A stretch of 64,000 bases of DNA, from positions 1 through 64,000 of the forward strand of contig NZ_CAHP01000012.1 in NCBI RefSeq assembly GCF_000294655.1. Direction: 5' to 3'. The position numbers were made by a program, and so were the translations under genes. Below are positions 1 through 64,000 of this stretch, piece by piece (position 1 is the stretch's first letter; every line of letters begins with the position of its first letter). This DNA is from Magnetospirillum molischianum DSM 120 (GTDB lineage: Bacteria > Pseudomonadota > Alphaproteobacteria > Rhodospirillales > Magnetospirillaceae). Below the pieces are notes generated by a model. It saw nothing but the letters and a program-made list of their open reading frames with translations, was not told where the DNA came from and did no database searches.

Positions 1-25
1 TTCGAGCTGTAAACGGGAGAGTTCG

Positions 26-262
26 ATGACGCCCGAAGTGTTCGCCGATGGTGTCGGTCGGGTTGATTTCTCGGGAGGAATCGTCCGCATCGAACTGGTG
101 TCGCTCGAACCGACCGAAGAAGGGCAGGGCCGTCTGGAGGTCCGTCAGCGGGTGGTAATGCCAGTCGATGGGTTCCTGAAATCGCTGATGACGATGGGAG
201 ATCTGGTCAATAAACTGGTCGAGGCTGGCGTGTTGCATCGCAACGACTCGGTTCAGGACTGA
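26..262 (+). CDS. Conserved small hypothetical protein upstream of hprK
   Basis: Encodes 78 residues starting at ATG 26, behind a GGGAGA ribosome-binding site at about 16-21. The protein is acidic, lacks a signal peptide or membrane segment, and reads like a compact alpha/beta domain with a C-terminal amphipathic helix. I do not recognise a characterised family. A TAA at 10-12 may be the end of an upstream gene cut off by the window edge. It lies 65 bp upstream of hprK on the same strand, so co-transcription with the PTS block is likely. Function unknown; it is judged real from its ribosome-binding site, codon use typical of the region and tight context. Confidence 0.65.
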   Translation: MTPEVFADGVGRVDFSGGIVRIELVSLEPTEEGQGRLEVRQRVVMPVDGFLKSLMTMGDLVNKLVEAGVLHRNDSVQD

Positions 263-327
263 TCCGCCTCTTCAATCTTTCGCTCTCCGTGATTGACTTC
301 GGTCGTTGAGGCCGCCACCCTGGCCGG

Positions 328-768
328 ATGCTTCTTGTTCATGGCACCACGGTGGAGATTTCTGGCCACGGCGTGCTGATCCGGGGCGTTCCCGGCAGCG
401 GCAAGTCCGATCTGGCGCTTCGTCTGATCGATAGCGGCGCTTTTCTGATCGCCGACGATCAGACGTGGTTGGCGGTCGGTGACGATGGTCGGGTGATCGC
501 CCGCTCTCCTGAAACGATCGCCGGGCTGATCGAAGCGCGGGGCGTGGGGATTCTGCGCCTGCCACATCATCCGTCGGTGCCCCTGTCCCTGGTGGTCGAT
601 CTGGTCACCGACGCAGGTGCGATCGAGCGCCTGCCCGAGCCGTCTTCTGCGGTTTTGATGGGGGTTGCGATTCCTCGAATCGATCTGGTGCCGTTCCAGG
701 CTTCGGCGGCAGCGAAGGTTCGCCTTGCGGTGCTTTCGCCAACGCGGGATATAATGGCGATATCATGA
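328..768 (+). CDS. hprK: HPr kinase/phosphorylase, short alphaproteobacterial form
   Basis: Encodes 146 residues. HprK phosphorylates HPr on a serine and can reverse the reaction, setting the phosphorylation state of the regulatory PTS. The Walker A loop GVPGSGKS lies at residues 20-27, a paired Asp (LIADD) near 43-44 and the HprK-type segment IEARGVGIL near 68-77. It corresponds to the C-terminal kinase domain only; the N-terminal domain of Firmicute HprK (about 310 residues in total) is absent, as is usual in alphaproteobacteria. The stop overlaps the rapZ start (ATGA at 765-768), indicating translational coupling. Its probable substrate, HPr, is encoded 1.4 kb downstream and keeps the target serine. 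Confidence 0.93.
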   Translation: MLLVHGTTVEISGHGVLIRGVPGSGKSDLALRLIDSGAFLIADDQTWLAVGDDGRVIARSPETIAGLIEARGVGILRLPHHPSVPLSLVVDLVTDAGAIERLPEPSSAVLMGVAIPRIDLVPFQASAAAKVRLAVLSPTRDIMAIS

Positions 769-1703
769 GCCATCCTCCTTCGTCCGATCAGCCGGCGGCG
801 GCTCTCGCCCCGGCCCCGACCGTGCCGCCCAGTTGCGGCAATGGGCGCGTGGCGATCGTCACCGGCCTGTCCGGCGCGGGCAAGACCCTGGCGCTGAAGG
901 GGCTGGAGGATCTGGGGTGGGAAGCGGTCGATAATCTGCCGCTGTCGCTGGTCGCCAATCTGGTCCGCTCGGGTAGCGGGTCGTCGCGTCCGCTGGCGGT
1001 GGGAATCGATATCCGTACCCGCGACTTCGGAGTCGAGCCGGTACTGAATGCGGTAGACCGGCTGATGTCCGAGAACGGGCGCAAGGTCGAGCTGCTGTTC
1101 CTCGATTGCGACGACGATGTTCTGTGTCGTCGCTATACCGAGTCGCGGCGTCGCCATCCTCTTGCCATCGATCGGCCGCTGCTGGATGGAATTCGCCACG
1201 AGCGCGCTCTGCTGCTGCCGTTGCGCGCCCGCGCCGATCTGGTGGTCGATACGACCGGACTTGCTCCGGCGGCGCTGAAGCGGGTGTTGGCGGGTCATTT
1301 CGGTCTGGAAACCGATCGGGGGCTGGTGGTGTTCGTCACCTCTTTCGCCTATCGTAACGGTTTGCCGCGTGAGGCCGATCTGGTGTTTGACGCCCGGTTC
1401 CTGACCAATCCCCATTACCGATCCGATCTGCGACCTTTGACTGGGCGCGATCCGGCGGTGGCCGGGTATGTCGCTGCTGATCCGGCTTTCGGGCCGTTCA
1501 TCGATTCGTTGACGGGGTTGCTTGCCCCTCTGTTGCCGCGTTTTGCCGCCGAGGGGAAGAGCTATTTGACCATTGCCATCGGCTGTACCGGTGGCCGCCA
1601 CCGCTCGGTCGCGGTGGCCGAGCGAATTGCGGAATGGTTGCGTAATCGGGGCGAGCGGGTCGACCTGCGCCACCGCGAACTCGACGAGGGAGCCGGGGGA
1701 TGA
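765..1703 (+). CDS. rapZ: RNase adapter / nucleotide-binding protein RapZ (YvcJ family)
   Basis: Encodes 312 residues with the P-loop GLSGAGKT at 34-41 and the family's C-terminal GCTGGRHRSV segment, which contributes to the RNA-binding domain in enterobacterial RapZ. In E. coli (284 residues) it presents GlmZ sRNA to RNase E; in alphaproteobacteria the partner RNA is not known, although an RNase E gene is present in this window. The protein has about 28 extra N-terminal residues rich in Pro and Ala before the P-loop. The ATG start overlaps the hprK stop. The hprK-rapZ-EIIA-ptsH order is the standard alphaproteobacterial arrangement. Confidence 0.93.
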   Translation: MSHPPSSDQPAAALAPAPTVPPSCGNGRVAIVTGLSGAGKTLALKGLEDLGWEAVDNLPLSLVANLVRSGSGSSRPLAVGIDIRTRDFGVEPVLNAVDRLMSENGRKVELLFLDCDDDVLCRRYTESRRRHPLAIDRPLLDGIRHERALLLPLRARADLVVDTTGLAPAALKRVLAGHFGLETDRGLVVFVTSFAYRNGLPREADLVFDARFLTNPHYRSDLRPLTGRDPAVAGYVAADPAFGPFIDSLTGLLAPLLPRFAAEGKSYLTIAIGCTGGRHRSVAVAERIAEWLRNRGERVDLRHRELDEGAGG

Positions 1704-1785
1704 GACAACGGGGGATACGGATTATATCGGACTCGCGTCCGGGGGGCCTTTCCGGCTTGATTCCCGGCGTAACAGGGGGGTGGAG

Positions 1786-2193
1786 ATGATCGGACTGGTT
1801 CTCGTCACCCACGGGCGTCTGGCCGACGAACTTGTCGCCGCGCTGGAGCACGTGGTCGGACCGCAACCCAATGTTGGAACCGTTTGTATCGGCCCTGACG
1901 ACGATATGGAGCAGCGGCGCAATAACATCCTGGAACGCGTCGCCTGTTGCGACGACGGTGCCGGGGTGGTTCTGCTGACCGACATGTTTGGCGGCACGCC
2001 GTCGAATCTGGCGATCTCGATCATGGACAAGGCTCGGGTCGAAGTGATCGCCGGAGTCAATCTACCCATGTTGATCAAGCTGGCCAGCGTCCGTCATTCC
2101 GAGCCTTTGGCCGATGCGGTTGCCAGCGCCCAGGAAGCCGGGCGGAAATATATCAATGTGGCTTCGAAGCTTCTTACCCAGGATCGTCGATGA
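1786..2193 (+). CDS. PTS EIIA component, mannose/fructose (EIIA-Man) type
   Basis: Encodes 135 residues starting MIGLVLVTHG; His9 is the expected phosphorylation site of the EIIA-Man family. The fold signature DMFGGTPSN follows near residue 68. ATG 1786 is preferred because the family start aligns there and a G-rich ribosome-binding site precedes it; an in-frame GTG at 1780 would add two residues. No sugar-transporting EIIB/C/D genes occur nearby, so this EIIA probably acts as a regulatory phosphoryl acceptor rather than in sugar uptake. The TGA stop overlaps the ptsH ATG at 2190-2193. Confidence 0.9.
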   Translation: MIGLVLVTHGRLADELVAALEHVVGPQPNVGTVCIGPDDDMEQRRNNILERVACCDDGAGVVLLTDMFGGTPSNLAISIMDKARVEVIAGVNLPMLIKLASVRHSEPLADAVASAQEAGRKYINVASKLLTQDRR

Positions 2194-2468
2194 GTACCGA
2201 TAATGTTCATCGCAGCGCGCTGATCGCGAATCGTCGCGGCCTGCATGCCCGCGCTGCTGCCAAGTTCGTTAAACTTGCCGCCACGTTCAACGCCCAGGTC
2301 ACTGTCGGCCATCGCGGTACCGAAGTGTCGGGGATCTCGATCATGGGCCTGATGATGCTGGCGGCGGCGCCGGGATGCAGCATCGATATCTCGGCCCAGG
2401 GGGCAGATGCCCAGGCGGCGCTTGACGCGTTAACAGATCTTGTCGATCGCAAGTTCGACGAAGACTGA
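2190..2468 (+). CDS. ptsH: HPr phosphocarrier protein
   Basis: Encodes 92 residues. The catalytic His19 sits in RRGLHARAA, and the regulatory serine (Ser50, equivalent to Ser46 of Bacillus HPr) lies in SGISIMGLMML. Both the EI site and the HprK site are therefore intact. HPr takes phosphate from EI (encoded next) and passes it to EIIA. ATG 2190 is embedded in the stop of the EIIA gene and matches the family length; longer in-frame readings would overlap the EIIA gene extensively. Confidence 0.95.
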   Translation: MSTDNVHRSALIANRRGLHARAAAKFVKLAATFNAQVTVGHRGTEVSGISIMGLMMLAAAPGCSIDISAQGADAQAALDALTDLVDRKFDED

Positions 2469-2525
2469 CCCAAATAATATCGTCGCCGGATCAACGGCGG
2501 CGGACATTCAATAGGTGAGGTGGGG

Positions 2526-4298
2526 ATGACGATCCGGGCCGCAGAGGACGAGATCGTACTGGAAGGTTTGGCGATCGCCCGGGGAGTCGCCATCGGCGTC
2601 GTCTTTCCGCATGATGCCGGGACCATCAAGGTACCAGAACGGCGTATCGAAACCGATCAGGTCGAGGCCGAATGTGCGCGGTTTGCCGAGGCGGTGGCGA
2701 GCGCAGGCCGTCAGGTCGAACAATTACAGGAAAAAGCGGTCGATCTTGGCGGGGCGGCCGCCGAGGAGATGGGCTATCTCCTCGACGCTTATCGCCAAAT
2801 GCTGAAGGGGTCACGGCTGACCCGTGGTGTTCAGCACCGGATCGCGGAAAAGCTGTTGAATGCCGAAGCCGCGGTCCAGCAGGAAATTTCCGAGATCGTT
2901 CGCGGTTTCGAGGCGATGGAAGACGCCTATCTTGCCGCCCGCGTCGCCGATATCAAAGACATCGGTCGTCGGTTGCTTCGCAGTCTGACGCATACGCCTT
3001 ATCGTCCGTTCACCGATCTGCCTCGTAATGCGGTGATCCTGGCCGATGAAATGACGCCTGCCGATACCGCCCTGCTCGATCCGCGCCGGGTTGCCGGGCT
3101 GGCGACGGTTGTCGGCGGTGCCGAGAGCCACACCGCGATCATGGCCCGCTCGCTGGGGCTGCCCACCGTGCTGGGCGTCAGCGGGCTGTTGAGGGGATTG
3201 CACGGCGGCGAGCCGATCATCGTTGACGGCACCGGCGGCTTGGTGGTGATCAATCCGTCGCCCGAAACGATGGGGCGCTACCGTAAAAAGCGCGCCGACT
3301 GTCTTCGTGCCCGTCGTGCCTTGGCCCGCCTGCGCGATGTCCCGGCGGAAACCCGCGATGGAACCCGCATCCTGCTCCAGGCCAATATGGAGCTACCCGC
3401 CGAAGTTGCGGCGGTGCTGGAATCCGGTGCCGAGGGTATCGGCCTGCTGCGCAGCGAGTTCATGTACATGAACCGCGACGACGTTCCTTCCGAGGATGAA
3501 CAATATCACCTCTTGCGCGAACTGATCGAGCGGCTGGGCGGACGGCGGTTGACTGTGCGTACCTTCGATGCCGGAGGCGACAAACTGGCTCCGGCGCTGG
3601 GCTGTTCGATCGGCCCCAATCCGGCATTGGGCCTGCGGGCGATCCGGTTGGGACTGGCTCGGCCTGAATTGCTGGAGACTCAGCTTTCGGCGATTTTGCG
3701 CGCCTCGGCGCATGGTCCGGTTCGCATCCTGATTCCGATGGTCGCAACGGTCGAGGAATTGCGGATGGCCCGGAAGATGATGGAATCCGCCTTGGCGCGC
3801 CTGACTGCGGCGGGAATCCCCGTTTCCGATCCGCCTCCGCCGTTGGGGGCGATGATCGAGATCCCTGGTGCTGCTTTGGCTGCCGACGCTTTGGCCGTCG
3901 AGGCGGACTTCTTTGCCATCGGCACCAACGATCTAACGCAATATACCCTGGCGATCGATCGGTCGGACGAGGCGGTGGCGCATCTGTTCAACCCGCTGCA
4001 TCCGGCGGTGCTGCGCCTGATCCAGTTTTCCGCCGATGCCGCAGCAAAGGCTGGAATACCCTTGTGCGTCTGTGGCGAGATGGCGGGTGATCCGCGTTAT
4101 ACCGCGTTGTTGCTTGGGTTGGGGATTCGCGACCTGTCGATGAGCACCAACAACCTGCCGATGGTGAAACAACGTATCCACACCATCGATCAGTCCGCCG
4201 CCGAAATCTGTGCCCGTGCCGTGATGGCGGAATCTGACTCGGCCCGTATCGCGATGCTGGTCGATACCTGCGATGCCGACGGACGGTGTGAAATCTAA
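2526..4298 (+). CDS. ptsI: Phosphoenolpyruvate-protein phosphotransferase (PTS Enzyme I)
   Basis: Encodes 590 residues, first enzyme of the PTS. The N-terminal HPr-binding region is followed by the phosphohistidine domain with His202 in GGAESHTAIMAR. The C-terminal PEP-binding TIM barrel carries GTNDLTQYTLAIDR and a terminal CVCGEMAGD segment with the conserved cysteine. There is no GAF domain at the N terminus, so it is canonical EI rather than EI-Ntr (PtsP). ATG 2526 lies 5 nt after AGGTGAGG; an in-frame GTG at 2520 would add two residues. It is the last gene of the PTS block. No strong terminator follows, only a short GC-rich hairpin at 4341-4356. Confidence 0.95.
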   Translation: MTIRAAEDEIVLEGLAIARGVAIGVVFPHDAGTIKVPERRIETDQVEAECARFAEAVASAGRQVEQLQEKAVDLGGAAAEEMGYLLDAYRQMLKGSRLTRGVQHRIAEKLLNAEAAVQQEISEIVRGFEAMEDAYLAARVADIKDIGRRLLRSLTHTPYRPFTDLPRNAVILADEMTPADTALLDPRRVAGLATVVGGAESHTAIMARSLGLPTVLGVSGLLRGLHGGEPIIVDGTGGLVVINPSPETMGRYRKKRADCLRARRALARLRDVPAETRDGTRILLQANMELPAEVAAVLESGAEGIGLLRSEFMYMNRDDVPSEDEQYHLLRELIERLGGRRLTVRTFDAGGDKLAPALGCSIGPNPALGLRAIRLGLARPELLETQLSAILRASAHGPVRILIPMVATVEELRMARKMMESALARLTAAGIPVSDPPPPLGAMIEIPGAALAADALAVEADFFAIGTNDLTQYTLAIDRSDEAVAHLFNPLHPAVLRLIQFSADAAAKAGIPLCVCGEMAGDPRYTALLLGLGIRDLSMSTNNLPMVKQRIHTIDQSAAEICARAVMAESDSARIAMLVDTCDADGRCEI

Positions 4299-4724
4299 TC
4301 CAATCTTAGGGAATAGAACGCGGGGGCTCCCCCTGATCGGGCGCGGCCGTCCGCGCGCAAGCCAAACGAACGGAGAGAGTGCCGGCGATTGAGGCTTTGA
4401 TAGAGTTGGGGCGGCGGCCAGCGCAGAGGGGGAGTGGGGGGCGCCGACCGCCGCTTTTGCCCGGAGCCGCCTGCTATGGGGCGGGAGGGATCTAGCGGCC
4501 TCCGAGAACGTATGAACATCTTCGCCCGAGATTGTGGCGATTTGATGGGCAATCGGGGCGACGTATACGGATAGCGTCTTCCGTCTACGGCCTGTTTCAG
4601 GGTAGTTTTTATGCCAACAAACCCCCACTTAGGGGTAGTGTCCAGCGGCAGTTCGCCGGGGGGCGGCGGTTCCATCCGCCCGTCACGGGCTGCATGAAAG
4701 ACGAGATGACGAGAGGATTTGGTC
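4299..4724 (+). other. Intergenic region between ptsI and acnB
   Basis: No gene recognised in 426 bp. It contains a short GC-rich stem (GCGCGG ccgt CCGCGC, 4341-4356) without a T-run. A weak promoter-like pair TTGATG (4542-4547) / TATACG (4564-4569), spaced 16 bp, could drive acnB. The open frames present have no ribosome-binding site or family resemblance. The size suggests a leader for acnB. Confidence 0.4.
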
Positions 4725-7310
4725 GTGCTTGAAGCCTATCGCCAGCATGTCGCCGAGCGCGCCGCGCTCGGGATTCCCCCCCTTCCGCTGTCGGCAACGC
4801 AGACAGAGCAATTGGTCGCCTTGTTGCGCGATCCTCCCCGAAACGAGGCGCACGCCCTGGCCGAAATGATCGCCGAGCGGGTTCCTGCCGGGGTCGATGA
4901 CGCGGCTCGGGTCAAAGCCGCGTTTCTGGAGAGTGTCGCCCGAGGCACCGAAACCAATTCGGTGATCAGCCGCGCCCGCGCCACCGAATTGCTCGGCACC
5001 ATGCTGGGCGGGTTCAATGTGAAGCCGCTGATCGATCTGCTGGCCGATCCCGAAGTCGGCACCATCGCCGCCGAGGGGCTGAAGAACACCTTGTTGGTGT
5101 TCGACTTCTTCCACGATGTCCGCCTTGCGGCCGAAGGCGGTAACGCCAATGCCCGCGCCGTTCTGGAGTCCTGGGCCGCAGGGGAATGGTTCACCTCGCG
5201 CCCCGAAGTGCCGCACAGCCTGACCGTCACCGTGTTCAAGGTCTCGGGCGAGACCAACACCGACGATCTGTCGCCCGCGCCCGATGCCTGGAGCCGCCCC
5301 GATATCCCGTTGCACGCCTTGGCGATGCTGAAGAACGCCCGTCCCGGTATCGAGCCGGACGAGCCGGGGCAGCGCGGCCCGTTGCGCCAGTTGGAGGCGC
5401 TGACCGCTAAGGGTAACCTTGTTGCTTATGTCGGCGATGTCGTCGGTACTGGCTCCTCGCGCAAGTCGGCGACCAATTCAGTGCTGTGGTTCACCGGAAC
5501 CGACATTCCTTATGTTCCCAACAAGCGCTTTGGCGGCGTCTGTCTGGGCAGCAAGATCGCCCCGATCTTCTATAATACGATGGAAGATGCGGGCGCTCTG
5601 CCGATCGAGTTGGACGTCTCGGCGATGGAGATGGGCGACGTGATCGAGCTGCGCCCCTATGAGGGCAAGGCGCTGAAGGACGGCAAGGTCATTGCCGAAT
5701 TCAAGGTCAAGTCCGAGGTGATCTTCGACGAGGTGCGCGCCGGTGGCCGTATTCCGCTGATCATCGGACGCGGCCTGACCACGAAGGCGCGCGAGGCGAT
5801 GGGCCTGCCCGCCAGCACCCTGTTCCGCTTGCCTGCCGTGCCGAAGGATAACGGCAAGGGCTATTCCCTGGCCCAGAAGATCGTCGGCCGCGCCTGTGGC
5901 CTGCCGGAAGGGCAGGGCATGCGCCCCGGCACCTATTGCGAGCCGCGGATGACCACGGTGGGGTCGCAGGACACCACCGGCCCGATGACGCGGGACGAAC
6001 TGAAGGATCTCGCCTGCCTCGGCTTTTCCGCCGATCTGGTGATGCAGTCGTTCTGCCACACCGCCGCCTATCCGAAGCCGGTCGATGTGAAGACTCACCA
6101 CGAGTTGCCCGGCTTCATCTCGACCCGTGGCGGTCTGTCGCTTCGTCCCGGCGATGGGGTGATCCATTCCTGGCTGAACCGTCTGCTGCTGCCCGACACC
6201 GTGGGCACTGGCGGCGATTCGCACACCCGTTTCCCGATCGGTCTGTCCTTCCCGGCAGGCTCGGGTCTGGTCGCCTTTGCCGCCGCCACCGGGGTGATGC
6301 CGCTCGATATGCCGGAAAGCGTGCTGGTCCGCTTCAAGGGCACGTTGCAGCCCGGCGTGACGTTGCGCGATCTGGTCAACGCGATCCCGCTCTACGCGAT
6401 CCGCAATGGTCTGCTGACCGTCGAGAAGAAGGGGAAGAAGAACGTCTTCTCCGGTCGTATCCTCGAAATCGAGGGTCTGCCCGACCTGAAGATCGAGCAG
6501 GCGTTCGAACTGACCGATGCGTCGGCCGAACGGTCCGCCGCTGGCTGCACGGTTCATCTCGGCCCGGCGCCGATCATCGAATACATGCGCTCGAACATCA
6601 CCCTGATGAAGTGGATGATCGCCGGGGGCTATGAGGACCGCCGCGCCCTCGAACGCCGCATCAAGGCGATGGAAGCGTGGATCGCCGATCCCAAGCTGTT
6701 GGCCCCCGATCCCAATGCCGATTATGCCGAAGTGATCGAGATCGATCTGGCCGAGATCACCGAGCCGGTTGTCGCCTGTCCCAACGATCCCGACGACGTG
6801 AAGCTGCTGTCCGAGGTCGCGGGCGACACGATCGACGAAGTGTTTATCGGCTCGTGCATGACCAATATCGGCCATTTCCGTGCCGCCGGTCGGGTGCTGG
6901 AAGGCAAGTCGGATATCCCGACCCGGCTGTGGATCGCGCCGCCGACCAAGATGGACGCCTTGATCCTGACCGAGGAAGGCTATTACGGCATCCTCGGCCG
7001 GGCCGGTGCCCGGATGGAACTGCCCGGTTGTTCGCTGTGCATGGGGAATCAGGCCCAGATCCGCAAGGGTTCGACCGCGATGTCAACGTCAACCCGCAAC
7101 TTCCCCAACCGATTGGGGATCGATACCAGGGTGTATCTCGGATCGGCGGAACTGGCAGCTGTTTGTGCTTTGCTCGGGCGGATTCCGACCGTCGCCGAGT
7201 ACATGGAGCAGGTCGCGGTGGTCAACGCCAAGGCTGGAGAGATCTATCGCTACATGAACTTCGACCAGATCCCGGCTTTCCGCGACGTCGCCGATACGGT
7301 GACGCTGTAG
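4725..7310 (+). CDS. acnB: Aconitate hydratase B (bifunctional aconitase / 2-methylisocitrate dehydratase)
   Basis: Encodes 861 residues, close to the AcnB norm. It interconverts citrate and isocitrate in the TCA cycle using a [4Fe-4S] cluster. The N terminus [16 protein letters not shown] begins the HEAT-like domain unique to AcnB. The order swivel domain (about 165-370) then catalytic domains is B-type. Cluster ligands appear in IGSCMTNIG and PGCSLCMGN near 710 and 770. GTG 4725 is chosen because it sits 8 nt after GAGAGG and matches the family start; a TTG at 4719 is too close to that site. It is followed after 1 nt by gmk, so the two may be co-transcribed. Confidence 0.96.
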
Positions 7311-7311
7311 C

Positions 7312-7980
7312 ATGACCGGCAACGAGTCCAATGTGGTTGCTCGTCGTGGCCTGATGTTGGTCCTGTCCTCGCCGTCCGGCGCGGGCAAGACCACCATCGC
7401 GCGGGCTTTACTGGAGCGCGAGGCTGGCATTTCGATGTCGGTCTCGGCCACCACCCGCTCGCCCCGGCAGGGCGAGACCGATGGCAAGGATTACCACTTC
7501 GTCGATGTGGAGCGCTTCCACCGCATGGTGGAGGCGGGCGAGTTCCTTGAACACGCCCGTGTGTTCAACAATTTCTACGGCACTCCCCGCGCTCCGGTCG
7601 AGGCGACCCTGGCCCAGGGCAACGATGTGCTGTTTGATATCGACTGGCAGGGTACCCAGCAATTAGGGCAGAACCCCAACGCTCAGAACGATCTGGTGTC
7701 GGTGTTTATCCTGCCGCCGTCGTTGGAGGAATTGTACCGCCGTCTCAGCGGTCGCGGTCTCGATAGTCCAGAGATCGTTGCCGGTCGCATGGCCCGTGCC
7801 GGTGACGAAATGAGCCATTGGCCCGAGTACGATTATATCGTCGTCAATGACGACCTGGACCGCTCGATCGATGCGGTTCGCTCGATCCTTGCCGCCGCCC
7901 GCCTGAAGCGCGAGCGTCAGGCTGATCTGGCCGGATTCGTCAATCGTCTGCGCGGTCTCGACCGCGATTCCGGGGGCTGA
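7312..7980 (+). CDS. gmk: Guanylate kinase
   Basis: Encodes 222 residues; phosphorylates GMP to GDP. The P-loop SSPSGAGKTT is at residues 19-28. The GMP-binding segment SATTRSPRQGETDGKDY follows near 45-61, then the lid and the RMARAGDEM helix. The length is slightly above the usual 205-210 residues, with a short basic C-terminal tail. It begins 1 nt after the acnB stop, which is unusual company for gmk; in many proteobacteria it sits beside yicC, which here lies near 55830, far away. Confidence 0.95.
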   Translation: MTGNESNVVARRGLMLVLSSPSGAGKTTIARALLEREAGISMSVSATTRSPRQGETDGKDYHFVDVERFHRMVEAGEFLEHARVFNNFYGTPRAPVEATLAQGNDVLFDIDWQGTQQLGQNPNAQNDLVSVFILPPSLEELYRRLSGRGLDSPEIVAGRMARAGDEMSHWPEYDYIVVNDDLDRSIDAVRSILAAARLKRERQADLAGFVNRLRGLDRDSGG

Positions 7981-7989
7981 GTTCTTATT

Positions 7990-8012
7990 GACGGGGCGCT
8001 TGGTGCCCCGTC
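7990..8012 (+). terminator. Probable terminator hairpin after gmk
   Basis: GACGGGGC (7990-7997) pairs with GCCCCGTC (8005-8012), and the stem can extend inward by weaker pairs. It lies 10 bp after the gmk stop. The following bases are mixed C/T rather than a clean T-run, so efficiency is uncertain. Confidence 0.5.
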
Positions 8013-8150
8013 CTCCCTTACACAGACGCCCCGTTTTCAACGCAGGCACCATGACGCTGTGGTTCCTCGCCTCCGGCCTTGCATATTCGACTGTGCTAAT
8101 GTACGGAGGTCGATGCTATCGTCTTTGGCACGCTCTGGAAGGCTTTCATC

Positions 8151-9107
8151 GTGACATCATCCCGCCTTGGTCACTTTCCCGTTTCATTTTTTTCCACGGT
8201 AATGGGGATGTCGGGACTCACCATCGCCCTTCACAAACTGGAAGGGACGCTGGGGTTAACGGGGGGAGTTAGCCAAGGGGTGTTCGCGGTTTCTTTGGCG
8301 CTGTTTGCCGGTCTGGCTGGGCTATACCTGCTCAAGCTGATCCGTTATCCCGGTGCGGTGGCAGAGGAATGGCGTAACCCGGTTCGGATCAGCTTCTTTC
8401 CCAGCATTTCGGTTGGGCTGATCCTGCTGGGCACGGCTGCACAGCCGGTCGATGTCGATTTGGCCCGCATTTTGTGGAGCATGGGAGCGGGGGGCCATCT
8501 GCTGTTGACCTTGGCGGTGATGTCGTCGTGGATCAACCAGACTCATTACGAGATCGTCCATTCAAACCCGGCTTGGTTTATTCCCGTCGTCGGTAATATC
8601 GTGGTGCCTATCGCCGGGGTTAAATTTGCCCCCGCCGATCTATCGTGGTTTTTCTTCGCCATCGGCCTGCTGTTCTGGCTGGTGCTGCTGACGATCGTTT
8701 TTTACCGTCTGATCTTTCATACTCCCTTGCCGGGTAAGCTGGTGCCGACCTTGTTCATTCTGCTGGCTCCGCCGTCGGCTGGCTTTATCGCATGGGTGGC
8801 GATCGTGGGCGAAATCGATGCTTTTGCCCGATTGCTGTACGCCGTCGCGGTATTCTTGTTCCTGCTGCTGATGGTGCAGGTTCCTCGCTTTTCGGGCCTA
8901 AGCTTTACGCTATCCTGGTGGGCCTATTCCTTCCCATTGGCGGCGTTTTCGATTGCGACGATGGTGATCGGTGAAAAGACCCGGACACCGCTCTACGCCT
9001 GGGCTGGGATCGGGCTGGGCGGGCTGTTGTCGCTGGTGATCGCCGGGTTGTTTGGCCGTACCGTCCTGGCGGTGATCCGGGATGAGATCTGTCGCCCCGA
9101 GGCGTGA
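8151..9107 (+). CDS. SLAC1/TehA-family anion channel or tellurite-resistance-type transporter
   Basis: Encodes 318 residues with about ten hydrophobic helices. It has the family pattern of an N-terminal segment HFPVSFFSTVMGMSGL, a NPVRISFFPSISVG loop, and the later VVGNIVVPIAG, characteristic of the TDT/SLAC1 family. Members conduct anions such as nitrate or chloride; E. coli TehA is linked to tellurite resistance when overexpressed. The substrate here cannot be told from sequence. GTG 8151 is preceded by GGAAGG at 8138-8143. It stands alone between gmk and thyA. Confidence 0.85.
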   Translation: MTSSRLGHFPVSFFSTVMGMSGLTIALHKLEGTLGLTGGVSQGVFAVSLALFAGLAGLYLLKLIRYPGAVAEEWRNPVRISFFPSISVGLILLGTAAQPVDVDLARILWSMGAGGHLLLTLAVMSSWINQTHYEIVHSNPAWFIPVVGNIVVPIAGVKFAPADLSWFFFAIGLLFWLVLLTIVFYRLIFHTPLPGKLVPTLFILLAPPSAGFIAWVAIVGEIDAFARLLYAVAVFLFLLLMVQVPRFSGLSFTLSWWAYSFPLAAFSIATMVIGEKTRTPLYAWAGIGLGGLLSLVIAGLFGRTVLAVIRDEICRPEA

Positions 9108-9175
9108 GGCCGCGTTGATCTTCCTGCATCGGCCGGAGTACAGTGCCGCGCCGACCGATCAGGAGCTTCGACCGC

Positions 9176-9970
9176 GTGCAACAGTACCTTGACCTTCTTC
9201 GCCGCATCCGTACCGAAGGGACGCAGAAAAGCGACCGCACCGGAACCGGAACCCTGTCTGTGTTCGGGCATCAGATGCGGTTCGATCTGGCCAACGGCTT
9301 TCCGCTGCTGACGACGAAGAAACTTCATACCCGGTCGATCTTTCACGAATTGCTGTGGTTTCTGAAGGGCGATACCAATATCGCTTATCTGAAGGCCAAC
9401 GACGTTTCGATCTGGGACGAGTGGGCCGATGAAAATGGCGATCTAGGGCCGGTCTATGGCAAGCAATGGCGGTCGTGGCCGGGTCGCGATGGCGTGGCCA
9501 TCGATCAAATCGCCCAATTGATCGATCAGATCAAACGCACGCCCGATTCGCGCCGCTTGATCGTCTCGGCCTGGAATGTCGCTGACATTGCCGAGATGGC
9601 GCTGCCCCCCTGTCACTGTCTGTTCCAGTTCAATGTCGCGGCGGGGCGGCTGTCCTGTCAACTTTACCAGCGTTCAGCCGACGTCTTCCTGGGGGTGCCG
9701 TTCAACATCGCCTCTTATGCGCTTCTGACTCACATGGTGGCCCAGGTCACCGGATTGCAGCCGGGCGAGTTCATCCACACACTGGGCGATGCCCATCTGT
9801 ACCAGAACCATCTGGAGCAGGCCGATCTTCAGCTGACCCGTGAGCCGCGTGTGTTGCCGCGCTTGCGTCTGAATCCGGCAGTGGACGATCTGTTTGGCTT
9901 CACGATCGACGATATCGAGATCGAGTCCTACGATCCGCATCCGCACATCAAAGCGGCGGTGGCGATATGA
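9176..9970 (+). CDS. thyA: Thymidylate synthase
   Basis: Encodes 264 residues, the same length as E. coli ThyA. It methylates dUMP to dTMP with methylene-tetrahydrofolate. Catalytic Cys146 is in PPCHC. The folate and nucleotide segments [19 protein letters not shown] and [16 protein letters not shown] are intact. GTG 9176, 10 nt after AGGAG, gives the family start QQYLDLL; an upstream in-frame ATG at 9143 would add 11 residues and precede the ribosome-binding site. The stop overlaps folA by 4 bp, the classic pairing: FolA regenerates the dihydrofolate produced by ThyA. Confidence 0.96.
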
Positions 9971-10464
9971 GTGTCGCGCCCTCGCTCATCGTTGCCGTCG
10001 CCGCCAACGGCATTATCGGTCGCGACAATCGGTTGCCCTGGCATATCCCCGAGGATTTGCGCTGGTTCAAGCATACCACCTTGGGCAAGCCGGTGATTAT
10101 GGGACGCCGCACCTGGGATTCCCTTGGCCGTCCCCTGCCGGGGCGGGTCAATATCGTGCTGACTCGTCAGGCAGGGTGGAGCGCCGAAGGCGCGGTGGTG
10201 GCGGACTCGCTTGACCATGCCCTTGCCCTGGCCGAGACGCTTGCCCCCGCTGCCGAAGCGATGGTGATCGGCGGGGCCGCGATCTTTACCGAGGCACTCC
10301 CCCGTGTCGGGCGGCTCTATCTGACCGAGATCGCCCGCGACTATGAGGGCGACACCGTTTTTCCCGCCTTTGACCGCTCTGCCTGGATCGAAACCGCCCG
10401 CGAGGCGCATGACGGCGATCCCGCCTACGCCTTTGTCGTGCTGGAGCGAAGGGTCGAGCCTTAG
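9967..10464 (+). CDS. folA: Dihydrofolate reductase
   Basis: Encodes 165 residues; reduces dihydrofolate with NADPH. It shows the substrate segment [13 protein letters not shown] (residues 20-32), the NADPH motif GRRTWDSLG, and VIGGAAIF near residue 101. The ATG overlaps the thyA stop (ATGA, 9967-9970). The gene converges on nifW with an unusual 4-bp overlap: TTAG at 10461-10464 is the stop TAG of folA on plus and TAA of nifW on minus. Confidence 0.95.
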
Positions 10465-10766
10465 ACCGCGACCCGGCGGATTTCCCCCAGCGGCACGAAG
10501 CCGGGATGGGCGTCGCGGAACACCTTGAATGTCTTCGGCCCCCTGCCTTCGGCGAAATCGTCGTGGGCCTGGATCAGGGCGGCGCGACAGACGGCGGTGG
10601 TTTCGTCGTCGTTCAATCCCTCAATATCGGTGGTGCGGATCAGATCGCGGAATCGTTTCAGGATGTGAAGGCGGCTGACGAGGATGACTTGCGGGTCATA
10701 AGGCACCCCCAACGTGTCGAAGAACTGTTCTGCGTTGGACAGCTTGGCCAGGGTTTCGAGAATCAT
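10461..10766 (-). CDS. nifW: Nitrogenase-stabilizing/protective protein NifW
   Basis: Encodes 101 residues matching the NifW family: an N-terminal LAKLSNAEQFFDTLGVPYDP segment followed by VSRLHILKRFRDLI and a predominantly helical body. NifW is thought to protect the MoFe protein from oxygen or help its maturation. It is the last gene of the iscA-nifV-nifW unit, 15 bp after nifV. Its stop overlaps the stop of convergent folA, leaving no room for a terminator. Confidence 0.9.
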   Translation of the reverse strand: MILETLAKLSNAEQFFDTLGVPYDPQVILVSRLHILKRFRDLIRTTDIEGLNDDETTAVCRAALIQAHDDFAEGRGPKTFKVFRDAHPGFVPLGEIRRVAV

Positions 10767-10781
10767 CGGTTTCAGGCTCCT

Positions 10782-11927
10782 TCAGATCGGGGCGACCGGC
10801 GCGCTCACCGCGTCGTGGTGGAAGCGCTTCAGGTCGTCAAGGGTGGGGATGGTTTTGGTCCGGTCGGCATGGCTGCGCACTTGCGCGAGCACGCGCCGCG
10901 CACCGGGCGTGTCGATCTCAAGCCCGGCTTCGTGGCAGGCGTGCAGCACCGAGGTCAGGCCGGAATGCTTGCCGAGAACCAGACGATGGTCACGGCCGAG
11001 TTCGTGCGGGTCGAGCGCCTGATAGGTTCGACGGTCGCGCAGCAGGCCGTTGACATGGATGCCGGATTCATGGGTGAAGACGGCATCGCCGACGATGCTT
11101 TTGTTGACGGGAACGGGCCGTCCCGACGCTTCGGCGACTAGTTTCGATACCGAGCCCAATGCAAGCTTGTCGATGCCGGTGGTCAGGCCATAGAGATGGT
11201 CGAGCGCCACCACGACTTCTTCCAACGGCGCGTTTCCGGCGCGTTCGCCCAGGCCGTTGACGGTGGTGCTGACATGGGTGGCGCCGCCCCGGACAGCCGC
11301 CAGGGAGTTGGCGGTGGCCAGTCCCAGATCGTCGTGGGCGTGAATCTCCAGTTCGATTTCAGTGGCGGCGCGCATGGCGGCGAAGCGTTCATAAACCCCG
11401 AACGGGTCCATGATTCCCATCGTGTCGGCGAAGCGGAAGCGCCGCGCTCCGGCGGCCTCACAGGTCTGAACCACCTGAAGGAGGAAGCCGGGATCGGCGC
11501 GTGACGAGTCCTCGCCACCGATCAGAACCTCGAAGCCCATCGCGCAGGCCCGGCGCACCGAGCGGTCGATATGCTCCAAGGCCCAGGCGCGGTCGTGCCC
11601 CAGTTTGGCCGACAGTTGCAGATCGGAAACAGGTATCGACAGATTGACGATGCTCAGGCCGCAATTTGCCGCAGCGGCCAGATCGTCCTCGCGCATCCGG
11701 CACCAGGCGATCAGGCGGGCCTTGAGACCCAGCGCGGCGACGGCGCGAATCCCGGCCTGCTCGTCTTCGCCCATGACCGGAATACCGACCTCGATTTCGG
11801 GAACGCCAGCAGCATCAAGGGCGCGGGCGATTGCCAGCTTTTCGGACTGGCGGAAGGCGACGCCAGCGGTTTGCTCGCCGTCGCGCAGTGTGGTGTCGTT
11901 GATGACGATGGGGGCGCGCGTCAACAT
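10782..11927 (-). CDS. nifV: Homocitrate synthase NifV
   Basis: Encodes 381 residues. It condenses acetyl-CoA with 2-oxoglutarate to give homocitrate, the organic ligand of FeMo-cofactor. The DRE-TIM signature [17 protein letters not shown] is at 8-24; metal ligands lie in [11 protein letters not shown] and the [13 protein letters not shown] motif near 218-230. Its length and C-terminal [11 protein letters not shown] region match NifV rather than LeuA, which has a long regulatory domain. It lies 10 bp after the IscA-like gene and upstream of nifW under a shared sigma-54 promoter. Confidence 0.94.
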
Positions 11928-11937
11928 GGCCTCGCCC

Positions 11938-12264
11938 TCAGCCGCAGGTGCCGGAAGAGCAGGAACAACCGGGCGGAGGCGGCGGCACCGCGTTCGGATT
12001 GTCGAAGACGAAGCCTGATCCCATCGTGGAATCCGCGACGTAATCCATTGTCGCGCCGATCAGCCACAGCGCAGAGCCGGGATCGACGAACACTTTTACG
12101 TCATCGATGTCGATGATTTCGTCATCCTCGGCGGCCTGTTCTTCCAGACCCATGCTGTAGGTCAGTCCCGAACACCCTTTCCGCACCAGGATGCGCAGTC
12201 CGGTATATTCGCCCTGGCAAACCTCGCGGATCACCTCGACGGCTTTGTCGGTCAGGCTCAACAT
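11938..12264 (-). CDS. Nif-associated IscA/HesB-type iron-sulfur scaffold or carrier
   Basis: Encodes 108 residues. The A-type carrier cysteines are Cys31 (RKGCSG) and a C-terminal CSC pair (Cys100/Cys102), with an extra Cys107. The proline run before the CSC motif (five Pro) is unusual. ATG 12264 follows GAGGAGG; an in-frame ATG at 12327 lies within the -24 promoter element and so cannot be in the transcript. As first gene of the iscA-nifV-nifW unit it probably delivers Fe-S units for nitrogenase under fixing conditions. Confidence 0.9.
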   Translation of the reverse strand: MLSLTDKAVEVIREVCQGEYTGLRILVRKGCSGLTYSMGLEEQAAEDDEIIDIDDVKVFVDPGSALWLIGATMDYVADSTMGSGFVFDNPNAVPPPPPGCSCSSGTCG

Positions 12265-12310
12265 GACGGTTTCCTCCTCAGGCTGGGAAAGCCCCATGTC
12301 TGAAGAGGAA

Positions 12311-12327
12311 TGCAAAGGAAATGCCAA
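12311..12327 (-). promoter_or_regulatory. Sigma-54 (-24/-12) promoter of the iscA-nifV-nifW unit
   Basis: On the minus strand it reads TTGGCATTTCCTTTGCA. GG at 12324-12325 and GC at 12312-12313 are separated by exactly 10 bp, as required by RpoN. The predicted start is near 12300, 36 bp before ATG 12264. A NifA-type site lies about 75-90 bp upstream. Confidence 0.85.
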
Positions 12328-12400
12328 GGCTGGAAAAGGCGGAAAACTGCCGATTTGTCGGTCGTAACGCTGGCTGGGATGCGACGTGTTGCAACGTCCC

Positions 12401-12416
12401 TGTCGCGTTTACGACA
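12401..12416. promoter_or_regulatory. NifA upstream activating site (TGT-N10-ACA)
   Basis: TGTCGCGTTTACGACA exactly fits TGT-N10-ACA, with further dyad symmetry (TGTCG/CGACA). It overlaps the nifQ stop codon (12409-12411) and sits about 75 bp upstream of the -24 element of the iscA promoter. Confidence 0.8.
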
Positions 12417-13002
12417 GGGGATTGGCGTCAGCCGCCGGACGTCCGTCTTCGGCACCGAAACAGATGTCGTAATCAGCGCAGATGTCGCAATTGGGCGATT
12501 TACAGATGATGATTCCTTCGCGCTGGCACAGTTCGCGATAAAGGAATTTTTTCCACTTCATGTCGCGATTGTTGAGGTTGGCCAAAGCGGGGAAGTGACG
12601 CCGCATCAGTGCCGACAGATCGGTGCGTCCGGTCAGACCGAGATCCTGCCAGAGATGGTTGGTACCCAGCGAGCGGCGGGCCAGGATATGAGCCAGCCAT
12701 TCCTCCTCGACCAGTGCGCCACGGCGGTTGTCCAGAATCAGGGCGCGCAGATCGGGCTCTTCCGGCGATAGAGGCAGGTCGTCATGAGTTTCGACCGACA
12801 GACCCGCCAACAGGCCCGGTGCATCGGGGAAATGGCGGCCGATCAGTGCCGCCAGCGATTCCGACGACAGCCCCAGCCCCCGCGACAGCGAGGCGACTCC
12901 TTCGCTGAGTACGGTGCCGATCGTGCAGGCGAACAGGTGGCGGTCGAACGGATCGCCGCCCCCCGGCCCATCCATCAACCGGGCATACAGGGTGTCGGCC
13001 AT
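12409..13002 (-). CDS. nifQ: NifQ, molybdenum donor for FeMo-cofactor synthesis
   Basis: Encodes 197 residues. The family's metal-binding motif C-x4-C-x2-C-x5-C is seen as CKSPNCDICADYDIC near residues 167-181. NifQ carries a Mo-Fe-S unit and supplies molybdenum to NifEN/NifH. The N-terminal half is helical and rich in Leu and Ala. It is the last gene of the nifE-led unit; 88 bp containing a strong hairpin separate it from fdxB. Confidence 0.9.
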   Translation of the reverse strand: MADTLYARLMDGPGGGDPFDRHLFACTIGTVLSEGVASLSRGLGLSSESLAALIGRHFPDAPGLLAGLSVETHDDLPLSPEEPDLRALILDNRRGALVEEEWLAHILARRSLGTNHLWQDLGLTGRTDLSALMRRHFPALANLNNRDMKWKKFLYRELCQREGIIICKSPNCDICADYDICFGAEDGRPAADANPLS

Positions 13003-13036
13003 CCGTTTTCTCCCACCAAAAAGGCCGCCCGTGGCG

Positions 13037-13068
13037 AGGAGCCGGGAATGACACTATTCCAGGCTCCT
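13037..13068 (-). other. Inverted repeat / hairpin between fdxB and nifQ
   Basis: AGGAGCC-g-GGAAT (13037-13049) pairs with ATTCC-a-GGCTCCT (13056-13068) around a 6-nt loop, a 12-bp stem with one mismatch. There is no T-run, so it may be an mRNA-stabilising or processing stem that sets nifQ expression relative to upstream genes, or a partial terminator. Confidence 0.7.
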
Positions 13069-13090
13069 TGTCACGGCTAAGGCTCTGTCG

Positions 13091-13390
13091 TCAGGCAGGA
13101 ACCGGCTCGTGCATCTGAGCCTTGGTGCCACAGACCTGCTCACACGAGCCACAGCCGATGCACTTGCCCGCGTGCTCCAGCGTCATCACCTTGCGGACGA
13201 CATCGCCGTCATCATCGTCGAACGGATCGCACATGTCGCCGTCTTCGTTGACGCCCATCAACTTCATCACGGCGTGGGAGCAGACTTTGAAGCACCGGCC
13301 GCAGCCGATACACAGGTCGGTGCTGATCTCGGTCAAATATTTGGGAATCCAGGGCGAGCCGTCGCGGCTGGAAAACTGGCGGAACGACAT
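13091..13390 (-). CDS. fdxB: Nif-specific ferredoxin III (2[4Fe-4S])
   Basis: Encodes 99 residues with two cluster motifs, CIGCGRCFKVC and CIGCGSCEQVC, separated by an acidic insertion (DPFDDDDGD) typical of FdxB. The N terminus GSPWIPKYL also matches the family. It is probably an electron donor or carrier in nitrogenase cofactor assembly. It is encoded between the nifX-associated gene and nifQ, as in other alphaproteobacterial nif clusters. Confidence 0.92.
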   Translation of the reverse strand: MSFRQFSSRDGSPWIPKYLTEISTDLCIGCGRCFKVCSHAVMKLMGVNEDGDMCDPFDDDDGDVVRKVMTLEHAGKCIGCGSCEQVCGTKAQMHEPVPA

Positions 13391-13431
13391 TGGAACCTCT
13401 CCTTTGTTTTCGGTTTTCAGGGTGGGGGACG

Positions 13432-13881
13432 TCAGGTCGCGCTGGCGACGTCAGGGAAGCGTTTGATTACCGCTACCGCGTCATCGATGATCTTGGCGGC
13501 TTTGGCGGACATCGCTTCGACCGATTCGAAACCGAAGCGGTGCAGGTCGCGCAGATAGGAATTGACCACCACCAGCCGCCCGGCGGTCAGCAGCATCCGC
13601 CCCCAGCCTTCGTGATGAATCTTCATGATCGGAGCGGCGCTGTGGCCGCTGCGCTGTTCGATCGCCAGCCCGATCGCGGCGTAATATAACTCGACACGCC
13701 ACAGGATGTCGGGGTCGGGATCGCCGATCAGCGGAATCTCGCGGCGCTGTTCCCTGGTGACGATGAAGGGGGCGAGGATCGCTTCGTCCGGCATCGTCTC
13801 CCACGCGCCGCTGCCGTCATGGGCGCGGATCAGCATCAGCAGGGATTTCAGGAACGGATCGTCGTAAACGGACTCGGCCAT
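13432..13881 (-). CDS. NifX-associated nitrogen fixation protein (DUF269)
   Basis: Encodes 149 residues, recognised by the DUF269 pattern (DPFLKSLLMLIRAHDGSGAWE at the N terminus; LVVVNSYLRDLHRFGF near 102-117). It accompanies nifX in most diazotrophs; the exact biochemical role is not established. The gene lies between nifX (67 bp) and fdxB (41 bp), and a C-terminal helix rich in Ala and Lys ends the protein. Confidence 0.9.
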   Translation of the reverse strand: MAESVYDDPFLKSLLMLIRAHDGSGAWETMPDEAILAPFIVTREQRREIPLIGDPDPDILWRVELYYAAIGLAIEQRSGHSAAPIMKIHHEGWGRMLLTAGRLVVVNSYLRDLHRFGFESVEAMSAKAAKIIDDAVAVIKRFPDVASAT

Positions 13882-13948
13882 GGGTCACTCTCTTCCCTGT
13901 GGTTCGACTCGATTGCCTTTCGCCGGGTGTCGTCTTCGCAACGGCGGT

Positions 13949-14368
13949 TTAGTCCTCGTCGTCAACGAAACGCTCTGCCCCTGCCTCGGGGTCTTTCAGC
14001 AACTTGCGCAGCCATGGCGGCGGGTTGCCTTTCAGCATGGTGCGGACCCGCTCGATTACCTGGGGGATCGGTTCGTCGTCGGGCAGCTTGATCGGATGGA
14101 CATTGGCGCGGACGACGCGGGCCGCCGCCGGGCCGCCGATGGCGCGGCAGAACAGTAGTGCCGAGCCGTTCAACGCCGAGATCTTGGCCCCCAGGCGGTC
14201 CTCGCCGTCCTCGGGGTGCGCGCCGTCCTCGGAACTGAACAGATCGAACTGTACCGCCTCGACGAAGCTGTGCTCGTCGGGGCCGACATCGTAGAACAGG
14301 AACGTTCTGGCGCTGGCGAAGTGGGCGTCCACTCGCTGGCGGTCCTGGGTGGCGATGGCGATTCTCAT
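13949..14368 (-). CDS. nifX: NifX, FeMo-cofactor precursor carrier
   Basis: Encodes 139 residues beginning MRIAIATQDRQRVDAHFASA, the dinitrogenase iron-molybdenum cofactor-binding fold. NifX binds the NifB cofactor and the VK cluster and shuttles them to and from NifEN. ATG 14368 follows AAAGGAGG; longer readings would run into nifN and lack a ribosome-binding site. A basic segment (PPPWLRKLL) and an acidic tail close the protein. Confidence 0.92.
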   Translation of the reverse strand: MRIAIATQDRQRVDAHFASARTFLFYDVGPDEHSFVEAVQFDLFSSEDGAHPEDGEDRLGAKISALNGSALLFCRAIGGPAAARVVRANVHPIKLPDDEPIPQVIERVRTMLKGNPPPWLRKLLKDPEAGAERFVDDED

Positions 14369-14420
14369 GTGACCTCCTTTAGTTCGTCTCGGCCCGTCAC
14401 CGGACAGGGAGCCGGCCGGG

Positions 14421-15779
14421 TCAACCAGCCGCAACCGCCGTGTGGCCATGGATGTGCTCCGCCGAGATAGGGCCGTGGTTGGGGCACTCCATCAGGATGT
14501 TCCCCAACCGGGTGATAAGATCGCGGGTGCCGCGATAGCCCGCACTGACCTCGTGGGCGGGGCCCAGCCGGTCGAAGACAGGAAAACCGGCGCGGAACAG
14601 TGGGGTTGATAGCCGCGATGCCGCTTGACGGCCGTTGGAATTGGCGATGATCAGGTCGCAGCCGCCCGCTTCGAGGATCTGGTCCTCCAAATCCTCGAAA
14701 TCGCCGATGATGATCCGCTCGGCCTGAAGCTCGCTCAATTGCGGCACCGCCTGGGTGGTGACGGCGGCGGCGATAGAGGCACCCATGTCGGAGACCAGCT
14801 TGCCCATGCTCCACAGCAACGCGGGTTCGGCGGCGATCGCGATTGAGCGGCCGCCGAAGTAAAAATGTCCGTCCAGCATCGCATCGACCAGTTGCGAGCG
14901 GGCGCGACGTTGCCGGGCCGGCACCGGCACTTCGGCCACTGTTGACAGGCTGACCATCAACCGATCGACCGCTTCCAGTCCGGTAACGCGGTCAAGCAGC
15001 ACGAACGGCACCCCGGTCTTCTCCTGAAGTGTCCGGGCCGACACCCGCATGTGCTCGCCGATAGCAATGGTCAGCTTCGAACGCCCCATCTCCCGCACTT
15101 TGGCGGCCGGAGTTCCCCCCAGCGTGGTCGGGACGTAAGATTCGGCGACATGACCGTCCAGCGAGTCCGAAAGATCGGGCAGCACCACGACGTCGAGGCC
15201 GAAATCGGCGATGATGTCCTTCAGCGCCTCGATGTCGCCGGGAGTCATGTGGCAGCCGGGCAGCAGATTGATCTGGTGCAGTTTGGCCAATCCTCCGGTC
15301 GGAACGGCCAGCGCGCGGATGATTGCGGCAACCGCCTTGCCCCAACCTGTTTCCAGCGACCCGGCGAAGTCTGGGGCGCTGACCTCGACGACGGCGATGT
15401 CGTTCAGTTCCTTGTTGCGGGCGCGGATTTGCTTCAATTCGCCCGACATGTCTTCGCCCCGTGTCTCGGTCAGCGCGGTCGAGATCAGGCCGATGATCTC
15501 GGGCTTGGCGCGGCTGGCGATGTTGAGCAGACCTTCCTCGACCTGATCCATTCCGCCCAGGATGGTGCTGATCTCGTTCATCGCGGTGGTTTGGAGCGGA
15601 ATCGCCTCGCGGAAGTGGCGGACCATCATCACCAGGGCGAAGGCGGTGCACCCCTGGCTGCCATGGAACATCGGCAGGCATCCCTTCATCCCCATGAAGG
15701 CGAGGGCCGCGCCCAACGGTGCGCTGACCTTCAGCGGACAGGTGGACAGGGGCTTGTTGTGATCGACGATCAGAGCCAT
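14421..15779 (-). CDS. nifN: Nitrogenase iron-molybdenum cofactor assembly protein NifN
   Basis: Encodes 452 residues, the beta subunit of the NifEN scaffold on which FeMo-co matures. It resembles NifK: an N-terminal STCPLK segment, GCLPMFHGSQGCTAF with cluster-region cysteines near 34-44, and the NLLPGCHMTPGD motif near 211-222. It lies 12 bp after nifE, consistent with a heterotetramer made from one message. Confidence 0.95.
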   Translation of the reverse strand: MALIVDHNKPLSTCPLKVSAPLGAALAFMGMKGCLPMFHGSQGCTAFALVMMVRHFREAIPLQTTAMNEISTILGGMDQVEEGLLNIASRAKPEIIGLISTALTETRGEDMSGELKQIRARNKELNDIAVVEVSAPDFAGSLETGWGKAVAAIIRALAVPTGGLAKLHQINLLPGCHMTPGDIEALKDIIADFGLDVVVLPDLSDSLDGHVAESYVPTTLGGTPAAKVREMGRSKLTIAIGEHMRVSARTLQEKTGVPFVLLDRVTGLEAVDRLMVSLSTVAEVPVPARQRRARSQLVDAMLDGHFYFGGRSIAIAAEPALLWSMGKLVSDMGASIAAAVTTQAVPQLSELQAERIIIGDFEDLEDQILEAGGCDLIIANSNGRQAASRLSTPLFRAGFPVFDRLGPAHEVSAGYRGTRDLITRLGNILMECPNHGPISAEHIHGHTAVAAG

Positions 15780-15791
15780 CGTGGCCGCCTC

Positions 15792-17174
15792 CTATTGCTG
15801 GTCCCAGGGCGCGGGCGCCCGGACCTGTTTCCAGATGGGGTTGTTGATCGACAGGTCGATCTGGCGCACCAGAGCGACCATGCCGTCATAGGCGGCGTAG
15901 CCGTGATGACGTTCCTGGTTGATGTCGATCCAGGGGGTTCGCGCCTTCAGCGCGATGAATTGGGACCGTCCGCCCGACAGCATCATGTCGGCGCGGCCCT
16001 CGGCGAACATTTTGTACATCTCGCGGGGTGGGATCGCATCGGCCAGCTTTTCCTCATCGCCGCCGAGGCGGGCCAGAGCCTTTTCACGGTCCGAGGCGGT
16101 GGCCTTGCGCACGGAGGAGCCGACCACCTCCATTCCCACTTCCTGAAGCGCCTGGATTACCGACCAGCTTTTGACGCCGCCGGTATAGAGCAGCACCCGC
16201 TTGCCTTTAAGGCGGGCTTTGAACGGCTCGATCCGCGCCCAGGCCAGAGCTTCCTGTTCGGCGATCAGAGCCTCGGTTCGCTCGGTCAGGGTGGGATCGA
16301 CACCGCGCTCGACCAGCAGGCCGGCGATGGCGCGCAGGGCGTCCGAGGTGTCGGAGATGCCATAGAACGATCCCTCGAAATAAGGGATGCCGTATTTTTC
16401 CTTCATCTTACGCGCCAGGGTTACCAGCGCCTGACTACAGAGCACCATGTTGACACGGGCAGTGTGACAGGCGGCGACATCGGCGAAGCGGGCATCGCCG
16501 GTGATCGAGGCGCGCAGCCGGATACCCAGCCGCGCCAGCAGCGGGCGGAACTGGTCCAACTCGCCACAGACGTTGTATTCGCCCAGGATATTGATATCGG
16601 TGGGGCCGACATCGTTCGGTTCGACCGTGCCGATGACGTGCTCGAACAAAGCCTCGCCCGCCAGCCGGTTGCCCAGGTTCTTCGAGCCGACGAAGCCCGG
16701 CGCGTTGACGGGGATCACCGGAACGCCCAGTCGTTCCGTCGCGGCCTTGCACACCGCCTCGACATCGTCGCCGATCAGAGCGCCGACGCAAGTCTGATAG
16801 ACGAACACCGCAGGAGGAGAATGGCGGGCAATCGCCTTGCGGATCGCCTTGTAAAGCTTCTTCTCGCCACCGTGGATGATGTCGAGATTGTTCATGTCCG
16901 TCGTGAAACCCAGCCGGTACAGCGTCGGGCCGCTGCTCCAGGCATTGCGGCTATCCCACGAATTTCCCTCGCAGGCGATTGGGCCGTGGACCAGATGAAC
17001 GACGTCGGTGATCGGCTGTAACGCGATCTTGGCCCCGTCGAAGGCGCAGCCACCGGCGGCGGCTCCCGGCACCAGTTTCTTGCCGCATCCCTTTTTGCGC
17101 TCGCCCGCCGACTTCGCCGTGTTGACGGCGCAACCCGGCTCGGTCATCAGCTCCTGGATCTTTCGCTTGAGCAT
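15792..17174 (-). CDS. nifE: Nitrogenase iron-molybdenum cofactor assembly protein NifE
   Basis: Encodes 460 residues, the alpha subunit of NifEN. Cluster-region cysteines appear in GGCAFDG, HGPIACEGNSWD and YQTCVGALIGDD; the WSVIQALQEVGMEVVG and NQERHHGYAAYDG segments match the family. The start ATG 17174 lies about 27 bp downstream of the predicted sigma-54 transcription start. First gene of the nifENX-DUF269-fdxB-nifQ unit. Confidence 0.96.
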   Translation of the reverse strand: MLKRKIQELMTEPGCAVNTAKSAGERKKGCGKKLVPGAAAGGCAFDGAKIALQPITDVVHLVHGPIACEGNSWDSRNAWSSGPTLYRLGFTTDMNNLDIIHGGEKKLYKAIRKAIARHSPPAVFVYQTCVGALIGDDVEAVCKAATERLGVPVIPVNAPGFVGSKNLGNRLAGEALFEHVIGTVEPNDVGPTDINILGEYNVCGELDQFRPLLARLGIRLRASITGDARFADVAACHTARVNMVLCSQALVTLARKMKEKYGIPYFEGSFYGISDTSDALRAIAGLLVERGVDPTLTERTEALIAEQEALAWARIEPFKARLKGKRVLLYTGGVKSWSVIQALQEVGMEVVGSSVRKATASDREKALARLGGDEEKLADAIPPREMYKMFAEGRADMMLSGGRSQFIALKARTPWIDINQERHHGYAAYDGMVALVRQIDLSINNPIWKQVRAPAPWDQQ

Positions 17175-17211
17175 CTGGGCAGGCCTCCCGTTGCGGTACG
17201 GGATCTACCGA

Positions 17212-17228
17212 TGCAAGCCCCGCGCCAA
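17212..17228 (-). promoter_or_regulatory. Sigma-54 (-24/-12) promoter of nifE
   Basis: The minus strand reads TTGGCGCGGGGCTTGCA. GG at 17225-17226 and GC at 17213-17214 have the required 10-bp spacing. Predicted transcription start is near 17201. Two NifA-type sites lie 35-67 bp upstream of the -24 element. Confidence 0.85.
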
Positions 17229-17260
17229 GTGCGGAATTTGCGGAAATGCTGGGGATTTTG

Positions 17261-17276
17261 TGTTGTCGGCGCAACA
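17261..17276. promoter_or_regulatory. NifA upstream activating site 1 (nifE)
   Basis: TGTTGTCGGCGCAACA fits TGT-N10-ACA with extended dyad symmetry (TGTTG/CAACA). It is the promoter-proximal of two tandem sites. Confidence 0.8.
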
Positions 17277-17277
17277 A

Positions 17278-17293
17278 TGTCGCGTCTGCGACA
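17278..17293. promoter_or_regulatory. NifA upstream activating site 2 (nifE)
   Basis: TGTCGCGTCTGCGACA fits TGT-N10-ACA with dyad TGTCGC/GCGACA, one base apart from site 1. Centre-to-centre spacing is 17 bp. It begins 38 bp after the end of the upstream amidase gene. Confidence 0.8.
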
Positions 17294-17331
17294 GGCAATT
17301 GTCGGAAAATGAGGCACGCAAAAGACGGAGA

Positions 17332-18966
17332 TTACTGTCGCCGAGATGCCTTTTGCGAGGAGGGGAAATAGCGATCGACGGCGCGGGCAATCGCCTTGGC
17401 CAGTCGGGTGCGATACGCCGGTTGGCGCAGTTGCTTTTCCTCGTAATCGTTCGACAGATAGCCGGTTTCGACCAGGACCGAGGGCAGATCGGGGGCCTTC
17501 AGCACGGCAAAGCCGGCGAAGCGGTGGGTGTTGTCGAGCAGGTCGAATTCCTGCCCGACCTCATCGACCATTTCCGAAGCGAACCCAGCCGAGCGGTTCA
17601 TCGTTTCGCGCTGGGCGAGATCGATCAGGATACCGGCCACGTCGGCCGTTTCGTGGCTGAGATCAACTCCGGCGATCAGGTCGGCCTTGTTTTCCTTTTC
17701 CGCCAGAGACTGCGCTTCGTTATCCGAGGCATTTTGCGACAGGGTATAGATCGACAGGCCGCGGATCGACGGGTTTTGTACCGCATCGGCATGCAGGGAA
17801 ATGAACAAATCCGCGCCGTATTGCCGCGCGATCGCCACGCGGTCACGCAGACGGATGAAAACGTCGCGATCGCGGGTCAGGTGAACGCGATAGCGTCCGC
17901 TTTTCTCCAACGCGGTCTTCAATTCGCGCGCCATTGCCAGCGTGATGTGCTTTTCGTAGATGCCGGAAACGCCGATGGCACCGGGATCGACGCCGCCATG
18001 ACCGGGATCGATCACAATGATCGGCAGCCCGCTATTGCGAGGGCGGGAAACGGCATCCTCGCCGGTGGAGGGCGTCATCGCAGCGGACTGAATTTCGGGA
18101 CGTTGTGCTTCGGCCTTGGCGGGTTCGGCCCGAATCGGTTCCGGCGGCGGTGTCGGCCGCTCTGGCGGCGGTGGCATCGGTACCGACAGGACATTGCCGC
18201 CCCGAGCCGGTCGTTCGGCCGGTGCCGCGGCGGGTGTCGCGGGGGCCGGTGGGGGCGGGGGAATCGCGGCGATTACCTTGCGTTCCTCTACCGGCGGAGG
18301 TGCTGGAGGCGCGGGTGGGGCTGGGGCGACCGCTTCGGGCGGCGCGGCGTTGGGGCTGGTCAGCACGATTCGGCCCGGACTGCGCTGTACCACTGGCGCG
18401 GCGGTCTCGATTGGCGCGGGCGGCGGTTCGGCGGTCGTAGGTCTGGGTGGCGGCGGCGCTGGGCGCGGCGGCGCGGCGGCGATGACGGATTTGGCGGCGG
18501 CGGGCGCTGCGACCGGTGGCTTCTGTGCCGGTGGCTTCTGCGATGGGGCGGTGGTGCTTTCGTCGAGATCGACCACCAGTCGCCAGCCCAGACCGTCGCG
18601 TGGCGCGATCAGAAAACTGTTCTTCAGTGTCGCGGGCCTGCGCAGGTCAAGGACGATGCGGCTGTCACCGGCATGGACGCTGTTGACCACGCCGACCGCA
18701 TGGCTGAGGACCGGCGGCCCCTGCCAGTCCAGGCCCGGCACCTCGATCACAACTCGGTGAGGATCGGTCAGGGTGACAACCTTGAACTGCACCCGCTCGG
18801 ACAGGTCGGAGACGAACCGGGTCACGCTCTCGCTCTGTTGGCCCAGCCGTGCCCCGGAAGCCGTGGCGGCCAAGGCGGCGTGCGACCAAACAAATGCGTC
18901 AAGCGGCGGCAGAAACGCCGCCGCCAGAGCCAGCATCGGCAGTGTGGCAATATGTCGTCGAACCAT
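17332..18966 (-). CDS. N-acetylmuramoyl-L-alanine amidase, AmiC-like (AMIN + Amidase_3)
   Basis: Encodes 544 residues. A signal peptide ends near residue 34; an AMIN domain (about 45-130) targets the septum or envelope; a long Pro/Ala-rich linker (about 145-285) follows; the zinc amidase domain fills 315-538. Zinc ligands and catalytic residues appear in DPGHGG, the Glu of YEKHITL, SLHADAV and the late Glu of VLVETGYLS. It cleaves the stem peptide from MurNAc during daughter-cell separation. The linker is longer than in E. coli AmiC. It is transcribed divergently from rne and towards nifE without an obvious terminator. Confidence 0.92.
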   Translation of the reverse strand: MVRRHIATLPMLALAAAFLPPLDAFVWSHAALAATASGARLGQQSESVTRFVSDLSERVQFKVVTLTDPHRVVIEVPGLDWQGPPVLSHAVGVVNSVHAGDSRIVLDLRRPATLKNSFLIAPRDGLGWRLVVDLDESTTAPSQKPPAQKPPVAAPAAAKSVIAAAPPRPAPPPPRPTTAEPPPAPIETAAPVVQRSPGRIVLTSPNAAPPEAVAPAPPAPPAPPPVEERKVIAAIPPPPPAPATPAAAPAERPARGGNVLSVPMPPPPERPTPPPEPIRAEPAKAEAQRPEIQSAAMTPSTGEDAVSRPRNSGLPIIVIDPGHGGVDPGAIGVSGIYEKHITLAMARELKTALEKSGRYRVHLTRDRDVFIRLRDRVAIARQYGADLFISLHADAVQNPSIRGLSIYTLSQNASDNEAQSLAEKENKADLIAGVDLSHETADVAGILIDLAQRETMNRSAGFASEMVDEVGQEFDLLDNTHRFAGFAVLKAPDLPSVLVETGYLSNDYEEKQLRQPAYRTRLAKAIARAVDRYFPSSQKASRRQ

Positions 18967-19465
18967 GCCGACCCGTCAATGGCCGCTAAAACAGGGAAAC
19001 CGCGTTCAGCTATACCGCAGACATCGACTCAAGCTCAATTCAAAAGTCTTTGATTTGGAAGGCACTTCGCCTTAGCGGGGATGCAAGGCCGAGCGTGGAC
19101 CAATAAGATCGTTGTCGAAAGCGGCCACTACCGCTATTTTGAAGCGTCATCAGCACGCAATGTCCGTTCGTCCGCTCGCGGGCGGTATGGCGTAGCGCCT
19201 TTTCGCGGCAGACGCGACCCCGGCGAGACGCTCTTCATTCGGCCTGCGTTGCCGTTTTCGAATTCGAAGCCGGGCGTGACGCCCGAGATCAGGTTGCCGC
19301 CGACCATGTCGCTCATCCCACATCCCCAGATCGTGGACACTGTCGCAGGCCTTGCCGGCAATACGACCGATCGCGCGCCCATGCGGCGCCCCGGCTTCGC
19401 CGGATCAGACAGCAGCTTGCTCGCACGCCATGCGTCGCGAGCGGCGCCACGGAGTTATGGATTTA
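18967..19465 (+). other. Divergent intergenic region and long rne leader
   Basis: No gene recognised in 499 bp. The part nearest rne can form several stems: CGGGCG tga CGCCCG (19271-19285), CCGGC ttc GCCGG (19391-19403), and a GGCG/CGCC pair near 19188-19200. A long structured 5' leader fits the known autoregulation of RNase E through its own leader in other bacteria; that link is inference. No convincing promoter hexamers were picked out. Confidence 0.45.
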
Positions 19466-22336
19466 ATGGTCAAACGTATGTTGATCGATGCCACGCATCC
19501 GGAGGAGACCCGGGTCGTCGTGGTGAATGGGACGCGTCTCGACGAGCTTGATGTCGAAACCTCCACCAAACGACAACTGAAGGGGAATATCTACCTCGCC
19601 AAGGTCGTTCGTGTCGAACCGTCGCTTCAGGCGGCTTTTGTCGAATATGGCGGCAATCGCCATGGTTTCCTGGCTTTCAGCGAAATCCACCCGGATTATT
19701 TCCAGATCCCGGTTGCCGACCGACAGGCTCTGATCGCGGCCCAGCGCGCCGAGGTGATGCGCGAATCTGCCGCCGATCGTGACGAGGCCCCCCTGGGCGA
19801 CACTCCCGAGGCTGCCGAGGGCGCCGAGGGGAGCGAAGCGTCCGAGAGTGCGGCAATCGAATCCGGTGATGGGGCGGTGACCGATGGTGCCGTGACCGAC
19901 GCCGCCGAATCCGAACGCCAGCACGCCGTCGAGACCGTCGGCGGCGACGACGACGCCGAGTCCGAGCGCCGTCGTGCCAAGCTGCTGCGCAATTACAAGA
20001 TCCAGGAAGTTATCAAGCGCCGCCAGATCATGCTGGTGCAGGTGGTGAAAGAAGAGCGCGGCAATAAAGGCGCTGCTCTGACGACCTATCTGTCGCTGGC
20101 CGGACGCTATTGCGTCCTGATGCCCAATACCGCGCGTGGCGGCGGGGTCTCGCGTAAGATCGTCAGCGCCACTGACCGGCGTCGGCTGAAGGCGATCGCC
20201 AACGAGATCGATGTTCCCGATGGCATGGCGGTGATTATTCGTACCGCCGGGTCCGAGCGGTCTAAGACCGAAATCCGCCGCGATTACGAATATCTAATCC
20301 GCATGTGGGAAAGCGTTCGGGAATTGACCCTAAGCTCGACCGCGCCAGCCCTGGTCTATGAAGAAGCCAGCCTGATCAAGCGTTCGATCCGCGATCTTTA
20401 CTCCCGCGATATCGACGAAGTCCTGGTTGACGGCGATGAAGGTTATCGCCTCGCCAAGGATTACATGCGGATGCTGACTCCCAGCCATGCCAAGAAGGTC
20501 CAGCCCTATAAGGACCCGATCATGCCGCTGTTCCACCGTTATCAGGTGGAAACTCAGCTCGACGCGATGCACAGCCCTGTGGTCCAGCTGAAGTCGGGCG
20601 GCTATATCGTCATTTCGCAGACCGAAGCTCTGGTCGCGATCGACGTCAATTCCGGCCGCGCTACCCGCGAGCGCCATATCGAGGAAACCGCGGTGAAGAC
20701 CAATCTGGAGGCCGCCGACGAGGTGGCGCGCCAGTTGCGTCTGCGCGATCTCGCCGGTTTGATTGTCATCGACTTCATCGACATGGAAGAAGGCCGCAAC
20801 AATCATGCGGTCGAGCGCCGGGTCAAGGAAGCGCTGAAGAATGACCGCGCCCGTATCCAGGTCGGCAAGATCAGCGCCTTCGGCCTGCTCGAACTGTCGC
20901 GCCAGCGCCTGCGTCCGTCCTTACAGGAAACCACCTTTACGCCCTGCCGCCATTGCGGTGGTACGGGTCTGGTGCGCTCGGTCGAATCCGCTGCTGTCCA
21001 TGTGCTGCGCGCCATTGAGGAAGAGGGCATTCGTCGCCGCTCGTCCGAGGTGACGATGTATGTGCCGACCCCGATCGCCCTGTATATCCTTAACCAGAAA
21101 CGTGACGCGCTGGCCTTGATCGAAGCGCGGTACGAGTTCTCGGTGTTGCTGTCCGGCGACGATACGCTGATCCCGCCCGCCTTCCGGATGGATCGAGTCA
21201 AAGCCGAATTCCGTCCGGACGAACCGGCGCGCTCTGTTGTTTCAATGGACGACAACATGGCCGCCCGCATCTCGGCTGAGGAAGCCGAAGAGGTCGTCGA
21301 AGCCGATATCGATGACGTCGAAGAGGACGAGGAAGAGGACGAGATCGAGATCGAGAAGGATGCCGTCGCCGGTTCGGGCGGTGAGGCCCGTACCGAGGAC
21401 GGCGATACCGATGCCAATGGCGCCAAGCGCCGTCGTCGCCGTCGTCGCAATAAGCGCAAGCCTGGTGATGCGCCGCAGGATGGAGCCGCTGAGGCCGCTC
21501 CCACCGTGACCGCCGTTGCTGTTGCCGATGACGAACTCGGCGAGGATGACGCTGAGGGTGAGGCCGAAGCCGAAGGCGACGAGGCCGAGGGAGACGAGGA
21601 ATCCAACCGTCTCGATGCGGGCGACGGCGACCAGCCGCGTAAGCGTCGTCGTGGCCGTCGTGGTGGCCGTCGTCGGCGTCGGCGCGAGGACATGGGGCCG
21701 GAGGGCGTCGAGGGTGAGGCGAGCGAGGATTCGGCCGCCGCTGCCGAAGACGCCGCTCCCCGTCTTGCCGCCGAGGTTGCGCCTCCTGTTGCCGTGATCG
21801 AGATTCCGGTCGAGATCGTGACCTCCGCGGCTCCGATTGCCGTCGAGAGCGTTGTCGAGCCTGTGGTGGAATCTGCTGCCGAGCCGGTTTTGTCTGAGCC
21901 GGTCGCTGTCGCTCCGGCCGATCCTGCTCCCGTCGTCGAAGAACCGGCGGCTGAGGTGGAAAAGCCCAAGCGTCGCCGTGCGCCGCGTAAGAAAGCGGCG
22001 ACCGAAGCCGAAGCGGGGGCTGCTCCCGTTGCCGAGGGTGAGGTTCCGGCGGCTGAGGCGGAAAAGCCCAAGCGTCGCCGTGCTCCGCGTAAAAAGGCGG
22101 TGGCCGAGGCCGAAGTGGCGTCCGCCCCGCTCTTCGAGCTGGCCCCCGTTGCGGACGTCGTTGTCGCTCCGGCTCCTGCGCCTGAAGCGGCTCCGGTTCC
22201 GGCTCCTGTGGTCGAGGTGACTCCGGCTCCGGTTCCTGCGCCCCAGGCGGCTCCCGCTCCTGTGGTCGAGGAGGTTGCCGCACCGCTGCCGGTTAATCCG
22301 CCCCGTCGCGGTTGGTGGAACCGTCTGGTTCCCTGA
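19466..22336 (+). CDS. rne: Ribonuclease E
   Basis: Encodes 956 residues; essential endoribonuclease scaffolding the degradosome. The S1 domain begins GNIYLAKVVRVEPSLQAAFVEYG and is interrupted by a large acidic insertion (about residues 90-175), typical of alphaproteobacteria. The catalytic core shows AIDVNSG and VIDFIDM with the Mg-binding Asp pair, and the zinc-link CRHCGGTG. The C-terminal 370 residues are disordered: acidic runs alternating with Arg-rich blocks, a near-perfect 34-residue tandem repeat, then a Pro/Ala/Val tail ending WWNRLVP. ATG 19466 is 11 nt after GGAG and gives the family start MVKRMLIDATHPEE; ATG 19457 is an alternative. Confidence 0.95.
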   Translation: MVKRMLIDATHPEETRVVVVNGTRLDELDVETSTKRQLKGNIYLAKVVRVEPSLQAAFVEYGGNRHGFLAFSEIHPDYFQIPVADRQALIAAQRAEVMRESAADRDEAPLGDTPEAAEGAEGSEASESAAIESGDGAVTDGAVTDAAESERQHAVETVGGDDDAESERRRAKLLRNYKIQEVIKRRQIMLVQVVKEERGNKGAALTTYLSLAGRYCVLMPNTARGGGVSRKIVSATDRRRLKAIANEIDVPDGMAVIIRTAGSERSKTEIRRDYEYLIRMWESVRELTLSSTAPALVYEEASLIKRSIRDLYSRDIDEVLVDGDEGYRLAKDYMRMLTPSHAKKVQPYKDPIMPLFHRYQVETQLDAMHSPVVQLKSGGYIVISQTEALVAIDVNSGRATRERHIEETAVKTNLEAADEVARQLRLRDLAGLIVIDFIDMEEGRNNHAVERRVKEALKNDRARIQVGKISAFGLLELSRQRLRPSLQETTFTPCRHCGGTGLVRSVESAAVHVLRAIEEEGIRRRSSEVTMYVPTPIALYILNQKRDALALIEARYEFSVLLSGDDTLIPPAFRMDRVKAEFRPDEPARSVVSMDDNMAARISAEEAEEVVEADIDDVEEDEEEDEIEIEKDAVAGSGGEARTEDGDTDANGAKRRRRRRRNKRKPGDAPQDGAAEAAPTVTAVAVADDELGEDDAEGEAEAEGDEAEGDEESNRLDAGDGDQPRKRRRGRRGGRRRRRREDMGPEGVEGEASEDSAAAAEDAAPRLAAEVAPPVAVIEIPVEIVTSAAPIAVESVVEPVVESAAEPVLSEPVAVAPADPAPVVEEPAAEVEKPKRRRAPRKKAATEAEAGAAPVAEGEVPAAEAEKPKRRRAPRKKAVAEAEVASAPLFELAPVADVVVAPAPAPEAAPVPAPVVEVTPAPVPAPQAAPAPVVEEVAAPLPVNPPRRGWWNRLVP
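21944..22147 (+). repeat. Imperfect 102-bp in-frame tandem repeat in the rne tail
   Basis: Two units starting at 21944 and 22046 each encode a 34-residue module with the basic core EKPKRRRAPRKKA. The period is 102 bp. Differences are mostly third-position or conservative changes, so the duplication is old and maintained. Confidence 0.8.
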
Positions 22337-22404
22337 TCTGAGATCGCGTCCCCTCCGTTGCCGAGATGGCAGCGGAGGGGACCGCTTTATTACCGAACCG
22401 CGCC

Positions 22405-22983
22405 CTAACTGCCGTTCGTCACGGTGACGTGATCGACCACCCATTTGACACCTTCGATGTCGCGGATCAGGTCGGCGGCATTTTCGGCTTCGGCGCGGCT
22501 GGGGGCGGACCCCAGCAGATAGGCGACACCATGCACCATCCGCAGGGTGAAACTGCCGGTCAGGTTTGGGTGGGTCGAGAGTTGAGCCAGGATGTCCGCT
22601 TCGCGCTTGGTATCGGGTGCAAAGCTGTTCAGGGCTGCTTTTTCGGCCAATTGCAATTCGTCGTGGACTTCGACGATTCCCGGAACGGCGCGGGCCGTTT
22701 GTTCGGCGCGGTGGCGTTGTTCGGGACGAATCACGGCCCCGGTCAGAAGAGCGGTGCCGTTCCAGACTAATACCGACACGCCTTGAAACGAGTCTCGGTC
22801 AGTTTCGGCCAGCTTCGTTCGTACCATGCTTGCCATGGTTTCGTCGCCAGGGCGCACCACGATTCCCAGACCGGACGCCGGGGTCGAGACCCCTGGCCCG
22901 GCAGCATCTCCGAATGGTGCGCACCCGACCGGAAGGATCAGGGCCAGAGCCAGAACAATCTCAACCGGACCGCGTTGCCACAT
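22405..22983 (-). CDS. BON-domain lipoprotein (OsmY/BamE-neighbour type)
   Basis: Encodes 192 residues. A lipoprotein signal peptide ends in the lipobox LPVGC near residues 16-20. Two BON domains follow (about 45-110 and 125-190), with the GxVxxxxxRxxAEQTARAVPGIVEVHDEL pattern. BON proteins bind phospholipid or other envelope ligands. ATG 22983 is chosen because it yields the signal peptide; upstream in-frame ATGs lie inside the preceding gene. Its start overlaps the VTT gene by 23 bp, so it is translationally coupled last gene of the accA operon. Confidence 0.85.
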   Translation of the reverse strand: MWQRGPVEIVLALALILPVGCAPFGDAAGPGVSTPASGLGIVVRPGDETMASMVRTKLAETDRDSFQGVSVLVWNGTALLTGAVIRPEQRHRAEQTARAVPGIVEVHDELQLAEKAALNSFAPDTKREADILAQLSTHPNLTGSFTLRMVHGVAYLLGSAPSRAEAENAADLIRDIEGVKWVVDHVTVTNGS

Positions 22984-23704
22984 CGTCCCCACTATTCCCT
23001 TCGTCCAGAGCAGCCTCGGTCTCGGCATCAAGGCGACGGCCGTGGCGATAACGCCGATACAGCCAGACCCCCAATACCCCCGAAGCAATAAACAATATCA
23101 CGCTGCTGCCGATGCGGAAGACCGGATCGACCTGGATGCCGCTGCCCAACAGGACAAAGACCAGGGTCTGAGGCAGATAGCCCAATGCCGACCCCAGGAA
23201 GAACGGCACCGCTCGCACGCCCGAAACGCCGCCGGCAAGGTTGGCCAGCAGGTTGCTGCCAACTGGCAGCAGTCGCAGCAGGAGCGACATTGAGAAGGTA
23301 TTGCCGGCGAGAAAGGCATCGAGCCGGGCGATTCGTTCGGGAAAGCGGGTAACGACGAGCGAGCGGCCGAGGAAGCGGGCGTAATAGAATGCACCGATAC
23401 AGCCCAGCACCGAGGCTAGGCTGGACCACAGAACCCCCTCGGCAAAGCCGAAGGCGTAGCCTCCCAGGAAGCAGACAGCCTGACGCGGGAGGCCGATTCC
23501 GGCAAACAACGCCCCAACCACGACGAACAGGGCGTCGCCGCTGAGACCTTTGCCGCGAATTTGTGAATCAATCCAACTGGTATCGAGAGCGTCGCGAAAA
23601 CCGAATCCCTCGATCAGGAATCCTACTGCGACCAAAGTGGCGATCAGCACCAGTCCACGCAGAAGAACCCGGAGACGAAATCCGGGCGGAAGTGGAGAAA
23701 TCAC
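22961..23704 (-). CDS. TVP38/TMEM64 (VTT/DedA-like) inner-membrane protein
   Basis: Encodes 247 residues with about six hydrophobic helices. It contains the VTT-domain hallmarks GLPRQAVCFLGGYAFG, GRSLVVTRFPE and LLRLLPVGSNLLANLAGG; such proteins are implicated in lipid scrambling or membrane homeostasis. GTG 23704 overlaps the stop of the glycosyltransferase gene (GTGA). A longer reading to 23794 would lie within that gene. The hydrophilic C-terminal tail is acidic. Confidence 0.85.
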   Translation of the reverse strand: MISPLPPGFRLRVLLRGLVLIATLVAVGFLIEGFGFRDALDTSWIDSQIRGKGLSGDALFVVVGALFAGIGLPRQAVCFLGGYAFGFAEGVLWSSLASVLGCIGAFYYARFLGRSLVVTRFPERIARLDAFLAGNTFSMSLLLRLLPVGSNLLANLAGGVSGVRAVPFFLGSALGYLPQTLVFVLLGSGIQVDPVFRIGSSVILFIASGVLGVWLYRRYRHGRRLDAETEAALDEGNSGDDVATRSG

Positions 23705-24444
23705 TCGGGCTTCTCGACCACCGGAACCTGCGAGCGACGGATCAACCACATCACCCCGAGCAGGTCGACGATCCCGACCCACAGCCGGTCCCATACCCCG
23801 TATTTGGAGACACCACGCTCACGCGGGCGGTGGTTAACCCGCACCGTCTCGATCGTGCCGCCGGTTCGCATCACCAGCGCCGCCATGAAACGGTGCATGT
23901 GATCGAAGAAGGGGAGTTCGATAAACAACTCGCGCGGCAGCAGTTTGATACCGCTACCGGAATCCGGCACGCCATCGCCGAGCAGGGCGGCGCGGACCTT
24001 GTTGGCGACGGTCGAGGACAAGCGGCGTACCGGATCGTCGCGGCGGTCGGCCCGCCATCCGGTAATCATTAACCGGGGCCGAATCTGTTCGGGAGCGGCC
24101 CGCCAGCGGTCAAGCATCGCGGGCAGATCAGCCGGATCGTTTTGGCCGTCGCCGTCCAGGGTCGCGATCAGCGGGGCTTGGGCGGCACGAACGCCGGTGG
24201 CTACCGCCCGGCTTTGTCCGCAGGCGGTTTTGTGCCGCAGCACCACCAGCCGGGAGTAAAGCGCGCGGGCCTGGGTCAGGACTTCGGGGGTGGCGTCGGT
24301 CGATCCGTCATCGACATAGATGACCTCGAACGCAATTCGGGTCTTGAGGGCAACGTGGATTTCCCGCAACAAGGGCAGGATGTTGTCGGCCTCGTTGCGG
24401 ACCGGCACCACAACAGAGAGTTCTGGTGCCAGCACGTTCGTCAC
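23701..24444 (-). CDS. Glycosyltransferase family 2 (dolichol-phosphate mannosyltransferase-like)
   Basis: Encodes 247 residues. It shows the GT2 nucleotide-sugar signatures [22 protein letters not shown] and the DxD-containing LDGDGQNDP, followed by the [12 protein letters not shown] acceptor region and a C-terminal hydrophobic helix. It probably transfers a sugar to a polyprenyl phosphate for envelope glycan or lipid decoration; the sugar is unknown. GTG 24444 overlaps the accA stop by 4 bp and the stop overlaps the VTT gene. Confidence 0.88.
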
Positions 24445-25394
24445 GACAGCCCCACCTTGCCCATTTCAAGGAACTTTTCACGCCGCCGCGCCCGCAGAAC
24501 GCCGCCTTCGATGCCGGACAGATCGCCCAGCGCCTTTTCAAGAGCGTTGCCCAGGGTTTGGACGATCATCGGCACGTCGCGATGCGCGCCGCCCAGCGGC
24601 TCCGGCACCTCGGCATCGATCACGCCAAGCTTCAGAAGATCCTGAGCGGTCAGGCGCAATTGCTCGGCGGCGTCCTTGGCGTTTTCGCCCGATCGCCACA
24701 GGATCGAGGCACAGCCTTCCGGGCTGATGACCGAATAGACCGAATGCTCCAGCATCAGCACGGTGTTGGCGGTCGCCAGTGCGATCGCGCCGCCCGATCC
24801 GCCTTCACCGATGATGGTCGAGACGAACGGCACCCGCAGATTAAGACCGGCATCGATTGATCGGGCGATCGCTTCGGCCTGACCGCGTGCTTCGGCATCG
24901 ACGCCCGGATAGGCACCGGCGGTATCGACCAACGTGACCACCGGAATCTGGAAGTGGTCGGCCAGTTCCATCAGGCGACGGGCCTTGCGGTATCCCTCGG
25001 GCTTCGCCATGCCGAAATTGTGGCGGATACGTCCGTCGGTATCGTGGCCTTTTTCATGGCCGATCACGACGACCGAGCGACCGCGGAAGCGTCCTAACCC
25101 GCCGACAATAGCCTGATCCTCGGCGAACAATCTGTCGCCAGCCAGAGGCGTGAAGTCCTCGATCAGGGCTTGAATGTAGGCAAGGGCGTGCGGACGCTGT
25201 GGGTGGCGAGCCACCTGCGTCTTCTGCCAGGGCGTGAGCTTGGCGTAGGTCGTCCGCAGCAGCTTATCGACCTTTGCCTGGAGCTTGCTTACCTCCTCGG
25301 CGATGTTGACTTCACCGCTGTCGGAGAGGTGTCGCAGCTCCTCAATTTTGCCCTCGAGCTCGGCGACGGGCTTTTCGAATTCGAGAATATGCAT
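24441..25394 (-). CDS. accA: Acetyl-CoA carboxylase carboxyltransferase subunit alpha
   Basis: Encodes 317 residues; with AccD it transfers carboxyl from biotin to acetyl-CoA to form malonyl-CoA. Characteristic segments are the N-terminal coiled region [18 protein letters not shown], the central [32 protein letters not shown] and the crotonase-fold IGEGGSGGA oxyanion loop. Length matches E. coli AccA (319). It leads a four-gene overlapping operon with GT2, VTT and BON proteins. Confidence 0.96.
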
Positions 25395-25537
25395 GAAACG
25401 ATGTCATACAAGCACCCGCGCTCGGGAGCAAGTGGCGTTGTTGCGAACAGAATTATTCGGCAGTGCACCATGAAGCGACGCTCTCCCGACGTCCTTGGGT
25501 CTTGGCGCGCGCCGCCTTCCATGGCAACGACGGAAGA

Positions 25538-25978
25538 TCAGATTGGACCAAGCTTTAATCGGCGGAGTTCGATCTTGGGGCAGCGGTCCATCACCACGGT
25601 CAGCCCTGCCTTCTCCGCCCGGATCGCCGCGTTGTCGTCACGCACGCCAAGCTGCATCCACAGCACTCGGGCGCCGATGGCGATGGCCTGATCCGCGATT
25701 GCCCCCGCCGCCTCGGAGCGGCGAAAGACATCAACCATGTCAACCTCCCCTGGAATCGAGACGAGATCGGGATAGACCGGGATGGGGCCGAGCGCGCCTG
25801 TGGGCAAAGCGGGATTGACGGCGACGATGCGATAGCCCTGGCATTCGAGGAATGCCATCACCTCGTGACTGGGGCGGTTGGGATCGGCCGAGGCCCCCAC
25901 CACCGCGATGGTGCGGACCGAACGCAGAATCGACCGGAGGGTTTCGTCGGAATAGATCAGTGGGGGCGGTTCGCTCAT
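25538..25978 (-). CDS. CoA-binding domain protein (YccU family)
   Basis: Encodes 146 residues of Rossmann fold: TIAVVGASADPNRPSHEV, a YRIVAVNP beta strand and the LGVRDDNAAIRAEKAGL ending typical of YccU. It binds CoA or acyl-CoA in homologues; the cellular role is uncharacterised. ATG 25978 is used; an in-frame TTG at 25984 would overlap the sensor-kinase stop. It is directly downstream of the sensor kinase gene, 2 bp apart. Confidence 0.82.
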   Translation of the reverse strand: MSEPPPLIYSDETLRSILRSVRTIAVVGASADPNRPSHEVMAFLECQGYRIVAVNPALPTGALGPIPVYPDLVSIPGEVDMVDVFRRSEAAGAIADQAIAIGARVLWMQLGVRDDNAAIRAEKAGLTVVMDRCPKIELRRLKLGPI

Positions 25979-25980
25979 CG

Positions 25981-28437
25981 TCAATTATCGTCTGTCGGAA
26001 GGGTAAAGGTGAAGGTACTTCCTTCGCCCGGAATCGACTCGATCCAGATCTGACCGCCATGATGTTCGACGATCTTGCGGCAGACGGCCAGCCCAATGCC
26101 GGTTCCCTCGAATTGCTCACGGGTGTGAAGACGTTGGAAAATACGGAAGATTCTGTCGAAATATTCCGGTTCGATCCCGATGCCATTATCGGCGATCGAG
26201 ACTTTCCACATCTCGTTTTCAATCTGTCCCGTTACGTGGATCTGCGGCGAGCGGTCGGGGTTGCGGTATTTTAGCGCGTTACCGATCAGGTTCTGGAACA
26301 AGCGGGTCAATTGGACGGGATCGCCGCTGATCTGAGCCTCGGCCAGGATGGGATCGATTTCGATCTCCGCGCCGCTTTCCTCGATCCCGACCGCCAGATT
26401 GCGGATCGCTTGGTCGGCCGCGTTTTTGATCTGCATGCGCTCCTGCGGCGCTCCCGCGCGCCCAATTCGTGAGAAATCGAGCAGATCGAGAATCAATCTG
26501 TCCATCCGCTGCGCCCCTTCCTTGGCGAAGGCGATGAACTGCCCCCCCTCCGCATCGAGATTGGGGGTATAGCGCCGCTCCAGCAGGCCAAGGAATCCCG
26601 ACACCATTCGAAGCGGTTCGCGCAGATCATGACTGGCGACATAGGCGAATTGTTCCAGATCGGCGTTGGAGCGGGCCAGATCGCGAGTCCGCTCCTCCAA
26701 CGCCTGCATAATCGCTTTCTCGTCCGTGATGTCCTCGACGATGGTGTAGATCGAATCGGGGCCGCCATCGGCCTTGATCCGCACGCCACGCAATCGTACC
26801 GCCACTGTTTGCCCATCGGGCCGATGCATCACCGTTTCAAACGGGCCATAGGTTCCGGTTGAGTCCAGATGTTCACGCCGTCTTCCTTCCTCGCCGGGGC
26901 CGGGCTGTGGCACGATTCCAGGCAGAATCGTTCCGATCAGTTCGGTCCGGCTCATTCCGCTCGTGTTGAGCAGGGCGACGTTGACGTCAAGAATATTGCC
27001 GTCGGGATCGGTTCGGCATTTGCCCAGCGGCGACAGGTCGAACATCGCTTGCAAAATCGCTTCGAACCTGCGGATTTCGGTCAGATCGGTACTGGTCCCC
27101 GACATCCGCAGCGCCCGGCCCGAGAAATCGCGGAGGATATAGCCGCGCATCAGGGTCGGCAGATAATGGCCCTTGGCGTGGCGCAGCCGGATCTCGATCT
27201 GCACGGTGGTTTGATCCGAGGTGAGAGACCGTGCCAGATCGGCTTCGACGCGGGGCAGGTCGTCCGGGTGGGTTCTGCTCCGCCATAAGCTGGGAGGTCC
27301 TCTCGTGCCCTGGGGGGCGTGGCCCAGCATTTCCCACCAGCGCGGCGAGACGTATATCTCGTCCAGCAACAGGTTCCAGTCCCACCAGCCGTCATTGGCC
27401 CCCCGCAGCACCATGTCCAGCCGCTCGGCATGGGAACGGATCTCGGTGTGGGCCGCTTCCAGCGAGGTGATCGCCGCCTCGCGTTCCGCCCAATTCCGCC
27501 GCACCGCCAGGGTCAGCAACAGCGACAAGACCGCGAATGCCGTAGAAACCAGCCCGATCCGCGTTCCTTCGGCCCTCCAGGGTTTCAGGTATGTCTCGTC
27601 GGCGACTCCGACGCTGAAGAACAGAGGCTGTCCCGGTACCTTGCGGATAAAAGAGGTACGAGATAGCCCGTCCAGCCGCGATATGGCGCGCAGTGGCGCG
27701 GCTTCGGTTTCTGCTTCGATCAGGGCGCGGATCTCGTCCGAGACGGCGGAACTGATCGCCGCCCCCTCCATCGCCGCGACCGCTGGATGACGGGCGATGA
27801 ATTCCATTTGTCGGTTCACGAGCGAGATGTGCATGCCAGGATCGGGGTGGATGGCGGCAAACATCTCGGATAGATAGGCGGCAGGCAGTACCGCCATCGC
27901 AACGCCCCCAAATCCACCGTCAGGCAGGTTGATCCGGTGGCCGATCAGCAATAGGCGTTGCTGATTGCTCTCGTCGCTCACCGGGCGCGAGACCACCAAT
28001 CCGGCTTTCGGTTCGTCGCGCAAGCGGGCGAAGAATGCCATTTTATTAACCGACAGGCTCAGGGAGCCATTCGTGCCGAACGAGGACAGGACGACCCTTC
28101 CCTCGGCATCGAGAAGGTTGATTTCCGTCAGTCCCGGAATTCGTGCTCTGTGGCGGTCGAGAAACGCGATCAATGTCGCTGGGTCGCCTGTCGTGGCCAA
28201 TTCCCCGCCCCGGATCGCTTCATCGGCGATCGTCTGGAGTTCGAGGTCGATGCGCTGTAAGTAGTGGCTGAACTTATCGACGAGAATTCCGGATACCATC
28301 CGTGTCGATGCCTGTACCGTCTGGCGGCGGCCCCTGAGGTCGAGATCGATCGTCACGACCGCTAGCCCGACGACAATCAAATTTACCAGGATCACGGCAG
28401 CGATCAGCCAGCGGGGACGTCGCAGGTGAAGAGACAT
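25981..28437 (-). CDS. PAS-containing membrane sensor histidine kinase
   Basis: Encodes 818 residues. Transmembrane helices near 10-32 and 290-310 flank a periplasmic Cache-like sensor domain. Two PAS/PAC domains (about 350-475 and 480-600), a coiled-coil, a HisKA domain with His in SHDLREPLRM, and HATPase_c with NLIGNALKYR and DNGIGI follow. ATG 28437 gives the short cytoplasmic N terminus before helix 1; upstream readings add an atypical leader. No receiver or regulator gene is adjacent, so it is an orphan kinase; the downstream CoA-binding protein is probably co-transcribed. Confidence 0.88.
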   Translation of the reverse strand: MSLHLRRPRWLIAAVILVNLIVVGLAVVTIDLDLRGRRQTVQASTRMVSGILVDKFSHYLQRIDLELQTIADEAIRGGELATTGDPATLIAFLDRHRARIPGLTEINLLDAEGRVVLSSFGTNGSLSLSVNKMAFFARLRDEPKAGLVVSRPVSDESNQQRLLLIGHRINLPDGGFGGVAMAVLPAAYLSEMFAAIHPDPGMHISLVNRQMEFIARHPAVAAMEGAAISSAVSDEIRALIEAETEAAPLRAISRLDGLSRTSFIRKVPGQPLFFSVGVADETYLKPWRAEGTRIGLVSTAFAVLSLLLTLAVRRNWAEREAAITSLEAAHTEIRSHAERLDMVLRGANDGWWDWNLLLDEIYVSPRWWEMLGHAPQGTRGPPSLWRSRTHPDDLPRVEADLARSLTSDQTTVQIEIRLRHAKGHYLPTLMRGYILRDFSGRALRMSGTSTDLTEIRRFEAILQAMFDLSPLGKCRTDPDGNILDVNVALLNTSGMSRTELIGTILPGIVPQPGPGEEGRRREHLDSTGTYGPFETVMHRPDGQTVAVRLRGVRIKADGGPDSIYTIVEDITDEKAIMQALEERTRDLARSNADLEQFAYVASHDLREPLRMVSGFLGLLERRYTPNLDAEGGQFIAFAKEGAQRMDRLILDLLDFSRIGRAGAPQERMQIKNAADQAIRNLAVGIEESGAEIEIDPILAEAQISGDPVQLTRLFQNLIGNALKYRNPDRSPQIHVTGQIENEMWKVSIADNGIGIEPEYFDRIFRIFQRLHTREQFEGTGIGLAVCRKIVEHHGGQIWIESIPGEGSTFTFTLPTDDN

Positions 28438-28631
28438 CGCAGGCGGGAGCAAGTTTGGATCGCCCCTATTCAACCGAGAATAACCGATTAGAGCGAGAAT
28501 ATTCCTACCCTGATGTGCATGCAAGGGTGGCTTTCAGCGCCTTTGGCACGGCGGTGCGGCGCAATTTTGTCTTCCAGGCCGTCGTCGGTTCGCGGTATTG
28601 ATTCGGGCTTGCAGTATGACCGGAGGACGAC

Positions 28632-28877
28632 GTGGGATCGGGTCGAACGATACTGGACGAGGCAAACGGGTTGGTCTGGCTGAAGCCCAGCGGATCACCG
28701 GTTTCCTGTGTGGAAAAGATAAAAGTCCTCAACGAGAATTATGCCGAGCTTAAGGCGCTGGCGCATGACGCGCTTGAAGATGCTCTGCTCATGGGATGCA
28801 GCACCGATCAATTCCGCCAAATTCTTCACGATATGGTTGACGGCTTGACGAGTTCGATCACGGAAATCCCGGAGTAG
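28632..28877 (+). CDS. Small hypothetical acidic protein
   Basis: Encodes 81 residues from GTG 28632, 5 nt after GGAGG. The protein is largely helical with a conserved-looking core (ELKALAHDALEDALLMGCSTDQFRQIL) and one cysteine. No signal peptide or membrane segment. I recognise no characterised family. It stands alone between the divergent sensor kinase and the convergent cNMP-binding protein. Confidence 0.6.
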   Translation: MGSGRTILDEANGLVWLKPSGSPVSCVEKIKVLNENYAELKALAHDALEDALLMGCSTDQFRQILHDMVDGLTSSITEIPE

Positions 28878-28891
28878 GAAGCGGTCTGGTC

Positions 28892-29293
28892 TTACCCCTT
28901 GCCGCTGTTTTCAAGCAGTGCGGCGCGGGCGTCTGCCAGTTCGTGCCCCATCGATCGCATCGTCGCAAGCATCGACAGGATCAGGGTTGATAGTCCTTCG
29001 GGGGCTTGGTCCATCATCGCCCGGATCGCCTGCTTCGGCAGGATCAGACAGACAACATCGTCGTCGGCCACGGCTCCCGCCATGCGCGGGGACTCGTCCA
29101 TCATCGACAACTCGCCGAACACTTGGAACGGGCGAACCATGCCGATGGTGACCCGTCGTCCGGCGACGGTCTTGAATATCCGCACGGTACCCTGGTGAAG
29201 AAGATAGGCTTCGTTGCCGGCTTCACCCTCGCGGAAGATTATCGTTCCCCGTGGAAAGCTCCGCCGTTCAGCTCCGCCGCTATTTCCCGTCAT
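28892..29293 (-). CDS. Single-domain cyclic-nucleotide-binding protein
   Basis: Encodes 133 residues: a cNMP-binding beta-roll (IIFREGEAGNEAYLLHQGTVRIF, then FGELSMMDESPRMAGAVAD, residues 18-78) and a short helix. The phosphate-binding cassette has FGELSMMDESPRMA, the Glu/Arg arrangement seen in genuine ligand binders. There is no DNA-binding helix-turn-helix, so it is not a CRP-type regulator by itself and may act as an adaptor. It converges on the small acidic gene with only 14 bp between stops. Confidence 0.85.
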   Translation of the reverse strand: MTGNSGGAERRSFPRGTIIFREGEAGNEAYLLHQGTVRIFKTVAGRRVTIGMVRPFQVFGELSMMDESPRMAGAVADDDVVCLILPKQAIRAMMDQAPEGLSTLILSMLATMRSMGHELADARAALLENSGKG

Positions 29294-29481
29294 AATTCAC
29301 CACCATCTCCGGCCCAGTCGTTGTCTGTATCGACCATAACACGGCCTCGGATTGGCCGAACCTGCGATTCGGCCTTGACGGCTGGCCCTGACCACCGTAA
29401 AAACGCGGCTTCCTCCGGCACAGCCTGATCGATTACGGTCGGGCGTGGGCCGGCGCCCGTATTCTAGCGAGGATTTTCGAC

Positions 29482-29781
29482 ATGGCACGTCGCTGCGCCA
29501 TCACCGGCAAGGGCGTTCTGACCGGCAACAACGTCAGCCACGCCAACAACAAGTCCCGGCGGCGGTTCCTGCCCAATCTCCAGGAAGTGTCGCTCTTGTC
29601 CGACGCCCTGAACCAGACTGTTCGTCTGCGTCTGTGCACCAACGGTCTGAAGACCGTCGAGCATAACGGCGGTATCGACTCCTATCTGCTGTCGGTGACC
29701 GATTCCAAGTTGCCCGAGGCCGCGCGTCGCCTGAAGCGTCGCATTCAGCGCGCCCTGGCCAGCAAGCCGGTTGCCGCCTAA
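29482..29781 (+). CDS. rpmB: 50S ribosomal protein L28
   Basis: Encodes 99 residues of the longer alphaproteobacterial L28 type: [29 protein letters not shown] followed by SVTDSKLP and a basic C terminus. No zinc-ribbon cysteines are present apart from Cys5, so it is the non-zinc form. Followed by a strong intrinsic terminator at 29813-29838. Confidence 0.96.
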
Positions 29782-29812
29782 CCGGATTTCGTATCCGCGA
29801 AGGTTTTAAAGA

Positions 29813-29838
29813 GGGCCCGCTTAGGCGGGCCCTTTTTT
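29813..29838 (+). terminator. Intrinsic terminator of rpmB
   Basis: GGGCCCGC (29813-29820), loop TTAG, GCGGGCCC (29825-29832), then six Ts. Textbook rho-independent terminator 31 bp after the rpmB stop. Confidence 0.95.
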
Positions 29839-29860
29839 CGCGTGTCTGAACGCAGAGAAG

Positions 29861-29892
29861 AACCGGCCTCTGGCTACCACCAGAGGCCGGTT
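29861..29892 (-). terminator. Terminator hairpin after mlaF
   Basis: A perfect 13-bp inverted repeat AACCGGCCTCTGG / CCAGAGGCCGGTT with a 6-nt loop. Read on the minus strand it is followed by TTCTTCTC and lies 22 bp past the mlaF stop. Confidence 0.75.
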
Positions 29893-29914
29893 CTGTTTGA
29901 ATGGACGGAATCGC

Positions 29915-30691
29915 TTAGGCTCGCAATTCCATCTGAATCGGCCCTTTTTCGCGGCCGTGGATGAATTGATCGACAAAGGGATTGCCCGAGGTCTCGATAC
30001 CCTGAGCCGGGCCGACCCAGATCAATTGCCCCTTATAGAGCATGGCGATACGGTCGGCGATCTTGCGGGCGCTGGCCATGTCGTGGGTAATCGACAGCGC
30101 GGTCGCTCCCATGTCCTTGACGCATTTGACGATCAGGCTGTTGATGACATCGGCCATGATCGGGTCCAGCCCGGTGGTTGGTTCGTCGAAAAAGATAATT
30201 TCGGGGCTGGTGGCGATAGCGCGGGCGAGGGCGACGCGCTTCTGCATGCCGCCCGACAGTTCTGACGGGAACAGCGTGCCCGATGCTGCCGACAGCCCGA
30301 CCTGGGCCAGTTTTTCAAAGGCGATATCGCGGGCCTTGGCGCGGGCCATCCGCTGGCCCTGAATCAGGCCGAACGCAACATTTTCCCACACCTTAAGTGA
30401 GTCGAACAGAGCGCCGCCCTGGAACAGCATTCCGAACTTGCGCATCACCTGTTCACGCTCGCGGGCGGGAATGCCGACGACTTCCTCGCCGTCGATCCGA
30501 ATCGAGCCGCGCTCGGGCCGCAGCAGCCCAAGGATGCATTTCAGCATCACCGACTTTCCGGTGCCGGACCCGCCGATCACCACCACGGATTCACCTCGGG
30601 CGATCGACAAATCGATGCCGTCCAGTACGACCTTGGGGCCGAACGATTTGTGGACGTCTTTCAGAACGATCTTGGGCGGAACAGCGGTCAC
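29915..30691 (-). CDS. mlaF: Phospholipid-transport ABC ATPase MlaF
   Basis: Encodes 258 residues. It has Walker A GGSGTGKS, signature LSGGMQKR and Walker B IIFFDEPTTGLDP, with MlaF-type surrounding residues (GGALFDSLKVWENVAFG). It powers phospholipid movement between inner and outer membranes together with MlaE and MlaD. GTG 30691 sits 8 nt after GAGG; a TTG at 30712 would add seven residues and overlap mlaE. Last gene of the dnaB-alr-mlaE-mlaF run. Confidence 0.93.
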   Translation of the reverse strand: MTAVPPKIVLKDVHKSFGPKVVLDGIDLSIARGESVVVIGGSGTGKSVMLKCILGLLRPERGSIRIDGEEVVGIPAREREQVMRKFGMLFQGGALFDSLKVWENVAFGLIQGQRMARAKARDIAFEKLAQVGLSAASGTLFPSELSGGMQKRVALARAIATSPEIIFFDEPTTGLDPIMADVINSLIVKCVKDMGATALSITHDMASARKIADRIAMLYKGQLIWVGPAQGIETSGNPFVDQFIHGREKGPIQMELRA

Positions 30692-30701
30692 TGGTAACGC
30701 C

Positions 30702-31478
30702 TCACTTGCCAAAGAACAGGGCGGTGATCAGGTAATTGAACACCAAGATCATGATGGCCGCCGACACGACGGCGTTGGTGGTGGCGGTGCCGACGCCCTG
30801 GGCTCCACCTCTGGAGTAATAGCCGTTGTAACAGCCGAGCAGGGTTATCATGAACCCGAACACGGCCGCCTTGGTCAGGCCGGATATCACGTCGAGCGGT
30901 TCAAGATATTCCCAGGTGCGCGAGATATAGGTGGCCGAGTTGAACCCCAACTTATAGACGCCGACGATGTAGCCGCCGAAGACACCGATAATGTCGGCGA
31001 TCAGCACCAGCAGCGGCATCATCAGGGTGCCGGCCAGCAAGCGCGGAGCCACTAGATATTTGAATGGATCGGTCGAAAGGGTGGTCAGGGCGTCGATCTG
31101 CTCGGTCACCCGCATCGTGCCGATTTCGGCCGCCATCGAGGCGCCGATTCGTCCCGCCACCATCAGCCCGGCCAAAACCGGAGCCAGCTCGCGGGTTACC
31201 GACAGCACCACCACCGTTGCCACCGCGCCTTCGGCCGAGAAGCGGGCGAAGCCGGAATAGCTTTGCAGCGCCAGCACCATGCCGGTGAAAATCGCGGTCA
31301 ACCCCACCACGGGGAGCGAGTAATACCCGATCTCCACCATCTGGCGCAGCAGCAGGCGCGGATAAAAGGGTGGCCGGACCGTATGCGACACCGCAAGGGC
31401 GGTGAACGCGGAAACCCGGCCGATCTGGGACAGAAACGCGATGAAGACACGGCCGATGGCGGCAAGCACGTTGGTCAC
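30702..31478 (-). CDS. mlaE: Phospholipid-transport ABC permease MlaE
   Basis: Encodes 258 residues with five to six membrane helices. The MlaE hallmarks are VGLTAIFTGMVLALQSY, ELAPVLAGLMVAGRIGASMAAEIGTMRVTEQIDAL and the C-terminal GTATTNAVV. GTG 31478 overlaps the alr stop by 4 bp. The MlaD partners are encoded 3.2 kb away, on the opposite strand. Confidence 0.93.
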   Translation of the reverse strand: MTNVLAAIGRVFIAFLSQIGRVSAFTALAVSHTVRPPFYPRLLLRQMVEIGYYSLPVVGLTAIFTGMVLALQSYSGFARFSAEGAVATVVVLSVTRELAPVLAGLMVAGRIGASMAAEIGTMRVTEQIDALTTLSTDPFKYLVAPRLLAGTLMMPLLVLIADIIGVFGGYIVGVYKLGFNSATYISRTWEYLEPLDVISGLTKAAVFGFMITLLGCYNGYYSRGGAQGVGTATTNAVVSAAIMILVFNYLITALFFGK

Positions 31479-32593
31479 GTCTGCGCCTCCTCGGCACCGG
31501 TTAACCAGCGGCGATGATGGCGTCGTCCCAATGCGGTAAGAATTTCGTAGCCGATGGTGCCAGCATCGGCGGCGGCGTCATCGACGGTGAAGTCGGGATC
31601 GATCAGGTCGATCAGCGCGCCAGGGTGCGCCTGTGAGGGCGGCACGGCACTGACGTCGAAGCAGGCTAAATCCATCGACACCCGTCCGACCAGCGGCACT
31701 TTCACCCCTCCGATCATGCCATGACCGCGATTGCCCAGCGAGCGGAACCAGCCATCAGCATATCCAACCGCCACGGTTGCGATCCGTCCCGGTCCAGTGA
31801 CGCGATAGGTGGCACCATAGCCAACGCTCCGGGGGCTGTCAACGTCACGAACCTGAAGGATTTTTCCTTGTAGACGAACGACTTGGGCCATCGGATTGGG
31901 GCGGTCGGGGGTTGGGTTGATGCCATAGAGCGCGGCACCCGGCCGGACGAGATCGAAATGATAGTTCCGTCCCAGGAAGCACCCGCTTGACGCCGAGAGG
32001 CTGAGTGGCATCGCGGGCAGTCGGGCTGCCAGCCGAGTGAACAGCATATGCTGTTCCTCATTCATCGGGTTGTTGCGTTCGTCGGCGCAGGCCAGATGCG
32101 ACAGCGCCAGAATCGGGCGGACACCAGCGAGAACGCTGGGGCGGGCGGCCAGCCGGTCCAGTTCGGCTTCGTCCAATCCCAGCCGGTTCATCCCGGTGTC
32201 GATATGGATCGCCGCTGCCGGAGCGCCGCTACCTGCTTTGGCAAAATTCGCCCAAGCGGTGATTTGCCCCAGGCTGTTCAGCACCGGCACCAGACTGTGA
32301 GCGGCGAACTCGGCCTCGGTGCCGGGGAATGGCCCGTTCAGCACCAGAATCACCGCGGCGGGAACAACCGAACGCAGGGCGATACCCTCGTCCAACGTGG
32401 CGACGACAAAGGTTTTGCAGCCTGCGGCGGCGAGTGCCGGGGCGATATGCTCGGCCCCCAGGCCATAGGAATCGGCCTTGACCACGGCGGCAGCCTCGGC
32501 CGGTGTCACGCCCTGGGAAATCAACCGCCAATTGGCGACGATCGCCGCGACGTCGATGGTCAACAGACTTCCGGCGTGGGAAGGATCGGTCAT
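31475..32593 (-). CDS. alr: Alanine racemase
   Basis: Encodes 372 residues; PLP-dependent enzyme making D-alanine for peptidoglycan. Lys39 (VVKADSYGLG) binds PLP and the catalytic tyrosine is in VGYGATY near residue 260. Helical barrel then beta domain, normal length. It follows dnaB by 10 bp and overlaps mlaE. Confidence 0.95.
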   Translation of the reverse strand: MTDPSHAGSLLTIDVAAIVANWRLISQGVTPAEAAAVVKADSYGLGAEHIAPALAAAGCKTFVVATLDEGIALRSVVPAAVILVLNGPFPGTEAEFAAHSLVPVLNSLGQITAWANFAKAGSGAPAAAIHIDTGMNRLGLDEAELDRLAARPSVLAGVRPILALSHLACADERNNPMNEEQHMLFTRLAARLPAMPLSLSASSGCFLGRNYHFDLVRPGAALYGINPTPDRPNPMAQVVRLQGKILQVRDVDSPRSVGYGATYRVTGPGRIATVAVGYADGWFRSLGNRGHGMIGGVKVPLVGRVSMDLACFDVSAVPPSQAHPGALIDLIDPDFTVDDAAADAGTIGYEILTALGRRHHRRWLTGAEEAQT

Positions 32594-32603
32594 GGCTTCC
32601 CTC

Positions 32604-34121
32604 TCAAAAACCCGGCTCTTCGTAATGGCCGGCGGTGGCGAGATTACCGAACTTGGTGAATTCGCCGCGGAACGACAGTCTCACCGTACCCACGGGGCCG
32701 TGACGTTGCTTGGCGACGATCACTTCGGCGGTGTTCCACACCTCCTCGCATCGCTGCTGCCAGCGGGCGTGGCGATCGTTGAACTTGTCTTCCGCCTCGT
32801 CGGGGCGACGGCCGGGCTCGGCACGTTCAAGGTAATATTGTTCTCGGAAAACGAACATGACAACGTCGGCGTCCTGCTCGATCGAGCCGGATTCTCGCAA
32901 ATCGGACAATTGCGGTCGCTTGTCTTCACGCGATTCGACGGCGCGGGACAACTGCGACAGGGCGATCACCGGCACCGACAATTCTTTGGCCAGAGCTTTC
33001 AGACCGCGGGTGATCTCGGATACTTCCTGTACCCGGCTATCGGAAGTCGCGCTCGATCCGCGCAGCAATTGCAGGTAATCGATCACGATCAGCCCCAGCC
33101 CATGCTGGCGCTTCAATCGTCGAGCGCGGGTCCGCACCGCCGAGATCGACAGTGCCGGGGTGTCGTCGATGAACAGCGGCAGCTTGTGCAGGTTCTGGGC
33201 GGCGATCACCAGACGTTCGAATTCGTCATTGGTAAGCTCGCCTTGCCGGATCTTGTGGCTGGCGATTTCGGCTTGTTCCGCCAGAATACGGGTGGCGAGC
33301 TGTTCGGCCGACATTTCCAGCGAGAAGAAGGCGGTGACGGCACCATCGACCCCCTTCTTGCGGCCCAACGCGTCGATTTCCTCGCGATAGGCATAGGCTG
33401 CGTTGAAAGCAATGTTGGTGGCCAAGGCGGTCTTACCCATCGACGGGCGTCCGGCCAGGATCAAAAGGTCGGATTCGTGCAGTCCGCCCAATTTCGAATC
33501 GATATCGACCAGCCCGGTCGGAACCCCCGACAATTTCCCCTGGCGCTTGTGGGCGGCCTCGGCGGCGGCGACGGCACCGATCAGGATGGTGTTGAAAGAT
33601 TCGAATCCGCCTTCTGTCTGGCCGGTAGTGGCAAGGTCGTATAGCTTGGCTTCGGCGGCACCGATCTGATCGTTGGCGGAACTGTCCAGATCGGCGGCGA
33701 ACGCGCCGTTGACCATATCCTCGCCCAGTCCGATCAACTCGCGGCGTAGATGCAGGTCGAACACCAGCTTGCCGTAATCCTCGGCATTGATAACCGAGAC
33801 GACCGCATTGGCCAATTGCGCCAGATACGAGATGCCGCCAATTTCGGCCAGCCCCCCGTCGTTTTCGAAATAGGTCTTAAGTGTAACCGGGTTGGCCATT
33901 TGGCCGCGCTCGATCAACTTACCGCAGGTACCGAAAATTCGCCCGTGCACCGGGTCGGCGAAATGCTCGGGGCGCAGAAACTCCGACACACGCTCATAGG
34001 CGCGGTTCGACAGCAGAATTGCGCCCAACAGAGCCTGCTCCGCCTCGAAATTGTGCGGCGGAACCCGTATTGCCGCCGATTCGGCCGGGACGGGAGGCGG
34101 TTTAGGGAGTTGGGAGGACAT
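32604..34121 (-). CDS. dnaB: Replicative DNA helicase DnaB
   Basis: Encodes 505 residues. The N-terminal helicase-loader/primase-interaction domain (about 20-125) is followed by the RecA-like motor with Walker A AGRPSMGKTALA, the FSLEMSAEQLATR motif, LIVIDYLQLL and a C-terminal LSFRGEFTKF segment. No intein is present. It heads a unit with alr, mlaE and mlaF, and is divergent from the NDUFA12 gene with 106 bp between. Confidence 0.96.
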   Translation of the reverse strand: MSSQLPKPPPVPAESAAIRVPPHNFEAEQALLGAILLSNRAYERVSEFLRPEHFADPVHGRIFGTCGKLIERGQMANPVTLKTYFENDGGLAEIGGISYLAQLANAVVSVINAEDYGKLVFDLHLRRELIGLGEDMVNGAFAADLDSSANDQIGAAEAKLYDLATTGQTEGGFESFNTILIGAVAAAEAAHKRQGKLSGVPTGLVDIDSKLGGLHESDLLILAGRPSMGKTALATNIAFNAAYAYREEIDALGRKKGVDGAVTAFFSLEMSAEQLATRILAEQAEIASHKIRQGELTNDEFERLVIAAQNLHKLPLFIDDTPALSISAVRTRARRLKRQHGLGLIVIDYLQLLRGSSATSDSRVQEVSEITRGLKALAKELSVPVIALSQLSRAVESREDKRPQLSDLRESGSIEQDADVVMFVFREQYYLERAEPGRRPDEAEDKFNDRHARWQQRCEEVWNTAEVIVAKQRHGPVGTVRLSFRGEFTKFGNLATAGHYEEPGF

Positions 34122-34227
34122 GGTCAGCCGACTCTAGCCCGGATTTTCCGGCCTGTCACCCCACTGGACGGGGCGGGGGGCTTTTGCCTATAGTCCCACC
34201 GCAAAGTAAGATGGATCGAGGACGAGG

Positions 34228-34587
34228 ATGGCGACCTTCGGCACGCTGATGTTCACCTGGGTCAAAGGCAAGCTGGTTGGGATGGACCCCGATGGTAACC
34301 GCTATTATACCGAGCGGTCGCAATCGCGTCCCCGTCAGCGCCGTTGGGTGATCTATAAAGGAAAATCCGAGGCGTCGCGCGTGCCGGCGGAATGGCACGC
34401 CTGGTTGCATCATACCTCCCCAGCTCCGCTGAATGCGGTCGGGCGTAAGCCGTGGCAGAAATCGCACCAGCCCAACCTCACTGGTTCGGCTCAGGCCTAT
34501 CTGCCGCCGGGGCACGATCTGGCCGGTGGTCGGCGTGACCGCGCGACGGGCGATTACGAACCCTGGGTGCCCGATTCCTCTAAATGA
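34228..34587 (+). CDS. NDUFA12-type accessory subunit of NADH:ubiquinone oxidoreductase
   Basis: Encodes 119 residues homologous to the mitochondrial complex I accessory subunit B17.2/NDUFA12. Diagnostic features are VGMDPDGNRYYTER near 18-31, RRWVIYKG and VPAEWHAWLHH. Alphaproteobacteria carry it as a supernumerary complex I subunit, usually next to mla genes as here. Start ATG 34228 follows a GA-rich stretch (GAGGACGAGG). Confidence 0.93.
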   Translation: MATFGTLMFTWVKGKLVGMDPDGNRYYTERSQSRPRQRRWVIYKGKSEASRVPAEWHAWLHHTSPAPLNAVGRKPWQKSHQPNLTGSAQAYLPPGHDLAGGRRDRATGDYEPWVPDSSK

Positions 34588-34633
34588 GGGTAAGGGGGGC
34601 GGGGTGTTGGGGATTTTGTAGAAGGGAGGGGGG

Positions 34634-35125
34634 ATGGTCAGCCGCTCTGATCGCGATGCCGTCATCGGCGGCGGTGTCCTGATTATCGGGGCGCTGTCGA
34701 TGATGCTGGTCTTTTTCGTGGGCGATCAAGCCAGGAAGGACGAGAACAGCTTTTCTGTCACCGCCCGGTTCAATCGCGCTGACGGGATCGTCGTGGGCAG
34801 CCCGGTTCGGCTGTCCGGGGCTCCCATCGGCTTTGTCGCGGCCCAGGCTTTGGACGACAAGTACCGGGCACTGCTGACTCTCAACTTGCGGGGCGGTGTT
34901 CACCTTCCTGCCGACAGCACCGCGCTGATCCATACCGATGGATTGTTGGGCGCGAAATATATCGAGTTGCGGCCCGGCGGCGACGATGCGTTGCTGAAGC
35001 CCGGCCAGGAAATCGAATATACCCAGGACGCGGTGGTGATCGAGGATCTGCTCGATATGATCATTCAGCAGGCGCGGGCCAAGCGCGGCTATCTCGACAA
35101 ACCGCTGCCGACGACGAGCAACTGA
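34634..35125 (+). CDS. MlaD-domain protein, first of two tandem copies
   Basis: Encodes 163 residues: a membrane anchor near 12-30 and an MCE/MlaD domain (about 40-115) with DGIVVGSPVRLSGAPIGFV and DGLLGAKYIEL. It is a periplasmic substrate-binding subunit of the Mla lipid transporter. The C-terminal helix region (EDLLDMIIQQARAKRG) probably forms the hexamer channel. A G-rich ribosome-binding site precedes ATG 34634. The second MlaD gene starts 12 bp later. Confidence 0.88.
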   Translation: MVSRSDRDAVIGGGVLIIGALSMMLVFFVGDQARKDENSFSVTARFNRADGIVVGSPVRLSGAPIGFVAAQALDDKYRALLTLNLRGGVHLPADSTALIHTDGLLGAKYIELRPGGDDALLKPGQEIEYTQDAVVIEDLLDMIIQQARAKRGYLDKPLPTTSN

Positions 35126-35137
35126 AACGGGTGACCC

Positions 35138-35683
35138 ATGGGACGGACTGTTATCGAAACCATCATGGGAGCGGTGGTGCTTGCCGTGGCGGGGGTCTTT
35201 ATGGCCTTTGCCTGGTCGCACGCCAGTTTCAGCAAGGTCGAGGGGTATGAGGTCAGTGCGACCTTCACCAGCGTCGGCGGTCTCGACGCCGGGGCCGACG
35301 TCAAGATCAACGGGATCAAGGTCGGTACCGTTCTGAACCAGACGCTTGATCCGCAGACGTTCGACGCGGTGGTGAAGATGTCGATCGCCCACGGTATCCG
35401 CTTGCCCGACGATACCGTCGCCAGCATTTCCAGCGAGGGATTGCTGGGTGGAAAGTTTGTGAAGCTGACTCCCGGCCAATCGTCGGTGACGATCGCCACG
35501 GGGGGCCGGTTGGGACCGACCCGCAGCTTCAAATCAATCGAGGAAATGGTTGGTCAGCTGATCTTCCTTGCGACGTCTGAGAACCAGCCGCCTGCCGCTG
35601 CTTCAGTACCGGCGGCACCCGCTCAACCTCCTGCCGAGGTTCCCGCTCCGCCGCCGCCGCCGGCTCCGGCTTCAGCGCCTTAA
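35138..35683 (+). CDS. mlaD: Outer-membrane lipid asymmetry protein MlaD, second copy
   Basis: Encodes 181 residues: anchor helix near 7-26, MCE domain (about 38-118) with VGGLDAGADVKINGIKVGTV and SEGLLGGKFVKL, a short helix (SIEEMVGQLIFLA), then a Pro/Ala-rich tail of about 30 residues. It is the closer match to canonical MlaD. Two tandem MlaD paralogues suggest either a mixed hexamer or division of labour; neither mlaC nor mlaB is in the window. Confidence 0.88.
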   Translation: MGRTVIETIMGAVVLAVAGVFMAFAWSHASFSKVEGYEVSATFTSVGGLDAGADVKINGIKVGTVLNQTLDPQTFDAVVKMSIAHGIRLPDDTVASISSEGLLGGKFVKLTPGQSSVTIATGGRLGPTRSFKSIEEMVGQLIFLATSENQPPAAASVPAAPAQPPAEVPAPPPPPAPASAP

Positions 35684-35696
35684 CGACGGGGCTTCC

Positions 35697-35727
35697 GTCT
35701 CCTCTCTCCCCGAAGGAAAGAGGAGAC
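35697..35727. terminator. Hairpin between convergent mlaD and the coiled-coil gene
   Basis: GTCTCCTCTCTCC (35697-35709) pairs with GGAAAGAGGAGAC (35715-35727) with one mismatch and a 5-nt loop. No T-run on either side, but the 3'-3' position suggests a bidirectional terminator or barrier. Confidence 0.5.
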
Positions 35728-35771
35728 ATCTCGCGGAGGCCGGTTCGGGACCGTTTCCATGAAGCGGTTGC

Positions 35772-36359
35772 TTAAAGCAGCGATGAACCCGGCATTGCCA
35801 GGGCAGGAATGACCATGCCAAAATTGCCCTGCCGGTTCCTTTTTTCCTCCTCCGTTTGGGTGGGGGAACTGGTGGCGGTGGCCTGCTCCTGAGCGGCCAG
35901 GACGGTCGAAGCGGCCTTGGCGACCTTGGTATCCTGTGTCGCGCTATTTTTATCGTTTGATGCGGCCTGCTTCGACGAACTGCCGCTGTCATTGGCGGCC
36001 AGGGCCGAGGCAAGGCGCTTCTCAACCTCTTCTTTGATCCGTGCCTCGAGAATCTGCTGGATCGTGGCGGTCATCTTGCCGAGGTCCTCTTCGGTAAGTC
36101 CCATCTCCGACATGATTTTTTTGCGAAGCTCTTCTTTTAGCTTCTCCATTTGGGTGTCGCGAACCCAGGCGGTGAAGCCTTTTGCGCGGATTTGGGCCAT
36201 CTCGTCGTCGGCGGCCTGCTCTCTTGCCGCGGCGCGTTTGGCCGCTTCCACTGCGGCACTAAACTTACCGTCGGACACCGTCAGGCTCGGCATGGGCGCG
36301 CCTGACGTCATTAGGGCTGTGCTTGCCCCTTGCGTTGTCTGCGATGTTGAATCGATCAT
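35772..36359 (-). CDS. Hypothetical charged coiled-coil protein
   Basis: Encodes 195 residues. The central half (about 35-125) is a charged, heptad-like helix rich in Glu, Lys and Ala, including a MSEMGLTEEDLGKMTATIQQ segment. The C-terminal third is Ser/Thr/Ala-rich and likely disordered. No signal peptide or membrane helix. ATG 36359 lies 7 nt after a GGGGG site; a longer reading to 36407 runs into the leader of the protease gene. No characterised family recognised. It is divergent from the DegP-type protease, with only 75 bp between starts. Confidence 0.7.
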   Translation of the reverse strand: MIDSTSQTTQGASTALMTSGAPMPSLTVSDGKFSAAVEAAKRAAAREQAADDEMAQIRAKGFTAWVRDTQMEKLKEELRKKIMSEMGLTEEDLGKMTATIQQILEARIKEEVEKRLASALAANDSGSSSKQAASNDKNSATQDTKVAKAASTVLAAQEQATATSSPTQTEEEKRNRQGNFGMVIPALAMPGSSLL

Positions 36360-36434
36360 TGTCTTGCCCCCAAGGGAATGCCCAATGTCGCGAAAATTGC
36401 AAAACACGGGCCAAAACAGAGGGAACGCCAGCGT

Positions 36435-37829
36435 ATGAACCGATCCGTCTTCGCCCTGATCGCTTTGGCTCTGGCCGTCGCCGTTCCGGCGATGGCGGCC
36501 GAGATCGTGCCGCAGTCGCGGGAGCAGATTCGTTTAAGCTTTGCTCCGGTGGCGCGGCAGGTTGCTCCGGCGGTTGTCAATATCTACACCCGCAGAGTTG
36601 TCCGCGCTTCGGCCTCGCCGATATTTTCCGATCCGTTCTTCCGTCGCTTCTTCGGCGATGTCCACGGCCTGCCCCAGGATCGGGTACAGCGTTCGCTGGG
36701 GTCCGGCGTGCTGATCGGTGCCGATGGGACGGTGGTGACCAACCATCACGTCATTAAGGACGCCGACGAGGTGACGGTGGTTCTGTCCGACCGCCGCGAG
36801 TTCGAAGCTCGCATCGTTGGGAGCGACGAACACACCGATCTTGCCGTGCTGAAAATCTCCGCGAAGGGGGAAACCTTCCCCACCTTGCCGCTGGGCGATT
36901 CCGATCAGCTTGAAGTCGGCGATCTGGTGCTGGCAATCGGCAATCCGTTCGGAGTGGGGCAGACCGTGACGCAGGGCATCGTGTCGGCCCTGGCCCGCAC
37001 CAATGTCGGCGTTTCGGATTTCCGCTCTTTCATCCAGACCGATGCCTCGATCAATCCGGGCAATTCCGGCGGGGCTTTGGTTGATATGAACGGCCGTCTG
37101 ATCGGTATCAATTCGGCGATTTATTCTCGCGATGGCGGCTCGAATGGGATCGGCTTTGCCATTCCCACCGCTTTGGTCCGTACCGTTGTCGCCGGTCTGT
37201 CCAAGGGCGGCAAAGTGGTACGGCCCTGGTTGGGGGCGGCGACGCAAGCTGTCACCGCCGATCTGGCCCAGGCGTTGGGCTTGCCCCGTCCGGTCGGAGT
37301 CTTGGTTAGCAGCGTCAGCAGGGATTCCCCCGCCGCCCGCGCCGGTCTGCGTGATGGCGATGTCATTACCGGAGTCAATGGCCGCGAGGTTGATGATCCC
37401 GAGGGGCTGCGCTTCCGTCTTGCCACGCTTGATCTGGGCGGCGAGGCTCGGTTGTCGGTGTTGCGGAGCGGGGGAGAGCGGAGCTTTGCCGTCCGGCTGG
37501 TCGCTCCGCCCGAAGATCCGCCGCGCGACCGCAGTGAAATTTCTGGACGCAACCCATTCTCGGGTGCGGTTCTGGTCAATATCAATCCGGCCCTGGCTGA
37601 CGAGATCGGTCTCGAATCGACCTTGACCGGGGTGATGGTGTTGGAGATCCGCCCCGGTTCGGTGGCGCATCGTTTGGGACTTCAGCCCGGCGACCGCATA
37701 TTGCGGATCAACGACCGTCCGGTCGTCAGTGTTGCCGACGCTCGCCGCCTCCTGTCTGGAGAACTTGCACGCTGGACTCTTACCATCAACCGCAACGGCC
37801 AGACCCTGACTCAGGTGATCGAAGGATGA
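36435..37829 (+). CDS. Do-like periplasmic serine protease (DegP/DegQ family)
   Basis: Encodes 464 residues. A signal peptide ends near AMA at 21-22. The trypsin-like domain contains catalytic His105 (TNHHV), Asp135 (HTDLAVLK) and Ser211 (NPGNSGGA). Two PDZ domains follow (about 260-350 and 375-460). It degrades or refolds damaged envelope proteins. ATG 36435 gives the signal peptide; an upstream in-frame ATG at 36378 adds a basic leader that would mask it. Followed by rarA 37 bp downstream. Confidence 0.93.
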   Translation: MNRSVFALIALALAVAVPAMAAEIVPQSREQIRLSFAPVARQVAPAVVNIYTRRVVRASASPIFSDPFFRRFFGDVHGLPQDRVQRSLGSGVLIGADGTVVTNHHVIKDADEVTVVLSDRREFEARIVGSDEHTDLAVLKISAKGETFPTLPLGDSDQLEVGDLVLAIGNPFGVGQTVTQGIVSALARTNVGVSDFRSFIQTDASINPGNSGGALVDMNGRLIGINSAIYSRDGGSNGIGFAIPTALVRTVVAGLSKGGKVVRPWLGAATQAVTADLAQALGLPRPVGVLVSSVSRDSPAARAGLRDGDVITGVNGREVDDPEGLRFRLATLDLGGEARLSVLRSGGERSFAVRLVAPPEDPPRDRSEISGRNPFSGAVLVNINPALADEIGLESTLTGVMVLEIRPGSVAHRLGLQPGDRILRINDRPVVSVADARRLLSGELARWTLTINRNGQTLTQVIEG

Positions 37830-37866
37830 TGAGGCTCGCCGCCCGGCGACTGAGGGGCAGCATGCA

Positions 37867-39174
37867 ATGACCTCATCTCCCTCTCTGTTCGACAGCGGCA
37901 ATGACCGCCCCCTGGCCGAGCGATTGCGCCCTTCCGCGCTGGATCAGGTGGTGGGGCAGGAGCATCTGCTGGCGACCGACGCGCCGCTGGGGCGAATGTT
38001 GGCGGCTGGGCGGATGGCCTCGGTGATTTTGTGGGGGCCGCCCGGCTGTGGCAAGACCACCATCGCTCGATTGCTAGCCGAACGGGTCGGGCTGGAGTTC
38101 GAACCTCTGTCTGCGGTGTTTTCCGGGGTCGCCGACCTGCGCAAGGTGTTCGAGGCGGCGCGAAAGCGGCGCGAGGCCGGGCGCGGCACCTTGCTGTTCG
38201 TCGATGAAATCCATCGCTTCAATCGAGCACAGCAAGACGGGTTCCTTCCCTATGTCGAAGATGGAACGGTGGTTCTGGTTGGTGCCACCACCGAAAATCC
38301 GTCATTCGAACTGAACGGGGCGTTGTTGTCGCGGATGCAGGTGTTGGTCTTGCACCGGCTGGACGAAGCGGCGTTGGAAGGGTTGCTGGTTCGGGCCGAA
38401 ACTGTGTTGGGTTACGGGCTGCCACTCGATCCTGACGCTCGTGCCGCGCTGAAGGCGACCGCCGACGGGGATGGCCGTTTCCTGCTTAATCTTGTCGAAG
38501 ACCTAGCGGTTTTGCCTCCCGAACCACACCTTGATCCCGCCGCGCTGGCCCGGACGATCAGCCGTCGCGCTCCCGCCTACGACAAGGATCGCGAAGGGCA
38601 CTACAATCTGATCAGCGCGTTGCACAAAAGTTTGCGTGGATCGGACACGGACGCGGCGCTGTACTGGATGGCGCGGATGCTGGCGGGGGGCGAAGATCCT
38701 CTGTTCCTTGCGCGCCGCTTGACCCGGTTCGCGGTCGAGGATATCGGGCTGGCCGATCCCCAGGCGGTCGTTCAGGCACTGGCGGCCTGGGATGTTTACG
38801 AACGGTTGGGTAGTCCCGAGGGCGAACTGGCGCTGGCTCAATTGGTGATCTATCTCGGCACCGCGCCGAAATCGAATGCCGCCTACATGGCCTATAAGAG
38901 TGCGGTGAAGGCAGCGGGTGAGACCGGATCGCTGATGCCGCCGCCTCATATCCTCAATGCCCCGACCCGGTTGATGAAGGATCTCGGCTATGGGCGCGGC
39001 TACCAATACGACCACGACACCGCCGAGGGCTTTTCCGGCCAGAATTACTTCCCCGAGGGGATGGCGCGGCAGCGGTTCTATCGTCCGGTAGAGCGCGGTT
39101 TTGAGCGCGAGATCGTCAAGCGACTGGCCTATTGGGACCGGTTGCGCCAGCGTAACGGAGGGGGCGGGGAATGA
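37867..39174 (+). CDS. rarA: Replication-associated recombination protein A (MgsA/WHIP family AAA ATPase)
   Basis: Encodes 435 residues. N-terminal RPSALDQVVGQEHLL motif, Walker A GPPGCGKTT, Walker B FVDEIHRFN, and the C-terminal tetramerisation region with YDKDREGHYNLISALHKSLRGSD and GYQYDHD. It acts at stalled forks. Its stop overlaps the pxpA start by 4 bp, an unexpected coupling. Confidence 0.95.
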   Translation: MTSSPSLFDSGNDRPLAERLRPSALDQVVGQEHLLATDAPLGRMLAAGRMASVILWGPPGCGKTTIARLLAERVGLEFEPLSAVFSGVADLRKVFEAARKRREAGRGTLLFVDEIHRFNRAQQDGFLPYVEDGTVVLVGATTENPSFELNGALLSRMQVLVLHRLDEAALEGLLVRAETVLGYGLPLDPDARAALKATADGDGRFLLNLVEDLAVLPPEPHLDPAALARTISRRAPAYDKDREGHYNLISALHKSLRGSDTDAALYWMARMLAGGEDPLFLARRLTRFAVEDIGLADPQAVVQALAAWDVYERLGSPEGELALAQLVIYLGTAPKSNAAYMAYKSAVKAAGETGSLMPPPHILNAPTRLMKDLGYGRGYQYDHDTAEGFSGQNYFPEGMARQRFYRPVERGFEREIVKRLAYWDRLRQRNGGGGE

Positions 39175-39941
39175 AGGTCACGCTGAATGCGGATCTGGGC
39201 GAGGGCTTTGGCCCCTGGATGATGGGGGACGACGAGGCATTACTACCATTCATTGGCTCGGCCAGCTTGGCCTGCGGCTTCCACGCCGGTGATCCGGGGA
39301 CGATGCTGCGGGTGACGAAACTGGCGCTTGCTGCCGGGGTCAGCGTCGGTGCGCATCCTGGCTTCGACGATCTGCGCGGTTTCGGTCGGCGGCGAATCGA
39401 GATCGATCCCGCCGAAATCCCGGCGATGCTGGCATATCAGGTCGGCGCGTTGAGTGCAGTTTGCGCCTTGGCCCGTCACCGCGTCACCCACGTCAAGCCA
39501 CATGGGGCGCTGTATACGATGGCCTGTACCGATCCCGCCCTGGCCGGGGCGTTGGCGGGAACAATCGCCGGGCTTAATCGCGCTTTGATCCTGATCGCGC
39601 CCGCCGGTTCGGCACTGGCGGCGGCGGCGGGCCGATATGGAGTGCGGTTGGCGGCTGAGGCGTTTTGCGACCGGACGTATGAATCCGATGGCAGCCTGAC
39701 TTCACGCAGTGTCGCGGGGGCGGTGATTCACGACCCGGCCGAGGCCGCCGCCCGCGCGGTGGCGATGGTGCGGGATCAGGCGGTGATTTCGCGCCAGGGC
39801 CGCATCCTGCCGACTCGGATCGACACCCTGTGTCTTCACGGCGATTCGCCTGCCGCGCCAGATATCGCCCGTGCTGTCGCTGCTGCGCTGGATACTGCCG
39901 GGATCAGCCGGGTCTCGCTGCCAGAGTTGTATATGGGGTAG
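39171..39941 (+). CDS. pxpA: 5-oxoprolinase subunit A (LamB/YcsF family)
   Basis: Encodes 256 residues with the family start VTLNADLGEGFGPW, ACGFHAGDP, VGAHPGFDD and HVKPHGALY. With PxpB and PxpC it hydrolyses 5-oxoproline in an ATP-dependent way. No pxpB or pxpC gene lies in the window, so this copy is orphaned here. Its ATG overlaps the rarA stop (ATGA at 39171-39174). Confidence 0.92.
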   Translation: MKVTLNADLGEGFGPWMMGDDEALLPFIGSASLACGFHAGDPGTMLRVTKLALAAGVSVGAHPGFDDLRGFGRRRIEIDPAEIPAMLAYQVGALSAVCALARHRVTHVKPHGALYTMACTDPALAGALAGTIAGLNRALILIAPAGSALAAAAGRYGVRLAAEAFCDRTYESDGSLTSRSVAGAVIHDPAEAAARAVAMVRDQAVISRQGRILPTRIDTLCLHGDSPAAPDIARAVAAALDTAGISRVSLPELYMG

Positions 39942-40013
39942 AGTTGACTCAGGCCAATCGGCGGCACAAACGGTGCAAGGCGAGGCCGACTCCGCACAAA
40001 AGGGAGGAAGGCG

Positions 40014-40523
40014 ATGTCAAATCCGTTGCGGTATCTTCCGGCTTTGATTGCGACGATCGGGCTGGTTGGTTGCCTGTTGCCGTTCGGTGATACGTCCGGT
40101 CACGAATACGGTAATTTGCTGTCGGTGCCCGATGCCTATGCACAGGCCAGCAAATTCACCGGCATGATGAGCTTTGGCGATTCGACGGGAGATTCCGCGT
40201 TACCTGTCTGGATCGCGCGGCTGGTCTATCTTGTCCCGCTGGCCGCGCTGGCGGTGATTGTTCAGACCCTGCGCGGGGGGCCGGGGCGGGGACTCCAGGC
40301 GCTGGCAGCAGCGACCTGGATTGCGGTGCCGGTCTTCGTTCCCTATCTCGCCTCGCGGGCGATGATCGAATCGATCCCGGTTCTGCGTGAGATGTCGAAA
40401 GTGTTCGGTGGCGGGGCCGAATTTTCCGTCGCTCTGGGGACTGGCGGATGGGTTCTGGTTATCGCCGCGATCCTGATGACGCTGTCGGCTCTCAATCTAC
40501 TGCGACAAGCGGGCGACCGTTAG
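40014..40523 (+). CDS. Hypothetical inner-membrane protein
   Basis: Encodes 169 residues with four predicted membrane helices (about 7-24, 63-84, 92-110, 142-162). ATG 40014 follows the strong ribosome-binding site AGGGAGGAAG. The segment between helices 1 and 2 is periplasmic in length and contains an LLPFGDTSGHEYG stretch. I recognise no family. It is followed by a perfect terminator hairpin and convergent flgH. Confidence 0.65.
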   Translation: MSNPLRYLPALIATIGLVGCLLPFGDTSGHEYGNLLSVPDAYAQASKFTGMMSFGDSTGDSALPVWIARLVYLVPLAALAVIVQTLRGGPGRGLQALAAATWIAVPVFVPYLASRAMIESIPVLREMSKVFGGGAEFSVALGTGGWVLVIAAILMTLSALNLLRQAGDR

Positions 40524-40545
40524 AGAGACCCGTCTCAACAATCGA

Positions 40546-40575
40546 ACGCCGCCGGAACATCGGTTCCGGCGGCGT
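40546..40575. terminator. Bidirectional terminator hairpin before flgH
   Basis: Perfect 13-bp stem ACGCCGCCGGAAC / GTTCCGGCGGCGT with a 4-nt ATCG loop, between convergent genes. T-rich tracts are weak on both sides (CTTCCTGTCT on plus). Confidence 0.75.
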
Positions 40576-40616
40576 CTTCCTGTCTGCCAACCCTCGACTT
40601 GACCCGTTGGATCGCC

Positions 40617-41381
40617 TCAGAACGGGAAGACGATATCGAAGATTTCCTGGCCCCAGCGCGGCTGGGTGATGTCGCTGACCATGCCGCGTCCGCCGTAATA
40701 GACTCTGGCCTCGGCAATTTTTTCCGAGGAGATGCTGTTCGACGAACTGATGTCCTCGGGGCGGATGATCCCCTGGATCGACAATTCGCGCATTTCGTAA
40801 TTGACCCGGAATTCCTGCCGTCCCGAAATCACGAGATTTCCGTTAGGCAACACTTGGGTGATCACCGCCGCCATGGTGACGTTGATCGTTTCGGAACGTG
40901 TGGTCGCGCCGTTGTTGAGGGCGACCGACGTGGCCCCCAGATTGGCAAGGCTGGCAAGATTGGCTCCGCTGGGCAGCACGCTGGCCAGACTGTTCTCGAA
41001 GCCAGCCAGATTAGCCAACTGCGCGTTTTCCTTGCTGGAGCGATTGTTGTTGAGCTGGCTGGTGAGCGAGGCGTTATCGGCGATCGAGACCGCGATGGTG
41101 AGGATGTCACCGACATCCTTGGCCCGCTGATCCTTGAAGAAGGCGCGCGCTCCGGGACGCCACAGCGAATTCGCGTTCTGGGGCGGAGCAACCGGCTGAG
41201 GCATTGGCATGCTGATCGGCTGATAGCCCTGCTTCTGGGTCGGATTCTCGATCCGTGAGATTTCGGGGCCAGACCCGACTTCGGACATGCGGCTTAGTGT
41301 ATTACAGGCCGACATTCCGCCCAGCGTCGCCAAGCTGAGGCCGACGCGGAACAGGCGCGATAGGGAGTCGTGGCGGCTCAT
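40617..41381 (-). CDS. flgH: Flagellar L-ring protein FlgH
   Basis: Encodes 254 residues, the outer-membrane bushing of the flagellar rod. A lipoprotein signal ends in GMSAC near residues 22-26. Family motifs are SLWRPGARAFFKDQRAKDVGDILTI, VVAVI-like TMAAVITQVLPNGNLVISGRQEFRVN and the C-terminal YYGGRGMVSDITQPRWGQEIFDIVFPF. Last gene of the flgF-G-A-H unit. Confidence 0.95.
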   Translation of the reverse strand: MSRHDSLSRLFRVGLSLATLGGMSACNTLSRMSEVGSGPEISRIENPTQKQGYQPISMPMPQPVAPPQNANSLWRPGARAFFKDQRAKDVGDILTIAVSIADNASLTSQLNNNRSSKENAQLANLAGFENSLASVLPSGANLASLANLGATSVALNNGATTRSETINVTMAAVITQVLPNGNLVISGRQEFRVNYEMRELSIQGIIRPEDISSSNSISSEKIAEARVYYGGRGMVSDITQPRWGQEIFDIVFPF

Positions 41382-41411
41382 GATCGATTACCTCCGCAAG
41401 GACCTGCCGGA

Positions 41412-42410
41412 TTAGTAGGCCTGGGCACGTTGGCCAGCCGGGATCACCGACACTTGCCCCGGTCCTTCGACCCGAGCGTCCACGACTTGCTTGCTTTGAG
41501 CATTGGTCACCCGGATCACATCGCCGACGCTGCCGTCCTCGGTGGCGCGGCCCTGAGCGCTCAGTACCATGAACGGGGTCCGGACGATAATCGTGACAGC
41601 ACTGTTCTTGGCAACGGAAATGGGCTTTTGGATTTCGGCGGTACGGATCGGGGCGCCAGCACGCAAGGGATAGCGTGGCTCCTGTCCGACCACTTGGCGC
41701 AGGGTGGTCACGACGTCGCGACGAACCACTTCCTCGCGCACCTCGACCCACTCGATATCGTTTTCCGCGATTACTTCGCCACGTGCCATCGGATGGGCCA
41801 GGACCGGGATGCGGGCCGAAGCGAACACAGAGCCGTTGACCTTGAAGCGGGTGGCGTTGGCGGCACCGGCCGGAACCTCGACCACCGCCGAGAAACGGTT
41901 CATTCGCGGATCGTAATTGAGATCGCGGATGCCGATCGTCTGATCGGTGTTGACCGGAACCAGAATCCGCAGCGAGCCACGGTTGGACAGTTCGATATTG
42001 GCCCCGGCGGGGGCACCTTCGAGGCTTAACGCCTCGCGCAATTCGGTCTCGACGGCGCGGATGTCGATGGTCCGTCCGGCGCGTTCGATGGTGGTGCGGT
42101 CGAACGGAGTGGCGGGACGCCAATCGAGATTGTAGGCGTTGGCGACGGCGGCCAGCCAGCGGGCTTCGAGGGTGATGTGCTTGCCCGGCTCGGGAGCCTT
42201 GGCCAGCGGCACCTCGGCCTTCTCTCCTGCGTTCTCCCACAGGTCGCCAAGACGGATGACGTCGGCTTCCAGCGTCACCGCAGGGCGGAGCTGCGGCGGC
42301 AAAGCCGCTACGGTTCCGGTCCCGGTTCCGGCGGCGACCGCCCCCCCGCAGGCCATGGTGGCGAGCAGAGCCAGGGCGGCAATGAGGCGCAGGGGGCGAA
42401 GGCTGGTCAT
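41412..42410 (-). CDS. flgA: Flagellar P-ring assembly chaperone FlgA
   Basis: Encodes 332 residues. Signal peptide to about residue 26; then an N-terminal domain and the C-terminal SAF/ChapFlgA domain (about 195-330) with ARIPVLAHPMARGEVI, PRYPLRAGAPIRTAEIQKP and VRVTNAQSKQVVDARVEGPGQV-type ending. It helps FlgI form the P ring; flgI itself is not in the window. At 332 residues it is longer than E. coli FlgA (219), as usual for alphaproteobacteria. Confidence 0.92.
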   Translation of the reverse strand: MTSLRPLRLIAALALLATMACGGAVAAGTGTGTVAALPPQLRPAVTLEADVIRLGDLWENAGEKAEVPLAKAPEPGKHITLEARWLAAVANAYNLDWRPATPFDRTTIERAGRTIDIRAVETELREALSLEGAPAGANIELSNRGSLRILVPVNTDQTIGIRDLNYDPRMNRFSAVVEVPAGAANATRFKVNGSVFASARIPVLAHPMARGEVIAENDIEWVEVREEVVRRDVVTTLRQVVGQEPRYPLRAGAPIRTAEIQKPISVAKNSAVTIIVRTPFMVLSAQGRATEDGSVGDVIRVTNAQSKQVVDARVEGPGQVSVIPAGQRAQAY

Positions 42411-42421
42411 GACGTGCCTCG

Positions 42422-43207
42422 CTATTTCATCTGGTTGATGGTGCTCAGCATCTCGTCGGATGCCTGGATCACCTTGGAGTTCATTTCATAGGCACGCTGG
42501 GCGCCGATCAGGTTGGTGACCTCGGAGACGACATTGACGTTCGAGGTTTCGAGAAAGCCCTGAAGAACCGTGCCGAAGCCGGGCTTGCCCGGCGTCTGGA
42601 CGATCGGCTGACCCGAGGCGGGGGTTTCCATGAACAGGTTGTCGCCGCGCGCTTCCAGACCGGCGTCGTTCGCGAAATTGGCCAGGGTCAGCTGTCCCTT
42701 GACCGAGCTGGCGATCTGCCCATCCTGCTTGACGATGACCTGACCAGTCGAATCGATGGTGACGTTGACCGCGTCCGAGGGGACGGTGATCTGTGGCTGG
42801 ACGGTATAGCCCTCGTGGGTCACGATGACGCCATCGGGTGACAGCTGGAACGAGCCGTCGCGGGTATAGGCGGTTTCTCCCGACGGCAGCTTTATCTGAA
42901 AATAGCCCTTGCCCTGGACGGCGAGGTCGAAGCTGTTGTCGGTGTTCTGGACGCTGCCATGCTCGGTGATGCGGTAGACGGCGGTGGTCTTGACGCCCAG
43001 GCCGAGCTGTACGCCGGTCGGCACGATCGTGCCGGTATCCGAGGATTGCGACCCGACCCGACGCAGGTTCTGGTACAGCAGATCAGTGAACTCCGGCCGC
43101 CGACGGGTATAGGCGGTCGTGTTCATGTTGGCGATGTTGTTCGAGATGACCTCGACGTTGGTCTGCTGGGCCAGCATTCCGGTAGCGGCGATGTTCAGAG
43201 AGCGCAT
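42422..43207 (-). CDS. flgG: Flagellar distal rod protein FlgG
   Basis: Encodes 261 residues, the usual length. N-terminal rod motif LNIAATGMLAQQTNVEVISNNIANMNTTAYTRRRPEF, central GYFQIKLPSGETAYTRDG, C-terminal LETSNVNVVSEVTNLIGAQRAYEMNSKVIQ. It lies 31 bp after flgF and 11 bp before flgA. Confidence 0.97.
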   Translation of the reverse strand: MRSLNIAATGMLAQQTNVEVISNNIANMNTTAYTRRRPEFTDLLYQNLRRVGSQSSDTGTIVPTGVQLGLGVKTTAVYRITEHGSVQNTDNSFDLAVQGKGYFQIKLPSGETAYTRDGSFQLSPDGVIVTHEGYTVQPQITVPSDAVNVTIDSTGQVIVKQDGQIASSVKGQLTLANFANDAGLEARGDNLFMETPASGQPIVQTPGKPGFGTVLQGFLETSNVNVVSEVTNLIGAQRAYEMNSKVIQASDEMLSTINQMK

Positions 43208-43238
43208 GGTGGAAACCCTTCCCCTCGGTTCGTTCCGG

Positions 43239-43979
43239 TCAGGCCGACTTTGCGTTTGACAGCGTCGAGATTGCCTTCAACTGACGCTCGTGTTCTTCAT
43301 CCAACATCTTCTGCACACCCTGATAGTCGCGCAGGATTTGGGTCATTTTGGTCATTTCGATCACCGGCTGGACGTTGGATTCTTCCATCATCCCCTGGAC
43401 AATGGAAGGACGTTCCACCGTTTCGGCGGTTTGGGTGGTTTCGTAAAGCGAGTCGCCCGCATTGCGCATTTCCTGGTCGTTGGCGAACTTAACGACCTTC
43501 AACTTGGTCACGCGCCCGTTCTCGGTGGTGACAGTGCCGTCGCCGGCAACTTCGATCTGCGTTTCGTTGGGCGCGAAGATAATCGGCTGGTCGCGCTCGT
43601 CCATCACCGCGAAGCCCTGCGAATTAACCAGCATCCCGGTCTGGTCGAGGCGGAAATGGCCGTTACGGGCATAGCGCATCCCGGCCTCGGTCTCGATTTC
43701 GAAATAGCCGTCGCCGTGGATGGCGAAATCAAGCGGATTGTCGGTCCGGGTCAGCGGTCCTTCGCGGGTATCGCGCAGCACCGAGACGTCCTGAACGAAT
43801 GACAGTTTTCCGCCCAATGCCCGTTCGGTCGAGCGGGTCGGCACCAGATATTCGCGGAACATCATCTCCTCGCCCTTGAAGGCAGGGGTATTGGCATTTG
43901 CCATGTTGTTCGCCACGACATCGAGCTGACGCCACAGGGCGGCTTGACGGGACAGGGCAATGTAGGAGGTGTTCTGCAT
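43239..43979 (-). CDS. flgF: Flagellar proximal rod protein FlgF
   Basis: Encodes 246 residues with the rod N terminus SRQAALWRQLDVVANNMANANTPAFKGEEMMF and the C-terminal MEESNVQPVIEMTKMTQILRDYQGVQ. ATG 43979 gives the family start; a longer reading to 44081 would begin upstream of the predicted promoter at 44020-44035. First gene of the flgF-G-A-H unit. Confidence 0.95.
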   Translation of the reverse strand: MQNTSYIALSRQAALWRQLDVVANNMANANTPAFKGEEMMFREYLVPTRSTERALGGKLSFVQDVSVLRDTREGPLTRTDNPLDFAIHGDGYFEIETEAGMRYARNGHFRLDQTGMLVNSQGFAVMDERDQPIIFAPNETQIEVAGDGTVTTENGRVTKLKVVKFANDQEMRNAGDSLYETTQTAETVERPSIVQGMMEESNVQPVIEMTKMTQILRDYQGVQKMLDEEHERQLKAISTLSNAKSA

Positions 43980-44019
43980 GGTCTGAATACCTGCTGGCGG
44001 AACGCTACGCAGACCTCTA

Positions 44020-44035
44020 TGCAGAACCCGTGCCA
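44020..44035 (-). promoter_or_regulatory. Sigma-54 (-24/-12) promoter of flgFGAH
   Basis: The minus strand reads TGGCACGGGTTCTGCA. GG at 44033-44034 and GC at 44021-44022 have 10-bp spacing, and the -24 hexamer TGGCAC is perfect. Predicted start near 44009, about 30 bp before flgF ATG 43979. Such promoters need a FlbD/FleQ-type activator. Confidence 0.8.
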
Positions 44036-44262
44036 GATGGTGGGGGAGGGGAAATGGCGGAAAACGACGCATAATCATCATGATCGGGGCAGCGCTTGCC
44101 GGGCAGTTATTGCCGGGTTCCCTCGCGATTGCTATCGTGACCCCGCCTGAGCTTTGCGCAGGGTCCGCAACCTTATCTTAACCGCCGTGGGGCTAACCTT
44201 CCGCCACAAACGCGCGAAGGCCGTTTCCTGTAGTCCCGCACTGTCGACGTCGGAAGAGAGCG

Positions 44263-44808
44263 ATGACCGAAGACCTGGAAGAAGATTTCGACGATAACGA
44301 CGGTGCCGAAAGCGGTGCGGAGCCATCCCAGAGCAAGGGCGGGCTAAAGAAAATCCTGCTGATCGTCCTGCCCATCCTGCTGCTGGTCGGCGGGGGTGCC
44401 GGGCTGTATTTCTCGGGAATTCTTGACAAGCTGCTGGGCGGGCACAAGGAAGAGGCCTCGACCGAGTCCTCGGCACCGTCGCCGGTTGCCAAGGCGGTGC
44501 AGGCCGCCGCCTTCATGGATCTGCCCGAGATGCTGGTCAACCTCCAGACCTCTGGGCGCAAACAGGCGTTCTTGAAGCTGCGTGTCGCGTTGGAGCTTGA
44601 ATCCGTCGCCGACCAGCCCAGGGTTGAGCAGATGATGCCGCGTATCGTCGATTATTTTCAGGTCTATCTGCGTGAATTGCGGATCGAGGATCTTCAGGGC
44701 GCGTCGGGGATGAACCTGCTGCGTGAAGAATTGCTGACCCGAGTCAATGCCGCGGTAAAGCCGGTTAAGGTCAGCGATGTTCTTTTTAAGGAAATGCTGG
44801 TCCAGTGA
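44263..44808 (+). CDS. fliL: Flagellar basal-body-associated protein FliL
   Basis: Encodes 181 residues. Acidic cytoplasmic N terminus, one membrane helix (about 28-48), Ser/Ala linker, periplasmic stomatin-like FliL domain (about 82-181) with YFQVYLRELRIEDLQGASGMNLLREELLTRVNA. It stabilises the stator around the rotor. Divergent from flgF; 60 bp upstream of fliM. Confidence 0.94.
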   Translation: MTEDLEEDFDDNDGAESGAEPSQSKGGLKKILLIVLPILLLVGGGAGLYFSGILDKLLGGHKEEASTESSAPSPVAKAVQAAAFMDLPEMLVNLQTSGRKQAFLKLRVALELESVADQPRVEQMMPRIVDYFQVYLRELRIEDLQGASGMNLLREELLTRVNAAVKPVKVSDVLFKEMLVQ

Positions 44809-44868
44809 TCGGCAGCCGGTTTTCCGGCGCAAATCGGGTCCACGAGCGGTCGGCGGGATATTCCTCAC

Positions 44869-46053
44869 ATGACAAATCAGGATGAAGGCGGTCAGAGCCG
44901 CAGCGCCGAAGAAGAAGAAGCCCTTATGAAGGAATGGGCGGCCATGGCCGAAGACGGCGGTGGCGAGACTCCGCCAGCGGCCGAGGGCGGTGGCGGCGGC
45001 GATGCTGTGGCCGACGAGTGGGAGGCGATGCTGAGTGCTGGCGGCGGCGGTGAGGGCGAGGGCGATGCCACCGCAGCCGTTCCCCGCGAGGCCACCCGCG
45101 TGCTGAACCAGGATGAAATCGACTCGCTGCTGGGCTTCGACGAAGACGGCGGCGGTGCCGGAGACAAGTCGGGTATCCAGGCGATTCTAAACAGCGCACT
45201 GGTCTCCTACGAACGTCTGCCGATGCTCGAAGTCGTTTTCGACCGGCTGGTGCGCATGATGTCGACCTCGATGCGCAACTTCACCTCGGACAATGTTGAG
45301 GTTTCGCTCGACAATATCCTGTCGTTGCGATTCGGCGATTATCTGAACTCGATCCCCCTGCCGGCGATGCTGGCGGTGTTCAAGGCCGAGGAATGGGACA
45401 ATTTCGGTCTGTTGACCGTCGATTCCTCGTTGATCTACTCGATCGTCGATGTGCTGCTGGGGGGGCGGCGCGGGACTGCCGCGATGCGAATCGAAGGTCG
45501 TCCCTACACCACCATCGAACGCAATCTGGTCGAGCGGATGGTTCATGTCGTGCTGTCCGATTTGTCGGCGGCGTTCGATCCGCTGTCGCCGGTGACGTTC
45601 CGATTTGACCGGCTGGAGACCAATCCGCGCTTCGCCACCATTTCACGCCCCAGTAATGCCGCGATCGTCGCCAAGCTGCGAATCGACATGGAAGATCGCG
45701 GCGGACGTCTGGAATTGCTGCTGCCCTACGCCACCCTCGAACCTGTGCGCGAACTGCTGTTGCAGATGTTCATGGGCGAAAAGTTCGGCCGAGATTCGAT
45801 CTGGGAAACTCACTTGGCCGAAGAATTATGGATGACCGAGGTCGAGCTTGAGGCGGTGTTGGACCAGCAAGTCATGAATTTGCGCGATGTCCTGGCTTGG
45901 AAGCCCGGTTCGAAGCACATGCTGAACGCCACCCCGGACTCTCAAGTCGAAATGCGCTGTGGTCAGGTTGGCATGTTCCGGGGACGGATGGGACGCAAAG
46001 GGCAGCATATCGCCATCCGGGTTGATGAAACCAGCCGGCGTGACAAGGGGTAA
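44869..46053 (+). CDS. fliM: Flagellar motor switch protein FliM
   Basis: Encodes 394 residues. The N-terminal 75 residues are a Gly/Ala/Glu-rich extension before the conserved NQDEIDSLLGFDEDG motif that binds CheY-P; in E. coli this motif is at the very N terminus. Middle CheC-like domain and C-terminal SpoA domain follow normally (TFRFDRLETNPRFA; LNATPDSQVEMRCG). Part of the C-ring; overlaps no neighbour, DUF6468 gene 6 bp downstream. Confidence 0.94.
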   Translation: MTNQDEGGQSRSAEEEEALMKEWAAMAEDGGGETPPAAEGGGGGDAVADEWEAMLSAGGGGEGEGDATAAVPREATRVLNQDEIDSLLGFDEDGGGAGDKSGIQAILNSALVSYERLPMLEVVFDRLVRMMSTSMRNFTSDNVEVSLDNILSLRFGDYLNSIPLPAMLAVFKAEEWDNFGLLTVDSSLIYSIVDVLLGGRRGTAAMRIEGRPYTTIERNLVERMVHVVLSDLSAAFDPLSPVTFRFDRLETNPRFATISRPSNAAIVAKLRIDMEDRGGRLELLLPYATLEPVRELLLQMFMGEKFGRDSIWETHLAEELWMTEVELEAVLDQQVMNLRDVLAWKPGSKHMLNATPDSQVEMRCGQVGMFRGRMGRKGQHIAIRVDETSRRDKG

Positions 46054-46059
46054 AGGTAC

Positions 46060-46617
46060 GTGGACTGGAAAGTACTTCTCGATATTGTTGTTTCGGTGCT
46101 GATGGTTGCCACCATCGCCTATGCCACCCGGCTGAATTCCCGCTTGGCGGCCCTGAGGAAAAACCGTGACGATCTGGCCCGAACCATCGTCGGTTTCAAC
46201 GAAGCCACCTTGCGCGCAGAATCCTCAATCCCCAAGTTGCGCAAAGCGGCTGATGAAGCGGGCCAGTCCCTTCAGGAGCGGGTGGAGAAGGCGCAATCCT
46301 TGCGTGATGACCTCGCCTTTATGATCGAACGGGCCGACACGATGGCCAATCGGCTGGAAAATGCCGTCCGTTCGGCTCGTGTCGAAGGTCCAGCGCGGAG
46401 TGGAGCCGAGACTGCGGCGGCTTCCCGTGCACCAGCCTCGGGTCCGGCTCCATCTCCGGGTCCGGCTCCATCCCTCGCTTCGGGACGCCCGTCCCCGAGT
46501 CGGTCGGCGCAGCAGGCGGCGGTAGCTTCGGCTTCCGCTGCTGCTGAGTACGGGCTTGATGACGAACGGTCGGAAGCCGAGCGCGAGTTGTTGCGCGCGC
46601 TTCAGGCAATGAGGTGA
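46060..46617 (+). CDS. DUF6468 flagellar-locus protein
   Basis: Encodes 185 residues from GTG 46060 (WKVLLDIVVSVLMVATIAYATRLN). One N-terminal membrane helix (about 5-22), a coiled-coil (30-115), a Pro/Ser/Ala-rich linker with a short GPAPS repeat, and a charged C-terminal helix. It fits DUF6468, found between fliM and motE in alphaproteobacteria. Role unknown; position and topology suggest a membrane-anchored motor accessory protein. Confidence 0.8.
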   Translation: MDWKVLLDIVVSVLMVATIAYATRLNSRLAALRKNRDDLARTIVGFNEATLRAESSIPKLRKAADEAGQSLQERVEKAQSLRDDLAFMIERADTMANRLENAVRSARVEGPARSGAETAAASRAPASGPAPSPGPAPSLASGRPSPSRSAQQAAVASASAAAEYGLDDERSEAERELLRALQAMR

Positions 46618-46627
46618 AAACGGTACC

Positions 46628-47383
46628 ATGGCACTGAAAGGCAAATCGAAGGCGACGTCGCAAGGAACCGCACCCAATACCGATGGCGGCGGTGGGCGGG
46701 CTCCGATTGTACGAGTCTTGCCCGTACTGATTTTCTTCGGCGTGCTGATGTTGTCGGTGCGGGTCACCGATTTGTTCATGGGCCTGAGCGGGTTGGGGCT
46801 GGGGGCGGTGTCGGTGGCCGAGTTGCAGGCACAACAGCCTCCTAAGCCTGCTGCTACGCCCGCCACCGCCCCGGCGGCACCCGCGGCACCTGCGGCACCG
46901 GCTACAGCCCCAGCCGCCGCACCTCCCGCTGCGGGCGATGCCGCCGGCGAAGGCCGGACGCAGACCGAGATGGATGTGTTGGAGAAGCTGCGCGAACGCC
47001 GGACCGTGCTCGATTCCCGCGAGCGTGACGTCGAGCGGCGCGAGGAGATGCTGCGCGCCGCCGAAAGTCAGATCGATCGCAAGGTCGCCGAAATGAAGAC
47101 CCTCCAGAGCACGATCGAGGGACTCTTGCGGCAATATAATGACCAGGAAGACAACAAGATGCGGTCTCTGGTCAAAATATATGAGAATATGAAACCCAAG
47201 GAAGCCGCCAAGATCTTCGAACAGCTCGATATGAGTATCCTGCTCGAAGTTGTCGAACGTATGAAGGAGCAGAAGGTCGCTCCGATCATGGCTGAGATGG
47301 ACCCGATGAAGGCAAAAGGCGTAACAGCCGAACTGGCTCAGCGTCGCCAGATGCCGGCACCGAAGGGCGCTTCTGGGGGGTAA
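46628..47383 (+). CDS. motE: MotE-like flagellar motor chaperone (MgtE-N domain)
   Basis: Encodes 251 residues. N-terminal membrane helix (about 28-48), Pro/Ala-rich linker (70-108), coiled-coil (115-165) and a C-terminal MgtE intracellular-N-like domain with KIYENMKPKEAAKIFEQLDMSILLEVVERMKE. MotE is a periplasmic chaperone of MotC in Sinorhizobium; whether it acts the same here is inferred from locus and architecture. ATG 46628. Confidence 0.85.
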   Translation: MALKGKSKATSQGTAPNTDGGGGRAPIVRVLPVLIFFGVLMLSVRVTDLFMGLSGLGLGAVSVAELQAQQPPKPAATPATAPAAPAAPAAPATAPAAAPPAAGDAAGEGRTQTEMDVLEKLRERRTVLDSRERDVERREEMLRAAESQIDRKVAEMKTLQSTIEGLLRQYNDQEDNKMRSLVKIYENMKPKEAAKIFEQLDMSILLEVVERMKEQKVAPIMAEMDPMKAKGVTAELAQRRQMPAPKGASGG

Positions 47384-47502
47384 GTGAACGGGATGTGCGT
47401 AAAAATGGCTTGCGCAGGTGTATGGGCCTATCTTAACTAAGTGTATTCGTTAGTGTGCCGGTTGCTCGGTTTCTGGCGAGTGTGTCTCGAAGGAGCGGAT
47501 GG

Positions 47503-47889
47503 ATGGCTGTCGATAAGAATATGAACGTCCTCATTGTGGACGATTACAAGACGATGTTGCGGATCATTCGGAACCTGCTCAAGCAGCTTGGTTTCAACAA
47601 CGTCGATGAAGCCACCGATGGCGCAATGGCACTCCAGATGCTCCGAGTCGGGACTTATGGTCTGGTTATTTCCGACTGGAACATGGAGCCGATGACTGGG
47701 TTGCAGCTCTTGCGAGAAGTTCGCGCAGATCCCAAGCTGAAGCCCGTTCCCTTTATCATGGTCACCGCCGAATCCAAGTCGGAAAACGTTATTGCCGCCA
47801 AGGAAGCCGGTGTCTCTAACTACATCGTCAAGCCGTTCAACGCCGAAACGCTGAAGAACAAGATGACCAGCGTTCTGGGTGACTTCTGA
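47503..47889 (+). CDS. cheY: Chemotaxis response regulator CheY
   Basis: Encodes 128 residues, receiver domain only. Acidic pocket Asp13/Asp14, phosphorylation site Asp58 (ISDWNMEP), Thr in MVTAES and Lys in IVKPF. The sequence (MNVLIVDDYKTMLRIIRNLLKQLGFNNVDEATDG) matches the CheY that pairs with CheZ. ATG 47503 lies 7 nt after AGGAG; a longer in-frame reading to 47455 is less likely. It is followed 20 bp later by cheZ. Confidence 0.95.
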   Translation: MAVDKNMNVLIVDDYKTMLRIIRNLLKQLGFNNVDEATDGAMALQMLRVGTYGLVISDWNMEPMTGLQLLREVRADPKLKPVPFIMVTAESKSENVIAAKEAGVSNYIVKPFNAETLKNKMTSVLGDF

Positions 47890-47909
47890 CGGTAGAGGGA
47901 GGTCGCGTC

Positions 47910-48557
47910 ATGTCAAGCAAGGGCGTTGACCGCGACCTTGAGTTGCGTCTTGAGGAGATCCGCCGTGAGCACGGCGACACCGTTCACGTTGATCAGATCG
48001 GCGAGGTGGTTCGCTCTCTCCTCGACTCCATCGCAGGCGATATCAGTGCCGGGGATCTCCGCCTCTATCGTGAGGTCGAGTCTCTGGCGCAGTACATCCA
48101 CGCCGCGCGAGAGGAAATCGCCGCCCTGCGTCCCGGCGACATTAAGCACCGCTTCATCGCGTCCGCCACCGACGAACTTGACGCCATCGTCGGGGCGACC
48201 GAGGCAGCTACCAACGAGATCATGGATGCCGCCGAGAGTTTGGAAACGGTGACCTCCTCTCTTGAGCCTGGACCCGCCGAGGCGCTGGCTGATATCACGA
48301 CCCGCATCTACGAGGCCTGCACCTTCCAAGACATTACCGGTCAGAGAATAACCAAGGTGGTCAAGGCTCTGAAGGATATCGAAGACCGGGTCGAGGGGTT
48401 GGTTCGGATGTTTGGCGCCGAGTACGAAAAAGACGCCGGAACTAAGGATAAGCCCGAGGCGCCACCGAGCGATCAGGATCTCCTCAACGGCCCTCAGCTT
48501 CCCGCCGCCGCCGCTAATCAGGCCGATATCGACGCGCTGCTGGCCAGTTTCGACTAG
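47910..48557 (+). CDS. cheZ: CheY-P phosphatase CheZ
   Basis: Encodes 215 residues. A long helical hairpin (about 30-160) contains the catalytic motif CTFQDITGQRITKVV with Gln140, and the C-terminal DIDALLASFD tail is the CheY-binding peptide. CheZ is common in gamma- and beta-proteobacteria and less so in alphaproteobacteria. Encoded next to cheY; the frameshifted envelope gene begins 6 bp after its stop. Confidence 0.93.
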   Translation: MSSKGVDRDLELRLEEIRREHGDTVHVDQIGEVVRSLLDSIAGDISAGDLRLYREVESLAQYIHAAREEIAALRPGDIKHRFIASATDELDAIVGATEAATNEIMDAAESLETVTSSLEPGPAEALADITTRIYEACTFQDITGQRITKVVKALKDIEDRVEGLVRMFGAEYEKDAGTKDKPEAPPSDQDLLNGPQLPAAAANQADIDALLASFD

Positions 48558-48563
48558 TCGAAC

Positions 48564-50354
48564 ATGGCGGATTCGCCCCGATCGACCTTGCCCCTGCGGT
48601 TTTTCCGGATGCGGTGGGGCCTCCTTGCGCTTGCGATTGTCGCGGCGGTGCCTGGTCTTGCCTTGGCTCAGGCTTCATCGCCGTCGCCGCGCGCTGCCGC
48701 TCATGACGGCTATGGCCGCATGGTGTTCGATTGGAATAGTACGGTCGGCTTTACCGCCGAGCAGGCCGACGGGCAACTGGTGCTTCGGTTCGACAAGCCG
48801 ATCGTCGGTGACCCGAAGGCCGTGGTCAAGCCGCTGTCCCGCTATCTGAAAGGGGTTCGCCTTAGCCCCGACCGCACCGTCGCCACCTTTCCACTGACCG
48901 GGCCAGTCCAGATCAAGACGTCACGTAGCGGTAACGCGGTTGTGATCGATCTCAGTGAGGACAAAACGCCGCCCGCCGCCACTCCACCCGCCGCCCGACC
49001 TGTCGCCGCCACCGCGACGATTGCGCAGGCAGCGGCTCCAACTTCGGCTCCAGCCGTTCCCGCCATCGAACTGATGGTGAGGGGGGGCGAACATACCGGC
49101 TTTAACCGTCTGGTGTTCGATTGGCCCAAGCCCGTGGGGTATACGGTCGAGGAGACCGGGGACAAGGTTACGGTTGCCTTCGACCGTCCGGCCAACCTTA
49201 ACGCCACCTCGCTCCGTGCGTCATTGCCGCCCGATGTTGGCTTTCTTGAGGCTCGTCCGGCCGGAAAGGGCACGGCGGTGGTGTTATCGCTGCCGCAAGG
49301 CATGCGTGTCCGTCATTTCACCAGCGGTCCCCGTGTTGCGCTCGATCTCGTCCGCGCCGCCGGTACAGCGCCGCCGCCGCGCGCCAATGGCGCGCCGCCG
49401 CCGCCGCTGGCTCCCGCGCCGGGCAGCACCGATCAGCCTCCAGCGCTTAAACCTCTTGCTCCCGCCGCGCCGGCGCCGCTCGCCAGTCTGGATGAGTCGG
49501 CGGTGCCGCAATCTTCCGCCCCGGTGGGGAAGATGGTCAGTCTCGGTTTTGCTTTCGACAAGCCGACTGGTGCAGCCGTGTTCCGCCGTGGCGGTTGGCT
49601 CTGGGCCGTGTTCGACATCAAGACGGAGATCGACACCAAGCTGTTGAAGCGCACCGGCGGCGATGTGGTCCAGCATGTTGAACAGATACAGGGAGGGAAG
49701 GGGACGGCGGTGCGGATGCTGACCTCGCCGGGCTTCAATCCTTCTGTCCGCAAAGAGGGGCAATTGTGGGTGCTCGATATCCACGAGCAGCCGCTTTTGC
49801 CCAAAACCGCCGCCGCTGTATCGGCCCAGATGGATTTCCAGGATCGCGGACGGTTGGTGATTGCCGCCGCCGATGGTTCTCCGGCGATGGCGGTGCGCGA
49901 TCCCGAGGTTGGCGATATCATCCAGGTGGTAACGGTGCCGACGATTGGTCTGGGCGTTCGCGCCGGGCGTGACTATCCTGGCGTCGAGTTGTTGACTTCG
50001 GCCCAGGGCGTCGCGGCTGTGGGGCGTGCCGATGGGGTGCGGCTCGATCCGTCGAAGTCCCAGGTCGAGGTGGCAATGCCTGGTGGGCTGTATTTGACCC
50101 AGCCACCGCCGCCGCCGCCCGAAGCCTCTGGGGTCGAGACTCCGGTGGCCGATCCTGAAGGGCCACAAGAGACCGGGCCGCTCGACATTTCAAAATGGAT
50201 GCGGGGCGGCAACGATACCTTTGTTGCCGATCGCCGCAAGCTGTTGCAGCGGATGACGACTCGACATTTCAAAATGGATGCGGGGCGGCAACGATACCTT
50301 TGTTGCCGATCGCCGCAAGCTGTTGCAGCGGATGACGACGTTGCGACCCAATGA
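48564..50354 (+). CDS. 5' part of the split gene: AMIN-like domain protein
   Basis: Encodes 596 residues as read. A signal sequence ends near ALAQ (residue 36). Similar beta-rich units begin YGRMVFDWNSTVGF (about 50) and FNRLVFDWPKPVGY (about 177), with a third related segment near 330 (VSLGFAFDKPTGAAVF). Pro/Ala linkers separate them. The last authentic residues are RKLLQRMTT; about 22 frameshifted residues follow. Confidence 0.75.
   Translation: MADSPRSTLPLRFFRMRWGLLALAIVAAVPGLALAQASSPSPRAAAHDGYGRMVFDWNSTVGFTAEQADGQLVLRFDKPIVGDPKAVVKPLSRYLKGVRLSPDRTVATFPLTGPVQIKTSRSGNAVVIDLSEDKTPPAATPPAARPVAATATIAQAAAPTSAPAVPAIELMVRGGEHTGFNRLVFDWPKPVGYTVEETGDKVTVAFDRPANLNATSLRASLPPDVGFLEARPAGKGTAVVLSLPQGMRVRHFTSGPRVALDLVRAAGTAPPPRANGAPPPPLAPAPGSTDQPPALKPLAPAAPAPLASLDESAVPQSSAPVGKMVSLGFAFDKPTGAAVFRRGGWLWAVFDIKTEIDTKLLKRTGGDVVQHVEQIQGGKGTAVRMLTSPGFNPSVRKEGQLWVLDIHEQPLLPKTAAAVSAQMDFQDRGRLVIAAADGSPAMAVRDPEVGDIIQVVTVPTIGLGVRAGRDYPGVELLTSAQGVAAVGRADGVRLDPSKSQVEVAMPGGLYLTQPPPPPPEASGVETPVADPEGPQETGPLDISKWMRGGNDTFVADRRKLLQRMTTRHFKMDAGRQRYLCCRSPQAVAADDDVATQ
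50181..50338 (+). repeat. Exact 79-bp tandem duplication (two copies)
   Basis: Copies at 50181-50259 and 50260-50338 are identical at every base. The first base after each copy is also C; the sequences then diverge (T versus G). Its length is not a multiple of three, so one extra copy shifts the frame; one or four copies in total would keep it open. Confidence 0.97.
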
Positions 50355-51963
50355 CCGCAATCTCCAGCGGTTGGAAATCGCCCGTCACTACCTTGCCAAC
50401 GGTTTTGCTCCCGAGGCGTTAGGTGAATTGCGCCTTTTGGCCGCCGCCGACCCGGCGATCGTCGAGACTCCGACCTTCCGCGCAACGCGGGGTGCCGCGA
50501 ACTTCCTGGCACGTCACGATGCCGAGGCAATTGCCGACCTGTCGCTCCCCGCCTTGAAGGACGATCCTCGCGTGCAGTTGTTTTTGGCGGCGGCAATGGC
50601 CCGCTCCCAGCCCGATCCGGCACGCCAAGCTCTGACACTGCGCCTTGCCCCCGAGGAGATCAAGGGCTGGCCGCGCACGCTTCGGATGGAACTGGGCGAG
50701 GTTGCCGCCCGCACCGTGGCCGGGGCTGGCGACGGACGCGGTGCCAACCGGATCATCGACGCGATGATGGGGCCGGGATTGCAGCGCCGCGATGTCGGGC
50801 GATTGTCCTATTTGGGCGGTCTGGCCTCGGTCGCGGGTAAGCAGTACGAGCAGGCGATCACCCGCTTCCGCGATGCCGAGGCCAGCGATAGCCGTCCTGA
50901 TCGTGCCTATGCCACGCGCGATCGGATCGAGTTGATGTTGAAGCTGGGCAAGATCACCCCGCTAGAGGCGATTGCCGAACTGGAAAAGATGCGCTTTGCG
51001 TGGCGCGGCGAGGATTTTGAATTCCAGTTGATGAAGCGGATCAGCCAGCTTCAGGTTGAGGCCAAGCGCTATGGCGAGGGATTGCGCAGCATGCATACGC
51101 TTGCCGCCAATTATCCCGATCATCCCGACATCCCCAAAGTGATGGAGATGATGAGCGAGGCGTTCACCCGCCTGTTTCTTGACGGCGAGGCCGATAAACT
51201 GCCGCCGGTTACCGCCATTGGTCTTTATGACGAGTTCCAGGAACTGACGCCGCCGGGGGAAAAGGGCGACGAGATGATCCGTCGTCTGGCCGATCGTCTG
51301 GCCTCGGTCGATTTGCTGGAGCGTGCGGGCGATCTGTTGCGCCATCAGGTCGAGTTCCGCCTGTCCGGGCTGGACAAGACGCGGGTGGGAACGCGTCTGG
51401 CCTTCCTCAACCTGTCCGACCGCAAGCCCGGTCTGGCCCTGGAGGCGCTCGATTTGAGTGAGGGGCCGGATATTCCGACCGATCTGGCGGCGCAGCGTCG
51501 GTATCTCCGGGTGCAGGCTCTTGACGATCTTGGCCGCTCGGCCGAGGCGCTGGCCCTCATCATCAACGACCAGAGTGAGGAAGCCCGCCGCCTCCGTGGC
51601 GAGATCAATTGGCGTCTGAAAAAATGGCCCGAGGCGGTCGCCGCGATGGAAAGCACGATCGAGAGACCGTTCGGCAACCGTCCGCTTGATCCGAAAATGG
51701 CTCGTCGCGTGCTCGATACCGCCACCGCGATGACGCTCGGACATGACGAACGCGGGTTGGCCCGGTTGCGCCGCACCTTTGGCGATCTGATGGCCAAGAC
51801 CGATCTACGCGAGGCGTTCGACTTGCTGACCAGCGAGCCGGAACGCGGTATTGCCGATTACCGCCGCATTGGTGACAAGGTTAAGCAGGTCGAGGAATTC
51901 CAGACCTTCATGGGCGATTGGAAAAACCGGGTGAAGGCAGAGGGCCTGTCCTCGATGAATTAG
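50278..51963 (+). CDS. 3' part of the split gene: TPR-like helical protein
   Basis: Encodes 561 residues if initiated at ATG 50278 inside the second repeat copy. The body is helical with TPR-like units (YLGGLASVAGKQYEQAITRFRDAEA; YLRVQALDDLGRSAEALALI). No signal peptide and no ribosome-binding site precede this ATG, so it is probably not expressed independently unless the frame is restored. Confidence 0.65.
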   Translation: MRGGNDTFVADRRKLLQRMTTLRPNDRNLQRLEIARHYLANGFAPEALGELRLLAAADPAIVETPTFRATRGAANFLARHDAEAIADLSLPALKDDPRVQLFLAAAMARSQPDPARQALTLRLAPEEIKGWPRTLRMELGEVAARTVAGAGDGRGANRIIDAMMGPGLQRRDVGRLSYLGGLASVAGKQYEQAITRFRDAEASDSRPDRAYATRDRIELMLKLGKITPLEAIAELEKMRFAWRGEDFEFQLMKRISQLQVEAKRYGEGLRSMHTLAANYPDHPDIPKVMEMMSEAFTRLFLDGEADKLPPVTAIGLYDEFQELTPPGEKGDEMIRRLADRLASVDLLERAGDLLRHQVEFRLSGLDKTRVGTRLAFLNLSDRKPGLALEALDLSEGPDIPTDLAAQRRYLRVQALDDLGRSAEALALIINDQSEEARRLRGEINWRLKKWPEAVAAMESTIERPFGNRPLDPKMARRVLDTATAMTLGHDERGLARLRRTFGDLMAKTDLREAFDLLTSEPERGIADYRRIGDKVKQVEEFQTFMGDWKNRVKAEGLSSMN

Positions 51964-51972
51964 GGGGGAACG

Positions 51973-52587
51973 ATGTCCCGATATGCTGGCGTCATCGCCT
52001 TGGTGCTGCTGCTGTCTGGCTGTGGTTCCGCCTTGCCTCCGCCCGAGGCGGTTCGGCTCGATCCGGTGCCGGGGGTGTCGCCACCCCTGTCGGCACGGGT
52101 GATGATCTTTGCCGGTCAGGGCGATCTTGACCGGAAATTGCGGTTGCAGGTCACCCGACTTCATAGCGAGGATGGCACCGTGAAGGACGGCGCGGCACTG
52201 GCTTCTGCCGCCCGAACGATGTTGTCGAAGGCGTTTTCTCGGGTGGAAATCAACGACCCTTCGATCCGGCCCCAGATTGTGGTCCGTCTGTACGGCAAGG
52301 GGATGTGGTCGAAGCCGGATACGCAACTGGTGGTCGGCTGTGGCATCGATGTCTTTACCGCCGATGGGTTCCCGCTTGGCAATTTCGGCAATCGGTTCGA
52401 GGTCGGGAGCGGTGACTATGAAAGCACCCTGACCGCGAGCTATGCCCAATGCCTGAAACGTCCCGTCGAGCAGTTCCTGGCTTCGTCGGGGTTGGCTCGG
52501 CTGGCTGCCACTGGATTCCGCGATCCGCCTCCGGTGGCGGTTGAACGCTGGATGCAAACCCTGGGGCCGATTCCGTCACCGCGCTGA
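51973..52587 (+). CDS. Hypothetical lipoprotein
   Basis: Encodes 204 residues with a lipoprotein signal (lipobox LLSGC near residues 14-18). The mature part has a mixed alpha/beta pattern with LDRKLRLQVTRLHSEDG and PQIVVRLYGKGMWS; two extra Cys pairs could form disulfides. ATG 51973 follows GGGGGGAA. Family not recognised. It begins 9 bp after the split gene, so they are probably co-transcribed. Confidence 0.75.
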   Translation: MSRYAGVIALVLLLSGCGSALPPPEAVRLDPVPGVSPPLSARVMIFAGQGDLDRKLRLQVTRLHSEDGTVKDGAALASAARTMLSKAFSRVEINDPSIRPQIVVRLYGKGMWSKPDTQLVVGCGIDVFTADGFPLGNFGNRFEVGSGDYESTLTASYAQCLKRPVEQFLASSGLARLAATGFRDPPPVAVERWMQTLGPIPSPR

Positions 52588-52661
52588 TCTTTGCGGTTCT
52601 GCTTGCAGCGATAAAGGTTTTGCGAGACCTTAACCGAAGGGTAAGCGGCGGGGGGACGGTT

Positions 52662-53465
52662 TTGACAAGTTCGACCGATCACAATGTGCTTCTCGCTTGG
52701 GATAGCCCCCGGTTCGCCGCAACGACGGCTCGATCCCGTATCCTTGTCGTTGACGATAATGACGTCAGCCGGACCGTCGCCGCAGATTTGCTTGAACGGA
52801 GCGGACATAGCGTCGTGACCGCTGTGGACGGGCCATCAGCCATCGCCGTTGCCCGTGACGGCCGTTTTGATCTGATCCTGCTCGACATGCAGATGCCGGG
52901 GATGGATGGCATCGAAGCCGCCGAAGTAATTCGCGCGTGTCCCGGCGCGGCGGGGACGGTGCCAATCGTTCTTTTTACCGCCACTCCTGTCGCCTCAGAC
53001 GAACCACGCTGGCGTCGGGCCGGAATTCAGGGCTGTCTGTCCAAGCCGTTTCGGATTGATCGTCTGGTTGACCTTCTGGCTTCTCCGGTCTCCCCCGCAT
53101 TGCTGTCCGAAAGTAGTTTGCCGCTAGTGGCTTTGTCCGATCTGGCGCTTGACCTGGGGGCTCTGGGGCACGACCGGATGGCTGGGCTGGCCGATCTGTT
53201 CCGTCATTCTTCTGGAGTCGATCTGGAGCGGTTACTGATCCTCACCGGAGAAGGCAAGGTCGGCGAGGCCGGAGCGGTGGCGCACCGGATGGCTGGCGCC
53301 GCTGCCAGCCTGCATCTCCATCCGTTATCGACGCTTTGCCGTGAGATCGATGTGGCCGCCCGAAACCAGGATCTCGGCGCCGTGGCTCCCTTGGTTAAGG
53401 AGGTGTCCGCCTTGTGGCATCGGTCGCTCGATGCGCTGGTGTTGGCTTTGGACGAAGCGGAGTAG
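52662..53465 (+). CDS. REC-Hpt signalling protein
   Basis: Encodes 267 residues: receiver domain (about 25-145) with VVDDND and the phosphoacceptor Asp in LLDMQMPGMDG, then an Hpt domain (about 165-265) with the phosphorylatable His in VAHRMAGAAAS. Phosphate may be relayed between an orphan kinase and another regulator. TTG 52662 lies 6 nt after GGGGG and is preferred over TTG 52620. No kinase is adjacent. Confidence 0.85.
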   Translation: MTSSTDHNVLLAWDSPRFAATTARSRILVVDDNDVSRTVAADLLERSGHSVVTAVDGPSAIAVARDGRFDLILLDMQMPGMDGIEAAEVIRACPGAAGTVPIVLFTATPVASDEPRWRRAGIQGCLSKPFRIDRLVDLLASPVSPALLSESSLPLVALSDLALDLGALGHDRMAGLADLFRHSSGVDLERLLILTGEGKVGEAGAVAHRMAGAAASLHLHPLSTLCREIDVAARNQDLGAVAPLVKEVSALWHRSLDALVLALDEAE

Positions 53466-53496
53466 GGGCTCCAGTCTTGTCGCGAGGGCCTTAAAA

Positions 53497-53543
53497 GTTA
53501 AAGCCCCGCGCCAGGGTGTGGAGCGCGGGGCTTTTGACTTTAG
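53497..53543 (+). terminator. Intrinsic terminator of the REC-Hpt gene
   Basis: AAGCCCCGCGC (53501-53511) pairs with GCGCGGGGCTT (53523-53533), followed by TT. Flanking AGTTA/TGACTT extend the stem. Located 35 bp after the stop. Confidence 0.85.
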
Positions 53544-53895
53544 TTTTCCGATCTCTGGGCGGGGAGTTCACTCTCGCCGGTCGATCAGGGGTAGTGGCTG
53601 TTGAGTCATAGGGATCATGACACCGCCGGGATTACCACAGCATGTCGGATAGATGATATTTTTGTAATGCGTCGAAGGCGCTGCCCTGTAGGCCGGGCAG
53701 AGAAATAAATCGCCCACAGGCGTGCCTGGGACGTTTAGCGCCCGCATCGCACAGACGCCCTCCGAATCCCTAAGAAACCGGATTTCCGGCTAGGGTCGAA
53801 GTGGCGTCCGTAGCGAAGCTGTAGCGGAGCAAAACTGACACGAATCAGCGACGAACGGTCCCGCCAACCGGCGGCACCGCGCGCTGTCGGGCCGT
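53544..53895. other. Long structured non-coding region between the REC-Hpt gene and rpsU
   Basis: A 352-bp 3'-3' region without a credible gene. It holds a hairpin with CCCTA / CCGGA tt TCCGG / TAGGG arms (53768-53795), GTAGCG direct repeats near 53809-53826, and a GGTcCCGCC aacc GGCGGcACC dyad (53857-53878) next to the rpsU stop. It may contain an uncharacterised small RNA or a remnant. It does not match 6S RNA, SRP RNA, RNase P RNA or tmRNA features that I could check. Confidence 0.4.
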
Positions 53896-54099
53896 TTAGA
53901 AACCTTCGCGTTCCAAACGCTTGCGTTCCAGCTTACGGGCACGACGCACGGCTTCGGCCTTTTCTCTGGCGCGGCGCTCGGACGGCTTCTCGTAATTGCG
54001 ACGCAGCTTCATTTCACGGAAAACCCCCTCGCGCTGCATCTTCTTTTTGAGCGCCTTAAGGGCCTGATCGACGTTGTTGTCACGAACGAGTACTTGCAC
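53896..54099 (-). CDS. rpsU: 30S ribosomal protein S21
   Basis: Encodes 67 residues: [43 protein letters not shown] and a strongly basic tail. GTG 54099 gives the family start; an upstream ATG at 54180 would add 27 unrelated residues. Divergent from coq9 as in many Rhodospirillales; 112 bp between starts. Confidence 0.93.
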
Positions 54100-54211
54100 G
54101 TTTCGCCACCGCTCCTCTACGCTTGAAAAGCCACCCCATCGCACGGCACAACTGCCGTCCGGGAAGGCGCTTGATATCACAGTGACGGTTGCTTGGGAAG
54201 GGGCTAGGGAT

Positions 54212-54880
54212 ATGCAAATCGATCCGAGCGCAAAACGCGACGATTTGGTGCTGGCTGCACTGCCTCATATCGCCTTTGACGGTTGGTCTGACGCGGCGCT
54301 GTCCGAGGCGGCGCGCGACCTCGATTACCCGCCGCGGGAGGCGTTGCGGTTATTCCCCGGAGGTCCGGCAGAGGCGTTGGCTCATTTCGTCGAACTGGCC
54401 GACCGGATGCTGGCCCAGGATTTTGCCGTACAGGGGCCGCGCGGCGGCAAAGTGGACGAACGGGTGTTTGTTGCGGTCAAGATGCGGCTGGACCGTTGGT
54501 CGGCGCACCGCGAGGCGATCCGCCGGGGGGTGGCGCTGCTGGCTCTGCCGCAGAACCTGCCTTTGGCGGCGAAGCTGGGGTGGGGCACCTCCGACGCGCT
54601 CTGGCGCGCCGTGGGCGATAAAAGTCACGACGTTACCTGGGCGACCAAGCGTGGGTCGCTGGCGGCGCTCTATTCCGCCACGCTGTTTTTCTGGCTGGAC
54701 GATATGTCGGAGGATTCGATCGATAGTTGGGCGTTCCTGCGCCGCCGCCTGCTCGACATGGGCAAGCTGCCGCGGCTGCGCCATCGGGCCGAAGTGATGC
54801 TGCGCAGCAGCTTGTCGTCGTTCCGGCGCAAGACGCCGTGGGCACGCAGTCGGCTACCGCGTCGCGCCGCCGGCTGCTGA
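54212..54880 (+). CDS. COQ9-family ubiquinone biosynthesis protein
   Basis: Encodes 222 residues. TetR-like helical N terminus ([28 protein letters not shown]) and the COQ9 C-terminal domain with [35 protein letters not shown]9 binds lipids and helps ring hydroxylation by UbiF/Coq7. ATG 54212 is chosen over an in-frame upstream ATG at 54074 that overlaps rpsU. Downstream is a perfect palindromic terminator. Confidence 0.92.
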
Positions 54881-54908
54881 GAGCCACGGCTGCGGTGTAG
54901 CCACGAAA

Positions 54909-54938
54909 AAACCCGGCGAGGAATTCCTCGCCGGGTTT
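54909..54938. terminator. Bidirectional terminator between coq9 and the DsbA-like gene
   Basis: A 30-bp perfect palindrome AAACCCGGCGAGGAA/TTCCTCGCCGGGTTT, with A-run upstream and T-run downstream, so it works in both directions. Confidence 0.92.
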
Positions 54939-54963
54939 GTCGTGGGTGGCTTGGCCGATCAGA

Positions 54964-55734
54964 TCAGTTCTTGCCGGTGCCGGTCTTGCGCGCGTTATCG
55001 ATCAACTGGCGGAAGGTGGTCTGGTCGAGCGCGCTGGACAGGATGCGGTCGCCAACGATGAAGGTCGGGGTGCCGCCGATATCGAGCGCGCGGCCGAGGT
55101 CGAACACCTTCGACAACTGGCGATCAATCTCGGGGTTGGTGATGTCCTTCTTCAGCTGTTCGGCGTTGAAGCCCTGCTCGCTGGCAATACGCAGCACCGC
55201 CTTCTCGTCGAGGCGGCCGCGGAACTTCATCAAGGCACGATGGAGATCGTCATATTTGGCCTGGCTTTGTGCCTTGGCCACCAGGGCGACGCGGGCGGCG
55301 AACACCGAGTCCGGGCCAAGGATCGGATATTCCTTGTAGACGACCCGAACCTTGCCATCGGCCTTGACCGCTTCCCACAGGGCGTCGAAGGTCTGCTTGC
55401 AGAAGCCGCAATTGTAATCGAAGAACTGGACGATGGTGATGTCGCCCTTGGTGTTGCCGCTAACGGGGTCGTCGGCGCTGCGATAAACGTCGTCCTTGCG
55501 GGCTTCGAGCATTTTGTGAGCGTCGGCTTCGGCCTGGGCGCGCATCTTCTCGCGCAGAGCCTCAAGCGATTCAGCCAGAACTTCGGGGTGTTCCATCAGG
55601 TAGTCGCGGACGACCTTCTTGACCGCCTCGGCCTGCTTGGGGGTCAGCGCGCCGCTGTCCTGAGCTGTGGCCGGGGACGCGGACAAGGCGAGAGCCGACG
55701 TCAGAAGAAGGGCGGCAAGGGGCTTGGCGATCAT
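54964..55734 (-). CDS. DsbA-family periplasmic thiol-disulfide protein (Com1-like)
   Basis: Encodes 256 residues. Signal peptide to about 25 (ASPATA), N-terminal helical region (35-85), thioredoxin fold with redox motif CGFC (FFDYNCGFCKQTFD near 115) and a cis-Pro loop GGTPTF. It resembles Com1/ScsC-like DsbA proteins that oxidise or isomerise periplasmic disulfides. ATG 55734 gives the signal peptide; ATG 55758 is an alternative without a ribosome-binding site. Confidence 0.9.
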   Translation of the reverse strand: MIAKPLAALLLTSALALSASPATAQDSGALTPKQAEAVKKVVRDYLMEHPEVLAESLEALREKMRAQAEADAHKMLEARKDDVYRSADDPVSGNTKGDITIVQFFDYNCGFCKQTFDALWEAVKADGKVRVVYKEYPILGPDSVFAARVALVAKAQSQAKYDDLHRALMKFRGRLDEKAVLRIASEQGFNAEQLKKDITNPEIDRQLSKVFDLGRALDIGGTPTFIVGDRILSSALDQTTFRQLIDNARKTGTGKN

Positions 55735-55829
55735 GGGGGCTTCAACCTTCGAAACCATGAGGATGAGGGAGGCATATTGGCCGATGGCCGTCGCCGGGGC
55801 AAGCGCCCAGGCGGGAAAAAAGGCCGGAC

Positions 55830-56732
55830 CTATTCGATGTTTTGGACCTGCTCCTTGAACTGATCGATCACGGCCTTCAGATCGAGGCCGATCCGGGTCA
55901 GTTCGACGTCGGCGGATTTAGAGCACAGCGTATTGGCTTCACGGTTGAATTCCTGGGCCAGGAAATCGAGCTTGCGCCCGACCACGCCGCCCTGGTCGAG
56001 CAGGGCGCCTGCCGCCGCGACATGGGCGGCCAGACGGTCCAGTTCCTCGCGCACATCGACCTTGACCAGCAGCAACGCCACTTCCTGGGCAACCCGTTCC
56101 TCGGTCAGGCCGGGAGCGGCGTCCAGCACTGTCGCCAATTGCTGGGAAAAACGCTCGCGGATCGCTTCGGGCCGCAGCGCGGCGCAGGCTCCGGCGCGAG
56201 CCGTCAATGCGGCGATCTCGTCAAGTTGGGACTTCAGGACGGCACCGATCCGCGCTCCTTCGTCGTGGCGCATCGCCACCAACTGGTCCAGCACGGTTTC
56301 CAGAGAGGCTTTCAGCGCGGTGATGCGGGTCTCGCGCCCGGCTTCATCCTCGGTGGCCTCTGCTTCTGTGGCGGGTTCGATCACGCCACGGAGCGCCAAT
56401 AATCCGTCCAGCCGCGCCGGAGCCAGTTCGGGTCGCACCGCTTGCCAGTCCCGGCACAGATCGACCAGACGGGTCAGCAGGGCGGTGTTGATCCGCATCT
56501 CTCCGGTTTCGCTTTGACGCGACAGGGTCAGCGACAGTTGGACGTTGCCGCGTGCGATACGGCGTGCGGCCGCTTCGCGCACCGGAACGTCCAGTCCGTC
56601 GTGACCCGAGGGCAAGCGCAGGCGCAGGTCGAACCCACGGCCATTGACACTTTTGGCCTCCCACACCCAAGAGGTCAGGGAATCGCGCCCCTCGGCGCGG
56701 GCATAGCCGGTCATACTGGCGACGCTCACCAT
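55830..56732 (-). CDS. YicC-family endoribonuclease-like stress protein
   Basis: Encodes 300 residues with the family pattern MTGYARAEG at the N terminus, SVNGRGFDLRLRLP, and the C-terminal GRKLDFLAQEFNREANTLCSKSADVELTRIGLDLKAVIDQFKEQVQNIE. YicC has been reported as an RNase involved in sRNA turnover. ATG 56732 follows GGGAGA. Separate from gmk here, whereas the two are adjacent in many relatives. Confidence 0.93.
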   Translation of the reverse strand: MVSVASMTGYARAEGRDSLTSWVWEAKSVNGRGFDLRLRLPSGHDGLDVPVREAAARRIARGNVQLSLTLSRQSETGEMRINTALLTRLVDLCRDWQAVRPELAPARLDGLLALRGVIEPATEAEATEDEAGRETRITALKASLETVLDQLVAMRHDEGARIGAVLKSQLDEIAALTARAGACAALRPEAIRERFSQQLATVLDAAPGLTEERVAQEVALLLVKVDVREELDRLAAHVAAAGALLDQGGVVGRKLDFLAQEFNREANTLCSKSADVELTRIGLDLKAVIDQFKEQVQNIE

Positions 56733-56804
56733 CGTTCTCCCATGCTCATCAATGTCATCGTGCCCCATCGGGCCGGGTTGTTGTGTTTCGGGTCATCGCC
56801 GTCA

Positions 56805-57584
56805 TTATCCCTTGGCCGGAAGCCGACGGGTCAGACGGTCGGCCAGCGCATCGGGCAAAGCTGCGGCAATCCAACTCAGTGCCGCCATCGGCCAGGGAAA
56901 GGCGATGCGGCCGGTATTGGTTGCCAGCTTGCGCCGGATCAATCGGGCGGCGGCGTCGGCTTCCATCAGCAACGGCATCGTAAAGCGGTTGACGTCGGTC
57001 ATCGGGGTGGCGACGAAGCCGGGGCAGATCACCGAGACGGCCAGCCCATCCGAAGCCAAGGCGCCACGGAGGGCTTCGCCCCACACCCGCACCGCCGCTT
57101 TCGAGGCGCAATAAGCCGGAGCGCCGCCAATTCCGCGAAAGCCCGCCATCGAACTCATGATCGCGATCTGGCCCCGGCGGCGTGGCCGCATCACTGCGAC
57201 GGCTGGCATCACCGTGTTGACGACCCCGTTCAGATTGACGGCGAAAATCGCCCGCGTCTGGTCCACCCCCTCGGTTCCATCAGCGGTTCCGGCGGAAATG
57301 CCCGCATTGGCGATGACCAGATCGAGCGGGCGGCGACGGTCGCACGCTTCGATCCAGGCGGCAAGAGCGTCAGAATCGGTGACATCGAGCGTCTCCGCAC
57401 TGACGTCCGCCCCCCGCTCGCGGCAGTCCTGCGCTACTTTGGCCAGTCTGGATTCGTCCCGTCCGGTCAGAAATAACGTGACGCCGACGCGGGCATAGCC
57501 TTGTGCCATGGCTGCGCCCAGACCCGATGAGGCGCCGGTGATCAGGATCGCGGCCGGGTCAGCGTAGGGTGATAGTGAGGGCAT
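56805..57584 (-). CDS. Short-chain dehydrogenase/reductase (SDR)
   Basis: Encodes 259 residues: NAD(P) motif GASSGLGAA, NAGIS, and catalytic S-x11-Y-x3-K (SSMAGFRGIGGAPAYCASK). Substrate unknown; a C-terminal hydrophobic segment could contact membrane. ATG 57584 is used; TTG 57596 is an alternative. The start overlaps the DUF2141 gene by 26 bp. Confidence 0.9.
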   Translation of the reverse strand: MPSLSPYADPAAILITGASSGLGAAMAQGYARVGVTLFLTGRDESRLAKVAQDCRERGADVSAETLDVTDSDALAAWIEACDRRRPLDLVIANAGISAGTADGTEGVDQTRAIFAVNLNGVVNTVMPAVAVMRPRRRGQIAIMSSMAGFRGIGGAPAYCASKAAVRVWGEALRGALASDGLAVSVICPGFVATPMTDVNRFTMPLLMEADAAARLIRRKLATNTGRIAFPWPMAALSWIAAALPDALADRLTRRLPAKG

Positions 57585-57972
57585 GGCGTTCCCCAACGAT
57601 ATCGAATGCGGCCTGATCGAAATCGGGTGGCCCTAGCGGCGCGCTGGCGTCGTTGGAGAACCCATAAGGCTCGGTGGGGACGCCGATCATGTTTTTGTCA
57701 AGACGGTCGTTGCCGTTGCGATCCTGGTACAGTGCGATGGCATAACGGCCGGGCGGCAGGTTGGGAAGACTCACGACGACCGTGCCATGGTCCGGGACTT
57801 GCGAGAATTTAGCGACCGGCGACTCGCGGCGGTCGAAACTGTCGGCATCGCCAAACACCATGCCTCGGACCGCGCCGTCCGCGGCGGCCCTGGTAATGGT
57901 GAGGGTCAGGTCGGCGGCCTGGGCCGCGCCCGCCGAGCATAGCATGATGAGCGACAGCAGGGCCGTCCGCAT
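57559..57972 (-). CDS. DUF2141 periplasmic protein
   Basis: Encodes 137 residues with a cleavable signal (AGAAQA near 15-20), the beta-rich DUF2141 domain containing NLPPGRYAIALYQDRNGNDRLDKNMIGVPTEPYGFSNDA. Often secreted with unknown function. It is translationally coupled to the SDR gene. Confidence 0.88.
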   Translation of the reverse strand: MRTALLSLIMLCSAGAAQAADLTLTITRAAADGAVRGMVFGDADSFDRRESPVAKFSQVPDHGTVVVSLPNLPPGRYAIALYQDRNGNDRLDKNMIGVPTEPYGFSNDASAPLGPPDFDQAAFDIVGERHALTITLR

Positions 57973-58072
57973 TCATGATCTCCGGGATTGTTTCTTATTA
58001 GGCGAGATTTTTCCGCCACTTAATGTCAGCGCACCCTAGACCGCCCGGCCCCGCCAGCGCAAGCCGCGTGCC

Positions 58073-59797
58073 CTATGCGTTGACCATGATCCTGTTGCGG
58101 CCGGTTTTTTTGGCGCTGTACATCGCCTGATCGGCCTCATCCATCACGAGGTCGAATTCGATCTCGCGTCCGCGTAAATGTGTGATCCCAATGGAAATCG
58201 TAACCCGGACTTCTGTTCCGTCTGGAGCGAAGGCCGAACACATCTCGACCCCTTCCCGCAATCTTTGCGCGATATCTATGGATTCTGATTCTTCTGTTTC
58301 GACGATCACGGCAGCGAACTCCTCTCCGCCGGTGCGGCCGAAAAGATCAACGTTGCGGAGCGTGTCATTAATGATGTTCGCGACGGTTCGCAAGACCGTG
58401 TCGCCAAAGGCATGTCCCCAGGTGTCGTTGATTGACTTGAAGTGATCGATGTCGATCATCAGAAGTGTGAACAGCCTCTGGTAGCGGATCGACCGATCCA
58501 ACTCGCGCTGGGCCAGTTCAAAAAAGTGACGCCGATTGAACAGGCCGGTCAGATAGTCGGTTCTGGCCGCGGTTTCGGCCTGATTCTTCAGCTCTTTTTC
58601 TTCCAAGAGAGTGCGGTTAATCGCCATCACGGCCTGAGTCGCCTCGTGCGCTTCCCGTCGGACTTCACGCGCGCGCACGAATGATACCACAGCGAAAAGG
58701 AGTGCGATTAGGAATCCGTCAACGAATAGAACCTGGATGCTACTCCACTTCAAAATCTGGTTGTTCGGGAATAAGTAAGCTGGGATCCAGAATGCTGTAT
58801 TATTTATAAATATAAACAATAACATGAATTGTATCGTTGATCTGCGTGGCGAGTGCTCTTTTCTCAATAAGAAGGATGTTACGACAAGATAGAGAAGCAA
58901 AAATTTTAGATTTATGCTGTTTATTGAATATGCAATCGGATGGTATTCTGTCGCCAGCAGAACGTAATCTAGGGCAAAAATAGATAATATCGCCCGTAAT
59001 CCCCATATAATATAACGGGGTGGATCATATGGCTTGATCAATTCATGACAGAAGAAGAGGACTGTCGGGCCGATTGACAAGTACATCACGCCGGTAATGA
59101 AATCGACCAGCCAGGGGTGTTCAGCCGAGTTGAATGGTGCCAGATACCCTACGGTGGCGATGCCGAATAATGTGTAAACTAACTGATGGAATGCAAATAA
59201 AGCAAATACTTTCTGTCTGTCTAAAATGTAGGCGTGAATAGACCATAAGAAAAGGGTTGCCATCGATGTTACGAAAAAGACGATAAGGAGGTCTCTATCG
59301 TAATCTTTCTGATCGGCTTCTGCCGGTGTTAGCGCTTCAACATTAAGAACTGCGTGGCGTTCTCCTTCTATGCGCAGATAGACCGTTTCTTCTGGGCTGG
59401 CGACATCGATCAGAAAGCCCAGGGATATCTTGGGGCGGTCGCGCTCGCTAAATGGGTGGATGTTGCCGGTTGTCCGCGTTTTCCATCCGTTAGGGGCGGT
59501 GGGATCGGCCTGGTAGAGGGTGATATTGTTTATGTAGGTCGGACGGATGAACAGAACGACCTTTCCGTTCTCGTCTGGGGCTCGCACTCGTAGCCGTACC
59601 CAATGAACCGATTCGCCGATGTGAATGATCAGGGCGGACTTGAACGCCGTCGCCTCGCTTTTTGTGATGTCGTCGATGGTCAGTGTGCCGGTGAGATCCT
59701 TCACCGCCATGCGGGAAACGATGAGGTCGCCCGCAATGGCAGGAATGGCTGACAGGCATCCGAAGATCAGAACGGCAATGGCGAGAAGATGCTTCAT
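58073..59797 (-). CDS. 7TMR-DISM diguanylate cyclase
   Basis: Encodes 574 residues. Signal peptide to about residue 22, periplasmic DISMED2-like domain (30-165), seven membrane helices (170-375), short coiled-coil, and a C-terminal GGDEF domain with active-site GGEEF, preceded by FHFxxxxD-type LLMIDIDHFKSINDTWGHAFGD. It makes c-di-GMP, probably in response to an extracellular ligand; no RxxD inhibitory site was picked out. Codons in the membrane part (about 58690-59330) are visibly AT-rich compared with the rest of the gene and window. Confidence 0.92.
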   Translation of the reverse strand: MKHLLAIAVLIFGCLSAIPAIAGDLIVSRMAVKDLTGTLTIDDITKSEATAFKSALIIHIGESVHWVRLRVRAPDENGKVVLFIRPTYINNITLYQADPTAPNGWKTRTTGNIHPFSERDRPKISLGFLIDVASPEETVYLRIEGERHAVLNVEALTPAEADQKDYDRDLLIVFFVTSMATLFLWSIHAYILDRQKVFALFAFHQLVYTLFGIATVGYLAPFNSAEHPWLVDFITGVMYLSIGPTVLFFCHELIKPYDPPRYIIWGLRAILSIFALDYVLLATEYHPIAYSINSINLKFLLLYLVVTSFLLRKEHSPRRSTIQFMLLFIFINNTAFWIPAYLFPNNQILKWSSIQVLFVDGFLIALLFAVVSFVRAREVRREAHEATQAVMAINRTLLEEKELKNQAETAARTDYLTGLFNRRHFFELAQRELDRSIRYQRLFTLLMIDIDHFKSINDTWGHAFGDTVLRTVANIINDTLRNVDLFGRTGGEEFAAVIVETEESESIDIAQRLREGVEMCSAFAPDGTEVRVTISIGITHLRGREIEFDLVMDEADQAMYSAKKTGRNRIMVNA

Positions 59798-60141
59798 TTA
59801 TCGCTGAAACTTCTAAAAAGCGAATTTATCTATGTATTTATGTTCTGGAGGTTTTGCCTCCGTTACCTTGTGTCTCGGGGGTAGGGTGACCCATCAGTTG
59901 CCACGTGACCATGATAGCAAAAGTATTAGCATCCGGCGGGGGCATCCGGAAGCTGCATGACGATATAGCAAATTTGTCGATGCTCCAATCAACTCAGCAG
60001 CTATGAGTTGCGGCGCGGAAATGGTTCCGTCGCGGTGATGAGCGGGTGGCCGATGAGGGGCGGCAGGAGGATGTTGGTACTATTTTAGCGAGGGCTTGAG
60101 CGCCCGCTCCGGGGTGTCGTCGGCGGGCGTTCATCCATCGA
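59798..60141. other. Intergenic region upstream of the diguanylate cyclase
   Basis: 344 bp without a recognisable gene. It contains AT-rich sequence near the cyclase start, GGAGG ttttg CCTCC (59847-59861), ACTCA/TGAGT and a GAGCGCCCGC/GCGGGCGTTC inverted pair (about 60099-60132) just past the small gene below. Promoter of the cyclase gene is expected here but no clear hexamers stand out. Confidence 0.35.
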
Positions 60142-60387
60142 TCAGGTTTCGACCTGGGGCACGGTTCCCAATCGTTCGATGAAAACAGGTTCATCGTAAT
60201 CCCCCATTTCCGGATCGGCGGTTTGGCGGACGACATCGACGCCGGCGACGTTGCCACTGTCCATGATCCTATGGGCGCGCAGGATCGCCTGTGCTTCGGT
60301 CGAGTAGGCGATGGGGGGCTGGGGTTTCAGCGCGCCTCTTTTGCCGAGTACGTAGGGTTGGCAAATGAACAGGGTTTCCTGGGCCAT
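60142..60387 (-). CDS. Small hypothetical protein
   Basis: Encodes 81 residues: AQETLFICQPYVLGKRGALKP followed by a helix (EAQAILRAHRIMDSG) and an acidic tail. No signal peptide or membrane helix. ATG 60387 follows an AGGA site by about 8 nt. Family not recognised; position between the cyclase and the PKS gives no functional clue. Confidence 0.6.
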   Translation of the reverse strand: MAQETLFICQPYVLGKRGALKPQPPIAYSTEAQAILRAHRIMDSGNVAGVDVVRQTADPEMGDYDEPVFIERLGTVPQVET

Positions 60388-60601
60388 GACGAAGGTCCTG
60401 TGGACATAATGGGTGGGGCATGATTGATCTCTTTTTGTTCCAATTTCAAGTGCCATTTATTGCAGTACGATGAGTCCGTTAGGTGAACGCAGTTGCTCCT
60501 AACGCGAAGAATGCTCTTCGGCTCGGCGCGCCCGGTGGCAGCACCTCAATAGCGCGACCTTCTTTTTTGCCGCTCTTTAGGATGTATAAAAGCTGAGATT
60601 G

Positions 60602-60616
60602 TCAATCTTGGATTGA
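60602..60616. promoter_or_regulatory. Candidate operator TCAATC-N3-GATTGA
   Basis: Perfect 6-bp inverted repeat with 3-bp spacer in the AT-rich PKS leader, next to AT-rich promoter-like sequence. Regulator unknown. Confidence 0.4.
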
Positions 60617-60663
60617 TGCTTGCACTGCATTCTCAACTGATGACATCAGGAGATGCGAAGGTT

Positions 60664-60681
60664 ATAATCCTGCTGGATTAT
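60664..60681. repeat. Perfect 7-bp inverted repeat ATAATCC-tgct-GGATTAT
   Basis: Inverted repeat about 180 bp before the PKS start; could be an operator or an RNA hairpin. No T-run follows. Confidence 0.45.
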
Positions 60682-60859
60682 CGCGAGCCTACGACGGTTA
60701 GGTCCGGCTGCGGCATCGTTTTCGGTTGGAAAACCCGTAAGGTAGCTTCGTCCCAAAGACTATAAACCAATCTATGAAAATGTGCGGCGTCATGGGGCGG
60801 GGGAAGTATGCTCAAAACATTCAATCGACCGCATCGGTCCAAGGCGGGGGCACCGGATC

Positions 60860-63800
60860 ATGGGTGACGCATCTGGCCAGCCTTATGTCGAGGCATTAAA
60901 GAAAGCCTCGGCTAAGATCGCTGAATTGCTGGAGGAAAACCAGTCCCTGAAACATCCGGCGGCAATCGCCGTGGTTGGCATGGGGTGCCGTTTTCCCGGC
61001 GGCGGCGATCCCGATCAATTTTGGTCCCTGCTGGCTGGGGGCGGGGATGCGATCAGTGACATTCCATCCCAGCGTTGGGATGTCGGCCGTTTCTACGATT
61101 CAGATCCCGATGCGCCGGGAAAGATGTATGCCCGTAGCGGCGGCTTCGTCGGCGATGTCGCCGGGTTCGATCCTGCTTTCTTCGGCATCACTCCGCGTGA
61201 GGCCGAGGCGATGGACCCGCAGCAGCGGTTGCTGATGGAGGTCAGTTGGGAAGCGCTGGACGACGCCGCGCTGGACCGTCGCCGCCTTGCCGCTGCCCGC
61301 GCCGGTCTCTTCATCGGCCTGTCGAACTACGATTATATCCAGGCTCACGTCCATTCCGGCGCGGCCGACCGGATCACCGCCTATTCCGGCAGCGGAGTGA
61401 TGTTCAGTACCGCCGCCGGGCGGCTGTCTTATTTCCACGATTTCCACGGCCCCTGCGTCACCATCGATACCGCCTGCTCGTCGTCGCTGGTTGCGCTGCA
61501 TCTGGCGATTCAGAGTCTGCGTCGGGGTGAGACCGATCTGGCCCTGGCCGGAGGGGTCAGCCTGATGCTGTCGCCCGACAGTATGATCGCCTTGTGCAAG
61601 GTTAAGGCGCTGGCGGCGGATGGGCGTTGCCGTGCGTTTGACGCCGCCGCGAATGGCTATGGCCGGGGCGAGGGATGCGGGCTGCTTGTCCTTAAGCGTG
61701 TTGCCGATGCCAAGCGGGATGGAGACCGTATTCTGGCCGTTCTGGCCGGGTCCGCCGTTAATCACGATGGACGCAGCAACGGCCTGACTGCTCCGAACGG
61801 TCTGGCGCAACAGGCCGTGATTCGTGCCGCGTTGGACGATGCCGGTCTGGAACCCGAGGCGGTCGATTATGTCGAGGCTCACGGCACGGGGACCGCGCTG
61901 GGCGATCCGATCGAGGTCAATGCCCTCCAGCAGGTGTTCGGCAACCGCCCTCCGGGGCGCCCGTTGCTGCTGGGTTCGGTCAAGACCAATATCGGCCATG
62001 CCGAAGCCGCCGCTGGAATCGCCGGACTGATCAAACTGATCCTGTCGCTGCGCCACCGGACGATTCCGGCCAGCCTTCATTTCACCAATCCCAGCCCGCA
62101 TATCGATTGGGCGTCGGGGACTGTCCAGGTTACCGCCGCGCCGACTCCCTGGCCCGACCAAGGGCGGTTGCGAGTTGCCGGGATCAGTTCGTTTGGATTG
62201 AGCGGCACCAACGCACATCTGATCGTTACCGCGCCGCCAACGGTTGGTTCCGCGGCTGCCGCGCCGGAACCGATCGACGATCCGGTTCATGTCTTGCCGC
62301 TTTCCGCCGCGACGCCCGAGGCGTTGGTCGCGGTTCGGCACCGCTTCGCCGCCGTTCTGGCCGGGGCGACGGACTCCGATCTGGCCGATATCTGCCATAC
62401 CGCTGCGTGCCGCCAGCCGCTGCGCCATCGCGACGCGATCGTCGGCGGAACGGTGGCAGCCCTGCATGCCGGGCTGGAGAGTGCTCCTCTTCCCTTCGGC
62501 GCGGGTAAGGGCATCGGCAAGGGGATCGTGTTTCTGTTCAGCGGTCAGGGCTCCCACGATCTGGCGATGGGACGCGATCTGTATCGGCGCTATCCGGTAT
62601 TCCGCGACGCATTCGACAGGTGCGGGGCGGCTCTGGGGCCAGCGTTCGGTCGTCCGCTGGTCGAGCGTCTGTATGGCGAGGGCGCGACCGAGGAAGAGCT
62701 TCGTCAGACCGAACTGGCCCAACCGGCTTTGTTTGCGGTTCAGTACGCTCTGGCCGCGCTGTGGAAGTCCTGGGGAATTGAGCCAGCCGCCGTGATCGGC
62801 CACAGTATCGGCGAATATGCCGCCGCTTGTGTCGCCGGGCTGTTCCCGCCCGAAACCGGGGTTCGGTTGGCGGCGGAACGCGGCTGCCTGATGCAGGCAT
62901 TGCCGTCCGGCGGTGCGATGGCGGCGGTGTTCGCCCCTGCCGAAATCGTGGTGCCGTCGGTGATCGACCATACCCGCGAGGTGACCCTGGCGGCGATCAA
63001 CCAGCCCGACGCCGTGACGATCTCGGGCAGTGAGGAGGCGGTGGCAAAGGCATTGGCCCGGCTGAGTCACGACCGGATCGACGGGCGTCGGCTGGCGGTG
63101 TCGCATGCTTTCCACTCGCCGTTGATGGAGCCGATGGTCCGCGATTTCGAGGCAGCGCTGGCTGGGATCGATTTTGCCGCCGCCACATTGCCATTCTACT
63201 CAACCGTTACCGGCGAGGCTCTGCCCCCCCGCCAGCGCTTGACCCCGGATTATTGGTCGCGTCAGATCCTCCAGCCCGTTCAGTTCCTGAGTGCCGTTCG
63301 CGCCGCTGCCCGCGACGGCTATACCGTTTTTCTGGAGATCGGCCCCAGCGATACGCTGGCGGCGTTGACCCGCTCGATTCTCGGTGCCGATGCGGCGGGG
63401 CCGGTTGTTAATTCGTTGCGTAAGGGGCGTTCGGCCTGGCCGGAAATCGCCGCCGCCGCCGCCACGCTGTTCCGCGCCGGGATTGATCTGTCCTGGCCGG
63501 GGATTAATGCACCGTTTCGCCCCCGTAAGGTCGCGTTGCCGACCTATCCATTCCAGCGCCAGCCTTTTTGGATGGACGTTGCCCCCGTGCGGGCCGGAGA
63601 CGGCGCAATACCGCCCAATCCCGCCCCCAGTCCAACCCAGCCCGAAATATCGCATGTCTCGCCGACAAGGACGGAAACGATGGAGAGGTTGACTGAGCTC
63701 GCCGACGAACTGGCCTCGATCCTGGCCGAGATCAGCGGATTCGATGCCACGACGATTGACCGCGCCCAGCATCTGACCGACATGGGGTTGGATTCGCTGA

Positions 63801-64000
63801 TGCTGCTGAAGCTGGGCCAGACGGTCGAACACCGCTTTGGCCTTGAACTGCGGATGAGCCAGCTCTTCGAGGAAATCGGCACTGTCAACGACCTTGCCGC
63901 CTATATCCAGCGCCACGCAACGGCAGCTCCGGCTCCGGTTCCTGCCCCCGCGCCCGTCATCCAGACCGCCCCGCCATCGGTTCCGGTCATGCCGGTCGCT
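60860..64000 (+). CDS. Type I polyketide synthase (docking helix-KS-AT-ACP), 3' end outside window
   Basis: An open frame of 1047 codons without a stop, starting ATG 60860 after a GGGGG site. An N-terminal coiled-coil docking helix (EALKKASAKIAELLEENQSL, residues 10-29) precedes the ketosynthase (about 36-460) with active Cys206 in DTACSSS, HGTGTALGDP and NIGHAEAA. The acyltransferase (about 556-870) has FSGQGSH and Ser649 in GHSIGEYAA. An ACP (about 945-1015) has the phosphopantetheine Ser979 in MGLDSLM. No KR, DH or ER lies between AT and ACP, so the beta-keto group stays unless reduced in trans. A Pro/Ala linker follows and further domains are expected. The docking helix implies an upstream or partner synthase elsewhere. 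Confidence 0.94.
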   Translation, partial: MGDASGQPYVEALKKASAKIAELLEENQSLKHPAAIAVVGMGCRFPGGGDPDQFWSLLAGGGDAISDIPSQRWDVGRFYDSDPDAPGKMYARSGGFVGDVAGFDPAFFGITPREAEAMDPQQRLLMEVSWEALDDAALDRRRLAAARAGLFIGLSNYDYIQAHVHSGAADRITAYSGSGVMFSTAAGRLSYFHDFHGPCVTIDTACSSSLVALHLAIQSLRRGETDLALAGGVSLMLSPDSMIALCKVKALAADGRCRAFDAAANGYGRGEGCGLLVLKRVADAKRDGDRILAVLAGSAVNHDGRSNGLTAPNGLAQQAVIRAALDDAGLEPEAVDYVEAHGTGTALGDPIEVNALQQVFGNRPPGRPLLLGSVKTNIGHAEAAAGIAGLIKLILSLRHRTIPASLHFTNPSPHIDWASGTVQVTAAPTPWPDQGRLRVAGISSFGLSGTNAHLIVTAPPTVGSAAAAPEPIDDPVHVLPLSAATPEALVAVRHRFAAVLAGATDSDLADICHTAACRQPLRHRDAIVGGTVAALHAGLESAPLPFGAGKGIGKGIVFLFSGQGSHDLAMGRDLYRRYPVFRDAFDRCGAALGPAFGRPLVERLYGEGATEEELRQTELAQPALFAVQYALAALWKSWGIEPAAVIGHSIGEYAAACVAGLFPPETGVRLAAERGCLMQALPSGGAMAAVFAPAEIVVPSVIDHTREVTLAAINQPDAVTISGSEEAVAKALARLSHDRIDGRRLAVSHAFHSPLMEPMVRDFEAALAGIDFAAATLPFYSTVTGEALPPRQRLTPDYWSRQILQPVQFLSAVRAAARDGYTVFLEIGPSDTLAALTRSILGADAAGPVVNSLRKGRSAWPEIAAAAATLFRAGIDLSWPGINAPFRPRKVALPTYPFQRQPFWMDVAPVRAGDGAIPPNPAPSPTQPEISHVSPTRTETMERLTELADELASILAEISGFDATTIDRAQHLTDMGLDSLMLLKLGQTVEHRFGLELRMSQLFEEIGTVNDLAAYIQRHATAAPAPVPAPAPVIQTAPPSVPVMPVA

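Follow-up and report, generated by a model that had tools for sequence, protein, structure and literature searches.

Background

MotK of Cereibacter sphaeroides (Fla2) has been described as a periplasmic protein of 652 aa with a Sec-type signal, one AMIN-like beta domain at the N-terminus, a low-complexity linker and a TPR-like, helical remainder; its gene belongs to a fliL-pflI-motE-motA-motK cluster, and the motK mutant produced filaments and did not swim (PMC10954123). PflA of Campylobacter jejuni has a comparable layout of a beta-sandwich (AMIN-like in PMC11870540), a linker and a TPR superhelix (PMC12222027), and works together with FlgY, the MotE homologue (PMC12222027, PMC11870540). MotE was linked with MotC/MotK and FlgY with PflA in a review that also describes how the MgtE_N domain serves for finding MotE (PMC13023049). 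CC_2058 of Caulobacter crescentus is, by description, AMIN-like as well as PflA-like and adjoins the motE homologue CC_2059 (PMC10954123, PMC13023049). Tandem duplications inside single genes have been described in other bacteria. In Xenorhabdus nematophila tandem duplications of 26-116 bp accounted for three lrp mutations, and the variants were concluded to be plain mutants (PMC6786866). In pneumococcal capsule genes a tandem duplication within an ORF can be lost again (Waite 2001, 2003, via PMC4022640).

The window, i.e., the whole stretch of 64,000 nucleotides analysed here, originates from a phototroph related to Magnetospirillum (Phaeospirillum) fulvum. On the contigs C1, C13 and C47 (L127, L131, L138-L140), six LH2-type beta/alpha gene pairs mark the organism as phototrophic. 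One pair was close, but not identical, to the PDB chains 7tuw_N and 7tuw_B (beta) and 7tuw_M and 1lgh_A (alpha), and the five further pairs differed by eye from the 7tuw and 1lgh chains; an assignment to P. molischianum, considered on the basis of these pairs, was set aside. A gene divided by a 79-bp tandem duplication resembles motK in its predicted signal, AMIN-like beta structure, linker and TPR-type helical part, and in its location within a fliL-pflI-motE type of cluster (PMC10954123). This likeness is one of architecture and gene context, drawn from the description of MotK. MotK has a single AMIN-like region, whereas in five named records the window gene has homologues of 1109-1145 aa with more beta structure.

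Results

A 79-bp tandem duplication divides one gene in the assembled sequence

A unit of 79 bp was present twice, back to back, in a gene downstream of cheZ (Table 1). The copies are identical in 79 of 79 positions (50181-50338), an exact match that is far beyond expectation for a chance origin. The periodic run comprises 80 bases, hence the boundaries of the duplication float by 1 base, and its ends have 1 bp in common. Tandem Repeats Finder reported 8 tandem arrays in the window, among them the 79-bp array (100 % match, score 318) as the only one with a period above 30 and the only one with a match of 100 %. One gene is thereby divided into a 5' ORF of 596 aa and a 3' ORF of 561 aa. The 5' ORF stops early, as 79 cannot be divided by three; its TGA (50352-50354) is located 16 bp past the repeat, and the frame of the 3' ORF is open from 50257. 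By arithmetic, the gene with one copy would have 51963-48564+1-79 = 3321 bases. A sequence-only reading of the window had described two identical adjacent copies, a stop 16 bp behind them and a position after cheZ (PF04344, 6 bp from the split gene), all of which were recovered here, and its length of about 1106 codons after removal of one copy is consistent with the calculated figure.

Table 1. Coordinates of the divided gene, the duplicated unit and the neighbouring genes in the window
Feature	Position	Strand	Remarks
fliL	44263..44808	+	PF03748
fliM	44869..46053	+	PF02154
DUF6468 gene	46060..46617	+	PF20072; pflI position in published fliL clusters, equated by position only
motE-like gene (E-ring protein)	46628..47383	+	PF03448 MgtE_N, E 3e-6
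Single-domain response regulator (CheY-like)	47455..47889	+	PF00072
cheZ	47910..48557	+	PF04344
5' ORF, 596 aa	48564..50354	+	N-terminal hydrophobic signal (by eye), AMIN-like beta domains, linker, aberrant tail from ~50259
Copy 1 of the 79-bp unit	50181..50259	+	Residues 563-588 of the intact M. fulvum protein (L035 5983-6061)
Copy 2 of the 79-bp unit	50260..50338	+	Identical to copy 1
3' ORF, 561 aa	50278..51963	+	TPR-type helical domain; no signal sequence seen
204-aa protein	51973..52587	+	Lipoprotein-like by eye; starts 9 bp after the split gene

Identity of the divided gene

The split gene is probably a motK/CC_2058-type, MotE-linked AMIN-TPR gene of the alphaproteobacterial fliL-fliM-DUF6468-motE cluster, and its product probably a MotK/PflA-like flagellar motor (spoke) protein. 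The 5' ORF carried an N-terminal match to the AMIN-like family PF24837 (E 7e-7, 29.8 bits at a cut-off of 27), the linker is followed by a C-terminal TPR superhelix (all-helical model, TPR chains fill the fold lists) and motE is located nearby in the fliL cluster, all as in the MotK/PflA type. The 3' ORF matched TPR_16 with an E of 0.0025, below the Pfam cut-off, and its model alone was all helical with a pLDDT of 76. A model of the intact M. fulvum protein (5 sequences, mean pLDDT 56) presented a hydrophobic helix at residues 9-28, beta domains to ~510, a poorly predicted linker and helices from 565 to 1123; the 79-bp unit encodes the start of the helical part in this model. Proteins of the MotK/PflA type are expected to be periplasmic, to bind MotE and MotB and to be required for rotation; of this, both the sequence and the model displayed only a hydrophobic helix at the N-terminus.

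Foldseek placed the PDB chain 9hmf_K, from the periplasmic motor scaffold of Campylobacter, in the top row for the full-length model with an E of 4e-7, yet the superposition had an rmsd of 50 and TM scores of 0.10/0.14, so that the resemblance to PflA is a remote fold match of low confidence. Chain K of 9hmf we infer to be PflA from the chain length. With the TPR half alone, 9hmf_K was found at rank 12 among generic TPR proteins and was not singled out; Foldseek was therefore rejected as proof of PflA homology, and the match of the model may be taken as a lead, not as proof. A VIA-align run with the full model did not have 9hmf among its best 50 rows, which is no evidence either way, and a PDB sequence search with the protein yielded no match up to an E of 1.

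The gene context is stronger evidence for the identity than the fold match. Twenty genomes of 20 other families were taken from the 81 other matching genomes of the class (18 without motE in the short-flank scan, one with motE, one outside that scan), and up to 8 kb upstream of the gene were read. motE was present in 19 of the 20, fliM in 18, the DUF6468 gene in 17, fliL in 16, a CheY-like gene in 13 and cheZ in 10. As a control, 35 stretches from the own genome, each of 8 kb, were scanned; motE, fliL, fliM, DUF6468 and cheZ were detected in none of them, CheY-like genes in five. Short flanks of ~1.5 kb at 29 class-level loci, one of the same family and the rest of other families, included motE in eight cases. 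At the 29 loci from the search in 60 genomes the flank was inside the 5' half of the gene, and neither motE nor cheZ was found in it. The fliL-fliM-DUF6468-motE-(cheY-cheZ)-AMIN/TPR neighbourhood of window positions 44263-51963 is largely kept across many alphaproteobacterial families. The gene for the 204-aa protein, which had no Pfam match up to an E of 0.1, was observed behind the gene in 15 of 16 same-genus loci and in none of 13 other-genus loci (~1.5 kb flank). The sequence-only reading had called the product an envelope/TPR protein; this label can be narrowed to that of a MotK/PflA-like flagellar motor protein, as a probable identity.

The locus in related genomes

The 3' half was matched in 55 of the 60 genomes searched, the own genome included. 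Each of the 16 further genomes of the genus possessed it, 14 of them in a single frame of at least 1126 aa; the remaining two had frames of 767 and 818 aa running into a contig end. Outside the genus 38 genomes matched, 29 with frames of at least 1102 aa. Eight of the nine shorter frames were fragments or ran off contig ends, the ninth (G053, of another family) had a frame break in the beta/AMIN part with matches in frames 1 and 3 (at ~930-1145 of L195, G053:C82:5500-9100). A tandem repeat was not found at this break, where the longest periodic run was 11; an error or a further null allele could lie behind it. The statement that no relative has a split gene thus fails outside the genus, and a break in the AMIN-TPR gene is not unique to the present genome. 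The class-level search gave a match in 82 of 142 genomes, the own genome included; among the rows listed, a stop inside the gene was reported only for the own genome and for one side piece of G061. A second homologue was not found in a search of the own contigs, masked stretches of which could hide one.

Amino acid identity in the 3' half was 96 % for M. fulvum MGU-K5 and DSM 13234. In blastn, window positions 49054-50259 aligned to L035 4826-6061, and positions from 50260 onward to L035 from 5983. For both M. fulvum strains (L035 and L032) the alignment broke exactly at 50259/50260 with an overlap of 79 bases in the target, hence both records have a single copy of the unit. Exact periodic runs of more than 26 bases (periods 15-299) occurred in none of 34 relative loci, i.e., 29 genome loci and five named records that duplicate five of those 29. 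This comparison with close relatives had been proposed with the sequence-only reading, together with the expectation that two separate genes in relatives would speak against it; such a pair was absent from the genomes of the genus, in which 14 of 16 had the single frame and two were cut by a contig end.

Age of the duplication and selection on both halves

For the 5' half, dN/dS values of 0.139, 0.118 and 0.234 were obtained in comparison to L035, L032 and L033; the values for the 3' half were 0.036, 0.042 and 0.152. Both halves are under purifying selection, therefore the duplication is recent or not real. Values of at most 0.234 also agree with the earlier statement that both halves are free of decay. 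The 79-bp unit differed from L035 and L032 in 12 and 13 of 79 sites, respectively, and the two copies did not differ from each other; the duplication is therefore much younger than the split from M. fulvum. About a dozen differences between the copies would be expected for a duplication as old as that split. A rough Poisson estimate places its age at no more than ~1/4 of the M. fulvum split, barring gene conversion. A young age fits a recent mutation and an artefact equally. In ~12.3 kb aligned to the first 100 kb of a M. fulvum contig, this was the sole frame break that could be placed in a gene on the sense strand. Two frames were also matched by three further reference ORFs; by eye these were antisense or crossed gene borders.

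Tandem repeats and contig ends in the assembly

The assembly is a draft of 61 contigs and 3,805,617 bases with scattered single N bases. A scan of 83 contig ends, with 20 contigs wholly or largely N-masked, revealed 16 pairs of ends that overlap exactly by 15-490 bases and had not been merged, 14 of the 16 by at least 82 bases; C57/C58 and C31/C32 are examples. The number 79 is an assembly k-mer size. An artefact of an assembler with fixed k was considered and is unsupported, as none of the 16 exact overlaps has a length of 79.

Tandem duplications were sampled in 738,125 non-N bases including the window, which present ~19 % of the genome and leave ~81 % outside the sample. Two exact tandem duplications with a period of at least 60 were detected, the 79-bp unit and an in-frame 84-bp coiled-coil unit. 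With one other such duplication, and that in frame, joins of this kind are not frequent in the sampled part of the assembly; the idea of many similar mis-joins was dropped, as none were seen in the sample. The in-frame unit belongs to a 42/84-bp array (L063 6122-6506) in a protein of 1410 aa, glycosyltransferase/methyltransferase-like by eye, and two neighbouring copies are identical over 101 bases. A looser scan with Tandem Repeats Finder (period of at least 30) yielded repeats of the in-frame size of 30-33 bp at window positions 22166-22260 and at L045 1576-1657 and 12930-12986. A 41-bp tandem repeat of 95 % match was located at L093 2101-2188 in AT-rich DNA, taken as mostly non-coding, on a contig with plasmid- or mobile-element-like ORFs (by eye).

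Discussion

Origin of the duplication

Two explanations are the likeliest, and the weights given to them are judgements. A strain-private, spontaneous and recent tandem duplication of 79 bp, inactivating the single MotK/PflA-like gene of the genome, appears to us slightly better than an even chance. An error of assembly or consensus, in which read groups or contigs with an overlap of 79 bases were abutted instead of merged and the gene is intact in the organism, is a serious competitor held at clearly less than even. The draft state with its scattered N bases and unmerged contig-end overlaps makes a mis-join possible, and the artefact that the sequence-only reading had allowed for is supported as a possibility. 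The complete identity of the copies, the ends with 1 bp in common, the purifying selection on both halves and the single frame in 14 of 14 same-genus genomes whose contig shows the gene whole likewise point in this direction. The shared ends of 1 bp are contrary to the prediction of classical slippage, and an unmerged overlap fits them just as well. Against an error, most of the overlapping contig ends pair with more than one other end, like mobile repeats, and the overlaps have no fixed length such as 79; the 79-bp case was the sole out-of-frame exact duplication with a period of at least 60 in the sampled bases. The unit forms a hairpin in its own genome, with a z of -3.04 in comparison to shuffles; the four relatives folded had -1.52, -0.09, -0.25 and 0.47. 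This hairpin is a plausible source of polymerase trouble and could have promoted a real duplication or disturbed the reads, in the latter case perhaps causing the error. The claim of the sequence-only reading that an out-of-frame duplication of recent date splits one gene is supported. For a real mutation, the lrp variants of Xenorhabdus are a parallel as loss-of-function tandem duplications within one gene in culture; they differ in gene and organism, and no genetic reversion was seen there (PMC6786866).

Two further readings of a real duplication were weighed. Frame-breaking tandem copies inside a motility gene, RecA-family genes in the genome and the precedent of the pneumococcal capsule genes would suit evolved phase variation, a contingency locus that toggles the motor function by gain and loss of the unit; we regard it as very improbable. 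A dedicated switch should leave the repeat, or at least repeat-prone ends, in the relatives; the repeat was in none of the 34 relative loci, the ends share 1 bp and the hairpin was unmatched in the four relatives folded. The candidate ON/OFF switch of the sequence-only reading is thereby unsupported. In its strongest form, which deserves very little credence, the two-copy gene would be a real, often-reverting OFF state of the spoke protein; duplication and loss at a hairpin-bearing site on the linker/TPR boundary would then let the free-living phototroph keep paralysed and swimming cells together. For the mutations in Xenorhabdus lrp, similar in kind, phase variation was rejected as the explanation (PMC6786866), and in the pneumococcal case phase variation was measured, according to the titles of the papers (Waite 2001, 2003, via PMC4022640), in contrast to the present locus, which is known from sequence alone. 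Reversibility is common to any tandem duplication and is no evidence of function. A gene fission, with a split tolerated at the beta/AMIN-TPR boundary and both parts made and cooperating, is of all readings the least probable. The position of the unit at the end of the low-confidence linker and the start of the helical domain would suit it, and re-initiation is conceivable at ATG 50278 or 50332, close to the stop of the 5' ORF. No Shine-Dalgarno-like motif was found at ATG 50278 (score 0) and one of 3 bases at 50332 (score 3). Little weight can be given to the weak ribosome-binding site of the 3' ORF, because the own start of the gene scored 0 and fliL and fliM 3 each in the same scan. Neither this point nor the frame break in G053 changes the weights given above, as both are irrelevant to the question of a real repeat or a switch. 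The 3' product lacks an export signal, though its domain is expected to be periplasmic, and the split was present in none of the same-genus genomes.

Consequences for the motor and for the annotation

In case of a real duplication, the flagellum is predicted to be paralysed and the allele to be revertible. The 5' product would consist of the AMIN part, exported and ending in a wrong tail; the TPR part, should it be produced at all, would start at an internal ATG and be retained in the cytoplasm, lacking an export signal. The stator/E-ring scaffold would then fail. Slippage or recombination between the tandem copies would remove one of them and so restore the gene; such an allele would be unstable. 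This revertibility is a by-product of the type of mutation, not an evolved switch. Among other motility families of the own genome, open frames were found for the flhA family (708 aa), the best flagellin match (286 aa) and four MotA/ExbB matches, thus there is no sign of a wider motility decay in what was examined. Among the literature matches listed, nothing relevant concerned motility loss in Phaeospirillum or a motK duplication.

Overall, the finding is either an event of a common type, affecting a gene that is of some interest, or an error of the assembly. If it is an artefact, the gene annotation needs correcting. If it is real, the strain would offer an unstable null allele, ready for use, of a motor component on which few studies exist, and the need of the MotK/PflA-like protein of this group for rotation could be tested simply. 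For the class, the AMIN-TPR gene was located behind fliL-fliM-DUF6468-motE in the 20 families read, with motE itself present in 19; this is in line with the published view of a widespread E-ring with spokes.
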